This document shows positions 1 through 49,522 of a stretch of 49,522 nt of DNA, one piece after another. Below the pieces are notes generated by a model, which saw nothing but the letters and a program-made list of their open reading frames with translations, had not been told where the DNA came from and ran no database searches. Position 1 is the first letter of the stretch, and each line of letters opens with the position of its first letter. The stretch covers positions 1 to 49,522 of the forward strand of contig JANYAH010000296.1 of NCBI GenBank assembly GCA_025361425.1, written 5' to 3'. The translations under genes and the position numbers were made by a program. Source of the stretch: Candidatus Solibacter sp. (GTDB lineage: Bacteria; Acidobacteriota; Terriglobia; Bryobacterales; Bryobacteraceae).

Positions 1-74
1 CTCTCCGCCAGTCGCTCCGCGATCGGCGATCAGAAACATCTCGCGCGGTCTCCGTTAAGTGAACAGCCTTGGGA

Positions 75-3000
75 TTAGAAGACGAGCTTCAAAGCGAGCT
101 GGCCGATGCGAGGATCGCCCGCGCCTTTGATGCTGCCGTAACCGGCGTTAGAGAGGTTCACCGAGTTCTGGGAGACACCGTTGCCGCTAACCGAACTGGC
201 CGCCCGTCCCGGGTTGAACAGGTTGACCCGGTTGAACAGGTTGAAGAATTCGGCGCGGAACTGCAACCTGAGGCGCTCGCCGCGGAGGGGGATTTCCTTA
301 AACAGACCGCCGTCATATGTGGCCTGACCCGGTCCGCGCAGGGCGCCTTTACCCACATTGCCGTAGGTGCCGATTGCCGGCAGGCCGAAGGCCGCGGGAT
401 TGACCCAATTGACGCAGGGCGCGGTCGACCCGCAGGCATTGCCGCCGTAGACCTCGCCGCCGACGTAGACTCCGCGGTCGGCGCCTTGCGCGTTGCCGGA
501 CATGTCTTTCCCGGCCAACACGGTGACGGGGGCGCCGGACTGAACCGAGAACAGGCCGCTCAACTGCCACCCGCCCACCACGAAGCGGACCACGGCCGGA
601 GACTGCGCGAGGGCTGGCGACTGCCAAACGAAGGTAGTGACCAGGCGCTGCTTGACGTCAAACTCCGAAGGCCCCTTGTCGAACTGGTGCCGGCCGGACA
701 TATACCACGGGATAGGCGACACGATGGAGGATCCGCCGGAGGCGTTGTTGCCCACGGTGGTCACGCTCTCGCCGAACGGCATATCGTCGATGGATTTCGA
801 CCACGTGTAGTTAACCTGCATCGTGAAGCTTTTGGAGAAGCGCTTCTGCGCGGTGGCCTGCAGGGAGTTGTATCCCGAGTTGATGTCCTGGGATGCCATG
901 GAGATGCTGCCGAACTGCTTGAAATAGCGCCGCGAGTCTGGCGAAGCCGTGCTGCCGGCGAAGACGGCGGGCGACAGTTCCTGGGTTTCGAGCAGGTGGC
1001 GGGATTGAGAGCCGACGTAGCCGACACGCACCAGCCAGTCCGAGGCCAACTGACGTTCCACCATCAGGTTATAGCCGAACACCACGGGAGTGTTATACAC
1101 GCCGCCGTTGCCGGTATCGTAGGAAAGCGCCAGCACCGGAGTCTGGAACTTGATGTCCTTGGGCGGCGGATACGGCGCCGGGAAGGGGTTGCCGCCGGCG
1201 TATCCGCGGTACGGGTCGCTGAAGGAGCCCGACGGAGCGGTGAGGTTGATCTGGGTGCTGAAGGGGGTCACGTCCACGAAGCGGTTATTGTAGATGCCGT
1301 TCTGCATGGCATCGTAGAACATGCCGAAGCCGCCGCGGACGCTGGTCTTGCCGTCGCCGGTCAAATCGTAGGCAAAGCCTACGCGCGGAGCGAAGTTCTT
1401 CATGCTGGCCTTCAGGCCGTACTGCGGCACACCGGGGTCGCCGGGGAAGAGCAATCCGGGAGGCGCGTTGACGAACATCTGAGAGACCAGACCCTTGGCA
1501 TAAGCTTCGGGGTAGAAGCCCTCGACACGTCCCTTGGTTTCTTTCCAGGGGAAGAACGGGTCGAAGCGCAGACCGAGGTTGACGGAAAGGCGGCGCGACA
1601 CGTGGTAGTCGTCCTGGAAGAACAGCCCAAAGGCGTTGACGCGGTTATCTTTGAATTCGCCATTGCCCTGCAAAAACGTTCGGGGAACGCCAAGGAAGAA
1701 GCTGGCCAGCGCATCGCCGTTGGCGTCGGCGGTGAAAGAGAACGCCGCCGGCTGGTGGAACTGGTTGCGCAGCAGCACGATACCACGGGTGATGTCCGCG
1801 CCGAAGGTCATGGAGTGGGAACCGCGGACCCAGCTCACCACGTTGTTGATGCTGTACTGGTTGCGCACGAAGGTGGCCGGGTTGGTCTGGCCGACGTTGA
1901 AATAGCCGCTGACGTTGATGCCTTCAATGGTCTTGATTCCCGGCGGTTGGTAGATGTTCACGCCGAGATCGATCAGGTTGATGCTGCCGCCGGCGGGGCC
2001 GCGACTGGCCACTTCGCGCGCCACGCTGATCCGGAAATCGTTCACCAGAGTGGCGCTGAACGTGTGCGTCTCATTGAGCATCATGTTGTGCGAGGTGACC
2101 AGGCTGAAGGTGCTGTTGCTTAGATAGTTCTTCAGATCGAGGAACGCGCTGTTCTCGAAGCGGTCGAAGAAGTAACGTCCGGAGACGCGGTCGCGATCTG
2201 AGATGGAGTGGTCGATGCGGATGATGGTTTCGTCAAAAGGCTGCGCGACGGGGGTGCCATAAAACGTCTGGCCGTTGCCCGGAGTAATGGGAAGGAACTT
2301 GGTGAGGGCTACGGCGGCCTTGTCGAAACGGGAAACCGGAATCTGGTTATTGGCAAACGGCACGCCGCCGTTGAGCGGATCGGTGATGACAATGCGCTTG
2401 CGGAGGGGGTTATTCGGATCCGCGGCATCGAGTAAGGAGGCGAAGTCGCCGCTCAGGTTGGCCGCCGTGGGAACGTAAGAGCTTTTGCCGAGACCGCTGT
2501 CGCGAATGCGCGTGCCTTGATATCCCACGAAGAAGAAGGTCTTATCTTTCCCATGATAGACGCCAGGAATGGTCAACGGCCCGCCCAGACTGCCGCCGAA
2601 CTGGTTACGCTTGATGGTGTCGCGCTTGTTGGCGAAGTAGTTGCGGGCATTGAATACGGCGTTGCGGTTGAACTCAAAGAGGCCGCCGTGCAGTATGTTG
2701 GTGCCGGATTTGGTGACCACGTTGACCACGCCGCCGGCGTTCCCGCCGTAGCGCGCGGAGTAGTTACTGGTCTGTACGCTGAATTCCTGCACCGCGTCGG
2801 GGAAAGGAAACGGCTGGTTGACATTGGTATAAATGTCGTTGTTATTGGCGCCATCCAGGCGGAAGCTGGCCTGGTTTTGGCGGGAGCCGTTGGCGGAGAT
2901 GGTGATCGCCGCCGGAAAGGTCTTGGAGTTGCCTTCGTCGGCACTGGCGGGGGCGAGAACGGTGCCGGGGCTGATGAGGGCCAGGCTGGCGGCGTTGCGC

Positions 3001-3467
3001 CCGTTGAGCGGCAGTTCCACGATGCGCCGCTGGTCCACCACCTCGCTCAGGGTGGCCGTCGTAGTGTCCACCTGGGGCGGAGGCGCTTCGACGATGATGG
3101 TTTGGCTCGACTGCTGCAGCGACATGGTGACGTTTACGCTGGCGTTCTGATCCGCCTGCAGCAGGATGGCTTTCCGCGTGTAGACGGCGAAGCCCTGGGC
3201 TTCCACCGCTAAGGTATAACTGGCGGGCCGGAGTGACGGAAAAACGTAGTAGCCCTGCGAATTGGTCAAGACTTCACGAGTCTGAGAAGTACCCTCATCG
3301 GTGATTTTGACTTTGGCTGCCGGAAGAATCCCGCCGGTTGTATCGGCAACGGTGCCGACGATTGACCCCAAGCCTTGCGCGTACAGCGCAACGCCAGTCG
3401 CTCCCATGAGCATGATGAGGAATAACACGGATACCATTCGCGGTAAGTTTAAACGATTATGTCTCAT
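75..3467 (-). CDS. Oar-like TonB-dependent outer-membrane receptor
   Basis: The 1130-residue product has a signal peptide (about 1-30), a carboxypeptidase-regulatory-like beta-sandwich (about 33-115, starting GSIVGTVADTTGG), a plug-like region (about 125-250, with LPLNGRNAASLALISPG and NVVTKSGTN) and a long beta-barrel with many aromatic, alternating strands that ends in a C-terminal Phe (QLALKLVF), as outer-membrane barrels do. Acidobacteria encode many such receptors, thought to import oligosaccharides or other large ligands; the ligand here cannot be read from the sequence. A GAGGA motif lies about 9 nt before the ATG. No partner gene for substrate breakdown is adjacent on the same strand, and the left neighbour is outside the window. 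The family call is secure, the substrate unknown. Confidence 0.93.
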   Translation of the reverse strand: MRHNRLNLPRMVSVLFLIMLMGATGVALYAQGLGSIVGTVADTTGGILPAAKVKITDEGTSQTREVLTNSQGYYVFPSLRPASYTLAVEAQGFAVYTRKAILLQADQNASVNVTMSLQQSSQTIIVEAPPPQVDTTTATLSEVVDQRRIVELPLNGRNAASLALISPGTVLAPASADEGNSKTFPAAITISANGSRQNQASFRLDGANNNDIYTNVNQPFPFPDAVQEFSVQTSNYSARYGGNAGGVVNVVTKSGTNILHGGLFEFNRNAVFNARNYFANKRDTIKRNQFGGSLGGPLTIPGVYHGKDKTFFFVGYQGTRIRDSGLGKSSYVPTAANLSGDFASLLDAADPNNPLRKRIVITDPLNGGVPFANNQIPVSRFDKAAVALTKFLPITPGNGQTFYGTPVAQPFDETIIRIDHSISDRDRVSGRYFFDRFENSAFLDLKNYLSNSTFSLVTSHNMMLNETHTFSATLVNDFRISVAREVASRGPAGGSINLIDLGVNIYQPPGIKTIEGINVSGYFNVGQTNPATFVRNQYSINNVVSWVRGSHSMTFGADITRGIVLLRNQFHQPAAFSFTADANGDALASFFLGVPRTFLQGNGEFKDNRVNAFGLFFQDDYHVSRRLSVNLGLRFDPFFPWKETKGRVEGFYPEAYAKGLVSQMFVNAPPGLLFPGDPGVPQYGLKASMKNFAPRVGFAYDLTGDGKTSVRGGFGMFYDAMQNGIYNNRFVDVTPFSTQINLTAPSGSFSDPYRGYAGGNPFPAPYPPPKDIKFQTPVLALSYDTGNGGVYNTPVVFGYNLMVERQLASDWLVRVGYVGSQSRHLLETQELSPAVFAGSTASPDSRRYFKQFGSISMASQDINSGYNSLQATAQKRFSKSFTMQVNYTWSKSIDDMPFGESVTTVGNNASGGSSIVSPIPWYMSGRHQFDKGPSEFDVKQRLVTTFVWQSPALAQSPAVVRFVVGGWQLSGLFSVQSGAPVTVLAGKDMSGNAQGADRGVYVGGEVYGGNACGSTAPCVNWVNPAAFGLPAIGTYGNVGKGALRGPGQATYDGGLFKEIPLRGERLRLQFRAEFFNLFNRVNLFNPGRAASSVSGNGVSQNSVNLSNAGYGSIKGAGDPRIGQLALKLVF

Positions 3468-3779
3468 ATTTTCGTTTCCTCACTTCCTCGTTTCATCTAT
3501 CTAACCCGCCAAGGACATACCAGCCCAAACCGCTCGTGACCGCATAAACCGGAGTTTTCATTTGGCAACTCCGGGTTGCCGGCTAAGCTTGCCGGTTATC
3601 ATAAAAAATACTTCGATTGAGTCTGACTGATTTCGGTGCCGGACACAAGCACCTATTAAGAATGAGTGATCCGAAAAGCAGAATATCGGTCTCTCCCCAA
3701 AGCATCTCCATGCGGCCGGCTCACAGGCTATCGGGATCCGGCACGGTCCAGAAGCAGCCGGCGCAGGGTTCACGCGGGC

Positions 3780-3952
3780 GAGGTCTTCCGGGCAGCGGGG
3801 TGGTGGTCTTGACCGGGGCATGGCCCGCCAATCGTGGGGCACTTTCGCCTGCCCACCGCGCGCTCGACAAAGGCCAGGCCCGTGGATTCGCTGCCAGGCC
3901 AGCGCTGACCGGTGAGATCGGGATGCCAGTGGGGAAGCTTTCCGCGGTAGAG
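3780..3952 (-). pseudogene. possible REP-associated transposase N-terminal remnant
   Basis: On the minus strand a short reading frame contains LYRGKLPHWHPD (about 3952-3917), followed by a stretch with AFVERAVGRRKC. REP-associated tyrosine transposases (Y1/HUH family) of acidobacteria commonly begin with a Y-R-R-x-L-P-H-W segment. The HUH and catalytic Tyr regions are not found nearby and the frame is short, so this would be a degraded fragment. The rest of 3470-4045 shows no convincing gene. The resemblance is short and the call is tentative. Confidence 0.28.
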
Positions 3953-4045
3953 CACAACGACTTGGCATGCGGAAGCGCCTGCCCCGCCAAAGCAACCAGG
4001 TTTGTGCCCTTGCATGGCAGCGCGAGACCACGGACAATCAAGAGC

Positions 4046-4312
4046 ATGAAATCGCTGCGCGGCTGGTTGGCGCTTGCCCCCATGCTTCCCTGCCTCACGC
4101 CGGCCTACTATTATCCCGAAGCCTGGCCGGAGAGCCAGTGGGCGCGCGACATGGCCAACATGCGCAAGCTCGGCATGGAGTACCAGTTCGCCTGGCTGGA
4201 GAAGAACGTCGCGCTAGCCGCGCAGAACGGCATGAAGGTGATTCTGTGCACGCCCACGGCGGCGCCGCCGGTGTGGCTTTCCCGCAAACATCCCGAGACG
4301 CTGAATTTGGAA
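4046..4312 (+). pseudogene. GH42 beta-galactosidase remnant (N-terminal piece, internally deleted)
   Basis: From the ATG the frame reads a hydrophobic leader and then TPAYYYPEAWPESQWARDM, KLGME, and later KVILCTPTAAPPVWLSRKHP. These are hallmark N-terminal blocks of glycoside hydrolase family 42 (a YYPEQWPE-like block and a TPTAAPPAWL-like block). Between GME and YQFAWLEKN the family's conserved segment around the GEFAWSRLEP-like motif (about 18-20 residues) is missing, and all similarity stops after the HPETL block near 4312. The catalytic glutamates, several hundred residues further on in intact enzymes, are absent. The frame continues open to about 4489 with low-complexity sequence. I read this as a decayed gene. 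The remaining piece is about 90 residues against roughly 650 in the family. Confidence 0.72.
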
Positions 4313-4508
4313 ATGGCGCTGTTGCGCAAGCCGCACGCCGGCGCGGGTCTGGCTCCGGCGAGTTTGAAGGCGAATTTCCTGGTAGCTTGGCGCGACGGCG
4401 CAGGCGATTCCGGCGCGCGTGGGAACGCCGTTGCTGCTGGGGACGCGCTCTGCGCCGCCGGGCCCCGCGTGGCGGTGTGGGTTGAGTGAAGCTCCGCACG
4501 CGTTCGAA

Positions 4509-4898
4509 ATGACGATCGCCGTGGAGCCGGCCGATATCGATGGGCTGGGTCACGTCAACAACGTCGTCTATCTTCGCTGGGTTCAGGATCTCGCGGTCGC
4601 GCATTGGCAAGCGGTGGCGTCCCATGAGAACCAGGAAAAACTGCTGTGGATCGTGGTGCGGCACGAGATCGATTACAAGCGGGCCGCACGCCTGGGCGAC
4701 ACGATCCTGGCGCGAACGTGGGTAGGCGCCGCCTCGCGGATCAAGTTTGAACGGCACACGGAGCTGCGGCGGGCGAGCGACGAATGTCTGCTGGCTAAGG
4801 CACGCACGGTGTGGTGCCCAATTGACGCGGTGACGCGCAAGCTGGCGAGTGTGAGCGCGGAAGTCCGCGCGGGTTTCTCGGATAACCAAGCGCGATAG
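4509..4898 (+). CDS. acyl-CoA thioesterase, hotdog fold (4HBT/YbgC-FadM type)
   Basis: A 129-residue hotdog thioesterase. The signature D-I-D-G-L-G-H-V-N-N-V-V-Y near the N-terminus matches the 4-hydroxybenzoyl-CoA thioesterase family, in which the Asp of this block is catalytic and HVNN binds substrate. The remainder (WVQD, RHEIDYKRAARLGD, LAKARTVWCPID) also follows the family. It would hydrolyse a short or medium acyl-CoA in the cytoplasm; the true substrate is unknown. The ATG at 4509 is taken as start; a TTG at 4482 (reading L-S-E-A-P-H-A-F-E before this Met) is a credible alternative. It ends 27 nt before the sialate esterase start on the same strand. Confidence 0.85.
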   Translation: MTIAVEPADIDGLGHVNNVVYLRWVQDLAVAHWQAVASHENQEKLLWIVVRHEIDYKRAARLGDTILARTWVGAASRIKFERHTELRRASDECLLAKARTVWCPIDAVTRKLASVSAEVRAGFSDNQAR

Positions 4899-4925
4899 AA
4901 TCGAAAGTTACTGATGGAGGTTTGG

Positions 4926-6422
4926 ATGTTCAGAATCGGAAGACTGCTTGGGCTAATAACGGTGGCGTGCACGCTGCATGCGGCGGTCAAACTGCCGGCG
5001 TTGATTGCAGACCACATGGTGCTGCAACAGGGAATGCCGGTGCGGATCTGGGGGTCGGCCGACCCTGGCGAGTCTGTAAAAGTGGATTTCCAGGGGCAGA
5101 GCGCGACGGTGAATGCCGCCGAAAACGGGAAGTGGACTGCGTGGCTCAAGCCGCTGGTGGCGGCGGGTCCGCTGGAGATGACCATCAACAATCTGGCCAT
5201 CAAAGACGTTCTGGTGGGCGAAGTGTGGCTGGGGTCGGGGCAATCCAACATGGAGTTCCGCCTGCAAACGGCGGTGAACCATGACGAAGAAATCGCCCGC
5301 GCGGATTATCCGATGATCCACCTGTTTCAGGTGAAGCACGTGGTGGCGGACCAGCCGGCCGAGGACGTGGTGGGGACCTGGCAGGTATGCTCACCGGCCT
5401 CCGTGAAGGGGTTCTCGGCGGTGGAGTACTTCTTCGGGCGGCATCTACAGCAGAACCTGCACGTGCCGATGGGGCTTATCGAAAGCGATTGGGGCGGGAC
5501 GCCGGCGCAATCGTGGCTCTCCAAGGAAGCGGTCGCGTCCGATCCGGCGTTGAAGTTTGTGACCGACACTTGGGACAAAGTGCTGGCGGACTATCCGGCG
5601 TTGAAAGAGCGGTACGACAATACGCGGCTGGTGGCGTGGAATCAGGCGGTGGCCGAGGCCAAGGCCGCGGGTGCGACGCCGCCGAACCGGCCTGGGGCGC
5701 CACAGGGTCCAGGGCATCCCAACACTCCCGCCGGGCTCTACAACGGCATGATCGCGCCGCTCACACCATACGGGATCCGCGGGGCGATCTGGTATCAGGG
5801 CGAGAGCAATGCGAGCGAACGGGAAGCTTACAAGTACCGGCGGCTGTTCGCGGCGATGATTGAGGACTGGCGCAATCGCTGGGGACAAGGCGATTTCCCG
5901 TTCCTGTTCGTGCAACTGGCGAACTTCAAGAGCAATGTGTATTGGCCGGTGCTGCGCGAATCGCAGACGGAGACGCTGCGCCTGGCTAACACCGCGATGG
6001 CGGTGATCATCGACATCGGCGAATCGCGCGATATTCATCCGAAAAATAAACAGGACGTGGGACTGCGGCTGGCGCTGGCGGCGCGCGCGCTGACGTACCA
6101 GCAGCCGGTCGAGTATTCGGGACCGATGTTCCAGACGGCGATGCCGGAGAACCGCGCGATGCGCGTGTATCTGACGCACAGCGACGGCATGCAGGCGCGC
6201 GGCGGCGGGGCCATTACGGGCTTCGAGGTCGCCGGCGCGGATGGAAACTATGTGCCGGGCGAGGCGAAGGTGGACGGCAACACGCTGCTGGTGACAAGCG
6301 CGCAGGTCGCGAATCCGGTGGCGCTGCGCTATGCGTGGGCCGACGACCCGGTGTGCAACCTGATGAATCAGGTTGGCCTACCCGCGAGCCCGTTCCGCAG
6401 CGACCAGCCGCACTATCAGTAG
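4926..6422 (+). CDS. secreted sialate O-acetylesterase (SASA family)
   Basis: The protein has a signal peptide (MFRIGRLLGLITVACTLHA) and then a beta-rich segment (about 25-100) typical of these enzymes. The GDSL/SASA nucleophile motif GSGQSNME follows (Ser about residue 107), with WYQGESNA in the middle and the D-I-H-P-K-N-K-Q-D-V-G block carrying the Asp/His of the catalytic site. The C-terminus (CNLMNQVGLPASPFRSD) matches bacterial sialate 9-O-acetylesterases. Such enzymes remove O-acetyl groups from sialic acids or acetylated plant glycans outside the cytoplasm. The ATG at 4926 is chosen because GGAGG sits 5 nt upstream; an in-frame ATG at 4914 lacks this. A polysaccharide role fits the nearby receptors and the GH42 remnant. 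Confidence 0.92.
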   Translation: MFRIGRLLGLITVACTLHAAVKLPALIADHMVLQQGMPVRIWGSADPGESVKVDFQGQSATVNAAENGKWTAWLKPLVAAGPLEMTINNLAIKDVLVGEVWLGSGQSNMEFRLQTAVNHDEEIARADYPMIHLFQVKHVVADQPAEDVVGTWQVCSPASVKGFSAVEYFFGRHLQQNLHVPMGLIESDWGGTPAQSWLSKEAVASDPALKFVTDTWDKVLADYPALKERYDNTRLVAWNQAVAEAKAAGATPPNRPGAPQGPGHPNTPAGLYNGMIAPLTPYGIRGAIWYQGESNASEREAYKYRRLFAAMIEDWRNRWGQGDFPFLFVQLANFKSNVYWPVLRESQTETLRLANTAMAVIIDIGESRDIHPKNKQDVGLRLALAARALTYQQPVEYSGPMFQTAMPENRAMRVYLTHSDGMQARGGGAITGFEVAGADGNYVPGEAKVDGNTLLVTSAQVANPVALRYAWADDPVCNLMNQVGLPASPFRSDQPHYQ

Positions 6423-6513
6423 GGGTGGAGAATCCGAGCCTTGATGTGGAGTTGTCAACCTGCGCGGCGGTGGGTTACTGCCGCCGCGCGGAGCCCTAGA
6501 GGGCGAAAGATGG

Positions 6514-6682
6514 TAGCCCACGGCACACAAGCCGTGGGTAGCAGGTGGGCACGTTGGGCAGGCGCGGAACGGCGCGCAAGAAGGCACCACCGCACGGGTC
6601 TTCCGCCCCGTCCCGGGGCTGGGCCGGGACCGTCCTTCTCCCAGTGCTGGCGCACTGGGCTAAATTCTTTCGCCCTTCGGGC
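6514..6682. repeat. intergenic cluster of small palindromes
   Basis: The 341-bp gap 6423-6763 has no convincing gene. It holds several separate perfect hairpins: CCCACGGC/GCCGTGGG (6517-6524 with 6531-6538), CCCAGTGC/GCACTGGG around a TGGC loop (6640-6659) and GCCC/GGGC around TTC (6672-6682). There is also a GC-rich block CCCGTCCCGGGGC near 6607-6619. The segment looks like a mosaic of dispersed extragenic palindromes. No T-run follows the hairpins, so they are poor intrinsic terminators. Confidence 0.55.
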
Positions 6683-6763
6683 TGGGCTTCGCGAAATTCG
6701 CCCGCGGCGCGCGTACAAATGAATGGGTAGTAGTACATACAGGGCAGGCGTCATGAGCGGCCT

Positions 6764-7999
6764 ATGCCACTAGCAGAGGGACGCGGCGCGTTTCGGTACG
6801 CGAATTTCCGCCACTACATGACGGCGCGAATGCTGGCCACCATCGCCAGTGAAATGCAGGCGGTGGCGGTGGGATGGCAGGTTTACGCCCTAACGCATCG
6901 CGCGCTGGATCTGGGACTGGTAGGCCTCGCGCAGTTCCTGCCGGGGATGCTGCTGTTTCTGGTGGCGGGGCAGACGGCGGACCGCTTCCCGCGCCAGCGC
7001 ATTTTGCAGTGCTGCTATGTGGCGTTCGCGGGAATATCCGCGGTGCTTCTGGTGTTGACACTACGCGGCCTCACGTCGGTGTGGCCGGTGTACGCGGTGC
7101 TGGTGTGGAACGGCGTAGTGCGGAGCTTCAACGGTCCGGCGTCGCAGGCCTTCCTGCCCCTAGTGGTGCCGCAAGAGGTGTTTCCCAATGCGGTGGCGCT
7201 GGGGTCGGGTGTATTTCAAGGGGCGATGATCGCGGGGCCGATGGTGGGCGGGCTGGTCTACGGGCTGACGGGGAGCCCGGCGCCGGTGTATGCCGGGTCG
7301 GTGGCGGCGTGCCTGAGTGCCATGGTGTTGATGGGACGAATCCGCGTGCAGGCGGCGGAGCGGCCCCGCGGCGTCGCGCGGCCCGGAGTGGTGCTGGATG
7401 GGCTGCGCTATCTTTGGCGGGCGAAATTGACGCTGGGTGCGATCTCGCTCGACATGTTCGCGGTGCTCCTGGGCGGGGCAGTGGCGCTGTTGCCGGTGTA
7501 CGCCAAGGACATTCTGGGAGTGGGCGCCACGGGGTTGGGTATCCTGCGCGGCGCACCCGGGACGGGCGCGGTGATCATGGCGATGGTGTTGGCGCACCGG
7601 CCCCTCAAACGGCATGCGGGCGCGATCATGCTCTGGTGCGTCGCCGGCTTCGGCGCATGTACGGTGGTGTTCGGGCTGTCGCGCAATGTGGCGCTATCGG
7701 TGGCGGCGCTGATGACGATGGGCGCGTGCGACATTGTCAGCGTGGTGGTGCGGCATACCCTGGTTCAGATTTCGACGCCCGACGAGATGCGTGGGCGGGT
7801 GAGCGCCGTCAACATGATGTTCATCGGGGCGTCGAACGAGGTGGGGCAGTTCGAATCGGGTGTCACGGCGGCGTGGCTGGGGGCGGTGCCGGCCGTGGTT
7901 GCAGGCGGTTTGGGTACAATTCTGATTGTGGTATTGTGGAGCCGATTATTTCCCGAATTGCGTAGAGTCAATGAATTGCAACCGGCCCGGCAGGCGTAA
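6764..7999 (+). CDS. MFS transporter, EntS/MFS_3-like exporter
   Basis: The 411-residue protein has about 12 hydrophobic segments. The loop between helices 2 and 3 carries GQTADRFPRQR (residues 69-79), the MFS motif-A region, and the N-terminus (FRYANFRHYMTARMLATIASEMQ) is typical of the MFS_3 group (enterobactin exporter EntS, macrolide efflux-like proteins). A hydrophilic central loop (RPRGVARPG) separates the two six-helix halves. It would export a small molecule across the inner membrane by proton antiport; the substrate is unknown. No clear ribosome site precedes the ATG. It stops 44 nt before the next receptor gene on the same strand, so co-transcription is possible. Confidence 0.88.
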   Translation: MPLAEGRGAFRYANFRHYMTARMLATIASEMQAVAVGWQVYALTHRALDLGLVGLAQFLPGMLLFLVAGQTADRFPRQRILQCCYVAFAGISAVLLVLTLRGLTSVWPVYAVLVWNGVVRSFNGPASQAFLPLVVPQEVFPNAVALGSGVFQGAMIAGPMVGGLVYGLTGSPAPVYAGSVAACLSAMVLMGRIRVQAAERPRGVARPGVVLDGLRYLWRAKLTLGAISLDMFAVLLGGAVALLPVYAKDILGVGATGLGILRGAPGTGAVIMAMVLAHRPLKRHAGAIMLWCVAGFGACTVVFGLSRNVALSVAALMTMGACDIVSVVVRHTLVQISTPDEMRGRVSAVNMMFIGASNEVGQFESGVTAAWLGAVPAVVAGGLGTILIVVLWSRLFPELRRVNELQPARQA

Positions 8000-8043
8000 C
8001 ATCAATTAGGCCAAGCTTCGTTAAAGAACAGAGAGGTAAGACT

Positions 8044-10908
8044 ATGCGTTACAACTGGAAATTCAGTGCATTGGTAATGGGCCTCGGGCTCGCGCTGGCG
8101 GCCAATGTCTTCGGGCAGGCAGCGGCCATGAACGGAGAGATCACGGGGACGGTGACGGATCCATCTGGCGCCGCCGTTTCGGGCGCGACCGTGCAGATCG
8201 GCAATACCGCCACGGGCTTCAAACAGTCAACGAAAACCGGGGACATTGGGCTGTACCGCTTCACGGTGCTGCCGCTGGGAACCTATGAAATTGCAGTGCA
8301 GGCTTCCGGCTTCGGCGCGACGCGGCGCACCGGCATCGCGCTGACCGCGGGCGCGACGGCGACAGTGGATATTACGGTCAACGTGGCCGGCACCACCACC
8401 ATGGTGGACGTCACCGCGTCGGCGGCGATTACGGAGCCGAGCCGCACCGACCTGGGCAGCACGCTAAGCGAGAACATGACGCGCAATTTGCCGCTGGTTT
8501 CGCGCAATCCGTATAACTTTATTCTGTTCCAACCCAACGTAAGCGGCCGCGCCAATACAGAATTCGGCGTACCGCGCAAGATCAACGCCAACGGCTTCAA
8601 CGGGCGCATCAACTATCAGTTGGATGGCAGCAACAACACGGAGAGCGACCGCGCCGGCATCCGGCTGATTCCGGTATCGGATATCTACGTGGCGGAAGTG
8701 CAGCAGGTCTCCAACGGCTTCGCGCCGGAGTTCGGCAACACCGTCGGGACGGTATTCAACACCATCACTAAAAGCGGCGCCAACGATTTTCACGGTGAAG
8801 GCGGGTACCTGTTCCGGCGCACAGATTTCAGCGCGCGGCCCAAGCTGCTTTCCACCACGGCGCTGGTTCCGGCAGTCAACGTGGATTCCTACTCGGTGGA
8901 TGGCGGCGGTCGCGTGATTAAGGATAAGCTGTTCTTCTTCGGCGGCTTCGAGCACGTGAAGCGCGACCTGCCGGGCGTGGTGACGGTGAGCGCGGCAAAC
9001 ATCGCGGCGCTGGGCCTGCCCGCCGATTACATCAACCCGATTCCGTTCCGCCAGAGCGTGTACTTCTACATGGGCAAGGGCGATTGGCAGATCAACGCCA
9101 AGAACCGCCTGTCCATGCGCTACATGCACCATGCTAACGATTCGCCATACAACAACGGCACCATCGGCGGACTCAACCTGGTATCGCAATCTTACAATTT
9201 CGTCGATCGTTCTCATGTGGGCGCGATGCAACTGGTTTCCATCGTCAACGACCACACGGTCAACGAGCTTCGCGGACAGGTGGCGTACCGCGGGCAGGTG
9301 CAGGACCGCTTCGCCGCGTCGGGCACCGGTCCGGTGCTCACGGTTTCGGGCATCGCCAACTTCGGCGGGCCGAACCAGGCGGGCTTCGTATACGAAGAGA
9401 CCACGCCCGAATTGGCCGACAATCTCAGCTACATGCGCGGGTCCCACTCTTTCAAGTTCGGCGTCAGCACGCACGCGGTGCGCGATACGCAGGTGCAGGC
9501 CACGTTCGCGCAATACAACTTCGGGAGCATTGCGGCCTACCAGGCGGCGGTGAACGGGTCGGCCCCGAAGGGCTACGCGAGCTTCAGCCAGATTGTGGGC
9601 AACCCGTCGCTCAAATACAATTCGCTGTTCACGAGTTTCTTCGCGCAGGATTCCTGGAAGCCAATGCGCAACCTGACGGTGACCTATGGTCTGCGCTACG
9701 ACCTTTATAAGATGCCGGCGGCGGATAAGACTTCGCCGTTCGCGTATTCGCAGAACTTCCGCACCGACAAGAATAACTTTGGCCCGCGGCTGGGATTTGC
9801 GTGGGGATTGGGTAAGGACCAGAAGACGGTGATCCGGGCGAGTTCGGGCATTTTCTACGATTCGCCGCAGACCGACCAGTATCGCAAGGCAATCTCGTTT
9901 AACGGCAACCCGGCGTTCTTCACGCTCTCGGCGACGCCGGCACTGAGCTACGCGCCGTCGTTCCCGAACGTGTTCACGGCCCCCCCAGCGGGCATTACGG
10001 GGAGCACCGACATCACGACGATCTCGCCGGATTTCGCTAATCTCTATTCGATTAACGCAAACTTTTCGGTGACCCGGGAACTTACTCCCAGCACGGCGCT
10101 GAGCGCATCGTATCTCTTCACCGCGGGCAAGCGCCTGCCAGTGTATCGCAACATCAACGTGGTGCCGAGCGGGACATTCCTGGCGGACGGTCGGCCGATT
10201 TTCGGCACGGCGGCGCGCTACTACGCGGGCTTCGGCAACATCACCTCGGCGGAATCGGCGGGGCGCTCCACTTACAACGGCATGAACCTGACGCTGCGCA
10301 AGCAACTGGCGCGCGGCTACGAATTCTATGGCACCTACACGTGGTCGCACGCCATCGACGACGCGCCGGAGCAGAACAACATCGACTCGGGCGCCAACTA
10401 TCTGAGCGACCCGACCAACCGGCGCCGCGACCGTGGCAATTCACTTACCGACAAGCGGCACGTGTTCAACATGACTGGCGTGTTGATGCCGGAGATGAAG
10501 AGCGATAACAAGACGGCCAACTACCTGCTAAATCACAACCGGCTTTCGTTCTCCATTGCGGCGTCGAGCGGCGACCTGTTCAACATGGGCAGCAACAAGG
10601 TGCTGAACCTCGATTCGACGGAACCTAGCGCGTTCCAGCGTCCGCTCTACGTAGGGCGGAATACCATCCGGGCGGGCTGGGTGGCGGAGATCAACGCGCG
10701 CTACTCGCGCATGTTCCCCGTGAAAGAGAAGAAGAGCTTCGAGTTCCTGGCGGAGACCACCAACCTCGGCAACCGGCTGAACGTCATCGCGCTGAATTCC
10801 ACCGCGGCCGTGGACACGGCGGGCAACATCACGCAGCCAGCGACGCTCGCGCCCACCGGATCGCGCGACCAGCGCCTGCTGCAATTGGGCCTGCGTTTCA
10901 ACTGGTAA
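8044..10908 (+). CDS. Oar-like TonB-dependent outer-membrane receptor
   Basis: The 954-residue product has a signal peptide (about 1-27), a carboxypeptidase-regulatory-like domain (about 32-115, GEITGTVTDPSGAAVSGA), a plug-like region (NLPLVSRNPYNFILFQPNVSG, TVFNTITKSGANDFHGEGGY) and a barrel ending in LQLGLRFNW with a terminal aromatic residue. AGAGG lies about 7 nt before the ATG. It is the same architecture as the receptor at 75-3467 but about 175 residues shorter and clearly divergent, so the two are unlikely to be recent duplicates. It presumably imports a large ligand with TonB-ExbBD energy. The gene converges with tdk, with only 11 bp between stop codons. Confidence 0.93.
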   Translation: MRYNWKFSALVMGLGLALAANVFGQAAAMNGEITGTVTDPSGAAVSGATVQIGNTATGFKQSTKTGDIGLYRFTVLPLGTYEIAVQASGFGATRRTGIALTAGATATVDITVNVAGTTTMVDVTASAAITEPSRTDLGSTLSENMTRNLPLVSRNPYNFILFQPNVSGRANTEFGVPRKINANGFNGRINYQLDGSNNTESDRAGIRLIPVSDIYVAEVQQVSNGFAPEFGNTVGTVFNTITKSGANDFHGEGGYLFRRTDFSARPKLLSTTALVPAVNVDSYSVDGGGRVIKDKLFFFGGFEHVKRDLPGVVTVSAANIAALGLPADYINPIPFRQSVYFYMGKGDWQINAKNRLSMRYMHHANDSPYNNGTIGGLNLVSQSYNFVDRSHVGAMQLVSIVNDHTVNELRGQVAYRGQVQDRFAASGTGPVLTVSGIANFGGPNQAGFVYEETTPELADNLSYMRGSHSFKFGVSTHAVRDTQVQATFAQYNFGSIAAYQAAVNGSAPKGYASFSQIVGNPSLKYNSLFTSFFAQDSWKPMRNLTVTYGLRYDLYKMPAADKTSPFAYSQNFRTDKNNFGPRLGFAWGLGKDQKTVIRASSGIFYDSPQTDQYRKAISFNGNPAFFTLSATPALSYAPSFPNVFTAPPAGITGSTDITTISPDFANLYSINANFSVTRELTPSTALSASYLFTAGKRLPVYRNINVVPSGTFLADGRPIFGTAARYYAGFGNITSAESAGRSTYNGMNLTLRKQLARGYEFYGTYTWSHAIDDAPEQNNIDSGANYLSDPTNRRRDRGNSLTDKRHVFNMTGVLMPEMKSDNKTANYLLNHNRLSFSIAASSGDLFNMGSNKVLNLDSTEPSAFQRPLYVGRNTIRAGWVAEINARYSRMFPVKEKKSFEFLAETTNLGNRLNVIALNSTAAVDTAGNITQPATLAPTGSRDQRLLQLGLRFNW

Positions 10909-10919
10909 GAGTCAGCTCT

Positions 10920-11534
10920 TTAGCTCTTTTCAGGTTGGCGTTTGGCTTTGACAAATTCGAGCTCGGTCTGCTTCGGTATACCGGGCTCGAAGCATCTGCG
11001 GCAGCGCGCTTCGTACATATCGGAAGCGCCGACCACGATCAGGTCCTCCGACCCGCGCAGGCGTTGCGTGTGCTTGGCGGGGTTGCCGCAGCGCACGCAG
11101 ATGGCGAGCGTCTTGGTGATGGATTCGGCTTGCGCCAGCAGGTCCGGGATGGGGGCGAACGGGCGCCCCAGGTAGTCGGTATCGAGGCCGGAGACGATTA
11201 CCTGTTTGCCGCTATCGGCGAGGCGCTGCGCGACATCCACCAGGTGAGGTCCCATGAAGTTGGCCTCGTCGACGCCCACCACCTCGCTGCGCCAATCGAT
11301 GCGCTCAATGATTTCGCTGGCGTTGCTCACCACTTGAGAGTGCATTCGCAGATCGCCGTGGGAAACAATTTCGTTGTCGGAATAGCGGTTGTCGATGGCG
11401 GGCTTGAAGACTTCGACGCGTTTGCGGGCAATCATGGCGCGTCGCAGGCGCCGGATCAACTCCTCGCTCTTGCCCGAAAACATGGGTCCACAGATGACTT
11501 CGATCCAGCCGACGTTGCCAGTGATGATATCCAT
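10920..11534 (-). CDS. tdk: thymidine kinase (type II)
   Basis: The 204-residue enzyme phosphorylates thymidine with ATP in the salvage pathway. The Walker A motif GPMFSGKS is at residues 16-23. The DEANF block has the expected catalytic Glu (about residue 90). The zinc-binding region has a CxxC pair (CVRC) and a second CxxC (CRRC) in the usual lasso domain, and the substrate-binding lasso is complete. Length is normal for the family. It may cooperate functionally with DeoC (41135-42022) in deoxynucleoside salvage, though it is not linked to it. The ATG start opens directly on the conserved WIEVICGPMFSGKS block after nine residues. Confidence 0.96.
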   Translation of the reverse strand: MDIITGNVGWIEVICGPMFSGKSEELIRRLRRAMIARKRVEVFKPAIDNRYSDNEIVSHGDLRMHSQVVSNASEIIERIDWRSEVVGVDEANFMGPHLVDVAQRLADSGKQVIVSGLDTDYLGRPFAPIPDLLAQAESITKTLAICVRCGNPAKHTQRLRGSEDLIVVGASDMYEARCRRCFEPGIPKQTELEFVKAKRQPEKS

Positions 11535-11585
11535 ACGAATCGCTCAGGATGACACAATGCCGGGGGGATTGTAAAAGGGGCGGAA

Positions 11586-13793
11586 TTACTTGATCGACAC
11601 CTGCACCGGGCTCGCCGTCTGCCCGTCGGCAGCGAGCACGATATTCACCCTACCCGCGCCTGCCAGAGCTCGCGGCAACGGGCCGATATTGACCTGTTCC
11701 ACGCCCACCAGATTGACCCCCGCCGATAAACGCTGCGGTCCCCAATAAAGCACCCCGACCTCCTGCCCGCCCACCGTCACCGCAACGGACTTCGCGTTGA
11801 AAATCCCGGTTCCCCACAAGGTCAGGTATACCTGCTCGGTAGCCGGTCCCAGATCGATCGGCAACGCGCGCACTTCGTCCGCGAGGCCCACCTGGTAGAC
11901 GGATTCAAAGGATTGCGACTGGTCGGCCTTCACCCGGACCACGTTGGCGGCGGCCAAAGCCGTGCCCGTATCCAATTGGAAAATTCCCGGCGAGACGGGC
12001 GCAATCTGAAGTTGGCCGCTCGCGGCGACGCCGTCTTTGGCCGTGATGGTGATGACGGCGAATCCGGGCGCGGCGTTGGCGGGGACCAGGAAGTTCACCT
12101 GACTGGGCGACGCAAAGTACAGCGACGGCGCCCACCTGGCGCCGGCGGAGTCCTGAATGGCGACGCTGGTTCCGGGTGACGAGATGAAGATCTGCCCAGC
12201 CTGCGGCATCTGCGTGTCCGTGGAAAGACGGGCGCCGAATGCCGCGGCGATCGATCCCACGGCCAGCGGTCCCGCGAGGTAGGTGGCCGCCGAAACAGCG
12301 GTCAGCGCCGGAGCTGCGGCGGGCGCGGAAGGGCCGGAAAACGAAACTGTCTGGTACTGAATTCCGGCGCTGTCCACAATACCATCCACCGATTGGACGG
12401 TACCCGGGAAGTAATACGGACGAATGATTGCCGGCTTAAACTCTTTCTGGAACGCGTAGTGCAGTTTCACCGGCTGGCCGCGCAGGTATTGGGCGGTGAT
12501 GTAGCCCACCAACGCATGTTCGAATGAATGATAGGCGCTCTTCCAGGCCCACGCCTTCGGGTAATCGCGCTGCGGGGTGTTGGTGCCGTAGTTCACGCCG
12601 TTCCAAACCTCGCCAAATTCAGGGTCCACGAAATACTTGAACCAGTAAGCGGCGGTTTGCGGCAGATAACGCCCGGCGCGCAGATCGCCCAGCGCCAGGG
12701 TGCCGGAGAACTGGTCGAGTTCGGCGAAAATCCACCAGTTCTTGTTTCTGTCGGTCTGACCGCCGCTGAGAACGCCTTGCGCCCAGGAGCCGTCCTCGGG
12801 CAAGTAAGCGCGATCGAAAAGCCTGCGGCCGGCGGCTTCGGAGAAGCTGACCATCCCTTGATCGCCGAGCATTAATCCGGTCCAGCGCAACATCCACAGT
12901 GCCTTGCTGGTATGCCCGAAATCCGCGCCGCTGAATGCCAGATCCCGATCCTGCGGCGTGTTGGCGGAGGTGAAGAAGAGGTTGTCGGCGGGCGAATAGA
13001 AAGTCCCCAGTATCGAACGCGCCATCAGCGCCAGGGTCTGCTGCCACTCGGTCCGCTGGGGCTCGGGCAGGATGGGTGTGAGCAGGACCAGGTACGTATT
13101 CATCTGGTCCAGATCGGCCACCAATCGCTTCTGGTCGCTCCGCTGGGAACCGTTGTTCTGCAACATCCACTGCATGGTCCCCAGCGTTCGATTGTAATAG
13201 CTGCTAGCGATGTACTCCTTGATGGCGAATATGTCCGGCAGCACCTGGTCGTCCCGCGTCAGGTAGTAGTACATCGCGAGGCCCAGCAGACCGTAGCCCA
13301 ACTCCTGCGGGTTCCGGAATTCGCGCCGCGGGCCCCAGGAGTTGTTGCCCAGGTCAAGCATGGTGAACATGCCGCCGCCGCTCCGGTCCACGGCGTTCTT
13401 GCGGATGTAGTCGATGCCGGCCTTCATGTACGCGAGATATTTGGGATAGCCGGTCAGGTGGTAGGCGACACCGTAGCCGTAGGTCTGCCTGGACACCGAT
13501 ACCAGGGACTGGGCGGGAGCCAGCAGGTAGGAATTGGCCGCGATAGGGGGACAGGGCTTCTTGTAGTCCAGCAGCGAGCCGTCATCGCAGCGGACGGAGG
13601 GAAACGAGCCGAGCGGGTCTCCCAAGGCGGCGGGCGTGGTCCAGAAGGGTAACAGATCGTTGGTCAAGTGCTGGATCCAGCGGTCTCCCGTGGGCAAATC
13701 GCGGAGGTAGGAAGAATCGCCGGTCTGGGCGGATCCGGCGGCGAGGAGAACGCCGGTTGTGAACAGAAGAAGATAGCGCCAGATTCTGTGCAT
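11586..13793 (-). CDS. secreted AGE-like (alpha/alpha)6-barrel protein with Solibacter C-terminal domain
   Basis: After a signal peptide (about 1-22) the N-terminal ~450 residues look like an (alpha/alpha)6 barrel of the N-acylglucosamine 2-epimerase/GH-like type: helical repeats, aromatic pairs, FGHTSKALWMLRW, NKNWWIFAELDQFSG and KSAYHSFEHALVGY, which resemble AGE-family His and aromatic positions. The last ~220 residues (about 510-735) match the 'Solibacter uncharacterized C-terminal domain' (TIGR03437 type): an AATYLAG opening, FASPSQVNFLVPANAAPG, APVSPGIF, LTLWGTGI, VGVEQVNI. That domain is largely confined to this bacterial group and is presumed to act at the cell surface. A sugar isomerase or glycan-binding role is plausible but unproven. 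The 213 bp upstream to 14007 contain no clear gene. Confidence 0.78.
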   Translation of the reverse strand: MHRIWRYLLLFTTGVLLAAGSAQTGDSSYLRDLPTGDRWIQHLTNDLLPFWTTPAALGDPLGSFPSVRCDDGSLLDYKKPCPPIAANSYLLAPAQSLVSVSRQTYGYGVAYHLTGYPKYLAYMKAGIDYIRKNAVDRSGGGMFTMLDLGNNSWGPRREFRNPQELGYGLLGLAMYYYLTRDDQVLPDIFAIKEYIASSYYNRTLGTMQWMLQNNGSQRSDQKRLVADLDQMNTYLVLLTPILPEPQRTEWQQTLALMARSILGTFYSPADNLFFTSANTPQDRDLAFSGADFGHTSKALWMLRWTGLMLGDQGMVSFSEAAGRRLFDRAYLPEDGSWAQGVLSGGQTDRNKNWWIFAELDQFSGTLALGDLRAGRYLPQTAAYWFKYFVDPEFGEVWNGVNYGTNTPQRDYPKAWAWKSAYHSFEHALVGYITAQYLRGQPVKLHYAFQKEFKPAIIRPYYFPGTVQSVDGIVDSAGIQYQTVSFSGPSAPAAAPALTAVSAATYLAGPLAVGSIAAAFGARLSTDTQMPQAGQIFISSPGTSVAIQDSAGARWAPSLYFASPSQVNFLVPANAAPGFAVITITAKDGVAASGQLQIAPVSPGIFQLDTGTALAAANVVRVKADQSQSFESVYQVGLADEVRALPIDLGPATEQVYLTLWGTGIFNAKSVAVTVGGQEVGVLYWGPQRLSAGVNLVGVEQVNIGPLPRALAGAGRVNIVLAADGQTASPVQVSIK

Positions 13794-14006
13794 CGCTGTG
13801 CTTCGATTCTAGCCCGTTGCGGACTCGCTGGCAGGGTTACGCCGTTTCAACGGCAATGAACTGATTCGCCCGCCTTGCGAAAGACGCTTTCTTGCCGCGT
13901 ACTCCACCGCGAGGCCACCAATCGGGAAGTGCTCCGTTTTTGCAGGCCAGCCCCGCATAGCACCCATTGCCAATGTCTGTGATTGCCGAAATTGGGCCGG
14001 CCAGGG

Positions 14007-14648
14007 TCAGCGCGGCAGACGTTCCCGAAGCACCGAATAGAAACTTCGCGCCAAATTCGTGGCCGCCAGCGTCGCCGCGTGGTCGTCACCAGACGTTTCC
14101 CACAGGATTACACGTACCAAACTGGTGTCGGTGCGCCCGTCCCGGATGGCGTCGGCAACTTGCCAGAGTTTGGCTGCCCACTCGCCCGCAACCACGCGCC
14201 GTGGCCTTTGATACCAGAACAGAACCACGGCGCGTTCCCGGCCCTTGGTGACTAAATAACGGTTGACGGTGATTGCGCCGTCCGGGGTATCCAGCGTAAC
14301 CTCGCCGGTCACCTCGGGCATCCAACCCGTTCCCGGTAAGCACATCTTGGGCGAGTGCGGCTGCTTGTGTCCCTCGCGCTGAGACTGGTACCAGAAGACT
14401 AACAAACTGCCGAGCAGACCCGCCTGTCGATGGACATAGGTCCGGCTCAGCACCCGGTCAGGGCCGAGTTCGGCTGCAATGTCCGCCGCAATCGGGTCTT
14501 CCCGGAACTGCTGCCACTCCCCAAACTCGGCAGGAAAGCCCGAAAGGTCGGGTGGCACCGGCACACGTTCCCCGCCTACGGCCCAATGAGCTAGGGCGAA
14601 CTGCCCTATCAGCAACAACGGCGCCAGTATCAGTCTGCGCTCAAGCAT
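14007..14648 (-). CDS. exosortase-associated protein EpsI
   Basis: The 213-residue protein has one N-terminal membrane segment (about 5-25) and a soluble, presumably periplasmic, domain. The block HSPKMCLPGTGW (residues 98-109) is the signature of the EpsI family (TIGR02914 type) that accompanies exosortases; LLVFWYQSQREGH and VVLFWYQRPRR also follow the family. EpsI-type proteins are fused to or encoded beside exosortases and are thought to support export or processing of surface polymers and proteins. Its start overlaps the exosortase stop by 8 nt, indicating translational coupling. Confidence 0.9.
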   Translation of the reverse strand: MLERRLILAPLLLIGQFALAHWAVGGERVPVPPDLSGFPAEFGEWQQFREDPIAADIAAELGPDRVLSRTYVHRQAGLLGSLLVFWYQSQREGHKQPHSPKMCLPGTGWMPEVTGEVTLDTPDGAITVNRYLVTKGRERAVVLFWYQRPRRVVAGEWAAKLWQVADAIRDGRTDTSLVRVILWETSGDDHAATLAATNLARSFYSVLRERLPR

Positions 14649-15468
14649 GGAAACGAGCCCATACCGCGTGGAAAACGCCGCGCATCAGGACCAGCGTCGC
14701 CACGCACAATACAAAGACGAGGAAGCCGGCGATGCTGTGAGGTGTACCCCCGTCCAGCACGGGGAGCAGGCCGGAGGCTGCCACTCTCAGCGCATTCGCG
14801 ACCATCGCGATTGGGACAACCATTGCAAGAAGGGCAAAACGCATCCAGGGCTTCGCATCTGAAAGGTAGGCGTATACGACGGCGATGAACCCAAGCGAAA
14901 GCAGGTAGCGGACGCCATTGCAGGCTTCCTGCACGGAAACGCGGTGCCCGGCCACATCCAGGATGTTGCCTTCCCGGACTACCGCAACCCCGGCAACCGC
15001 CAACATGGCGGCGGCCATGCGGCTGGTAAGGATTTGCAGGGGAAACGTTACCTCGTTATAGACAATCGCCAGCTTGGGCAGCATGAAGAGCGTAAGCAGA
15101 ATCGGAAGAGCCCACGCACGCAGGAACACGAATCCGCCCAGAAACAGTACCGCGCCGGCAACTGATACAAGGAACGCCACCGAACTGGCGAAAAGACCTC
15201 CGCCAAACGCAGCGACGATCCGCAAGCCAGCGCCGGCCGCCAGAACCGCAAGGCCCCACCAGCTGGGCTCCGCCGGAAGCGCCAGCCACCGGTCGCGCTC
15301 CCTCCAAACAATCCATAGAACCACGATGGGCACAACGAAACCATGCGACATGTCTTCGTCGTTAGACCACTGGTCGAACATCCCGCGCAGCGTAGAAAAA
15401 TAGCAGACCACAAGTGCCGCGGCGGTCAATACAATAATGGCCTGTCGTGTTCTCGTCATGCCCGACAA
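14641..15468 (-). CDS. exosortase (transpeptidase-like membrane cysteine protease)
   Basis: The 275-residue integral membrane protein has about 8 hydrophobic segments. The presumed catalytic triad of exosortases is present: Cys183 in QEACNGVRYL, Arg228 in ANALRVA and His244 in TPHSIAG. The N-terminal block WSNDEDMSHGFVVP is also diagnostic. Exosortases recognise C-terminal PEP-CTERM-like tripartite signals, cleave the substrate and transfer it to a surface carrier. The gene sits 75 bp downstream of a protein carrying such a tail and overlaps EpsI by 8 nt, so the three genes form one leftward operon. The exact Xrt subclass cannot be assigned by eye. Confidence 0.93.
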   Translation of the reverse strand: MSGMTRTRQAIIVLTAAALVVCYFSTLRGMFDQWSNDEDMSHGFVVPIVVLWIVWRERDRWLALPAEPSWWGLAVLAAGAGLRIVAAFGGGLFASSVAFLVSVAGAVLFLGGFVFLRAWALPILLTLFMLPKLAIVYNEVTFPLQILTSRMAAAMLAVAGVAVVREGNILDVAGHRVSVQEACNGVRYLLSLGFIAVVYAYLSDAKPWMRFALLAMVVPIAMVANALRVAASGLLPVLDGGTPHSIAGFLVFVLCVATLVLMRGVFHAVWARFHA

Positions 15469-15543
15469 CTGTGATCGCGTTGCGGCCTGTGAAGCTGGCT
15501 TTCCCCGGGGGAAGCAGTCGCACTAACCGCTGTTCCGCGGGCT

Positions 15544-16623
15544 TCAGACCCTTCGGAACTGCGCCAGCAACTGTTCTCGCTTCAGGTAAACCGTAGTCAG
15601 AGCGAGACCTGCGATGACCAGAATCAGCGTTGGCGGAGCGGGCACGCTTGGCGGCGGCACGTTGGTTCCAACTAACAACCCGCAATTACTCGAGGCGAGT
15701 GACTCTCCTGAATCTGTGACCCGGGCTAAGTAGCTAAATGTCCCGGCAGCGGCCGGCGTCCCGGTGATCGCGCCCGTGGACGCGTTGAGCGCCAGGCCCG
15801 TAGGCAGGCTGCCTCCGATGATCGAGTAGTTGAGCGGCGGCGTCCCGTTGGCTGCCACCAAAGCCGAGGCGTAGGGTTGGCCCACTGGCCCGAAATTGGC
15901 CGCGCATGTCAGCGAGAGCGATCCCGCCCCGCCGGACGGCGAAGGATTTGTAATCATGTTGCCCTGTAGCGTAACCGCGCCGTTCCGTGCCAACGCTCTG
16001 CCGTTTAGCACTGCGCCGGTGTTGACCGTGACGGCTATGTTGGCCATGATGGTGCCGTTGAAAGCAGTGCCGGCGTTAAGAGTTGCCGAACTTCCGACCT
16101 GCCAAAAAACGTTGGAAGCCTTGGCGCCGCCGATGAGGTTCACGTTACTATTGTTGACCGCGGTCTTTAAGGTGCTCCCGATCTTGAAGATGAAGATAGC
16201 ATTCGGATCGCCGTTACCGTTGAGGGTGACGGTCCCGGTGATGTTTTCCTCTGACGAGTTGCAGTAAACGCCGGGCAGGAGAGTCATGTTGCCGAGGTCC
16301 CCGGGCAGAACAGGGCCAATACATGGTCGTGCGGCTGCGTCGTTATACGCGGCTGTCAAGTCGTTTTGGGCGGTGCCTGCCACAGCGTCACCGGCGTGTA
16401 TCACTCCGTTGACCACGATTCCGGGTCCAAATCCAATTACCTGCGTACCTGGGCTTAATCCAATATTCCCATCCACCACGGAATTGCCGGTGTTGGTGAT
16501 CGTGGAGAACGCTAGAACCGCGAAATTGCCGGCTGTTCCGAGGACTACCGGAGTTTGAGCCGTTAGGCAGAGACTGGACGCCAGAAGCAGCCCGATCTTC
16601 TTCATAGACCCGTTTTGACTCAT
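15544..16623 (-). CDS. DUF3494 ice-binding-type surface protein with putative Ig domain and exosortase sorting tail
   Basis: After a signal peptide, residues about 28-235 match the DUF3494 ice-binding/adhesin beta-helix (LGTAGNFAVLAFSTITNTG, VDGNIGLSPG, NAIFIFKIGSTL, FWQVGSSATLN, FNGTIMA). A putative Ig domain of the He_PIG kind follows (LPTGLALNASTGAITGTP). The C-terminus has the tripartite sorting layout: a Pro-rich VPAPPT motif, a hydrophobic helix (LILVIAGLALTTVYL) and basic KREQLLAQFRRV. The motif is not the canonical PEP. The domain occurs in ice-binding proteins and in surface adhesins, so antifreeze activity is not implied. ATG 16623 is chosen (GGGAGG 10 nt upstream); a TTG at 16626 is equally possible. 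First gene of the exosortase operon. Confidence 0.85.
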   Translation of the reverse strand: MSQNGSMKKIGLLLASSLCLTAQTPVVLGTAGNFAVLAFSTITNTGNSVVDGNIGLSPGTQVIGFGPGIVVNGVIHAGDAVAGTAQNDLTAAYNDAAARPCIGPVLPGDLGNMTLLPGVYCNSSEENITGTVTLNGNGDPNAIFIFKIGSTLKTAVNNSNVNLIGGAKASNVFWQVGSSATLNAGTAFNGTIMANIAVTVNTGAVLNGRALARNGAVTLQGNMITNPSPSGGAGSLSLTCAANFGPVGQPYASALVAANGTPPLNYSIIGGSLPTGLALNASTGAITGTPAAAGTFSYLARVTDSGESLASSNCGLLVGTNVPPPSVPAPPTLILVIAGLALTTVYLKREQLLAQFRRV

Positions 16624-16626
16624 CAA

Positions 16627-16748
16627 GATATTGCCTCCCTTTCAGAGAAAGAATTCACCACACATGAGGAGAGACCAACGGCTCTTCTCTTAGCCAGCGA
16701 AAGACACCCCTCCGGCTGGTCACGGTACTAGCCCGGAACCACATTATA
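16627..16748 (-). promoter_or_regulatory. promoter and structured leader of the exosortase operon
   Basis: A perfect TATAAT lies on the minus strand at 16748-16743, with no good -35 at 17 nt. A transcript starting near 16735 would have a leader of about 110 nt before the ATG at 16623. The leader can fold: an AGCC/GGCT-type pairing encloses GGAGGGGTGTC (about 16714-16689), and GAGAAGAG pairs imperfectly with CTCTCCTC. I compared it by eye with the cyclic di-GMP-I consensus and saw no match. The rest of the gap to 16815 contains no gene. Confidence 0.4.
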
Positions 16749-16815
16749 TAATACTGGGCCGAAATCCGGCCATATTTCAAACAATACCGCTTGGAGGCCA
16801 AGGGGGCGGCGCCCG

Positions 16816-17457
16816 TCATGCAAGCATTAACTGTTCCGCCGACGCCTTCACCCGCTCTTCCAGCGCCTCCAGCGCTCCGGCAAAGAAATGGTCGGCAGCC
16901 TCAATCCAGTGGAGTTGCTTTGGGGCGGCGAAGCGTTCATACATCGCTTCCAGTTCCGCTCGGGGGCCGTACTGGTCGTTGGTGCTCTGGATGAAGACCT
17001 TCGGCGCGTTGCAGTTCTCCAGATAGTCGGGCGGACCCCAGCGCGTCGGGTACCCGGCGGCCATCAGGAAGCCGGCGCCCTCGCCTTCGCATCCCAGGCG
17101 GGTGATCACACGCGAGCCGAACGAAAAGCCGGCGAGCGCGTAGGGCAGCGCGGGATAGCGCTCGCGGAGCCAGGCGAGCGCCGCCCTGGCGTCTTCGACT
17201 TCGCCTTCCAGGTGCGCGTACTCGCCCGCGCTAGAGCCCACGCCGCGGAAGTTGAAGCGCAGCACGACCATGCCGGAGCGGCGCAATCCGCGCGCCAGGC
17301 GGTAGACCACTTTGTTGTGCAGAGTACCGCCGAAAAGCGGGTGGGGATGGCAGACCACGGCTGCCATCCTCGGTTCGCGATCCCCTGGCTCTTCGAGCAG
17401 CGCTTCGAGACACCCAGCGGGACCGGCGAGACTGAGCGACTCGATGCGGCGCGGCAC
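16816..17457 (-). CDS. alpha/beta hydrolase, dienelactone-hydrolase-like
   Basis: A 213-residue cytoplasmic alpha/beta hydrolase. VVCHPHPLFGGTLHNKVV and LRFNFRGVGSSAGEY are the oxyanion and strand blocks typical of this small hydrolase group. The nucleophile is the Ser in GFSFGSR; the acid is likely the Asp in STNDQYG and the base the His in ADHFFAG near the C-terminus. The substrate is unknown. It lies 6 bp after the yajQ stop on the same strand and is the last gene of a leftward cluster that starts at rsmB. Length is normal for the group. Confidence 0.86.
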   Translation of the reverse strand: MPRRIESLSLAGPAGCLEALLEEPGDREPRMAAVVCHPHPLFGGTLHNKVVYRLARGLRRSGMVVLRFNFRGVGSSAGEYAHLEGEVEDARAALAWLRERYPALPYALAGFSFGSRVITRLGCEGEGAGFLMAAGYPTRWGPPDYLENCNAPKVFIQSTNDQYGPRAELEAMYERFAAPKQLHWIEAADHFFAGALEALEERVKASAEQLMLA

Positions 17458-17463
17458 GGCGCT

Positions 17464-17964
17464 TCAGTTCGTGCGGTAATTGGTGAATTGCAGGTCGATG
17501 CCGAAATCGGCGCCGCGCAGCAGCGCCATGACCGATTGCAGTGTGTCGCGGTCCTTACTGGCGACGCGCACGAAATCGCCCGAGATGGAGGCCTGCACCT
17601 TCAGCTTGCTGTCCTTGATCTTCTTGACCAGGTCGCGGGCCTTCTCGATGGGGATTCCCTGCTGCATGGTGATTTCCTGCTTCACCGTGGATCCGGCGGA
17701 CGGGATAATCTCCCCGTAGGTCAGGCCCTTCAACGGGACCTGGCGTTTGATCAGCTTGGATTGCAGGATATCCACCACCGCCTTGAGCTTGAACTCGTCC
17801 TTGCTCTGCAGCAGGATCTTGGAGTCCTTCTCATTGAACTCGATGTTGGAATGCGAGTCCTTGAGGTCGAAGCGCTGCTGGACTTCTTTCAACGCCTGTT
17901 GTACGGCGTTGTGCACTTCCGGCATTTCGATTTTGGAGACTACGTCAAAGCTATTATCGGGCAT
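17464..17964 (-). CDS. yajQ: YajQ-family nucleotide (cyclic di-GMP)-binding protein
   Basis: The 166-residue protein starts MPDNSFDVVSKIEMPEVHNA, which is diagnostic of YajQ. It contains two ferredoxin-like halves, with FDLKDSHSNIEF, ILQSKDEFKLKAVVDILQ and VRVASKDRDTLQSVMALL in the usual order, and ends DLQFTNYRTN. Members bind nucleotides or RNA, and in Xanthomonas the homologue binds cyclic di-GMP and modulates a transcription factor. It follows the response-regulator gene by only 3 bp, so the two are probably co-translated, which hints at a shared signalling output. Confidence 0.95.
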   Translation of the reverse strand: MPDNSFDVVSKIEMPEVHNAVQQALKEVQQRFDLKDSHSNIEFNEKDSKILLQSKDEFKLKAVVDILQSKLIKRQVPLKGLTYGEIIPSAGSTVKQEITMQQGIPIEKARDLVKKIKDSKLKVQASISGDFVRVASKDRDTLQSVMALLRGADFGIDLQFTNYRTN

Positions 17965-17967
17965 ACG

Positions 17968-18762
17968 TTATTCGCGATCCGTTTCGGAGGATTCGGGCTC
18001 CGGACGGCTAATATCTAATCCTAGAATAGAACCTGATCGGTGGCGAAGGGGGCTGACCCGGCGGACTGGCTCAATGCGCGGCTCCATGCGTGTGTCACTC
18101 GAGGCGAACGGCGCGGGCGGCGCCGCTTGGGGGGGCCGCAGCGGAGCCGGTGCGGTGGCGGGCGCGGGGGCGTTCGCAGCGGCCGGCGCAGCGTCGGGTT
18201 TTCGCGTCGCGAGGGCAGCCAGCACGCGCTTGGCGATCTCGTCCACCATCACTGCCATCGCGGCATCTAATGCCACCGTAACCGCGGCGCGGACCTGTTC
18301 GGCATCCACTACGGCGACGAATGGGGCTGCCGCCACCGCGGGAACACGCGCCCCGGCACCGGGCTCGCCGGGCACGAGGGCCGCGCGATCCTGGGCGGCC
18401 GCTTCGGCCAGCGGTTTGACGGCGGCAATCAACGCGCTGGCCTCGAACGGCTTGCGTAGCGTGCCATCGGCCTGCACGCGGGTAGCGGCGGCCTCATCCA
18501 GCGTCTCCATGACGCCCGCGGTGAGAATCACACGCACATGGCGATGGCGCGGGCTCATCTTGAGGTACTGGCAGATCTCGTAGCCGGTACGGCCGGGCAT
18601 GACGACGTCCGCCAGTACCACGTCGGGGTCGACATCGTCCAGGCGGATCAGCGCCGCGTCGGCATTGCTGACGGTGACAACTTCGTAGCCTTCTTCGCTG
18701 AGGATGCGCTCGCCCATGCGCTGGGCGTGAGGGCTATCGTCCACCAGCAGAATACGGCTCAT
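17968..18762 (-). CDS. response regulator with REC domain and Ala/Pro-rich tail
   Basis: Residues 1-120 form a REC domain: acidic pair D8-D9, phospho-acceptor Asp52 in VVLADVVMPG, conserved Thr81 and Lys104 in LRKPF. The remaining ~145 residues have low complexity (Ala/Pro-rich) around one helix-forming stretch (VTVALDAAMAVMVDEIAKRVL) and end with RSGSILGLDISRP. There is no DNA-binding, GGDEF or other known output domain, so signalling is probably by protein-protein contact. No histidine kinase is encoded nearby. The gene overlaps bamD by 4 nt (ATGA) and precedes yajQ by 3 bp. Confidence 0.88.
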   Translation of the reverse strand: MSRILLVDDSPHAQRMGERILSEEGYEVVTVSNADAALIRLDDVDPDVVLADVVMPGRTGYEICQYLKMSPRHRHVRVILTAGVMETLDEAAATRVQADGTLRKPFEASALIAAVKPLAEAAAQDRAALVPGEPGAGARVPAVAAAPFVAVVDAEQVRAAVTVALDAAMAVMVDEIAKRVLAALATRKPDAAPAAANAPAPATAPAPLRPPQAAPPAPFASSDTRMEPRIEPVRRVSPLRHRSGSILGLDISRPEPESSETDRE

Positions 18763-20183
18763 TGTTTGGCCGGCGGAGTGGGCGCCTGTGCGCCGGCCGG
18801 AGCGGGGGGCTGCGGCGGCTTCTGTTCCTGCTTCAGCTCGTCCTGTTTGGCCTTGGACTTCTTCTTCTGTTCCTTGACCGCCTGGAGTTGCAGCTGTTCC
18901 TTCTTCCTGCGATCGGATTGGGCTTTCTTCACGGCGTCTTGCTGCTGCTTCAGAGCCTTCTGATACTCCTTTTTCTGCTGGGCCGGGGTCATGGACGCCT
19001 GTTTGGCGATGGCGTTCGGGTCCGCCGCCTTGGCGGCGTTTTCCACGGTGGGGGCCGGCGTGGCGGCAGCGGCTGGAACAGCTTCGGCGCCGGGCACGTT
19101 GGCACGCACTTCCTTACCCTTGTCGATTTCGCTATCGCTGCCCGGATTGCTGATGCTGACTTCGTTGGTTCCCAGCGCGCCGGGGTTGGCGGCGGCCGCA
19201 GGCACGCTGGCCGGAATGGTGGGCCGGTAGCCTTCCATTGGCGGAGTGCCAGATTTCGCAGCCGGCCTCATGTCCGGACGCGAACGGAAGAGGCCCCAGA
19301 AATGGCTGACCATCCCCGCCTTGGTGCGGTTCTCCATCTCATATTTCATGCGCGCCATGGCCACGGTGTCGGCCTCGGGAACGGCACGCTTCATGACTTC
19401 GAGCTGCGCCCGGGCGTCTTCGGCATGGATACTGAGAGGGTAGTCCTTAACGATGCGCTGGTACGCCGTCACCTGTTGATTCTCGAAACGGTCGCCCATG
19501 CGGTGGTAGCTCTCGGCCATCTGCCAGAGCGCTTCGTCGGCCTTGCTGTAAATGGGGAACTGGTCCACCATCGCCTGGAAGCGGTTGGCCGCGGCCGGGA
19601 AGCTGCCCTTTTTCTGATACAGTGTGCCCACGCGGAACTCGCTATCGGCGAGCACTTCCTGAATGTCGCGCAGCTTCTGCTGTGCCATGGGAGCGAACTT
19701 GCTGTTGGGGAATTGCAGGACCAACTGCTTACATTCCTGCTCCGCGCGCAACGCATGCATGGGGTCGCGATCCGGCTTTTCCATTTGTTTGTAATGGATG
19801 TCGCAGACCTTTTCCTGGGCTTCGGAGGCCTCTTCCATGGCAGGGTAGAACAGAATGAAGTCCTTGTACTCGGCTTCGGCCTGCGCCAAACCATGGCTGC
19901 CGCCTTCGCGGAACCAGGCGTCGGCGATGGCCAGCTTGGCCTTGGCCAGATATTCGCTGGTGTCGTAGGTGTTGATCAGGTTTTGCAGCAGCAGGCGCGC
20001 GATTTCGAAACGGCTGTGCTCGATATCGTTGATGGCCTTGTCAAATAGCACCTTATCGGGCTGCTGCGTGTCCTTGGTGATGGGGTTGTTATACTTCTTG
20101 CGGCGAATGCCACAGCCGCCGAGCAGTACCGCAACCGCCACAACCACGGCGGTAGAACGAATCGCGTTTCGAACCATAATCAC
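18759..20183 (-). CDS. bamD: BamD-like outer-membrane assembly lipoprotein
   Basis: A lipobox LLGGC places the lipidated Cys at residue 24, followed by tetratricopeptide-like helical repeats to about residue 280 (LAKAKLAIADAWFREGG, EAEYKDFILFYP, LVLQFPNSKFA, QRIVKDYPLSIHAEDARAQ). This is the BamD/YfiO pattern, the essential lipoprotein of the BAM complex that inserts beta-barrel proteins such as the large receptors in this window. The protein is 474 residues against about 250 in enterobacteria; the extra C-terminal part is Ala/Pro-rich and then a Lys/Gln-rich coiled coil (about 410-455). The start is GTG 20183 (AAGGTG about 5 nt upstream) or ATG 20177. Confidence 0.87.
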   Translation of the reverse strand: MIMVRNAIRSTAVVVAVAVLLGGCGIRRKKYNNPITKDTQQPDKVLFDKAINDIEHSRFEIARLLLQNLINTYDTSEYLAKAKLAIADAWFREGGSHGLAQAEAEYKDFILFYPAMEEASEAQEKVCDIHYKQMEKPDRDPMHALRAEQECKQLVLQFPNSKFAPMAQQKLRDIQEVLADSEFRVGTLYQKKGSFPAAANRFQAMVDQFPIYSKADEALWQMAESYHRMGDRFENQQVTAYQRIVKDYPLSIHAEDARAQLEVMKRAVPEADTVAMARMKYEMENRTKAGMVSHFWGLFRSRPDMRPAAKSGTPPMEGYRPTIPASVPAAAANPGALGTNEVSISNPGSDSEIDKGKEVRANVPGAEAVPAAAATPAPTVENAAKAADPNAIAKQASMTPAQQKKEYQKALKQQQDAVKKAQSDRRKKEQLQLQAVKEQKKKSKAKQDELKQEQKPPQPPAPAGAQAPTPPAKQ

Positions 20184-20216
20184 CCAATCACCTTAACCAG
20201 ACTTGGCACGCACTAT

Positions 20217-20891
20217 TTAGCACTCAACCGAGGTAGCCTGCGCCGCGATCTCCCGCATCTCACGTAACGTGGCCTCCGGGTCCGCACTGTGAAAGATCGC
20301 CGACCCTGTGACGATCCAGTCACACCCCGCGCGCACTACTTCCGCCAGATTCTCTTTGTGCACGCCGCCATCGATTTCGATGGGCAGCGCTAACTTCTTT
20401 TCACGGCGCAGGCTATCCAGCTTGCGCGCTTTCTCCAGCACGTAGGGAATCAACTTCTGTCCGCCGAATCCCGGATTCACGCTCATCAGGAGCACGTAAT
20501 CCGCCACTCCCACCACTTCTTCCAAGGCCGCGACCGGGGTGGCCGGATTGAGCACCACACCCGCCATGGCGCCCGCCTTACGGATCATGCCGAGCACGCC
20601 ATCCAGATGGCGCGTGGCTTCGTAATGCACGGAAACCGAATTGGCTCCCGCCTGGACGAACGCGGTCACAAAGCGCTCCGGATTTTCGATCATCAGGTGC
20701 ACGTCCAGATGCAGTTTGGTGGCCTTGCGCACGGATTCCACCACCGGCGGACCGAGGGTCAGATTCGGCACAAAATGGCCATCCATAACGTCCAGGTGGA
20801 GCATTTTTGCGCCGCCCCGCTCCACGCGCGCGATGTCATCGGCCAAGCGGGCAAAATCCGCCGACAGGATGGAGGGAACAATTTCAATCAT
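20217..20891 (-). CDS. rpe: ribulose-phosphate 3-epimerase
   Basis: The 224-residue TIM-barrel enzyme interconverts ribulose 5-phosphate and xylulose 5-phosphate in the pentose phosphate pathway. Typical blocks are PSILSADFARL, HLDVMDGHFVPNLTLGP (metal-binding His and Asp), LHLDVHLMI, SVHYEA, LMSVNPGFGGQ, EIDGGVHKEN and the phosphate-binding VTGSAIF. Length is standard. Its ATG overlaps the end of rsmB by 8 nt, and bamD follows after 33 bp. Confidence 0.97.
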   Translation of the reverse strand: MIEIVPSILSADFARLADDIARVERGGAKMLHLDVMDGHFVPNLTLGPPVVESVRKATKLHLDVHLMIENPERFVTAFVQAGANSVSVHYEATRHLDGVLGMIRKAGAMAGVVLNPATPVAALEEVVGVADYVLLMSVNPGFGGQKLIPYVLEKARKLDSLRREKKLALPIEIDGGVHKENLAEVVRAGCDWIVTGSAIFHSADPEATLREMREIAAQATSVEC

Positions 20892-21975
20892 TTACGGGCT
20901 GCCCTGATTTTATCACACAGGCGTAGAAACCGTCCCCGGGGTCGCGCCCCGGAATCCGCCGCATGCGCTCCGTAATCAGTTCTTCCGGTACCGCCGCGGT
21001 GACGCCTTCATTCTCCTCGGGTTCGAGCGAGCAGGTGGAATACACCAGGATTCCGCCGGGGGCAAGGGAGGCGCGCGCGTTAGCGAGCAAGGCCGCTTGG
21101 CGGCCGCGCAGGTCGTCGAGATCTTCCGGCTTGAGCCGCCACTTGATTTCCGGATTGCGTCCCAGGGTTCCGGTGCCCGAGCAGGGGGCGTCCACCAAAA
21201 TGCGGTCGAAAAGACGCGCAAAGGGTAGCGGCCGGGTGCCGTCGAGCACCACCAGGTTGGCGGTCAGCGGCTTGAGCTGGACCAGGCGGTGGAAGTGCAG
21301 ATCGGCGGCGATCGCATGCACGCCGGATTCCAGCGCCTGCGCCGTCTTATTTCCCGGCGCGGCGCAGAGGTCCAGAAAGCGTTGCCCGGGTGCCAGAGAG
21401 AGCAGCGGCACGATGGATTGCGAACCGATATCCTGCATACGGTCGCCGGCCGGCGAGATGCGCACGTATTTCTCCGGCTCTCGCAACGCGGCCTGCGCGA
21501 TGGCGACGGCGGTTTCGGCGCCAAACGCGGCTTCCCATCGGGCCAGCAGCCACTCCGGGCAGGAAAGCTCGATTTCGCGCGTGGGCCACATCACCGGATC
21601 GCGATTGGCCTGGCGCAGCAGAGCGTTGACGAAGCCGGCGGCGGAGGTCTTGTGGGCGCGCTTCACCAGTTCGACCGAGTCCTTGACGGCGGCGTGAGGC
21701 GGCACCCGCTCCAGATAGCGAAGCTGGTAGAACCCCATGCGCAGGGCGATGCGCACGGCGAGATCGAGCTTGCGCGTGCGGCCGGAATAGTGCTGGATCA
21801 GGAAATCGAGTTGGGCGCGATAGCGCAATACGCCAAAGACGATCTCCGCGGCCAACCCGGCGTCGCGGGCGTCGAGCGCGGCGGAGTGAGTCATCAGGAG
21901 GTCTGAGGCGAACCCTCCCGATTCCACTTTACGCAGTACTTCGAAGGCAGTTGTGCGGGAAATTGCTACAGACAC
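20884..21975 (-). CDS. rsmB: 16S rRNA (cytosine-967 C5)-methyltransferase RsmB-like
   Basis: The 363-residue protein has an N-terminal NusB-like RNA-binding domain (about 5-130; TTAFEVLRKVESGGFASDLL, AAIVKDSVELVKR-like block) and a C-terminal SAM-dependent methyltransferase domain. Both cysteines of the m5C methyltransferase mechanism are present: DAPCSGTGTLGRNP and VYSTCSLEPEENEG. The SAM-binding block is FLDLCAAPGNKTA. It is somewhat shorter than the E. coli enzyme (about 430 residues). The start codon is GTG, with AAGG upstream. It is the first gene of the leftward cluster and is transcribed divergently from the nuclease gene. Confidence 0.92.
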   Translation of the reverse strand: MSVAISRTTAFEVLRKVESGGFASDLLMTHSAALDARDAGLAAEIVFGVLRYRAQLDFLIQHYSGRTRKLDLAVRIALRMGFYQLRYLERVPPHAAVKDSVELVKRAHKTSAAGFVNALLRQANRDPVMWPTREIELSCPEWLLARWEAAFGAETAVAIAQAALREPEKYVRISPAGDRMQDIGSQSIVPLLSLAPGQRFLDLCAAPGNKTAQALESGVHAIAADLHFHRLVQLKPLTANLVVLDGTRPLPFARLFDRILVDAPCSGTGTLGRNPEIKWRLKPEDLDDLRGRQAALLANARASLAPGGILVYSTCSLEPEENEGVTAAVPEELITERMRRIPGRDPGDGFYACVIKSGQPVND

Positions 21976-22004
21976 GTAGTACCTTTTCGACTTTCAAACG
22001 AATT

Positions 22005-22033
22005 TTGAACAGATTTTTGGTTTGGAATATGCG
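22005..22033 (+). promoter_or_regulatory. candidate sigma-70-type promoter of the nuclease gene
   Basis: TTGAAC (22005-22010) is separated by 17 nt from TATGCG (22028-22033). The -35 is good and the -10 is poor. The spacing and the location, 40 bp before the ATG at 22074 in the divergent gap with rsmB, support it. Confidence 0.35.
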
Positions 22034-22073
22034 ATTATCTACCTTCCCAGTAAAACACGGTTGGAGAAACCTG

Positions 22074-25000
22074 ATGCGTACATTGATTCGTTTGGTGGCA
22101 CCTCTAGTTCTGCTGGCGGCCAGCGCGGGGGCACAACTGGTAATCAGCCAAACATACGGCGGCGGCGGCAATAGCGGCGCCACTTACAAGAATGATTTCG
22201 TTGAGATCTTCAATCGGGGCAGCGTCACCCTGAGTCTGAGCGGCCTCTCGGTGCAGTACGCCTCAGGGACGGGCAGTTTCACGTCAAAAACAGACTTAGC
22301 CGCTGCTTCGCTGGCGGCCGGACAGTACTATCTGGTGAAAATGGCAGCCGGGGCTGGCGGCACGGTGGACCTGCCCACACCTAGCCAGGCAAGTAGTATC
22401 GGGATGAGCGGGACGAATGGCAAGGTGGCGCTAGTGGACTCGACCATTTTGCTGAATTGCGGCGCCACCCCGGCCCTGCCGGCGCTACCAGTGCCCTGCA
22501 CGCCAAGCGACCTGGCCCACGTCATCGACATGGTCGGCTACGGTGCGAACTTGTTCGAAGGCACCGTGGGACCGCTGTTGACCAACGCGACGGCCGCGCT
22601 GCGCGGCGCTGCCGGGTGCATCGACGCGAATAACAACGGCTTGGACTTCACCAGCGGGGCGCCCACTCCGCGCACCACGGCATCGACGCCGGTTACCTGC
22701 CCGGTGCATGTGTATATCAGCGCCTTCGTCCCGGCGGCCACGGTAAACATGCCTTACTCGCTGACGTTCACGGCGGGCGGCGGCACCGGACCGTATACGG
22801 TTGCCCAGACATCGGGCACGCTGCCGAACGGCCTGGCACTTTCGGGCAGCGTCCTGAGCGGCACGCCCACCGACACCGCCACCTACACGTTCGCGATACA
22901 GGCGACGGACGCCAACTCGATTTCGGGCAGCCAAAGCTTCACTATCACGCCGGCGGCGGCGATGACCTACGCGCCGAACTCGCTCGCGGGCCTGATCTAT
23001 CCGGCGCCCCTCAGCCAGTTGATGACCACGAACCGCTCGGCGTGCGATTACACGAAAACCAGTTTTCCGGCGTGGCTCACCCTGACACAAGCCACGCACG
23101 GAGTGGGGAATTTCACGTTGGCGGGTACGCCGCCAGCCATGGGCAGCTACAATTTTTCCGTGGACGCCTCATGCGTGAACGGCACGGGATCGCAGGCTTA
23201 CACGCTGGTATCGGGGACGTTGATCACCTTCTCACCGGCCACTCTGCCCAACGGCACGAAGGGCACGGCATATTCGCAGGACCTGACGACGGATGGCGCC
23301 GGGTGCGGTTTTTCGATCACCTCCGGAGCGCTGTATGCGGGATTCTCATTGACCGGGACCGGCACTACGGCGACCCTCCACGGCACACCGGCGTTGTCCG
23401 GCGGGGCCAGTTTCACGGTATCGGCGAACTGCGCCAATAATGGGGTGGGTTCGCAGGCGTACACTCTCGCGGTACCGCTCGCGTGCGGCACGTCTAAAAC
23501 CCTTATCCACGACGTGCAGGGCAGCGGGTCCACCAGTCCGATGGTGGGCACGAAAGTGGAACTCGAAGGCATCGTCACCGGGAGCTACCAGAGCAAAGCG
23601 ACCGGCCTGGGCGGCTTTTACATGCAGGAACCCGACGCCAGTTGGGACAGTAATCCGGCCACGTCGGAAGGCATCTTCGTATACGACAACGCGTTCGGCG
23701 CGGCGGTGAACCGGGGCGACCGGGTGCGCGTGCAGGGCATGGTGGACGAATACGCCAGTTCCAGCAACGGCCTCACATCCTCGCTCACGGAACTGGGTTC
23801 GGTAGGGGGCGTTCTGGTGTGCGACACGGACAACTCGTTTACCGTCACGCCCATCTCGCTGCCCGTCAGCGAACTCTCGGTATTTGAGCAGTATGAAGGC
23901 ATGGCGGTGCAATTCCCGCAGCAGATGGTGGTCAGCGGCGTGTATCAGGAAGGGTCGTTCGGCTCGCTGGATCTTTCGCCGAACTCGCGTCTCTTCACGC
24001 CCACGTCGGTTGTGGCGCCGGGCGCGGCGGCCATCGCGCTGGATAGCGCCAATCTGCGGAGTAAGATCACCCTGGATGACGCCAGTACGTTGTCGAATGC
24101 CACCCTGTACCCGGCGCCGTATCCGGAAGGCGGCCTGAGCGCCGCGAACACCGTACGCGCAGGGAACTGGGTGAACTTCAACAGCACGACGAACACCTAC
24201 ACGCCGGTGACGGGCGTGCTGGACGACCGCTACGGCGCCTGGCGAATTCAACCGCTGGGTACGTACACATTCCACTCTCCCGCGCAGGTCAATGCCCGCA
24301 AGGCGGCGCCGGACGCGGTAGGTGGACGCATCAAGGTGGGCAGCGCGAACCTGCTCAACTTCTTCACCACTCTGGGCGCTTCCAGTATCTGCGGACCCAG
24401 CGGCACGGTGAGTTGCCGAGGCGCCAGCAACTCCACCGAATACCAGCGGCAACTCGACAAATTGGTGGCCGAACTGATCGGCTTGAACGCCGATATCCTC
24501 GGTCTCTCGGAGCTCGAAAATAACCCGGCGGCTTCCGCCGACGCGCTGGTGAACGCCCTCAACGCGGCGGTTGGGGCGGGCACGTACGCCTATATCAATA
24601 CCGGGACGACGGGCACGGATTCGATTCGCAACGCCCTCCTCTATAAGCCCGCGCGGGTGACGCCGGTGGGCCCCTATGCCGTGTACGAGCCGCCAGTATT
24701 CGGCGTGCGTCCCAGCATCGCGCAACTGTGGAAGCCGGCCACCGGCGTTAAGACCAGCTTGCAGCAGTTCACCGTGGTGGTGAATCACTTCCGGTCCAAG
24801 GGTGGCGATTGCTCAGGGCAGGGCGACCCGGATGCGAACGATGGACAGGGCACATGCAATTTGAACCGCCTCACCACGGCGCAGGGGGTCGTGAACTGGC
24901 TGGCGGGTAACCCGATGAGCGACCCGGCGACCGCCGCCAACCGCAAAATTCTGATGGTGGGAGATTTCAACGCATACTTCATGGAAGACCCCATCCAGGC

Positions 25001-25517
25001 GATGATCGACCCGGCGTTCACCAAGCCGGGTTATTTGCCCAACGCCAACGCCACCTTCACCAACCTGATCGACAAATTCCTGGGCGCCGCGGCGTACTCC
25101 TACCAGTTCCAATCCGAATCGGGATACCTGGACCACGCGCTATCGAGCCCGCCGTTGACGAAGTTGGTGACTGGGGTGACGGAGTGGCACAACAACTCCG
25201 ACGAACCTCCCTTCATCGACTACAACACCGAGAGCAAGAGTGCGACTCAGCTTGCGAACTACTACGCGGCCGACGCATTCCGGGCCACGGATCACGACCC
25301 CATCCTGCTCGGCTTCAACCCTCTGCCCGGCGATTTGAACGACGACGGCGTGGTGGATGCAACCGACCAGTTGCTCCTGCGCGCGCAGTTCGGAAAGGCC
25401 GTCGGGGCGCCGAGCGTGGATCGCCGCATGGACTATGACGGCGACGGTGTCATCTCGCTCAACGATTACAGGGTGTGGTACACCCTCTACCGCGCCTACC
25501 AGGCAGCAACCATCTAA
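22074..25517 (+). CDS. secreted multidomain nuclease (ExeM/NucH-like) with C-terminal dockerin
   Basis: ATG 22074 is chosen because GGAG lies 7 nt upstream and a signal peptide (MRTLIRLVAPLVLLAASAGA) starts there; product 1147 residues. Order of domains: lamin-tail domain (about 20-205; VISQTYGGGGNSGA, DFVEIFNRG); three Ig-like repeats (about 210-470, LPNGLALSGSVLSGTP); an OB-fold region typical of ExeM/NucH (about 475-720); and an endonuclease/exonuclease/phosphatase domain (about 740-1080) with LSELENN, VVNHFRSKG, MVGDFNAY, YLDHALSS and TDHDPI, which carry the metal and catalytic Glu, His, Asp/Asn and Asp-His. The last ~55 residues are a type-I dockerin with two calcium loops (DLNDDGVVDATD and DYDGDGVISLND). 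It probably degrades extracellular DNA. The cohesin-like gene follows by 9 bp. Confidence 0.92.
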   Translation: MRTLIRLVAPLVLLAASAGAQLVISQTYGGGGNSGATYKNDFVEIFNRGSVTLSLSGLSVQYASGTGSFTSKTDLAAASLAAGQYYLVKMAAGAGGTVDLPTPSQASSIGMSGTNGKVALVDSTILLNCGATPALPALPVPCTPSDLAHVIDMVGYGANLFEGTVGPLLTNATAALRGAAGCIDANNNGLDFTSGAPTPRTTASTPVTCPVHVYISAFVPAATVNMPYSLTFTAGGGTGPYTVAQTSGTLPNGLALSGSVLSGTPTDTATYTFAIQATDANSISGSQSFTITPAAAMTYAPNSLAGLIYPAPLSQLMTTNRSACDYTKTSFPAWLTLTQATHGVGNFTLAGTPPAMGSYNFSVDASCVNGTGSQAYTLVSGTLITFSPATLPNGTKGTAYSQDLTTDGAGCGFSITSGALYAGFSLTGTGTTATLHGTPALSGGASFTVSANCANNGVGSQAYTLAVPLACGTSKTLIHDVQGSGSTSPMVGTKVELEGIVTGSYQSKATGLGGFYMQEPDASWDSNPATSEGIFVYDNAFGAAVNRGDRVRVQGMVDEYASSSNGLTSSLTELGSVGGVLVCDTDNSFTVTPISLPVSELSVFEQYEGMAVQFPQQMVVSGVYQEGSFGSLDLSPNSRLFTPTSVVAPGAAAIALDSANLRSKITLDDASTLSNATLYPAPYPEGGLSAANTVRAGNWVNFNSTTNTYTPVTGVLDDRYGAWRIQPLGTYTFHSPAQVNARKAAPDAVGGRIKVGSANLLNFFTTLGASSICGPSGTVSCRGASNSTEYQRQLDKLVAELIGLNADILGLSELENNPAASADALVNALNAAVGAGTYAYINTGTTGTDSIRNALLYKPARVTPVGPYAVYEPPVFGVRPSIAQLWKPATGVKTSLQQFTVVVNHFRSKGGDCSGQGDPDANDGQGTCNLNRLTTAQGVVNWLAGNPMSDPATAANRKILMVGDFNAYFMEDPIQAMIDPAFTKPGYLPNANATFTNLIDKFLGAAAYSYQFQSESGYLDHALSSPPLTKLVTGVTEWHNNSDEPPFIDYNTESKSATQLANYYAADAFRATDHDPILLGFNPLPGDLNDDGVVDATDQLLLRAQFGKAVGAPSVDRRMDYDGDGVISLNDYRVWYTLYRAYQAATI

Positions 25518-25526
25518 GGACGAAGA

Positions 25527-26090
25527 ATGATGAAACGCATACTCTTCACAACACTTCTTGCGGCGGTCTCGGCAGCCTTGTTGCCGGCGGCGACTATCAG
25601 CCTCCAGTTCTCTTCCAATCAGGTCACGCTCGGTGACAATTTCACAGTCACCGTAAACGCGACGAACGTGTTTGCGGGCAGGCCCGAGGATATGTTGCTT
25701 GCGTTCGGGCTGAACCCTTTCATCTCGCTGCCAGGCAATGTCATTTTCCTGGGCGCCTCCGTGGGGCCGCGGTTTGCCGACGACTCGGGATCCTTCCTTG
25801 GAACCGCGGTCGCGGGGGATGTCTTTCCCGGGCTGGGCGCTGGTGACTTTGTCGAACCCCTGACGCTGGCTACACTGACCTTTCGAGCGATCGGTAGTGG
25901 TTTTGTGGACGTGGGAGTAGTGAGTGATACCTCGGATCTGAACCAGGGACTCGCCTTTCTGGCGGATTCCAACAACGTCGAACTCACCGCGTCGGGGACC
26001 ATCCAGGTAGTGCCGGAACCGGCGGTGGCATGGCTGCTGGCTCCCGGCCTGGGCGCCCTGCTGCTGATGCGGCGGCGGAGACGCGCGTAG
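25527..26090 (+). CDS. cohesin-like protein with PEP-CTERM anchor
   Basis: The 187-residue protein has a signal peptide (about 1-22), one beta-sandwich domain and a canonical PEP-CTERM tail (VVPEPAVAWLL, hydrophobic helix, RRRRRA), so it should be an exosortase substrate. The middle domain (about 24-155) follows the cohesin pattern: TISLQFSSNQVTLGDNFTVT (first strands), a hydrophobic core with LAFGLNPF and VIFLGASVG, then EPLTLATLTFRAIGSGFVDV near the end. Cohesin domains bind dockerins, and the preceding gene ends in one. AAGGA sits a few nt before the ATG pair (25527/25530). The cohesin call rests on fold-level pattern and needs a profile search; the PEP-CTERM call is strong. Confidence 0.82.
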   Translation: MMKRILFTTLLAAVSAALLPAATISLQFSSNQVTLGDNFTVTVNATNVFAGRPEDMLLAFGLNPFISLPGNVIFLGASVGPRFADDSGSFLGTAVAGDVFPGLGAGDFVEPLTLATLTFRAIGSGFVDVGVVSDTSDLNQGLAFLADSNNVELTASGTIQVVPEPAVAWLLAPGLGALLLMRRRRRA

Positions 26091-26119
26091 GCGACCGATT
26101 TCAGAACGGCGTTCTCCGC

Positions 26120-26147
26120 GACAGGCCGGGAGGCCGGGAGGCCTGTC
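26120..26147. repeat. GACAGGCC palindrome, left copy
   Basis: A perfect 8-bp inverted repeat, GACAGGCC (26120-26127) with GGCCTGTC (26140-26147), around a 12-nt loop. A related, longer palindrome lies at 28682-28717, so the two bracket ttcA, the DUF47 gene and the PiT gene. It has no T-run and directly abuts the presumed -10 of ttcA. It looks like a dispersed extragenic repeat. Confidence 0.6.
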
Positions 26148-26151
26148 CCAC

Positions 26152-26157
26152 TATAAT
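26152..26157 (+). promoter_or_regulatory. -10 element giving a probable leaderless ttcA transcript
   Basis: A perfect TATAAT ends 6 nt before the GTG start codon at 26164. Transcription normally begins 6-8 nt after the -10, so the mRNA would begin at or next to the start codon. No Shine-Dalgarno sequence is present, and the -35 region is occupied by the palindrome. Confidence 0.5.
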
Positions 26158-26163
26158 TGAGCA

Positions 26164-26961
26164 GTGGATCTCGAAAAGACACTGCTGCGCAAAGTTGGAG
26201 AAGCCATTCACCGCTACCGCATGATTCGCGACGGCGACCGCGTGGCCGTCGCGCTCTCTGGGGGCAAGGATTCGGCGACCATGCTGGAAGCCCTGCTGCT
26301 GCTCCAGAAACGCGCGCCGATCGACTTTTCCCTCCGCGCTTTCACCGTGGAGCAGGGCAAGTTCTTGCGGCCCATCGAACCCCTCGGGGAATATCTGAAG
26401 GCGCGCGGCATTCCCTGGACCTATTTCCGCGACGCGCCTTCGCTGCGTCTGCTGGAAGAGCAACCCGGCCACGGCTGCGACCTGTGCAGCCGCTACCGGC
26501 GCCGCGCCGTATACGAGATCGCGGCCAATCTGGGCTGCAACGTGATCGCGTTCGGCCACACCGCGGACGATTTCTGCGAGGCCCTGCTGCGCAATACCAT
26601 GTTCACCGGCAGGCTATGTTCGCTGCCGCCGGTGAGCCACTCCCGCAAGCACGAGTACCGCTTGATCCGCCCCCTGGTCTTCGTTACCGAAAACATCACC
26701 ACGGCCTACGCCGCTTCTTGCGGCGTGCCGGTGGTACCGTGCGGTTGTTCACAGCGCACCGGTACCGTGCGCCGGGCCCTGCGCGACATGTTCGCGGATC
26801 TGGAGCGCGAGCACCCGCATCTCAAGGAAACCATGCTTTCCGCCATGGGGAACGTCAATACCAGCCGCCTGCTGGATACGCGCTTCCTCAATCTGGATGG
26901 CGAAAATAGCGAATCGGAAACACAAACTCAGGAATTGTTTCCGATTGTCACGGAATTGTAA
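26164..26961 (+). CDS. ttcA: tRNA 2-thiocytidine(32) synthetase TtcA-like
   Basis: The 265-residue PP-loop ATPase has SGGKDSATML (ATP-binding loop), the CDLCSRYRRRAVYEIA block with a CxxC pair, FGHTADDFCEALLRN and VVPCGCSQ. These are the TtcA features: ATP adenylates C32 of the tRNA and a cysteine-ligated iron-sulfur cluster supplies sulfur. MFTGRLCSLPP and LKETMLSAMGNVN also match the family. Start codon is GTG. The last ~20 residues (SESETQTQELF region) are not conserved. The DUF47 gene begins 68 bp downstream on the same strand. Confidence 0.9.
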   Translation: MDLEKTLLRKVGEAIHRYRMIRDGDRVAVALSGGKDSATMLEALLLLQKRAPIDFSLRAFTVEQGKFLRPIEPLGEYLKARGIPWTYFRDAPSLRLLEEQPGHGCDLCSRYRRRAVYEIAANLGCNVIAFGHTADDFCEALLRNTMFTGRLCSLPPVSHSRKHEYRLIRPLVFVTENITTAYAASCGVPVVPCGCSQRTGTVRRALRDMFADLEREHPHLKETMLSAMGNVNTSRLLDTRFLNLDGENSESETQTQELFPIVTEL

Positions 26962-27029
26962 CCGTCTCTCGATTGACCCGCGCCCTCGAATCCGATTACC
27001 ATGGGTTTTCTCAATATCAAGCCCAAATT

Positions 27030-27644
27030 ATGAGACTGCTGCCACGCGAGGAGAAGTTTTACCACCTCTTTCTGAAACAGGTGGAGATCATCTCGGAAGC
27101 GGCACGCCTCCTCCTGGAAGGCGTCCGAGGCGGCAACGCGCGCATGGCGACCGCCGCCACCGAAATCAACGTCCTGGAACACCGGGGGGATGAAGTCATC
27201 CACGAATTGTTCACACGGCTCAACCAGACGTTCATTACACCCATAGATCCGGAGGACATTCACAATCTCTCCTCCGCCCTGGACAACGTCCTGGATGGTG
27301 TGGAAGACACGGCGCACCGCTTGGTGTCCTACCGCATCGACCCGGTCCCTGCTGCCATGGTCGAGCTTGCGGAGATTGTGGCAAGCTGCGCCAGTTCCCT
27401 CAAGGCCGCGTTCGAGGCGCTGGAAAGCAACGGCCCCATCATGGAGCACTGCATCGAAATCAATCGCCTGGAAAACCACGCGGACCTGATCGGCAGAAGC
27501 AGTGTGGTGGAACTGTTCGACAAGGAGAAGGACCCCATCACCCTGATCAAGCTCAAAGAAGTCTACGAGTTCTTCGAGGGCACCGTCGATAGCTGCGAAG
27601 ACGTGGCCGACGTTCTACAGAACGTGGTGGTCAAGAACAGCTAG
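27030..27644 (+). CDS. DUF47/PhoU-like accessory protein of phosphate transport
   Basis: An all-helical, 204-residue protein of the DUF47 (TIGR00153-like) family. The start MRLLPREEKFYHLF at 27030 is where family members begin; the open frame extends upstream to 26973, but that part has no similarity. Blocks such as NVLEHRGDEVIHELFTRLN, IDPEDIHNLSSALDNVLDG and ENHADLIGRS follow the family's PhoU-like heptads and acidic metal-binding residues. It is encoded 1 bp before the PiT gene, the usual arrangement, and probably regulates or couples that permease. Confidence 0.92.
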   Translation: MRLLPREEKFYHLFLKQVEIISEAARLLLEGVRGGNARMATAATEINVLEHRGDEVIHELFTRLNQTFITPIDPEDIHNLSSALDNVLDGVEDTAHRLVSYRIDPVPAAMVELAEIVASCASSLKAAFEALESNGPIMEHCIEINRLENHADLIGRSSVVELFDKEKDPITLIKLKEVYEFFEGTVDSCEDVADVLQNVVVKNS

Positions 27645-27645
27645 C

Positions 27646-28677
27646 ATGTCCGTCTTCACGCTCGCCGTACTCATCATCGCAATCGCGCTGGTGTTCGATT
27701 ACATCAACGGTTTCCACGATGCGGCGAATTCCATCGCTACCATTGTGGCCACACGGGTACTCACGCCGTTTCAGGCGGTGCTGTGGGCCGCGTTCTTCAA
27801 TTTCGTTGCGGCCTTCCTCTTCAGCACGGCAGTCGCCAAGACGATAGGCAAGGGCTTCGTGGACGTCGGCCTAGTCACGCCCTACGTGATTATGGCAGGC
27901 CTGCTGGGCGCCATCGTTTGGGACCTGATTACGTGGTGGCTCGGCCTGCCCACCAGTTCCTCGCACGCCTTGATCGGCGGGTACGCCGGCGCCGCCATGG
28001 CACACGTGGGCCTGATGCGCGGCTTCGGTCACAGCCTGGAAGCGCTCAACGTCAGCTCCACCGGCCAGTGGCCCTTCACTTTGAAGATGATCATCGGCGC
28101 CCCGTTGATCGGCTTGGTCTCCGCCTACACGCTGATGGTGCTGGTCTATTGGCTGTTCCGCCACTCCACCCCGTCGAGAATGGACAAGTATTTCCGCAGG
28201 CTCCAGTTGCTTTCGGCGGCGGCATTCAGCCTGGCGCACGGCTCCAACGATGCGCAGAAGACCGCGGGAATCATCACCGGCGTGCTCTTCGCGTCGCATT
28301 ACCTGAAAACCTTCGACGTTCCGCTCTGGGTGATTCTGGCCGCCCATGCGGCAATCGCCCTAGGCACGCTGAGCGGGGGCTGGCGCATCGTTCACACCAT
28401 GGGCGGACGCCTCACGCGCCTCAAACCGCGCAGTGGGTTCTGCGCCGAAACAGGGGCCGCGGTGAGCGTTCTACTTTCCACCTATATGGGCACGCCCGTG
28501 TCCACCACGCACGCCATCGCCGGCGCCATTGCGGGCGTCGGCAGCATCCAGCGCATGAAAGCCGTCCGCTGGGGCATCGCCACCAACATCGTGTGGGCGT
28601 GGGTGCTGACCATCCCTGCCGCCGCGACCATTGCGTGGCTTTCCTACTTCGCGCTGCACTTCACCATCGCAAAATAG
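27646..28677 (+). CDS. inorganic phosphate transporter, PiT family
   Basis: The 343-residue inner-membrane permease has about 9-10 hydrophobic segments. The two inverted PiT signatures are present: DYINGFHDAANSIATIV near the N-terminus and LAHGSNDAQKTAGII in the second half. STHAIAGAIAGVGS near the C-terminus mirrors SSHALIGGYAGAAMA. It imports metal-phosphate with protons at low affinity. It is co-transcribed with the DUF47 gene (1-bp gap). The start lies just after the preceding stop, consistent with translational coupling. Confidence 0.95.
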   Translation: MSVFTLAVLIIAIALVFDYINGFHDAANSIATIVATRVLTPFQAVLWAAFFNFVAAFLFSTAVAKTIGKGFVDVGLVTPYVIMAGLLGAIVWDLITWWLGLPTSSSHALIGGYAGAAMAHVGLMRGFGHSLEALNVSSTGQWPFTLKMIIGAPLIGLVSAYTLMVLVYWLFRHSTPSRMDKYFRRLQLLSAAAFSLAHGSNDAQKTAGIITGVLFASHYLKTFDVPLWVILAAHAAIALGTLSGGWRIVHTMGGRLTRLKPRSGFCAETGAAVSVLLSTYMGTPVSTTHAIAGAIAGVGSIQRMKAVRWGIATNIVWAWVLTIPAAATIAWLSYFALHFTIAK

Positions 28678-28681
28678 CCGT

Positions 28682-28717
28682 AGGACAGGCCTCCCGGCCG
28701 GCCAGGAGGCCTGTCCT
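28682..28717. terminator. 13-bp palindrome between convergent genes
   Basis: A perfect 13-bp stem, AGGACAGGCCTCC (28682-28694) with its complement at 28705-28717, around a 10-nt GC-rich loop. It lies between the PiT stop and the oxidoreductase stop, so it could terminate both transcripts, although no T-run follows. It shares GACAGGCC and GGCCTGTC with the repeat at 26120-26147 and may equally be a dispersed palindrome. Confidence 0.55.
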
Positions 28718-28723
28718 GCTGGA

Positions 28724-29650
28724 CTACGGCGTGACCTGCTCCATTACCCATTCGGCGGCCAGCGCGCCTTCTCCGTAGGAGCGCGGGAGGATGCCGCGGA
28801 CGATGGCACTGACAAAGTCCTCGACACACGGATAGTGAAGATTTTCGGCGGCGGCGATGCGCTCGACGCCGCCGGGATGCACCAGCTCCGGACCGTTTAA
28901 CGGGGACAAGTCGATCTCGCCCTCGGTGCCGCGCACGCGGAATTCGTCGCGCACCACCCGCGAATGCCAGCGCACATCCACCACACCGCGCACGCCGCCT
29001 TCGTACTCGATCATCACGGTGGCGTTGTCCTCCACTTGCAAGGGATGCACCAGCGTGGAGGAGTGTCCCACCGCGCGGATGGGCTTGCCGAACAGGTAGT
29101 TCATCAGATCGATGCGATGCGACCCAATATCGCGCAGCGGCCCTCCGCCGGACTGCTTCGGATCGGCCAACCAGGCGCGCGAGGTGCCCATCGGGTTGAA
29201 CCATTCGTGCGCCGCGGCTTCGGCGAATACCGGCCGCCCGATGGCGCCGGCCTCCATCAACTCGCGCGCGCGGTCCACCTTGGGGTACATGCGCCGGTAA
29301 TAGGCGATGCCCAGCGTGCGGCGCGTCTCTTCGGATGCCCGCTGCATGGCGAGGGCATGCGCATAGTTCAGCGCCATCGGCTTTTCGCACAGCACGTGGC
29401 GCCCGGAGCGCAGCGCCGCGACGGTCTGTGCTGCATGTAAGTAGACGGGCGTTGCGATATAAACCGCCGTGGCGTCGCACCCAGCCAGCGCGGAAGAGAG
29501 ATCGCTCCAGGACTTGACGCCATACGGCTCGGCCTTCGCCGGGTCACGCGTCACAATTCCGGCCAGCCGGCTGCGCGGCTCCGCCAGAATCGCCGGCAGC
29601 ACCCGCTTGCGCGCAATATCGCCGACTCCGACCATCAGCCAGGAGATCAT
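28724..29650 (-). CDS. Gfo/Idh/MocA-family oxidoreductase
   Basis: The 308-residue protein begins with a Rossmann fold (MVGVGDIARKRVLPAI, where GxGxxA is slightly altered to GVGDIA) and continues with AVYIATPVYLHAAQT and VLCEKPMALNYAHA, where the Lys-Pro pair is the family's catalytic landmark. DIGSHRIDLMNYLFG carries the conserved GxHxxD-like block. It would oxidise or reduce a sugar or cyclitol with NAD(P); the substrate is unknown. No Shine-Dalgarno is seen, and TACCAT lies 6 nt before the ATG, suggesting a leaderless message. Confidence 0.92.
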   Translation of the reverse strand: MISWLMVGVGDIARKRVLPAILAEPRSRLAGIVTRDPAKAEPYGVKSWSDLSSALAGCDATAVYIATPVYLHAAQTVAALRSGRHVLCEKPMALNYAHALAMQRASEETRRTLGIAYYRRMYPKVDRARELMEAGAIGRPVFAEAAAHEWFNPMGTSRAWLADPKQSGGGPLRDIGSHRIDLMNYLFGKPIRAVGHSSTLVHPLQVEDNATVMIEYEGGVRGVVDVRWHSRVVRDEFRVRGTEGEIDLSPLNGPELVHPGGVERIAAAENLHYPCVEDFVSAIVRGILPRSYGEGALAAEWVMEQVTP

Positions 29651-29769
29651 AGGCGTATGGTAACGTAGGGCGCCGCCTCAGAAGTGCAGGACGGTCGCGA
29701 ATTGCGGATGCGCGCGGCTCCGGCTCATCTCTGCGGTAAGCCGCGGAAAGTCGATGGCGCCAGCCCACG

Positions 29770-29853
29770 TTCCTCCGCTGCCTCCGCGCTCTCAGGTTTT
29801 GACTTGCCCGGTTGTCCTCCGCGTTTTCCTCTGCGCCTTCGCGCCTCCGCGTC
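29770..29853. repeat. CGCGGAGG-type low-complexity intergenic element
   Basis: The gap 29651-29954 has no gene. On the minus strand it contains iterated short words of the type CGCGGAGGCG, GCGAAGGCGCAGAGGAAAA and CGCGGAGGACAA (29853-29815), with a second, related block at 29796-29771. I recall similar phrases in intergenic DNA of unrelated bacteria, but that is memory and not a search. Function is unknown. Confidence 0.45.
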
Positions 29854-29954
29854 AAACACACGGTCTTCTTTGGTGCCCCGCCTTCGACGGGTGAGGCAGC
29901 GTTCGCCTGACGGCTAGCAGCATTGCCCAAGGTTGGGTGCTCCCCAAGAGCAAC

Positions 29955-31439
29955 TTATACCGCGGCGAGCATGGTGCCGCGTCCCAGGATACCGGCGGGG
30001 TCGAAACGGCGCTTGACGGCGCGCATCGCCTCCAGATGCTCGGGCGCGTATTGCAGCGCCAGCAGGTGGGCCTTGCGCTTCCCTACCCCGTGCTCGGCCG
30101 CCACGGTGCCGCCCAGTTCCACGGCGCGTCGCGCGAATTCCACCAGCAGCGCCGCCGCCTGCCCCGGGTTCTCCGGATCGCTGAACAGGTTCACATGGAC
30201 GTGCGCGTCGCCGATGTGCCCGAAGATCACATAGCGCCCCGGGAACTCCTCTTCCAACCGCTGGCGATAGTAGGCCAGCATCTCACGATTGCGCGCCAGC
30301 GGCACCGCGAAATCGGTATTCATCTTCATGGCGCCGCTGCGCCGCACCGCATCGTTGACCAGTTCGGGCAGCGTGTGGCGGAAGCGCCGGAAGCGTTCGC
30401 GATCGTTGGCCGTGGTGGCGAACCAGGAATCTTCCACCAGGGCGCCGGTGCCCTCCAGGCGCTCCAGCCACAAGTCGATCTCCGGATCGTCCTCCGACTC
30501 CATCTCCTGATCGAACAGGATGGCCGCGCGCGCTGCCCCCGGAATCTCCGGGAAGCGGGTACGCAACAGGCCTAGCGAGGGCTGGTCGAAATACTCCAGC
30601 ATGCGCGCCGATGCCGTGGTGCGCCAGCGTTCCACCGCGGACACCGCCTCATCGTCGCTGGTGAAAAATACCAGGCCCGCGAGCACGGCCTTGGGCGCCG
30701 GAAGCAGGCGCAGCGTGGCTTCCGTGATCACCCCCAAAGTGCCTTCCGAACCGATGAACAGATCCACCCAGTCCATCCCCGGACGCAGCAGATAACCGGC
30801 CGTATTCTTGGTGACTGCCGGCAGCGGGACCGTGCCCGGGTCGAAATCGAGTGTGTCGCCGCGCCCGATATCGAGCATGCGCCCGTCAGCCAACACCACC
30901 CGCAAGCGCTCCACCCATGCGCCCGTGGCGCCATACCGGAAACTCCGCGACCCGCTGGCGTTGCAGGCTATGTTGCCGCCGATGGAAGCGCTGGTCTCGG
31001 TGGGGTCGGGCGGATAGAGTTGTCCCGATGCCAGCGCCGCCGCATGCACGTCGCGCAGCAGCACGCCGGCGCCGGCCACGGCATACCCGTGGTGCACTTC
31101 CAGGCGCGTGAACTTCTCTAGCGAGATCACCCAGCCGCCGAACGGCACGCGGCCACCCGCCACCCCGGTGCCCGCGCCCGACACGGTCACCGCGATCCCC
31201 GCCGACGACGCCTGGCGCAATACCGCGGCCACACCGGCGTCATCCGCCGGCACAATCACCCGCTCAGCGTGCCCACCCTTCAGCCCGGAAGCATCTTCCA
31301 GGTAGCCGGATGGGACTTCCGCCCTCCCCTCGCGCTCTAGACTTCCAGTATCACCGGCAGGATCAACGGGCGCTTGGACGTCTGCTTCACAATGTGCCGC
31401 TTCAGGTCCGCGCGGATCTTCTCCTTCATGACTCCCCAA
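29955..31439 (-). CDS. FAD-linked oxidase, GlcD/D-lactate dehydrogenase-like
   Basis: The FAD-binding type-4 (PCMH) domain starts near residue 45 (GYLEDASGLKGGHAERVIVPAD) and includes SGAGTGVAGG, PPDPTETSASIGGNIACNASG and GSEGTLGVITEATLRLLP. The C-terminal catalytic domain contains FGHIGDAHVHVNLF and AAEHGVGKRK, the metal/FAD-proximal blocks of GlcD-type 2-hydroxyacid dehydrogenases. The start is uncertain: ATG 31439 lies 103 nt inside the RNase J gene and residues 1-42 lack similarity, yet no ATG, GTG or TTG occurs between the RNase J stop and the conserved domain. An AGGGGAGG sequence lies just after that stop, 6-7 nt before a GTC codon. Confidence 0.9.
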   Translation of the reverse strand: MGSHEGEDPRGPEAAHCEADVQAPVDPAGDTGSLEREGRAEVPSGYLEDASGLKGGHAERVIVPADDAGVAAVLRQASSAGIAVTVSGAGTGVAGGRVPFGGWVISLEKFTRLEVHHGYAVAGAGVLLRDVHAAALASGQLYPPDPTETSASIGGNIACNASGSRSFRYGATGAWVERLRVVLADGRMLDIGRGDTLDFDPGTVPLPAVTKNTAGYLLRPGMDWVDLFIGSEGTLGVITEATLRLLPAPKAVLAGLVFFTSDDEAVSAVERWRTTASARMLEYFDQPSLGLLRTRFPEIPGAARAAILFDQEMESEDDPEIDLWLERLEGTGALVEDSWFATTANDRERFRRFRHTLPELVNDAVRRSGAMKMNTDFAVPLARNREMLAYYRQRLEEEFPGRYVIFGHIGDAHVHVNLFSDPENPGQAAALLVEFARRAVELGGTVAAEHGVGKRKAHLLALQYAPEHLEAMRAVKRRFDPAGILGRGTMLAAV

Positions 31440-33031
31440 TCCGTCTTCTCCTCGTGATTCGATCCTTCCAGCGTCTTAATAACGAGTTGTCGCGCCGCCT
31501 CCAGGAACGCCGGCCCGTCGTCCCCCGCCTCAAACCCGCGCATGACGATCTCTGGCGGGCTTTCCAGCCGCCCGGTACTCCGGTTGATGGCAAGAATCGG
31601 CAGCACGATGCCGTCTTCCGACAACAGGCGCCGGTCGCGGATCACCATCTCCTGCACCACGTCGTCCACCGAACCCGAGTCGATGCAGACATGGCCCACG
31701 GTGACCTTGCCCGCCTTGCGCGCGCCATGATGGTCGAACTCAAGAATTTCGCCCGTGTCCATGATGAAGCTCTCTTCCATGCCGGCGAAGCGCAGGTGCT
31801 CGGCCAGTCTGGCGTGCTTGGAAAGCTGGCGGAATTCCCCGTGGATGGGCATGAAGTAGCGCGGCCGCACCAGGTTCAATACCAGCTTCATCTCTTCCAC
31901 ACTGCCATGTCCGGAGACGTGCAGCGGGGGATTCATACTGCCGTACATGACGTCCGCCCCGCGGCGCGCCATGTGGTCGATCATGCGGAAAATCGCCTTC
32001 TCGTTGCCCGGGATGATGCGCGAACTCATCACCACCGTATCGCCCTTCTCCACGGTGATGTGCTTGTGGTTATCCACGGCGACGCGCGACAACGCCGACA
32101 TCGGCTCGCCCTGCGTGCCGGAAACCAGTATCGCCACCTTTTCCGCCGCCAACCCCATCACATCCTGCGGGCGCAGCAGGATGCCGTCCGGAATGCTGAG
32201 CAGCCCGTGGGCATGGGCGATCTCCGTGACCGACACCATACTTCTGCCGACTATCGCCACTCGCCGGCCGTATTCCTCCGCCAGGTCGAGCACCAGTTGG
32301 ATACGGTGAATCGAACTGCTGAAGCAGGAGACCACAATCCGTTTCTCGGAGCGGCTGAAGATCTCCTCCATGCGCGGCTTCACCGCGCGTTCGCTCTCGG
32401 TGTATCCCGGCCGGTCGGAATTGGTCGAATCGGAGAGCAGCAGCAGCACCCCGCGCTTACCGTAATCGGCCAGCGTGTGCAGGTCGAACAGCTCGTTGTC
32501 CGTCGGCGTGGGGTCCACCTTGAAATCGCCGGTGTGGATGATCACGCCGAGCGGCGTCGTGATGGCCAAAGCCACGGCGCTCACAATGGAGTGCGTAACG
32601 TGAATAAACTCGATCCTGAACGGGCCAATGCCGATGGCCTGTTTCGGCTTGACCTTGATCAGCCGCGGCTCCTTCTCCATGTCGTACTCTTCCAGCCGCC
32701 GTTCCACCAGGGCCAGTGTGAACGCCGTACCGTAAACAGGCACGTCGATCTCGGAGAGGAAGTAAGGCACGGCTCCGATGTGGTCCTCGTGCCCGTGAGT
32801 CAGAATTACGGCCCGCACCTGCGCCTGATTCTCCTTGAGGAAAGTCAGGTCGGGCATCACCAGATCGACGCCGAGCAGTTCGGCGTCGGGGAACATCATC
32901 CCGCAGTCGACTACGATTATGTCTTCGCCGTAGCGGATGGCGGTCATGTTCATGCCGAACTCGCCCAGTCCGCCCAGGGGTATTACCTGCAACTTCAAAT
33001 CAGTCTTCGAATCAGTCTTCAAATCACTCAT
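31337..33031 (-). CDS. rnj: ribonuclease J
   Basis: The 564-residue metallo-beta-lactamase/beta-CASP ribonuclease has the zinc motif THGHEDHIG, a further His/Asp in IHTGDFKVD, and beta-CASP blocks (SDSTNSDRPGYTESE, FSSSIHRIQ, VSGTQGEPMSAL, SGHGSVEEM, PIHGEFRQL). RNase J combines endo- and 5'-3' exonuclease activity in mRNA decay and rRNA maturation. The first ~12 residues (SDLKTDSKTDLK) are a repeated, charged lead-in. GAAGG lies about 4 nt before the ATG. The 3' end overlaps the longest form of the FAD-oxidase frame. Confidence 0.95.
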   Translation of the reverse strand: MSDLKTDSKTDLKLQVIPLGGLGEFGMNMTAIRYGEDIIVVDCGMMFPDAELLGVDLVMPDLTFLKENQAQVRAVILTHGHEDHIGAVPYFLSEIDVPVYGTAFTLALVERRLEEYDMEKEPRLIKVKPKQAIGIGPFRIEFIHVTHSIVSAVALAITTPLGVIIHTGDFKVDPTPTDNELFDLHTLADYGKRGVLLLLSDSTNSDRPGYTESERAVKPRMEEIFSRSEKRIVVSCFSSSIHRIQLVLDLAEEYGRRVAIVGRSMVSVTEIAHAHGLLSIPDGILLRPQDVMGLAAEKVAILVSGTQGEPMSALSRVAVDNHKHITVEKGDTVVMSSRIIPGNEKAIFRMIDHMARRGADVMYGSMNPPLHVSGHGSVEEMKLVLNLVRPRYFMPIHGEFRQLSKHARLAEHLRFAGMEESFIMDTGEILEFDHHGARKAGKVTVGHVCIDSGSVDDVVQEMVIRDRRLLSEDGIVLPILAINRSTGRLESPPEIVMRGFEAGDDGPAFLEAARQLVIKTLEGSNHEEKTDWGVMKEKIRADLKRHIVKQTSKRPLILPVILEV

Positions 33032-33114
33032 TCAACCTTCACTCTCTCTCTGTGAAACAGAACCTCGGCGCCGGGATCCCCTCTGGGGAGGCGCATTGCC
33101 GCCCTGTCAAGGGC

Positions 33115-34947
33115 TCAGCGATAACCAGCCGCCTGTAGCTCGAATAATTCCGCATAGCGCCCGCCCAGGCTTAGCAGTTGCTCATGCGTTCCTTGTTCTT
33201 TTATCGATCCGTCCGCCAGCACCAGGATCCGGTCTGCCATGCGGACGGTGGAAAATCTGTGGGAAATCAGCACCGCCATGCGCTCCCGCGTCAATTCGGA
33301 GAATCGCTGGAACACCTCGTACTCGGCGCGCGCGTCCAGGGTCGCGGTCGGCTCGTCCAGAATCAGCAATTGGGCGTCCCGCATGTAAGCCCGCGCCAAC
33401 GCCAGCTTCTGCCACTCGCCACCGGAGAGATCCACACCGCCCTCGAAACGTCTGCCCACCATCTGATCGTACCCATTCGGCAGACGGTCGATCACGGTTT
33501 TTGCCAAGCTCTTCACCGCCGCGGATTCCACCCGGGACCGGTCGCCAAGAGAGTCGACCTTGCCAAATCCAATGTTCTCACGAACAAGCAGGTCATAACG
33601 CATGTAATCTTGGAAGATCACGCCGATTTCGCGGCGCAAATCCTCCACGTCATACTCGCGCAGATCCGTTCCGTCCAGCAGAATCTGCCCTTCCGTGGGG
33701 TCGTAGAGCCGGGCCAGAAGCTTCACCAGGGTTGTTTTTCCTGCTCCATTCTCACCAATTAGTGCCAATTTTTCATTGAGATGCAGGGTAAAGTTAATGT
33801 TTTGGACTACCTTGCGGTCGCTGCCCGCGTAGGCGAATGCCACGTTGCGGAATTCGAATCCCTGCCGGATCGGCCGGGGCGCGGGTAGAGCGTTCGGCGC
33901 CGCACCAATAGTGGGCTGCATAGCGAAAAACTCGAAAAGGTCTTTCAGAAAGACCGCCTGCTCGGAAATATCGTTGAAGCCGGAGAGAATTTTCTCAATG
34001 TAGGCGCGTGAGCGGTTGAATGCCCCCGTCAGAAAGGTAAAGCTGCCAAGAGAAACAGCGCCCGCCAAAGTCCGCGCCATGACCACTACATAGGCCCCGT
34101 AATAGCCTGCGGTCGAGACCACGTTCAGGGCCGAACCTATGGCCGCACGTCGTATCGCAAGTGCTTTATTTTCCTTAAAGATATCCGCTGATACCTCATA
34201 GTAATGTTTAGATAGATAAGCGCCCAGTCCGAAGATCTTCACCTCCTTGGCGCTCTGCGCGCTGGCGCCGAGCAGCCGCAGGTAATCCAGCTTGCGGCGC
34301 TCCGGCGTACGGCGGTACAGGATGGAATACGCCAGGCTGGTAAAGTGCGTCTCGCCGAGGAAGGAGGGAATCACCGCCGCCGCCAGCAGCACCATCAGCC
34401 AGGGCGAAAATACGATCAGCCCGGTGGAGAGCGATGCCAGCGTAACGGCATCCTGCCCGATGTTCAAGAGCGCCGCCAATAGGCCCATGCGACCCGTAGT
34501 CTGGCGGCGGGCGCGGTCCAGCTTGTCGTAAAATACCGGGTCTTCGAACGACGCCAGATCCAGGCGGGAGGCGTGCTCCATCAGGCGCACGCTGACCCGG
34601 TTGGTGAAGCGGTCGCCCAGCAGACTGTCGCACAGAGTGTTGGCGCGCCCTAGAACATCACTCGCGATAGCCAGCGCCAATTCCAGCGCCACCAGCTTCC
34701 AGATGCCCTCCAGATTGCCTCTCCCGCGCGTATTCCAGGCCACCACGCCATCAATGATCAACTTGGAGACCCAAAGCATAGCCAGCGGCAAGAGCGCCCG
34801 GAAGAGGCGGAAAACCGTGGTGGCCACGACCAGCGGCGGACTGGTCTCCCACACCATCCTCAACAGCGGCCGGACATTCCGAAGCGACGCCAGCCGCGCG
34901 CGCCACGGCAGTTCCTGCGCGGGCCGCGGCGGCTTGGGTTGCTGCAT
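33115..34947 (-). CDS. ABC transporter, fused permease and ATPase (type IV exporter half)
   Basis: The 610-residue protein has an N-terminal membrane domain with about six helices (35-325) and a C-terminal nucleotide-binding domain. Walker A is GENGAGKTTLVK, the Q-loop region GVIFQDYMRYDLL, the signature LSGGEWQKLALARA, Walker B LLILDEPTATLDA, and the switch His is in VLISHRFSTVRM. It should work as a homodimer or heterodimer exporting lipid, peptide or drug; the substrate is unknown. TAAAAT lies 6 nt before the ATG and no ribosome site is visible. The gene stands alone, with 83 bp to RNase J downstream. Confidence 0.94.
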   Translation of the reverse strand: MQQPKPPRPAQELPWRARLASLRNVRPLLRMVWETSPPLVVATTVFRLFRALLPLAMLWVSKLIIDGVVAWNTRGRGNLEGIWKLVALELALAIASDVLGRANTLCDSLLGDRFTNRVSVRLMEHASRLDLASFEDPVFYDKLDRARRQTTGRMGLLAALLNIGQDAVTLASLSTGLIVFSPWLMVLLAAAVIPSFLGETHFTSLAYSILYRRTPERRKLDYLRLLGASAQSAKEVKIFGLGAYLSKHYYEVSADIFKENKALAIRRAAIGSALNVVSTAGYYGAYVVVMARTLAGAVSLGSFTFLTGAFNRSRAYIEKILSGFNDISEQAVFLKDLFEFFAMQPTIGAAPNALPAPRPIRQGFEFRNVAFAYAGSDRKVVQNINFTLHLNEKLALIGENGAGKTTLVKLLARLYDPTEGQILLDGTDLREYDVEDLRREIGVIFQDYMRYDLLVRENIGFGKVDSLGDRSRVESAAVKSLAKTVIDRLPNGYDQMVGRRFEGGVDLSGGEWQKLALARAYMRDAQLLILDEPTATLDARAEYEVFQRFSELTRERMAVLISHRFSTVRMADRILVLADGSIKEQGTHEQLLSLGGRYAELFELQAAGYR

Positions 34948-34953
34948 AAGTAA

Positions 34954-34959
34954 ATTTTA
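34954..34959 (-). promoter_or_regulatory. -10 element close to the ABC transporter start
   Basis: TAAAAT on the minus strand ends 6 nt before the ATG at 34947. With initiation 6-8 nt downstream, the mRNA would be leaderless. A TTGGCG lies 15 nt further upstream, which is a short spacing. Confidence 0.4.
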
Positions 34960-35015
34960 GCGTGGTTCCGGGGGCGCCAACACTCGCCAAAACCGGTGGA
35001 GGGGCCCCAAAAAAG

Positions 35016-35043
35016 AAATGCTCACCCCGAAGGGTGAGCATTT
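35016..35043. terminator. bidirectional intrinsic terminator
   Basis: ATGCTCACCC (35018-35027) pairs perfectly with GGGTGAGCAT (35032-35041) around a CGAA tetraloop, extended by two A-T pairs. The plus strand continues TTTTAT and the minus strand TTTCTTTTTT. It is best placed to end the leftward DUF6599-like transcript before the ABC transporter promoter. Confidence 0.8.
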
Positions 35044-35319
35044 TATCCCCCTGTTGTACCAGGGTGATGTTCGATGGGAGAATCAGTCTCGACGGAATCG
35101 CAACCGCCAAAACTTTGTAGTTGGATCTTATTTCCTTCCGGCTCTCCAGTCAAGCGAAAATCCAGCCGCTCTTTTTTTGGTCGTAACCTGCTCTTGTGGG
35201 ACAACTTGCGGGGACATGGATTTTTCCACAATTGGCGCGAAGAAGGTCAAAAGGTCCATTTTTTGCCTGAGGAAATCGCTCTAATATGCACCAAATAAAT
35301 GGTTTATTGACCTCACCAC
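35044..35319. other. gene-free, relatively AT-rich gap
   Basis: This stretch, downstream of the leftward gene ending at 35320 and upstream of the terminator, has no open frame with recognisable protein character. It is more AT-rich than its surroundings, especially after 35130. I see no RNA gene or repeat in it. A long 3' untranslated region running to the terminator is the simplest reading. Confidence 0.4.
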
Positions 35320-36306
35320 TCATCTTCCAAGATTCAGTGTGGTGAGCGCGTCAGCCTCTTCGCCCCGATTTCCGCGCCGCTGGAAGGCCCGCAGGCCACC
35401 AAATGCCAACCCCGACGCGACCATGAATCCCAGCAGTATCCCAATGAGAACGAAAGCGTTTATCACCAGGTCGCCGATGTTGTCCTTGTGGCTAGGAACC
35501 CACTGATCGAGGGTCACCGAAGCCTGATATTTTACCTGCGCCAGCAACCGCTCGGCCGCATCCGAATCTGTCGGCGCTAGCACCACCGCCACGAGGGGGC
35601 CACTGCGTTTTACCACATTGCCACCGGGTATTCCCCTGAATTCAGCCTCCTTCTGCATCGCGATCTGCGGCGTCGGGTAGCCAAAAATCACCATTCCCAT
35701 CTCCCCTTTTGGGCTATGAAAGACTCCCATCTGCCCCTCGGCGCCGTAGTGGAATGCCGCCACCGACGGGGGAATCCCCGGGGTGAATTTCAGCAGGCTG
35801 GCCGGTCCGGTAATGTAGCGTTCGCTATTGGCCACTCGGCCCTGCGTTGGCAGATTGCCCGGCAGGGTCGGCAGCACCGTGGTATCCACGTTGCGTAGGC
35901 CATTGAACAGCACGGCCAGTTCCCCAGCCTCCGGCTTGCGCCCGCTGAACGAAAGCAGGTAGTTGCCGTGGACCAACAGCAGCCCTTCCCCCGTGTCGAC
36001 GGCCAGCGGAGCCAGCTTGGAAGCGGCCGATTGCGCCGGCCGCTGCCAGTCAAACGCCGCCATGGCGCCGGTGGTGTCCTGCAGCCGGTAGCCCGTCACC
36101 GTGAAGTTTTCGTTCCCGTTCTCATAGCGGGCCGCTTCGGATTCCTTGAGCCCGTACTCATCCCAGACAGGCCTGTCGAAGAGGGTTGCCTGCATGGTGG
36201 CAGCACGCTTCCAGGTCCCGATATTCTCCGGCCAGATGGCGCCCAGACACAGCACGGGCGCAAGTAGAGCTGCAAACAAAAACTTCATCCCTCTATTAGA
36301 CGCCAT
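35320..36306 (-). CDS. secreted or membrane-anchored DUF6599-like protein
   Basis: The protein (about 328 residues) has a signal peptide (KFLFAALLAPVLCLGA) and a soluble domain opening WPENIGTWKR, with RPVWDEYGLKESEAARYENG, VTGYRLQDTTGAMAAFDWQRP and FSGRKPEAGELAVLFNGL. There is one C-terminal transmembrane segment (about 285-310, VINAFVLIGILLGFMVASGLA) and a short cytoplasmic tail. This layout is familiar from acidobacterial DUF6599 proteins of unknown function. ATG 36306 or 36288 are both possible starts; the open frame extends to 36381 but that part is not signal-like. A terminator lies downstream at 35016-35043. Confidence 0.72.
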   Translation of the reverse strand: MASNRGMKFLFAALLAPVLCLGAIWPENIGTWKRAATMQATLFDRPVWDEYGLKESEAARYENGNENFTVTGYRLQDTTGAMAAFDWQRPAQSAASKLAPLAVDTGEGLLLVHGNYLLSFSGRKPEAGELAVLFNGLRNVDTTVLPTLPGNLPTQGRVANSERYITGPASLLKFTPGIPPSVAAFHYGAEGQMGVFHSPKGEMGMVIFGYPTPQIAMQKEAEFRGIPGGNVVKRSGPLVAVVLAPTDSDAAERLLAQVKYQASVTLDQWVPSHKDNIGDLVINAFVLIGILLGFMVASGLAFGGLRAFQRRGNRGEEADALTTLNLGR

Positions 36307-36475
36307 CGGCGTGGGTTCCGCCTCACCCAATCCCCGCCTCCTGGGAAGCCCCTGGAATTTCACCCAGGGTGGGTGGGGCATAGTCCCCTTCCTCCCCCGT
36401 AAACAGACACTGAATCATCCAAAAACTCCACGAATTCTGCGTTGGCCCAAAAAGTGCTATGGGTTTTAACCGGAT

Positions 36476-36488
36476 AAAGAGACTCTTT
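36476..36488 (+). promoter_or_regulatory. candidate operator: palindrome before the Rrf2 gene
   Basis: AAAGAG (36476-36481), one central A, CTCTTT (36483-36488) is a perfect inverted repeat 9 nt before the ATG of the Rrf2 regulator. Rrf2 proteins often repress their own genes from such sites. No strong promoter hexamers stand out; TTGGCC at 36442 with TTTAAC near 36465 is weak. Confidence 0.45.
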
Positions 36489-36497
36489 TAACTTGTT

Positions 36498-36983
36498 ATG
36501 CAACTGACGAGAGCCGCAGACTATGCCATCCGGGTAATGATTCACCTGGCCGGTCTTCCGCCGGGCGCGCGGGTGAGCCGTTCGGAACTGTCGACGGCCG
36601 CCGAATGTCCCGAGCAATTCCTGTGTAAGGTATTGCAGAATCTGACCCGTGCCGGCCTGATGATTTCCCATCGCGGCAACACCGGCGGGTACGAGTTGGA
36701 GGAGTTGCATCGCACCGCTTCCGTCCTGGAAGTGGTCGAGGCCGTTGAGGGACCGATCCGGCTCAACCTGTGCCTCACCAGCGACCACGCCTGCACCCGC
36801 CAAGAGTGGTGTCCCGCCCACGGCGTTTGGGCCGCTGCCCAGGCATCCCTTCGCCAAGTGCTCAAAGACGCGAACATCGCCGATCTGGCACTGCGCACCT
36901 CCCCGGCACATTGCCCCGCGATCGTGCTCCGTCCCGTGCCGGAACCGCCCAGCGTGCCAGGCGCACTGCCCAATGCCACTTAG
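36498..36983 (+). CDS. Rrf2-family transcriptional regulator with three Cys (Fe-S type)
   Basis: The 161-residue protein has an N-terminal winged helix typical of Rrf2 (MQLTRAADYAIRVMIHLA, then QFLCKVLQNLTRAGLMIS and RGNTGGYEL, where the wing lies). The C-terminal half has Cys92, Cys99 and Cys105 (C-x6-C-x5-C), close to the cluster-ligand pattern of IscR and NsrR, so it probably senses iron-sulfur status, redox or NO. No isc, suf or NO-detoxification genes are adjacent, so the target regulon is unknown. A 6-bp palindrome with a 1-nt centre lies just upstream and may be its own operator. Confidence 0.9.
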   Translation: MQLTRAADYAIRVMIHLAGLPPGARVSRSELSTAAECPEQFLCKVLQNLTRAGLMISHRGNTGGYELEELHRTASVLEVVEAVEGPIRLNLCLTSDHACTRQEWCPAHGVWAAAQASLRQVLKDANIADLALRTSPAHCPAIVLRPVPEPPSVPGALPNAT

Positions 36984-37019
36984 TTTTCCCCCTACCGCAC
37001 AGTCCGCATTGATTGTGGG

Positions 37020-37165
37020 GCGGACCCCCGGTCCGCGGCCGACGCCCCCGTCGGCCTGCCCGCGCCCTGCAAGATGCTGAAATCGTCGTTCTGACTGCGA
37101 GACGGGGCGTCCCTTGCAGTCTGGGGAAACTCTAGGTCTGCCGCGTCCCGATGAGTCGGGACGCG
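37020..37165. repeat. array of intergenic palindromes
   Basis: The gap 36984-37295 has no gene before the peptidase start. It contains GCGGACC/GGTCCGC around CCC (37020-37036), GGCCGACG/CGTCGGCC around CCCC (37037-37056), GACTGC/GCAGTC further on (about 37094-37123) and the perfect 10-bp CGCGTCCCGA/TCGGGACGCG around TGAG (37142-37165). Four adjacent hairpins in 150 bp suggest a REP-like cluster; none has a T-run. Confidence 0.6.
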
Positions 37166-37295
37166 CCCGGCAGGGGTGCCGGCGCCACATAGCCGACGCA
37201 GCCGATGTGAAGTTATGATTGCGTGGTTTCTAAAAGGCATTGCGCGCACGGCCTGCCCCCCATCGATGGGCAGCGCCACCCTGTATTCTGAAGTC

Positions 37296-39338
37296 ATGCG
37301 AATCGCTGGCATTTTTGCAATGGCGGTGTGCACCGCCGCCGCGCAGGCACCCTTCACGCTGGACCAGGTACTGAGCGCGTCGTTTCCATCCGAACTGATC
37401 GCGGCGCCGTCCGGGGGCAAGGTGGCGTGGGTCTCCGCTTCCAAAGGCGTGCGCAATATTATGGTGGCCGCTCCGCCCGCCTACCAGGAACACAAGATCA
37501 CGGCATATACGGAAGACGACGGGCAGGAACTGCTGGAACTGCGCTGGACGGCGGACGCATCGGCGGTGGTGTACGTGCGCGGCGGGGGCGCCAATGGGCG
37601 CGGCGAAATTCCGAATCCGGCGCTGAACTCCACGGGGGCAAGCGAGGATGTATGGACCGTGGCGCTGGAGGGCTCCGCGCCGCGCAAAATCGGCGAAGGC
37701 AATTCGCCGGCAGTTTCACCGAAGGGCGACCGCGTCGCGTTTGTGCGGCGCGGGCAACTCTGGGTTGCGCCCCTGGATGGCAAGTCCGCGGCGTCTCAAC
37801 TGCTCAAGACGCGCGGAGAATGCGCGCGCCCTGTATGGTCGCCCGACGGCGCGCGGATCGCGTTTACCAGCGCGCGCGGCGATCACGGCTTCATCGCGGT
37901 GTACGACGTGGCCGCGAACTCGCTGCGCTACCTAGACCCCAGCACGGATGACGATAGCGCGCCCGAATGGTCGCCAGACTCGCGCAGTATTGCATTCCTC
38001 CGCGTGCCTTCGAGCGGAGTGCGCGCGCCGCGCGAAGCGCACCGTACGGGCGAGCCGTGGTCCATCCGCGTAGCCTCCGTGGAGACCGGCGCCGGCCGCG
38101 AGATCTGGCGCGCGGCGGCGGGTCCCGGAAGCGTGTTCCGCGGCGTGACGGCGCGCAATCAACTGCTGTGGGCCGATGGCGGGCGCATCGTATTTCCCTG
38201 GGAGGCCGATGGCTGGACGCACCTCTATGCAATCCCAGCCGAGGGCGGCAAGGCGGCATTGCTCACGCCGGGGGCGTTCGAGGTGGAAGACGCGACGCTG
38301 GCGCCGGGCCGGCGCGAGGTGGTGTACTCCTCCAACCAGGGCGATATCAACCGGCGCCACCTGTGGAAGGTGGCGGCCGGCGGCGGCACGCCCGCGGCGC
38401 TCACTGCCGGACAGGGGATCGAGTGCCTGCCGGCGCCGGTGAGCGATTCCAATGCGGTGGCATTCCTGTCGGCCGATGCGCGGCATCCCATGCATCCCGC
38501 GATCCGCGTGGGCGCCGAAGTACGCGATCTCGACCCGGGCGCGATTCCAGCCGATTTTCCCACCGGGCACATGGTGACGCCGCGGGAGGTGATGTTCCCC
38601 GCCGGTGACGGACTGCAACTTCACGGTCAACTATTCCTACCGCCGAAGCCAGCGGCGAACGGCCGCTCCCCCGCGGTGGTGTTCTTCCACGGCGGCTCGC
38701 GGCGCCAGATGATGCCCGGCTGGCACTACATGTATTACTACTCCAACGCCTATGCGATGAATCAGTACCTGGCGAATCTGGGCTACGTCGTACTGAGCGT
38801 GAACTATCGCAGCGGCACGGGTTACGGCCTGGAGTTTCGCGAGGCGTTGAATTATGGCGCGAGCGGTGGCACCGAGTACCACGACGTGCGGGGCGCGGCC
38901 ATCTACCTTCGCGGGCGCACGGACGTGGACCCGGCGCGCATCGGCGCGTGGGGCGGGTCTTACGGCGGCTATCTGACGGCAATGGCGCTGGCGCGCGCCG
39001 GCGACCTGTACAAAGCTGGCGTGGATTTTCACGGTGTCCATAACTGGGCCACTGAGTTGAACATTCCGGTGACTGAGCCGGATTACAAGCTCGCGTTCGA
39101 ATCTTCCCCGATGGCGTTCGTCAAGACCTGGCGTTCGCCCGTGCTGCTGATTCACGGCGATGACGACCGCAGCGTGCAATTCAACCAGACCGTGATACTG
39201 GCCGGCGCGCTACGCAAGCAGGGTGTGGAAATCGAGGAAATGGTGATCCCCGATGAAGGTCACGATTTCCTGCTGCATCGCAGTTGGAAAGCGGCGTACG
39301 AAACGTCGGTACGCTTCCTGGAAAGCCACTTGAAATAG
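37296..39338 (+). CDS. secreted S9-family prolyl oligopeptidase (DPP4/acylaminoacyl-peptidase-like)
   Basis: ATG 37296 starts a signal peptide (MRIAGIFAMAVCTAAAQA); the open frame extends to 37176 but upstream residues are not peptide-like. The first ~400 residues form a beta-propeller of WD40/TolB-like repeats (AVSPKGDRVAFVRRGQLW, PVWSPDGARIAFTSARGD, PEWSPDSRSIAFLR). The C-terminal alpha/beta hydrolase domain carries the triad: Ser in GAWGGSYGGYLTAM, Asp in LIHGDDDRSVQ, His in PDEGHDFLLH. It would cleave short peptides, often after proline, in the periplasm or outside. About 680 residues is normal for the group. Confidence 0.93.
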   Translation: MRIAGIFAMAVCTAAAQAPFTLDQVLSASFPSELIAAPSGGKVAWVSASKGVRNIMVAAPPAYQEHKITAYTEDDGQELLELRWTADASAVVYVRGGGANGRGEIPNPALNSTGASEDVWTVALEGSAPRKIGEGNSPAVSPKGDRVAFVRRGQLWVAPLDGKSAASQLLKTRGECARPVWSPDGARIAFTSARGDHGFIAVYDVAANSLRYLDPSTDDDSAPEWSPDSRSIAFLRVPSSGVRAPREAHRTGEPWSIRVASVETGAGREIWRAAAGPGSVFRGVTARNQLLWADGGRIVFPWEADGWTHLYAIPAEGGKAALLTPGAFEVEDATLAPGRREVVYSSNQGDINRRHLWKVAAGGGTPAALTAGQGIECLPAPVSDSNAVAFLSADARHPMHPAIRVGAEVRDLDPGAIPADFPTGHMVTPREVMFPAGDGLQLHGQLFLPPKPAANGRSPAVVFFHGGSRRQMMPGWHYMYYYSNAYAMNQYLANLGYVVLSVNYRSGTGYGLEFREALNYGASGGTEYHDVRGAAIYLRGRTDVDPARIGAWGGSYGGYLTAMALARAGDLYKAGVDFHGVHNWATELNIPVTEPDYKLAFESSPMAFVKTWRSPVLLIHGDDDRSVQFNQTVILAGALRKQGVEIEEMVIPDEGHDFLLHRSWKAAYETSVRFLESHLK

Positions 39339-39366
39339 CGGGCGGCACGAAGCTAGCCCCTCTCTC

Positions 39367-41112
39367 TCACTTCACCTTCATCACGAACACGCTCTGATCG
39401 TCGAAGGCCACCGTGGAGAACTTGTCCAGCTCCTTAAAGATCTCCAGAATCAGACCGTCCGCCGACGTATTGCAGTGCGACTGCACCACCTCGGTCAGGC
39501 GTCGCCGGCCGTATTCCGTTCCAGCCGCGTTCATATGATCCGTGATGCCGTCGGAGTAAAGCACGATGGTGTCGCCCGCCTCCGCCTGGAACGTCACCTC
39601 CTCGTATTCCCGCCCGTCGAGCAGGCCCAGCGGCACGCCTTCCACGCGAATCTTGAGGATCTCGGTGCCACGGCGAATCATCGGCGGGATGGCGCCGGCG
39701 TTGGCCATCACGATGCGGCGCGTGGTGGCGTCCCACAGCAGCAGACCCAGTGTCACGTAGCGCGCTTCCACGCGCCGCGCCACCAGGGCGTCGTTGAGCG
39801 CCTTCATCAGTTCCGCCGGACGCGGCCGCCGCGGCGCCAGCGTACGCAGCAATCCGCTCATGAGTCCGCCGTAGAGCGCCGCCGCGGCGCCTTTGCCGCT
39901 GACGTCGCCCATGGCGATCACCGTCTGCCCCCCGCGCTGCTCGAAGATATCGTAGATGTCGCCCGAGATCTCCCGCGCCGGCCGCAAGCGAACCGCCGCT
40001 TCCAGGCCCGCGATCTCCGGTTCGGCGTCGGGCAGCAAAATGCGCTGCAGCTCGCGCGCCGCTTCCAGGTCTTCCTCCATGCGGCGCTCGCGCTGCGCCA
40101 GTTCGGCGTACAGGCGCGCGTTCTCCACCGAGCTCGCCACCTGCGGCGCCAAGAGCGTTAGCGTGCGCACGTGATCGTCGCTGAAGTAGCCGACGCGGTC
40201 GCTTTCCAGATCCATCACGCCCACTACGCGATCCTGCAGGATCAACGGCACCGCGACCTCGGAGCGAATATCGGTGTGCGAGGCGATGTAGCGCGGATCC
40301 TCGGCGGTGTCGTGCACGCGCACCACCTCGCGCGATTCGGCGGCGGCGCCCGTGATACCCTTGCCCAGCGGAACGTTGTCGATGTTCACCCGCTGGTCGT
40401 AGCGGATGCTGAACAGGTGCTTGAGCGCCTTCGCCTGGTGGTCCACCGAGAGAATGCTGAAAGCGTCGTAATCCATCAGATCGCGCATGGTGCTGGCGAT
40501 CTTGCTCAGCAGTTCGTTGAGGTCGAGGATCGAGGAGAACTCGCGCGAAATGTTAGACAGCGTCTTCAGTGTGCGGTTCTGCCGTTCCACCCGCCGGTAG
40601 AGCCGCGCGTTGTCGATCGCGATGCTCACCCGCGTGGCGATCAGGCGCATCAGCGCGCGGTCGTATTCGTTATACGCGTTGACCCGCGTGGATTGCAAGT
40701 CGATCACGCCCACCAGTTTGCCGCGCGCCGTCATGGGCACGGCCAACTCTGTACGCACCGCATCCACCGTGTTGAGATAGCGCGCATCGTTGCGCACGTC
40801 GCCGACCAGCAGCGGTTCCCGGCTGGCGGCCGCCGTTCCGGTAATGCCCTCGCCCACCGCGATCGAGAGGTTGCGGATCACGTCGTCGCGATGGCCCACG
40901 GCGTAGCGGATGCGCAAATCGCGCCGCCGCTCACTGTACAGCAGGATGGCGAACAGATCGTAGGGCAGCACCTTCTGCACAATCTCCGCCACGTTGGCCA
41001 GCAACTGGTCCAAATCGAGCGTGAGCGTGATGGCGGCCGAAACCTCGAGGAGGTAATCGAGCAGCTCGCTTCGCTCCTTGAAACGAACCGCGGCTTTGCG
41101 CGTGCCTTGCAT
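39367..41112 (-). CDS. GAF-GAF-SpoIIE serine phosphatase (RsbU-like)
   Basis: Two GAF domains (about residues 20-165 and 190-335 from ATG 41112), a short coiled-coil linker (ELAQRERRMEEDLEAARELQ) and a C-terminal PP2C/SpoIIE phosphatase domain (about 365-580). Phosphatase motifs include EISGDIYDIF, VIAMGDVSGKGAAAALYGGL, NAGAIPPM and VLYSDGITDHMN, which carry the metal-binding Asp residues. Such proteins usually dephosphorylate anti-anti-sigma factors in partner switching after a small-molecule or redox signal is sensed by the GAF domains; no partner genes are adjacent. ATG 41112 (GGAAA 7 nt upstream) is preferred over ATG 41157, which would overlap deoC by 23 nt. Confidence 0.91.
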   Translation of the reverse strand: MQGTRKAAVRFKERSELLDYLLEVSAAITLTLDLDQLLANVAEIVQKVLPYDLFAILLYSERRRDLRIRYAVGHRDDVIRNLSIAVGEGITGTAAASREPLLVGDVRNDARYLNTVDAVRTELAVPMTARGKLVGVIDLQSTRVNAYNEYDRALMRLIATRVSIAIDNARLYRRVERQNRTLKTLSNISREFSSILDLNELLSKIASTMRDLMDYDAFSILSVDHQAKALKHLFSIRYDQRVNIDNVPLGKGITGAAAESREVVRVHDTAEDPRYIASHTDIRSEVAVPLILQDRVVGVMDLESDRVGYFSDDHVRTLTLLAPQVASSVENARLYAELAQRERRMEEDLEAARELQRILLPDAEPEIAGLEAAVRLRPAREISGDIYDIFEQRGGQTVIAMGDVSGKGAAAALYGGLMSGLLRTLAPRRPRPAELMKALNDALVARRVEARYVTLGLLLWDATTRRIVMANAGAIPPMIRRGTEILKIRVEGVPLGLLDGREYEEVTFQAEAGDTIVLYSDGITDHMNAAGTEYGRRRLTEVVQSHCNTSADGLILEIFKELDKFSTVAFDDQSVFVMKVK

Positions 41113-41134
41113 GGCTTTTTCCACGGTGAGGCGT

Positions 41135-42022
41135 TCAGGCAGCGGTGGCCTCGACAATTTTCACGCTGGCACTGGCGCCGATCCGCGTGGCGCCGGCCGC
41201 CGTCATAGCCTGGACGTCCTGCAACGTGCGAATGCCGCCACTGGCTTTCACGCCGATGTTAGGGCCCACCGCCGCGCGCATCAGAGCGATGTCGTGCGCG
41301 GTGGCGCCGGAAGTGGAAAAACCCGTCGAAGTCTTCACGAAATCCGCGCCCGCCGACTTGCAGATTTTGCTCGCCACGGTTTTTTGCGTGTCGTCCAGCA
41401 GCGCCGTCTCCAGAATCACCTTGACAATCGCGCCGGCCTCGTGAGCCACCCGCACCACGGCCTGTATGTCGTTTTTGACGGCATCGGTATCGCCCGAACG
41501 CAGCGCGCCCACGTTCATCACCATGTCGATTTCCTGCGCCCCGGCGCGCAGCGCGGCCGCGGTTTCCGCCACCTTGGATTCCGTGCTGGTGGCGCCCAGC
41601 GGGAACCCCACCACGGTGCAGACCTTGACCGGCGAACCCGACAGTTCCGCCTTCACCAGCGGCACCCAATAGGGATTCACGCACACGCTGGCAAACCGGT
41701 ATTCCCGCGCCTCGCGGCAAATCTTCAGGACGTCGCTGCGCGTAGCGTCGGGCTTGAGGATAGTGTGATCGATCAGTGCCGCGATGCTCGGGTCAATCCT
41801 GGTCAGTTTCTCGCTAGCCGAGACGCGCGAGGCGCCGGCGGCGATGATTTCCTTGGTGTTCCGCGCGCACGTCTGCACGCAACGCTGCACGCAACCGGGG
41901 CACACCTGATCGGGCAGGTTGAGGCCCTCGCCCTTCTTGGGCGTCACACCGGATGGACCCACCCGCGCCAGCAGTTCTTCTCCGATTTGGGCGACGAGTC
42001 TGTCGAGTTCCGTATGCGTCAC
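41135..42022 (-). CDS. deoC: deoxyribose-phosphate aldolase with N-terminal extension
   Basis: Residues from about 79 ([12 protein letters not shown]) onward are a complete DeoC barrel: [43 protein letters not shown], the Schiff-base Lys in DFVKTSTGF and the second Lys in [10 protein letters not shown]. It cleaves 2-deoxyribose 5-phosphate to acetaldehyde and glyceraldehyde 3-phosphate. The first ~78 residues are extra: an amphipathic helix ([20 protein letters not shown]), a linker, then a Cys cluster [13 protein letters not shown] helix plus linker of this kind resembles the encapsulation peptides of microcompartment enzymes. It overlaps the rpiB gene by 4 nt. Confidence 0.94.
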
Positions 42023-42642
42023 GAGGATACCTTCCTGGCGTATTGTTGCTCGATGTCCATGATCTTTTGGACCCGCGCCTGGTGCCGGCCGCCGGCAAAT
42101 GGAGTCTCTAGCCAGGTGCGCAAAACGTCTTCCGCCTGGGTCTGTGTCAGAAGCCGCGCGCCAAGCGTAAGCACATTCGAATCATTGTGTTCGCGGCCAT
42201 TCTTGGCGGAAGCTTTATCGTAGCACAGGGCCGCGCGAATGCCCGGAACCTTATTGGCGGCCATGCAAGAGCCGATGCCCGCGCCATCGATAATCACACC
42301 CCGCGTGGCGGTCCCCGAGGCCACCAGTTTCGCCACCATGTGCGCGATATCGGGATAGTCGGCCGGCTTCTCCTCGCTCACCCCCACGTCGCGCGCTTCG
42401 AAGCCCAAGCTCTCCAGCAACGGCTTGAGCGCTTCTTTCAGGCGATAGCCGCCGTGATCGCTGCCGATCGCCACCGTGCGTTGCGGAGGCGCTAGCGCCG
42501 ACAGTTGATCCTCCGGCACTTCCACGATGCGCACCCCGCGCCCCGCCGCCACCTCAAGTGCCGAGGACGTGACAATGGTTCCCACCGGTATCCGTAATTC
42601 GCCGCCAATCGGCACATCCTGAGCCGTGATCACCTGTTTCAT
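42019..42642 (-). CDS. rpiB: RpiB/LacAB-family sugar-phosphate isomerase with N-terminal extension
   Basis: The RpiB core starts near residue 55 ([18 protein letters not shown]) and continues with [55 protein letters not shown] and [13 protein letters not shown]. RpiB interconverts ribose 5-phosphate and ribulose 5-phosphate, or related phosphates. The core is normally about 150 residues; here ~54 residues precede it ([36 protein letters not shown]) and resemble the N-terminal segment of EutQ. Where E. coli RpiB has the catalytic Cys (CGTGVG), this protein has Asp (DGAGIG), so specificity may differ. It is translationally coupled to deoC by an ATGA overlap. Confidence 0.9.
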
Positions 42643-42664
42643 AAAGTCTTAAAGAACCATTGTA

Positions 42665-42838
42665 ATGGTAGCTCAGGGCGATTACCTTTCCGGTTTGCCG
42701 CATCGGGGCGAAATCGGCTGGAGCGTGACGCTGCTGGGCGTGCTAGCGGCGTTCGCGTTCGGCGCCGTGCATGCGCTCTCGCCGAACCACGGCAAGACGC
42801 TGCTGGCGGCCTACCTGGTGGGCTTCGAACGCCAACCT
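42665..42838 (+). pseudogene. NicO/RcnA-type nickel-cobalt exporter remnant
   Basis: The frame reads GDYLSGLPHRGEIGWSVTLL, then AFAFGAVHALSPNHGKTLL and AAYLVG, which match the first conserved His-rich transmembrane block of NicO/RcnA transporters (HALSPGHGKT-like). Similarity stops after AAYLVGF, and everything before GDYL and after it is missing, against 200-350 residues in intact proteins. It lies between rpiB and the convergent HhH gene and looks like a gene fragment left by a deletion. Confidence 0.65.
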
Positions 42839-42848
42839 GCGAATGCCG

Positions 42849-43190
42849 CTATTTCTTCCTGCTCGCGTTCGCGCCCTGCTTGGCGATGATCATGCCCTTG
42901 ATCTTCTCGTAGGTTGCGTGAGGAACAATTTTGTTCTGTTCCAGCTGATTCTTCGCCTTATACGGACGCCCCGCAATAATCTTCGCCGAGTAAGCATCGC
43001 CAATCCCTGGCAACGCCTTCAAATCCTGCTCGCTGGCCGAATTGATGTCGAGCAGTGGCGTCTTTGCCGCCGCTGCGGCCGGCGCCGCCTGCGTGACCGC
43101 GCTTTTGGCCGGAGCTGCCTTCTTGGCCTGCGGAGCCGCCATCATCCCTACCGCCGTCAGAACAATTAGGAAGTATCTTACGAGTTTCAT
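42849..43190 (-). CDS. small secreted helix-hairpin-helix protein (ComEA-like)
   Basis: The product (about 113 residues from ATG 43190) has a signal peptide (MKLVRYFLIVLTAVGMMAA), an Ala/Lys-rich linker (AAPAKSAVTQAAPAAAAAK) and a helix-hairpin-helix DNA-binding domain: LLDINSASEQDLKALPGIG, AYSAKIIAGRPY, TYEKIKGMI. The N-S-A and PGIG spacing is that of ComEA and related periplasmic DNA-binding proteins used in DNA uptake. No other competence genes are near. GAGGGG lies 8 nt before ATG 43190; an upstream GTG at 43199 is less likely. Confidence 0.85.
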   Translation of the reverse strand: MKLVRYFLIVLTAVGMMAAPQAKKAAPAKSAVTQAAPAAAAAKTPLLDINSASEQDLKALPGIGDAYSAKIIAGRPYKAKNQLEQNKIVPHATYEKIKGMIIAKQGANASRKK

Positions 43191-43428
43191 CCAAGTCACC
43201 CCTCAGCAAATTCTACCGCGCGCCGACCTTCGCGGCGAGCGCGTGCATCCCACCGGGCGCGTGAGGGCCGCCTTCCCTCTAGCACGCGCGGCTGTAGCGT
43301 CCCACAAGGTGCCGATGCTCACAGTTTTGCCTGCGCGGTCCATCCAAACTGCACGGATGGCACACCGCCCGCCGTCCGCCTTCTGCCACAATGAAATTGG
43401 GCTCGCGCCCCGAACCTGGAGGTTCCAA

Positions 43429-43818
43429 GTGATCGACACTCTGATGAACCTACTGTTCCGTTGCTCCCACCGCCGCCTTACCCGCCCTGTGGCCCCCATC
43501 ACCAAGGCGGGCCAACCGCACAGCCAGAGCTACGTCGTGTGCCTGGACTGTGGCAAACAGTTCGAGTACGACCTAAACCTGATGCGCATGGGGAAGGTTA
43601 TCCACCCCCATGACGCCGGCGTGGTCCCAAAAGACATGCCATTGCCAACCGCAACGAAGGTGAAATACGCCGTCTTGGCGGCCGTTCCGGTTGCGGTTGC
43701 GATTGCGATTGGCGCGGTGCTCAAGGCCAAGAAATCCGGGCCTCCCAAGAACGCGCGTACTGAGGATGGGCCGGTTGCGACCGCCAAAGGGAGCCCCGGA
43801 GTGCCAGAAGGAGAGTGA
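43429..43818 (+). CDS. small membrane protein with Cys-His (zinc-ribbon-like) N-terminus
   Basis: GTG 43429 is chosen because GGAGG (43418-43422) lies 6 nt upstream and similarity to remembered acidobacterial proteins starts here; the open frame runs much further upstream without character. The 129-residue product has Cys12 and His14 (LFRCSHRR), then Cys38 and Cys41 (VVCLDCGKQFEYD), a probable metal site, the motif LNLMRMGKVI, one membrane helix (about 85-105, VLAAVPVAVAIAIGAVL) and a basic, Pro-rich tail. I recall similar small proteins in acidobacteria, but no function is known to me. The 229 bp upstream, between divergent genes, contain nothing recognisable. Confidence 0.7.
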   Translation: MIDTLMNLLFRCSHRRLTRPVAPITKAGQPHSQSYVVCLDCGKQFEYDLNLMRMGKVIHPHDAGVVPKDMPLPTATKVKYAVLAAVPVAVAIAIGAVLKAKKSGPPKNARTEDGPVATAKGSPGVPEGE

Positions 43819-43935
43819 GCCCGCCGGGGCGCGCCGACACGCGTCGCCGTCCCGGGCGGCGGCCGATTCGCCAGTGTCACGGAACAAACTTGCCGGCTTG
43901 GAATGCCGCTTTCCGTGGGCGAAACGCACAAATCT

Positions 43936-44385
43936 TCAGCGTTTCAGCTTGCGGTTCTTTGCGCCTCGAATCCCGCGCGTCGGCCTACGTTGCGATTGAC
44001 GTGCGCCATTTGGCGCCGCCGCTGGAGCATCCGCGTTCATGATGTCCGCAACAGCTTTCCACCCGCCGGCGGCTTGCTTTTTGAAGACCGTGACGAACTT
44101 GCCTTTTTCCGTGAACACCTTTTTTGTTTTGGCGTCGGTCATGTTCATGGAGTAGGCACCCTGACTGTAGGCGAGGTCGCCGGACTTCGAAACTTCCACC
44201 TTTGTCGATGCGAACCTGATGGAAAAATTCTTATCCTCAACCATCGGCTTCAGCGCGGCCTTGATTGCCGCAACTCCATTGAGCACGGGCGAATTCGGCA
44301 TGAAAGCCGATGCGTCGTCGGCGTAAACGACGCCGATCTTATCCACGTCCTTAGTGACGAACGTCTTCTCCCAAGCGGTTTCCAA
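43936..44385 (-). CDS. SnoaL/DUF4440-like lipoprotein lacking a proper start
   Basis: The domain (LETAWEKTFVTKDVDKIGVV, YADDASAFMPNSPVLNG, DLAYSQGAYSMNM, VTVFKKQAAGGWKAVADI) is an NTF2-like fold of the DUF4440/SnoaL type, with a basic tail (RRPTRGIRGAKNRKLKR). The only standard start in the frame is TTG 44385. The frame, however, continues upstream to 44481 and encodes AVALVILAGCGQSPSSVLDTR, a clear lipobox (ILAGC) preceded by a hydrophobic stretch, so the native protein was probably a lipoprotein. No ATG, GTG or TTG precedes the lipobox; the previous codon is the mscL stop. The gene appears to have lost its start. Confidence 0.62.
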   Translation of the reverse strand: METAWEKTFVTKDVDKIGVVYADDASAFMPNSPVLNGVAAIKAALKPMVEDKNFSIRFASTKVEVSKSGDLAYSQGAYSMNMTDAKTKKVFTEKGKFVTVFKKQAAGGWKAVADIMNADAPAAAPNGARQSQRRPTRGIRGAKNRKLKR

Positions 44386-44481
44386 ATCGCGAATCGCTTT
44401 CGCGTCCGTTTCACGAGTGTCTAGGACTGACGACGGAGACTGACCGCAACCCGCGAGAATGACGAGAGCAACCGCGGGGCT

Positions 44482-44892
44482 TTAAATATCGGCCGTGCAG
44501 AACTTACACTTGGTGGCGTCCAGCGAGATCGCTTCCTTGCACCGCGGGCAGTTCTTGGAAGGCGCGGGTGGGGCCGCGGGCGCTTCCTTGACCAGTGCCT
44601 TGGTCATCATATACACCACGAGCGCGATGATGGCGAAATCCACCACGTTGCCGAAGAAGGTGCCGTAATTGATGGCGTTGATAGCTTCCTTGCCATCCGG
44701 ACCCACGGTTTTGCTGATCACCAGCTTGGCCGCGCGCCACTCGCCAGAGGGCAGCACCATTCCAATCAGCGGCATGAGAATGTCGGCAGCCAGAGACGAC
44801 ACCACCTTGCCGATCGCTCCGCCGATAATGACTGCGACGGCCAGTGCCGCCACATTGGTCTTTAACAGGAATTCTTTAAAGCCCTTGATCAT
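44482..44892 (-). CDS. mscL: large-conductance mechanosensitive channel with C-terminal zinc ribbon
   Basis: The 136-residue protein has the MscL N-terminus (MIKGFKEFLLKTNVAALAVA), the pore helix with VIIGGAIGKVVSSLAADILMP and the second helix (FGNVVDFAIIALVVYMMTKAL). It releases solutes on hypo-osmotic shock. The usual C-terminal helical bundle is replaced by a Pro-rich linker and a four-cysteine zinc ribbon (NCPRCKEAISL, TKCKFCTADI). A strong AAGGAGG lies 5 nt before the ATG. The aminotransferase gene ends 15 bp upstream on the same strand. The reading frame continues past the stop into the lipoprotein frame. Confidence 0.93.
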   Translation of the reverse strand: MIKGFKEFLLKTNVAALAVAVIIGGAIGKVVSSLAADILMPLIGMVLPSGEWRAAKLVISKTVGPDGKEAINAINYGTFFGNVVDFAIIALVVYMMTKALVKEAPAAPPAPSKNCPRCKEAISLDATKCKFCTADI

Positions 44893-44907
44893 TTTAGCCT
44901 CCTTACT

Positions 44908-46083
44908 CTAAACACCGGAGCGCAAAAACTTCGTCAACCGCTCCATGGCCGGTTCCAGGATACTCCTTTCCGCGGCGTAGCAAATGCGAAACGAACCCTC
45001 GCCACCGGCCCCGAACGCCACACCGGGCGCCAGGCCTACTCGCGTCTCCTCTAATAACTTGCGGCAGAACGCGAAGGAATCCGTCAACCCTTCAAGCCGC
45101 GGGAAAAGGTAGAACGCGCCGTCCGGCTTGGGAACCGTCAGGCCGGGCAAGCCGCGCATCGCATCCAAGCAAAGGTCGCGATTCTCCTTCAAACGCTCCA
45201 GCATGCGCCGCAGTTCGCCCTCTCCCTCGGCCAGCGCGGTCTCGGCCGCCTTCTGGGCGAACGTGGGCGCGTGCGAAACGATGAATTCGTTCAACTGGGT
45301 AGCTTTCTCCGCCAGGTCGCGGCGCGCCACCAGCCAGCCCACGCGCCAACCGGTCATGCAGTAAGTCTTGGAAAACGAATGGACCACCATCACCGCGTCA
45401 TCGCGCGTCGCCTTGCGCAGCACGGAAGGCACGGGCTCGCCTAACTCTTCGCCGGCATAGTACAGGCGGTCGTAAACTTCGTCCGCCATCAGCCACAGGC
45501 CGTGGCGCCGCGCGAAATCGAGCAGGCCCTGTTGTTCCTCGTCCGTGGCCACCCAGCCCAGCGGATTGGAAGGGGACGTGTAGAGCAGGAGGCGCGTGCG
45601 CGGCGTGACAGCCGCTTCGAGCGCTTCGAAATCCACCGTGTAGCGCCCCCCCGCCAGCGGGTGCGGCACCTGGCGCACCGTGGCATTCGCCATCATGATG
45701 CTGGAAGGTCCGTTGGGCCACGCCGGGGTCAGCACAATGGCTTCATCGCCTGGGTTCAGCACGCAGCGAATCCCCAGGTTCAACGCCTGCACCCCGCTCG
45801 CCGTGACCACGATCTCGCCGGCTGGGTCCAATGCCACACCGTGCAGGCGCAGGTAGTTATCGGCCAGCGCGCGGCGCAGCGTGGGCAGGCCGGCATTCTC
45901 TGTGTAGAAAGTGTACCCGTCGGCCAGCGCGCGATTGGCGGCCTGTTTAATGTACTCCGGAGTGGGCAGATTGCTCTCGCCGAAATAGAGGCGTAATACG
46001 CCGTCCATCGTCATGGCGATCTCAGCCAGTTCCCGAATCCGCGAGCGCGGCACCATTTCCACCGAACTTGCAATACTTGGCAT
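44908..46083 (-). CDS. PLP-dependent aminotransferase, class I/II (aspartate-aminotransferase-like)
   Basis: The 391-residue fold-type-I enzyme has YTFYTENAGLPTLRRAL, SGVQALNLGIRC (PLP phosphate region), YTSPSNPLGWVA (Asn contacting PLP), MADEVYDRLYY (Asp, Tyr) and the Schiff-base Lys in HSFSKTYCMTGWRVGW, plus the substrate-carboxylate Arg in GSFRICYA. It transfers an amino group between an amino acid and a 2-oxo acid; the exact substrate is uncertain. It is divergent from the sugar isomerase (41 bp between starts) and probably co-transcribed with mscL. Confidence 0.94.
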   Translation of the reverse strand: MPSIASSVEMVPRSRIRELAEIAMTMDGVLRLYFGESNLPTPEYIKQAANRALADGYTFYTENAGLPTLRRALADNYLRLHGVALDPAGEIVVTASGVQALNLGIRCVLNPGDEAIVLTPAWPNGPSSIMMANATVRQVPHPLAGGRYTVDFEALEAAVTPRTRLLLYTSPSNPLGWVATDEEQQGLLDFARRHGLWLMADEVYDRLYYAGEELGEPVPSVLRKATRDDAVMVVHSFSKTYCMTGWRVGWLVARRDLAEKATQLNEFIVSHAPTFAQKAAETALAEGEGELRRMLERLKENRDLCLDAMRGLPGLTVPKPDGAFYLFPRLEGLTDSFAFCRKLLEETRVGLAPGVAFGAGGEGSFRICYAAERSILEPAMERLTKFLRSGV

Positions 46084-46110
46084 CTTTGCTATTCTCTCAT
46101 TGCCGCGCTT

Positions 46111-46116
46111 TATAAT
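46111..46116 (+). promoter_or_regulatory. -10 element giving a probable leaderless transcript
   Basis: A perfect TATAAT ends 8 nt before the ATG at 46125, so transcription would begin at or within 1-2 nt of the start codon. TTGCTA 19 nt upstream could serve as a -35. No Shine-Dalgarno is present. Confidence 0.5.
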
Positions 46117-46124
46117 GGGCTTTC

Positions 46125-46982
46125 ATGCCACCCCATTTTCCAGTCGCCGCCATTACCGACGAGTTTTCGCCGGATATCGAAATTGCCGTCCGCTCCATGA
46201 CCGAGCTCGGCATGACGGGCGCCGAACTCCGCATGGTGTTCGGGAAAAACATCATCGACCTGAGCGATGAGGAGTTGGACCGCGCCCTCGCCATCGTGCG
46301 TGGCGCCGGCCTGGAGATTGTCTCCATCGCGTCGCCGCTATTAAAGTGCGTGCTGCCCGATTCGCCGGAAGTCGATGCCCGCTTCCAGCAGGATATGTTC
46401 GCCGCCGTACATACCTTCGCCGATCAGCCGCGGCTCACGGCGCGCGCTCTGCAGATTGCCGACCGCACCGGTGCGCGCATCATCCGGGTGTTTTCGTACT
46501 GGCGCACGGTGGAGCCGGAGGTCTGCTTCGATCGCATCGTGGCTGCCCTGCGCGCCCTGGCCGACCAGGCCGCGCCGCACAATGTGATCATCGGCCTGGA
46601 AAACGAGCACGCCTGCAATATCGCCACCGGAGCGGAGACGGCGCGCGTGCTGGCCGCTCTCAATCACCCCAACCTGAAAGTGGTCTGGGACCCCGCCAAC
46701 GCGGTGGTGTCCGGCGAAAAAGCCTTCTCCGAAGGCTACCGCAAACTGCCGGTTTCGCGGATTCAACACGTGCATGCCAAGGATTGTACGATGGACGGGC
46801 ACAAGCCTCTCTGGTGCGCCCTCGGCGAGGGCGTGGTCGGCTGGCGCGGGCAAGTGGATGCCCTGGTGCGCGATGGCTACAAGGGCTGGCTCAGTCTGGA
46901 GACCCATTGGGAGGGTCCCGGCGCGAACAAGCATGAGGCCAGTATGATCTGCGGGCGCAAGCTGGTGGAACTCGCGCAGTAG
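46125..46982 (+). CDS. sugar phosphate isomerase/epimerase-like TIM barrel (AP_endonuc_2)
   Basis: The 285-residue protein opens with AAITDEFSPDIEIAVRSM, then LGMTGAELRMVFGKNI. The metal ligands of the xylose-isomerase-like TIM-barrel fold are visible: Glu in IGLENEHACN, Asp in VVWDPANAV, His in HVHAKD and Glu in SLETHWEG. The family includes hydroxypyruvate isomerases, inosose dehydratases and sugar epimerases; the substrate is unknown. It converges with the PhoPQ-related hydrolase gene downstream. Length is typical. Confidence 0.9.
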   Translation: MPPHFPVAAITDEFSPDIEIAVRSMTELGMTGAELRMVFGKNIIDLSDEELDRALAIVRGAGLEIVSIASPLLKCVLPDSPEVDARFQQDMFAAVHTFADQPRLTARALQIADRTGARIIRVFSYWRTVEPEVCFDRIVAALRALADQAAPHNVIIGLENEHACNIATGAETARVLAALNHPNLKVVWDPANAVVSGEKAFSEGYRKLPVSRIQHVHAKDCTMDGHKPLWCALGEGVVGWRGQVDALVRDGYKGWLSLETHWEGPGANKHEASMICGRKLVELAQ

Positions 46983-47013
46983 CGCCCTTTGTCATCCCGG
47001 ACATCGCCGCCCG

Positions 47014-48390
47014 CTACTTCGCCTCGCGCTTGGGCTGGTATGGCGGGAACGGCTCCGTGTCCGGAATCACGCGCACCGCGGTGGTGAACTTGAAGGGATA
47101 CTTGCCGCCGCTCGGATACGTGAGTTCCACGAAGTACGCCGTCCAGCCTTTCTCCGGCTTGGGCACGCGGCCCACAAAGACTCCGCCGCCTTGCTCCCGC
47201 AACTCTTCGCCGCGGTAAGCCGGTCCGATAGTCATCAGCCGGAAATCGCGGCTGTCCGCGTTTGTCGCCTGCCACAATTTCACCGCGGTGGGCTTATCCT
47301 TGCTCACCACGCGGATGCCCCCATTGGCTTCGAAAGTCCAGTTGAATTGCGGTCGCGGCGTGCCTTTGAGAAATGCTTCGTAAAAGGCCAGGCTGCTCTC
47401 TAGCGCGTCCGTGCCCTTCAAGCCATGATCGGTATTGGGGATGTAGCGCAGATACTTCTCGCCCTTCAAATCGTCGAAGTAGAAGCGCGAGGAGTCGGGC
47501 AGAAAGAACTGGTCGCCCGCCCCTTGGATCAGGAATTTGGGCATCGTCAGGCGGTCGCGATAACTGTAGGGTTCTTCGATCTCGAGCAGTTTGCGATACT
47601 CCGGCGTCCCGGCCCAATCCATGAAGCCCGATTCCACGTAGTCCTTCACGGCGGGCGCGAAGAACCCGTAAACCCGGAAGTGGTGTTCGAAGGACTTCTC
47701 CAGATTCAGTAGGTCGATCGAGGCCGGCACAATAGCCACCACGCGTTGGTCCACCGCCGCCAGAGTCCACGTGGTCCAACCGCGCTTCGATCCGCCCGAC
47801 ACCACAAACTTCTCCACCTTCACTCGGCCCGCTTCGGGGGTTGCCATGACAGCCGTGATGGTGTCCATGGCACGCACCGCCGCCTTGGTCATGGGCAGCC
47901 GCAGCGGCCAGGTTTCATCACCCGTCTTCATGTACTTCATCCACGTGTACGCGATGATGCCGTCTTCGGAGCGGGTGCGCGTTTCGTCCGCAAACTGCAC
48001 GGGTTCATTGGGCACGTCCTGGAGTTCGGCCACCACGGAGTGCGTGGTCAGCGCGTTCTCCACATAAGATTGGTTGACCCGCGTGGGCGCCTTGTCCTTG
48101 GTGGATCCGCCGCCTATGAATAAGAATCCCGTGGTGCCTTCCACCCGGTCCGGCTTGACCAGCGTCATCCAGTGTTTCCAGACCGTACGATCCACTTCCG
48201 AGGGCTGCCGCCACGTCTGTGAAGTTAGATTGATCACATAAGTGGTATAGCCCTCGCCGCGAGTCGTGCTCACCACCTCATATCGGTAAGTAGCGTCCGG
48301 CTTCTTCACGTAGCGGTCGAGGGCGGTCTCCGCCCCGAACGCAGTCATCGCCAACAGCAGAGGCAGTGCCGCAATACGCAAAACTTTCAA
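47014..48390 (-). CDS. secreted PhoPQ-activated pathogenicity-related protein (alpha/beta hydrolase)
   Basis: The 458-residue product has a signal peptide (about 1-20) and the PhoPQ_related fold: ALDRYVKKPDATYRYE, VNLTSQTWRQP-like strand, LFIGGGSTKDKAP, the nucleophile-elbow region VVSGGSKRGWTTWTLAA, AIVPASIDLLNLEKSF, HHFRVYGFFAPAV and IPNTDHGLKGTDAL, with the likely Ser-Asp-His triad. Founding members belong to the Salmonella/Dictyostelium AprA-like group; the biochemical role is uncertain. Start is TTG 48390, with GGGAG 7 nt upstream. The 129-bp gap to hicA contains nothing recognisable. Confidence 0.9.
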   Translation of the reverse strand: MKVLRIAALPLLLAMTAFGAETALDRYVKKPDATYRYEVVSTTRGEGYTTYVINLTSQTWRQPSEVDRTVWKHWMTLVKPDRVEGTTGFLFIGGGSTKDKAPTRVNQSYVENALTTHSVVAELQDVPNEPVQFADETRTRSEDGIIAYTWMKYMKTGDETWPLRLPMTKAAVRAMDTITAVMATPEAGRVKVEKFVVSGGSKRGWTTWTLAAVDQRVVAIVPASIDLLNLEKSFEHHFRVYGFFAPAVKDYVESGFMDWAGTPEYRKLLEIEEPYSYRDRLTMPKFLIQGAGDQFFLPDSSRFYFDDLKGEKYLRYIPNTDHGLKGTDALESSLAFYEAFLKGTPRPQFNWTFEANGGIRVVSKDKPTAVKLWQATNADSRDFRLMTIGPAYRGEELREQGGGVFVGRVPKPEKGWTAYFVELTYPSGGKYPFKFTTAVRVIPDTEPFPPYQPKREAK

Positions 48391-48519
48391 GAGATTCTCC
48401 CTCAGTCATCCTACCGCGTCTTGTGCCATCGCCCCGCACCTTCTCCGTATCTCCGGCAGGCCGTCTCGCGCCGCCATCGGCGACGGCGGTGCGATCACCA
48501 GTACGCTGCTCGGTGCCGG

Positions 48520-48732
48520 CTATAAGTCTTTAGGGTGCAGCCCGGTCGTTTTAGCGATCTGCGCGAGAAGCCCAGAGCCGACGTCTTCGTTGTCGTGGAA
48601 TGCAAACGTGTAGTTCGGCCACCCGGCCCGCTTGAGCCGGCGGTGAGAACCCTTTTGCCATGCGACCTCCCATCCCACCCGTAGCAGGGAAGCCAATAGT
48701 TGCTTGGCCTTGGCCGATCTCCAATGGCTCAT
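48520..48732 (-). CDS. hicA: HicA-family toxin
   Basis: A 70-residue protein beginning MSHWRSAKAKQLLASLLRVG, with the catalytic-His motif KGSHRRLKR (His30), the FAFHDNEDVG strand and the C-terminal helix LLAQIAKTTGLHPKDL. HicA toxins are dsRBD-like mRNA endonucleases neutralised by HicB. Its ATG overlaps the hicB stop by 4 nt (ATGA), so the antitoxin is translated first. The full length and the intact Gly-Ser-His suggest a functional toxin. Confidence 0.9.
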   Translation of the reverse strand: MSHWRSAKAKQLLASLLRVGWEVAWQKGSHRRLKRAGWPNYTFAFHDNEDVGSGLLAQIAKTTGLHPKDL

Positions 48733-48953
48733 GCCACCGAAAAGACCTTGGTGAACGGTTCGGGAATCTCCTCGCCGTGATCGATGCAATCGGTGGCAAC
48801 GCGCAACGCCAGCGCTCGTACGGCGGCAATCGCCAACTCCCGAGTTGCGCCGTACGCCATCACCCCCGGCATCGACTCGATATCGGCCCACCAACGACCG
48901 TCTTCCTCCCGCCCGACCATGATCGGAATGGACTCTACCGTGATTCTCTCCAT
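48729..48953 (-). CDS. hicB: HicB-family antitoxin
   Basis: A 74-residue protein from ATG 48953, preceded by AGGAGA about 5 nt upstream; the open frame reaches 49031 but that part is not conserved. MERITVESIPIMVGREEDGR, WWADIESMPGVMAYGATRE and AIAAVRALALRVATDCIDHG form the truncated RNase-H-like fold of HicB, with the D-x-E-S-x-P-G-V block typical of the family. There is no separate DNA-binding domain, so it is a short HicB. It should bind and neutralise HicA and may autoregulate the operon. Confidence 0.88.
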   Translation of the reverse strand: MERITVESIPIMVGREEDGRWWADIESMPGVMAYGATRELAIAAVRALALRVATDCIDHGEEIPEPFTKVFSVA

Positions 48954-49063
48954 CGATCTCTCCTCTACAACCATAATGCAGCAGACGGCATCGGCTCTGC
49001 CCCATAACACTTGCGACGTCGTAAGATTCACATGGCCCTCCCCCCATGCGCCACAATAGTAAA

Positions 49064-49522
49064 ATGGGCATCGCGGGACTCCTCGCTTTCTTCTTCTCCG
49101 CCACCGCGCCCACCTTCTCCCACGACGTCGCTGCGCTCCTCTACTCGCGCTGCGTCTCCTGCCACCGCGATGGCGGCGTCGCCCCCTTCCCGCTCGTCGC
49201 CTACGCCGCTGCCGCCAAGCGCGCCCGCCTCATTGCCACCGTCACCACGAAGCGCTACATGCCGCCGTGGCTGCCCTCCGCCCCCCGCTTCCAGCACGAG
49301 ATGAAGCTCACCCTCCCCGAGATCGCTCTCCTCGCCAATTGGGCCGCCGCCGGCGCGCTCGAAGGCAATCCGCGCGAGACTCCGTCGCCCCTCACCATTT
49401 TTATTTTGTTCGCAACCAATCGGTATCGCCATCGCCATCGCCGGACACGAGGTCGGTTTTCACCGCGTTACACTAGTCCATTGATACCGCTTAGCTATTC
49501 CCGCGGGGCCGCAGCGCCCCTT
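49064..49522 (+). CDS. secreted c-type cytochrome domain protein, partial at the right edge
   Basis: The frame is open to the window end. A short leader (MGIAGLLAFFFSATAPTFSH) is followed by the start of a family common in Solibacter-like bacteria: DVAALLYSRCVSCHRDGGVA, with heme motif CVSCH at residues 30-34, then APFPLVAYAAAAKRARLIA, TKRYMPPW (likely axial Met) and LTLPEIALLANWAAAGALEG. From about residue 112 (49395 onward) the sequence changes to an unrelated, Arg-rich stretch with an ATCGCC tandem (near 49425-49443), where the family normally continues with Pro-rich and beta-rich domains. It may be a truncated or rearranged gene. Confidence 0.75.
   Translation, partial: MGIAGLLAFFFSATAPTFSHDVAALLYSRCVSCHRDGGVAPFPLVAYAAAAKRARLIATVTTKRYMPPWLPSAPRFQHEMKLTLPEIALLANWAAAGALEGNPRETPSPLTIFILFATNRYRHRHRRTRGRFSPRYTSPLIPLSYSRGAAAPL

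Follow-up and report, generated by a model that had tools for sequence, protein, structure and literature searches.

A dockerin-bearing extracellular nuclease encoded beside a probable cohesin with a PEP-CTERM tail in Candidatus Solibacter sp.

The window, meaning the whole stretch of DNA analysed here (49,522 nucleotides of contig JANYAH010000296.1 from Candidatus Solibacter sp.), carries a pair of genes encoding a large secreted nuclease and a small PEP-CTERM protein, with 9 bp between the nuclease stop and the ATG of the second gene. An earlier note on this DNA had described the size and coordinates of the nuclease, the gap and the small secreted gene, all of them correctly. The features of the window considered here are the following:

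10923-11534, minus strand: thymidine kinase, upstream of the pair
14007-14648, minus strand: EpsI-type exosortase-associated protein adjoining the exosortase (TIGR02914, 101.4 bits, cut-off 42.8)
14641-15468, minus strand: exosortase, one of three found in the genome (TIGR02602, 149.6 bits, cut-off 105.55)
22074-25517, plus strand: predicted ExeM/NucH-type secreted endonuclease of 1147 aa with a signal peptide (by eye), LTD, He_PIG Ig-like domains, a nuclease domain and a C-terminal dockerin
25326-25514, plus strand: type I dockerin with two calcium-loop repeats at the nuclease C-terminus (PF00404)
25527-26090, plus strand: secreted protein of 187 aa with a signal peptide (by eye), one probable divergent cohesin domain (by profile) and a PEP-CTERM tail
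26010-26081, plus strand: PEP-CTERM sorting signal with VPEP, a hydrophobic stretch and an arginine run (TIGR02595, residues 162-185)

By its whole-domain match to NF033681 (residues 498-1082, profile positions 2-545 of 546, E 1.9e-152, 508.9 bits, cut-off 300), the 1147-residue protein is a predicted ExeM/NucH extracellular endonuclease. The lamin-tail domain (LTD, PF00932), PF05345 and PF03372 each scored above cut-off in this protein, and short motifs at residues 812, 904, 963 and 1072 are presumably active-site-like for EEP nucleases. The full-length match to the exception family ExeM-GG (NF033680, the GlyGly-CTERM form) stayed at 212.9 bits, with a cut-off of 1300; the window nuclease ends in a dockerin where that form has GlyGly-CTERM, and no membrane-sorting tail was seen on the nuclease itself. 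A contig scan with the nuclease as query gave five loci (L051-L055). By eye, the dockerin tail is absent from eight ExeM genes of the phylum's other families, one of which (L099) is without a complete C-terminus.

The dockerin proposed in the earlier note was recovered by the HMM search that it had suggested (PF00404, E 1.5e-5, 25.5 bits, cut-off 22.9). It belongs to type I, takes up about residues 1082-1147 and is the sole PF00404 match above cut-off in the genome, where a cellulosome, in the sense of a multi-cohesin scaffoldin with many dockerin enzymes, was not found. PF00404 matched all 11 homologous nuclease tails at E ≤ 1, and a profile built from these tails retrieved solved cellulosomal dockerins, with 2y3n as the top match (E 9.2e-11). 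As judged by eye, calcium loop 1 is complete in 11/11 homologues, and the last acidic residue of loop 2 is present in ten of them and absent in L086. A single-sequence AlphaFold model of the tail was poor (pLDDT 56). Genome-wide searches with PF00404 at E ≤ 0.01 found no dockerin in G614 or G642.

With its PEP motif, hydrophobic stretch and basic end, and with exosortases encoded in the genome, the 187-residue protein is assigned to the PEP-CTERM proteins; the tail that the earlier note had called canonical scored 17.5 bits with TIGR02595 (cut-off 16) and 17.1 bits with Pfam PF07589, under the cut-off of 20.7. The exosortase reported in that note is encoded, as stated, some 10 kb away. Its neighbour is an ice-binding-like protein that itself carries a proline-rich hydrophobic tail, and two exosortases elsewhere in the genome score better; because of this neighbour and these two enzymes, it is a possible, if doubtful, processor of the PEP-CTERM protein. 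Exosortases are present in 29 of the 31 genomes that bear such a gene pair, and none was found in the draft genomes G020 and G526. Of the two downstream genes that the earlier note had proposed as users of the nuclease products, the PiT-like transporter is indeed downstream of the pair, with a match under the family cut-off, but the thymidine kinase is encoded upstream on the minus strand.

Cohesins are the known binding partners of dockerins and have a beta-sandwich (jelly-roll) fold. The cohesin-like nature claimed for the PEP-CTERM protein did not emerge from the suggested search with PF00963 alone, which gave no match up to E 10 for this protein and also missed its six closest relatives. 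A PDB search with a profile of the seven nuclease partners gave two antibody chains (E 0.99 and 1.2) and no cohesin, and single-protein searches against 101 relatives and 396 genomes of the phylum returned, besides the protein itself, only tails and weak pieces. A wider partner set was needed for this reason, and the homology emerged once the partners of other dockerin proteins joined the profile. The resulting set, A4, comprises 25 partners (24 from dockerin class D1, and L219 with an internal dockerin), 19 of which match PF00963 at E ≤ 0.01 (best 4.9e-16). When the window protein was left out of the build, the A4 profile matched it (E 8e-15) across positions 1-186 of 188, in a model that still includes the signal and tail. 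With signal and tail removed, hhalign linked the nuclease-partner and D1 profiles at 96.6% (E 6.4e-10) and a score of 59.6, against values of at most 19.6 in 100 column shuffles. In a PDB search with a 39-partner profile, the best 24 matches (E ≤ 0.009) were all scaffoldin or cohesin chains, headed by 3l8q (E 4e-11). Judged indirectly, by profile, the window protein is a likely member of a divergent cohesin family, with the domain at about residues 22-158, and so are its six closest relatives. A single-sequence AlphaFold model of the mature protein (pLDDT 37) was too poor for fold searches.

Conservation of the gene pair, which the earlier note had suggested checking, was seen in relatives. 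In the family to which the window belongs, seven of 11 dockerin nucleases have an intact PEP-CTERM partner adjoining; the partner gene is broken in G493, and for G024, G642 and G550, whose nucleases have a dockerin-like tail, no adjacent partner was found. All seven strong matches of the nuclease-partner profile in 237 genomes (at most 14 candidates scored per genome) adjoin the nuclease.

The pairing extends to other dockerin proteins. A PEP-CTERM gene of this cohesin type lies beside 37 of the 72 C-terminal dockerin genes in the family, namely 37/47 in three dockerin classes and 0/25 in the remaining ones, with classes named once the neighbours had been seen and missed partners rescued by eye in D1 and D2 only. 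In the other classes, profile tests turned up no small cohesin gene with a PEP-CTERM tail; at two class D5 loci, an ORF of 384 or 385 aa encoded on the opposite strand matched a cohesin weakly. Genome G609 encodes four dockerin proteins and, paired with them, four cohesins. Among the class D2 partners PF00963 matched one of seven (E 0.19), and the hhalign link between D2 and D1 partners dropped from 86% to 24% once signal and tail were strictly cut. The adjacency of dockerin and PEP-CTERM genes is not due to chance. Among 187 large ORFs of the fetched loci, filtered as non-dockerin, four had a PEP-CTERM gene within 150 bp downstream; three of these are dockerin-survey genes, and the fourth directly precedes the cohesin gene at the G615 dockerin locus.

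The passengers include, besides the nuclease, proteins with FGE-sulfatase, caspase, P-domain, MG2, Ig-repeat and other domains. All 32 have a dockerin in common and the next commonest family occurs in 8/32, so that the passengers appear unrelated, with only the dockerin common to all. Within D1, cohesin distance correlates with dockerin distance (Spearman 0.38, permutation 0.0005, n=24; 0.30, 0.0075, n=20 without near duplicates) and not with passenger distance (0.02; -0.11 without near duplicates). Thus, cohesin divergence tracks the dockerin and not the passenger. In G518, one ORF contains a cohesin, a PEP-CTERM-like tail, a second signal-like stretch, a passenger and a dockerin.

The explanation that we consider probable is that these genes encode private plug-and-socket pairs, in which an exosortase-sorted cohesin would anchor the dockerin protein. 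Both proteins would be exported via Sec-type signal peptides (recognised by eye), after which an exosortase would recognise the PEP-CTERM tail and the cohesin would either stay attached to the cell envelope or be released through it. Calcium-dependent binding to the cohesin would hold the nuclease by its dockerin, and the held enzyme would cut extracellular DNA beside the cell, making a surface-held single-enzyme complex. The domains and how they are conserved, the recurring adjacency and the correlated divergence come from direct observation, whereas binding and its stoichiometry, processing by an exosortase, the final location and any use made of the DNA products are inferred here. Many other secreted proteins of the family would follow the same arrangement, each with its own neighbouring cohesin.

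The most serious rival, still unlikely, shares the exosortase-sorted cohesin but has it shed afterwards, which would take the nuclease into the matrix or medium rather than keep it at the surface. It is compatible with the binding half of the plug-and-socket explanation, and no data here speak against it. In Gram-negative bacteria, the final destination of PEP-CTERM proteins is not regarded as settled. Location is also not readable from sequence alone, because ExeM of Shewanella oneidensis is described in PMC6085458 as almost only associated with the inner membrane and as active on plates irrespective of rhombosortase processing. Distinctly improbable is an operon whose two secreted products do not bind each other directly, with the dockerin as a calcium-stabilised cap and the PEP-CTERM protein as an independent matrix protein: the three nucleases with a dockerin-like tail but no adjacent partner would fit it, but the neighbour is a probable cohesin that follows the dockerin rather than the passenger, and the single G518 ORF joins all of these parts. 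Least probable of all, although cohesin matches occur at two places in the genome (32 of 70 candidates scored with A4), the window protein and a protein that reads by eye like a GspD secretin, holds the sole PF00963 match above cut-off and is also found by A4, is binding of the nuclease dockerin to another cohesin such as the C-terminal one of this secretin-like protein, in aid of type II secretion and with another role for the PEP-CTERM neighbour, since it leaves unexplained the cohesin genes beside dockerins of unrelated passengers and the cohesin-dockerin distance correlation, and since such cohesins occur where no dockerin was found: in family f11, each of the eight genomes sampled gave an A4 match within a reading frame of 761-911 aa (assumed from its size to be the secretin), and 0/8 had a dockerin at E ≤ 1e-7.

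The plug-and-socket pairs resemble type I cellulosomes in their related cohesin and dockerin domains, with the dockerin on the enzyme and the cohesin on an envelope protein. They differ in having one cohesin per anchor adjoining one dockerin protein as a gene pair, a nuclease and others as passengers, and a PEP-CTERM tail in place of SLH domains or a sortase motif. Peer et al. 2009 reportedly dealt with non-cellulosomal cohesins and dockerins. Such domains are also known from ANME archaea (PMC9012536, PMC5244752), where, in the sections of these papers used here, exosortases and PGF/PEF-CTERM signals are listed in the same archaea; some proteins there combine a dockerin with as many as five cohesins, or join S-layer to dockerin domains, and the sorting signals are treated alongside cytochromes and S-layer proteins, not cohesins. 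ExeM of S. oneidensis, as described in PMC6085458, belongs to the same nuclease family, has LTD and EEP domains and is membrane-linked. It bears a GG motif, a hydrophobic stretch and four arginines of its own, whereas the window nuclease is without such a tail and a comparable hydrophobic and arginine tail sits on the separate cohesin protein.

Other exosortase substrates share with the window protein the signal peptide, C-terminal PEP, hydrophobic stretch and basic end, but its folded part is a probable cohesin adjoining a dockerin gene, and this hints at a receptor role. For most PEP-CTERM proteins no role is known. Our literature search yielded no paper linking a cohesin or dockerin with PEP-CTERM, and PMC5244752 calls the function of non-cellulosomal cohesins and dockerins not known. 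If the plug-and-socket explanation is true, these domains gain a concrete use and a set of PEP-CTERM proteins gains a job as receptors for dockerin proteins; display and assembly work could also draw on many natural cohesin-dockerin pairs, matched one to one, from a single bacterial family.

The same gene pairing with many unrelated secreted proteins points to modular fixing at the cell surface. We therefore lean, with somewhat less assurance than for the pairs themselves, towards exosortase-sorted single cohesins being a general modular surface-display kit, in which each passenger would have a dockerin and a co-diverging cohesin. In this view, the C-terminal anchor that sits on the enzyme itself in ExeM-like relatives would here be split off onto a second protein, and lipoprotein cohesins would serve the same purpose in the phylum's other families. 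There, a profile test found a cohesin ORF in five of 40 loci; the control recovered 23/23 positive loci, a partly circular result because the partners at those loci helped build the profiles, and a crude cohesin regular expression recovers 18 of 39 known partners. At three dockerin loci of these other families the cohesin ORFs have lipoprotein-like starts, which may represent a different anchor with the same logic as the PEP-CTERM cohesins.

The gene pair and the neighbouring genes discussed here are located in the window as follows:

22074-25517, + strand: secreted nuclease of 1147 aa, ExeM/NucH by NCBIfam NF033681 (508.9 bits against a cut-off of 300)
25527-26090, + strand: small secreted PEP-CTERM protein of 187 aa (signal peptide by eye, tail by NCBIfam match)
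15544-16626, - strand: ice-binding-like protein, directly adjoining the window exosortase (14644-15468, - strand)

The window nuclease contains LTD and He_PIG domains (Pfam), short motifs of the kind found in the active sites of EEP nucleases, and a Dockerin_1 module at residues 1085-1132 scoring above the Pfam cut-off. In the 237 genomes of the same bacterial family, the nuclease part has matches in 34 genomes (E ≤ 1e-10), including 10 close homologues besides the window (E ≤ 4.7e-77), all with the same kind of C-terminal tail. The type-I dockerin that the earlier note saw at the end of the nuclease is confirmed. PF00404 matches all 11 tails at E ≤ 1, and a profile of these tails retrieves solved cellulosomal dockerins (best 2y3n, E 9.2e-11). 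By eye, every tail retains an intact first calcium loop, and at one locus (L086) the second is missing its last acidic residue. A genome-wide PF00404 search at E ≤ 0.01 missed the tails of relatives G614 and G642. The dockerin tail was absent from the eight ExeM homologues read from other families of the phylum.

The small neighbour with a PEP-CTERM tail was also correctly described: it starts 9 bp after the nuclease stop, and its tail scores above the NCBIfam cut-off and below that of Pfam. Conservation of the pair, proposed earlier as a check, is partial. An intact small secreted PEP-CTERM gene lies directly 3′ of the nuclease at seven of the 11 loci (the window, G614, G532, G608, G610, G660 and G609), with gaps of 14-29 bp in the six relatives, but G493 (L095) retains a broken remnant beside a nuclease that still has its dockerin, and something else follows the dockerin nuclease in G024, G642 and G550 (3/11). 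A profile of the seven partners gave strong matches (E ≤ 1.3e-62) only at these seven loci, with up to 14 candidates per genome scored across the 237 genomes. In G532, an 8158-base contig (C1, L155) carries the dockerin of contig C4 (L156) near both ends in opposite orientations, one copy with a shortened PEP-CTERM gene, which may reflect an assembly end or a mobile copy.

Since weaker full-length matches of the seven-partner profile pointed to other dockerin-tailed secreted proteins, the family was surveyed with PF00404, giving 94 matches at E ≤ 1e-4 in 68 of the 237 genomes. Inspection covered 91 matches, with the window dockerin set aside along with two additional matches in a single G629 protein; 14 non-C-terminal dockerins, three at contig ends and one duplicated locus (two matches) were removed from the count. 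A single PEP-CTERM partner gene adjoins 37 of the remaining 72 C-terminal dockerin genes, counting three pairs added by eye past the automatic filter, one cut by a contig end and one convergent rather than downstream. By dockerin class, named only after the neighbours had been seen, partners adjoin 25/31 D1 genes, 7/8 D2 genes, 5/8 nuclease-class genes in this survey and 0/25 genes of the remaining classes. As a control, 187 large ORFs filtered as non-dockerin at the surveyed loci were checked for a PEP-CTERM gene in the 150 bp downstream. Four ORFs had one; three of these (L219, L227, L235) are dockerin-survey genes missed by the filter, and the fourth immediately precedes the cohesin gene at the G615 locus.

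For three of the six unpaired D1 genes, the retrieved stretch contains a cohesin PEP-CTERM gene at a non-adjacent position. In G518, a single ORF (L206:3035-4984) encodes a cohesin, a PEP-CTERM-like tail, a second signal-like stretch, a passenger and a dockerin, and is either a fused pair or the result of a lost stop codon. At the 26 loci of the other classes, cohesin profiles run in all frames gave three matches, one within the dockerin protein itself (L233). The other two are weak matches to 384- and 385-aa ORFs opposite in strand to a class D5 dockerin gene (L217:4414-5565 in G546 and L225:2164-3318 in G549). Six loci (L221, L230, L233, L246, L251 and L256; five in G499) carry an INEALG...VINAALGLGC dockerin class on very large proteins, and none of the six has a cohesin PEP-CTERM neighbour.

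The earlier note had also called the partner cohesin-like, which direct searches failed to support but profile homology did. Searched singly, none of the seven nuclease-class partners matches PF00963, and their joint profile found no cohesin among its PDB matches. An alignment of 39 partners (seven nuclease class, 24 D1, L219 with its internal dockerin, and seven D2) includes 21 with a PF00963 match at E ≤ 1. Among D1 partners and L219, 19/25 match at E ≤ 0.01 (best 4.9e-16); among D2 partners only one of seven has a match, at E 0.19. The best 24 PDB matches of the 39-member profile are scaffoldin or cohesin chains (E ≤ 0.009), with antibodies and others appearing from E 0.033. With signal peptide and tail removed, the nuclease-class profile matches that of D1 (96.6%, E 6.4e-10, score 59.6, against a maximum of 19.6 in 100 column shuffles), and A4, a profile of the 24 D1 partners and L219 built without the window protein, matches that protein across the model at E 8e-15 with signal and tail retained. 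The 187-aa protein is therefore assigned, by an indirect route, as a divergent cohesin. The D2 partners are less certain candidate cohesins (86% by profile comparison, 24% after a strict signal/tail cut).

The only other A4 match at E ≤ 1e-6 in the window genome (32 of 70 candidates scored) is a secretin-like cohesin. This cohesin, which scores above the PF00963 cut-off, forms the end of a protein that by eye resembles a GspD secretin (L003, contig C220, 13057-13326). A4 also matches similarly sized frames in many genomes across the phylum, including some where no dockerin was detected.

The dockerin is the sole feature common to all 32 passengers outside the nuclease pairs, L219 included. He_PIG is the next commonest family (8/32), P-domain and MG2 occur on two each, and FGE-sulfatase, caspase or other domains on single passengers. 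D1 cohesin and dockerin distances are correlated (0.38, permutation 0.0005, n=24; 0.30, 0.0075, n=20 with near duplicates removed) in a permutation that ignores species relatedness and with cohesin cores still holding some signal peptide, and the same cohesin distances do not track those of the neighbouring passenger parts (0.02; -0.11 without near duplicates). An exosortase was found in 29 of the 31 pair-bearing genomes. The arrangement is best read as a private plug-and-socket anchor, in which a predicted exosortase-sorted cohesin would serve as the anchor and the dockerin-bearing passenger would plug into it as its own socket.

The related ExeM of Shewanella bears a GG motif, a hydrophobic stretch and arginines of its own (PMC6085458). 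There the anchor tail is on the enzyme itself, whereas in the window a comparable tail is on a second protein, so the window pair can be viewed as that anchor split off. Three exosortases of the genome are candidates for processing the window PEP-CTERM protein; the two located elsewhere outscore the window copy, whose ice-binding-like neighbour has a proline-rich hydrophobic C-terminal tail of its own (by eye) and is possibly its dedicated substrate. Downstream of the pair (26164-28677) lie TtcA-like, TIGR00153 and PiT-like genes, all three below their family cut-offs.

A literature search found no paper joining cohesin with PEP-CTERM, dockerin with PEP-CTERM, or all three; most subscription journals were outside its scope, and the absence of earlier reports is therefore weak evidence. 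Cohesin or dockerin occurs with exosortase in one paper, a review of methanotrophic archaea, which deals with them separately. Dockerin-cohesin attachment at the archaeal surface is suggested in PMC9012536, and PMC5900883 has a single mention of dockerin in genomes of acidobacteria, in the legend to a supplementary item.

Elsewhere in the phylum, 42 genomes of other families have a dockerin hit, and 41 matches were examined in 40 of them (one per genome, two for G105), seven of these matches not C-terminal, including two that run off the stretch; by motif, none of the 41 is followed by a PEP-CTERM gene. A profile search found cohesin ORFs at 5/40 of these dockerin loci. At three of them (L287 in G167, L286 in G190 and L288 in G226) the cohesin ORF has a lipoprotein-like start with a lipobox recognized by eye, which, judged from sequence, looks like the same idea with a different anchor.
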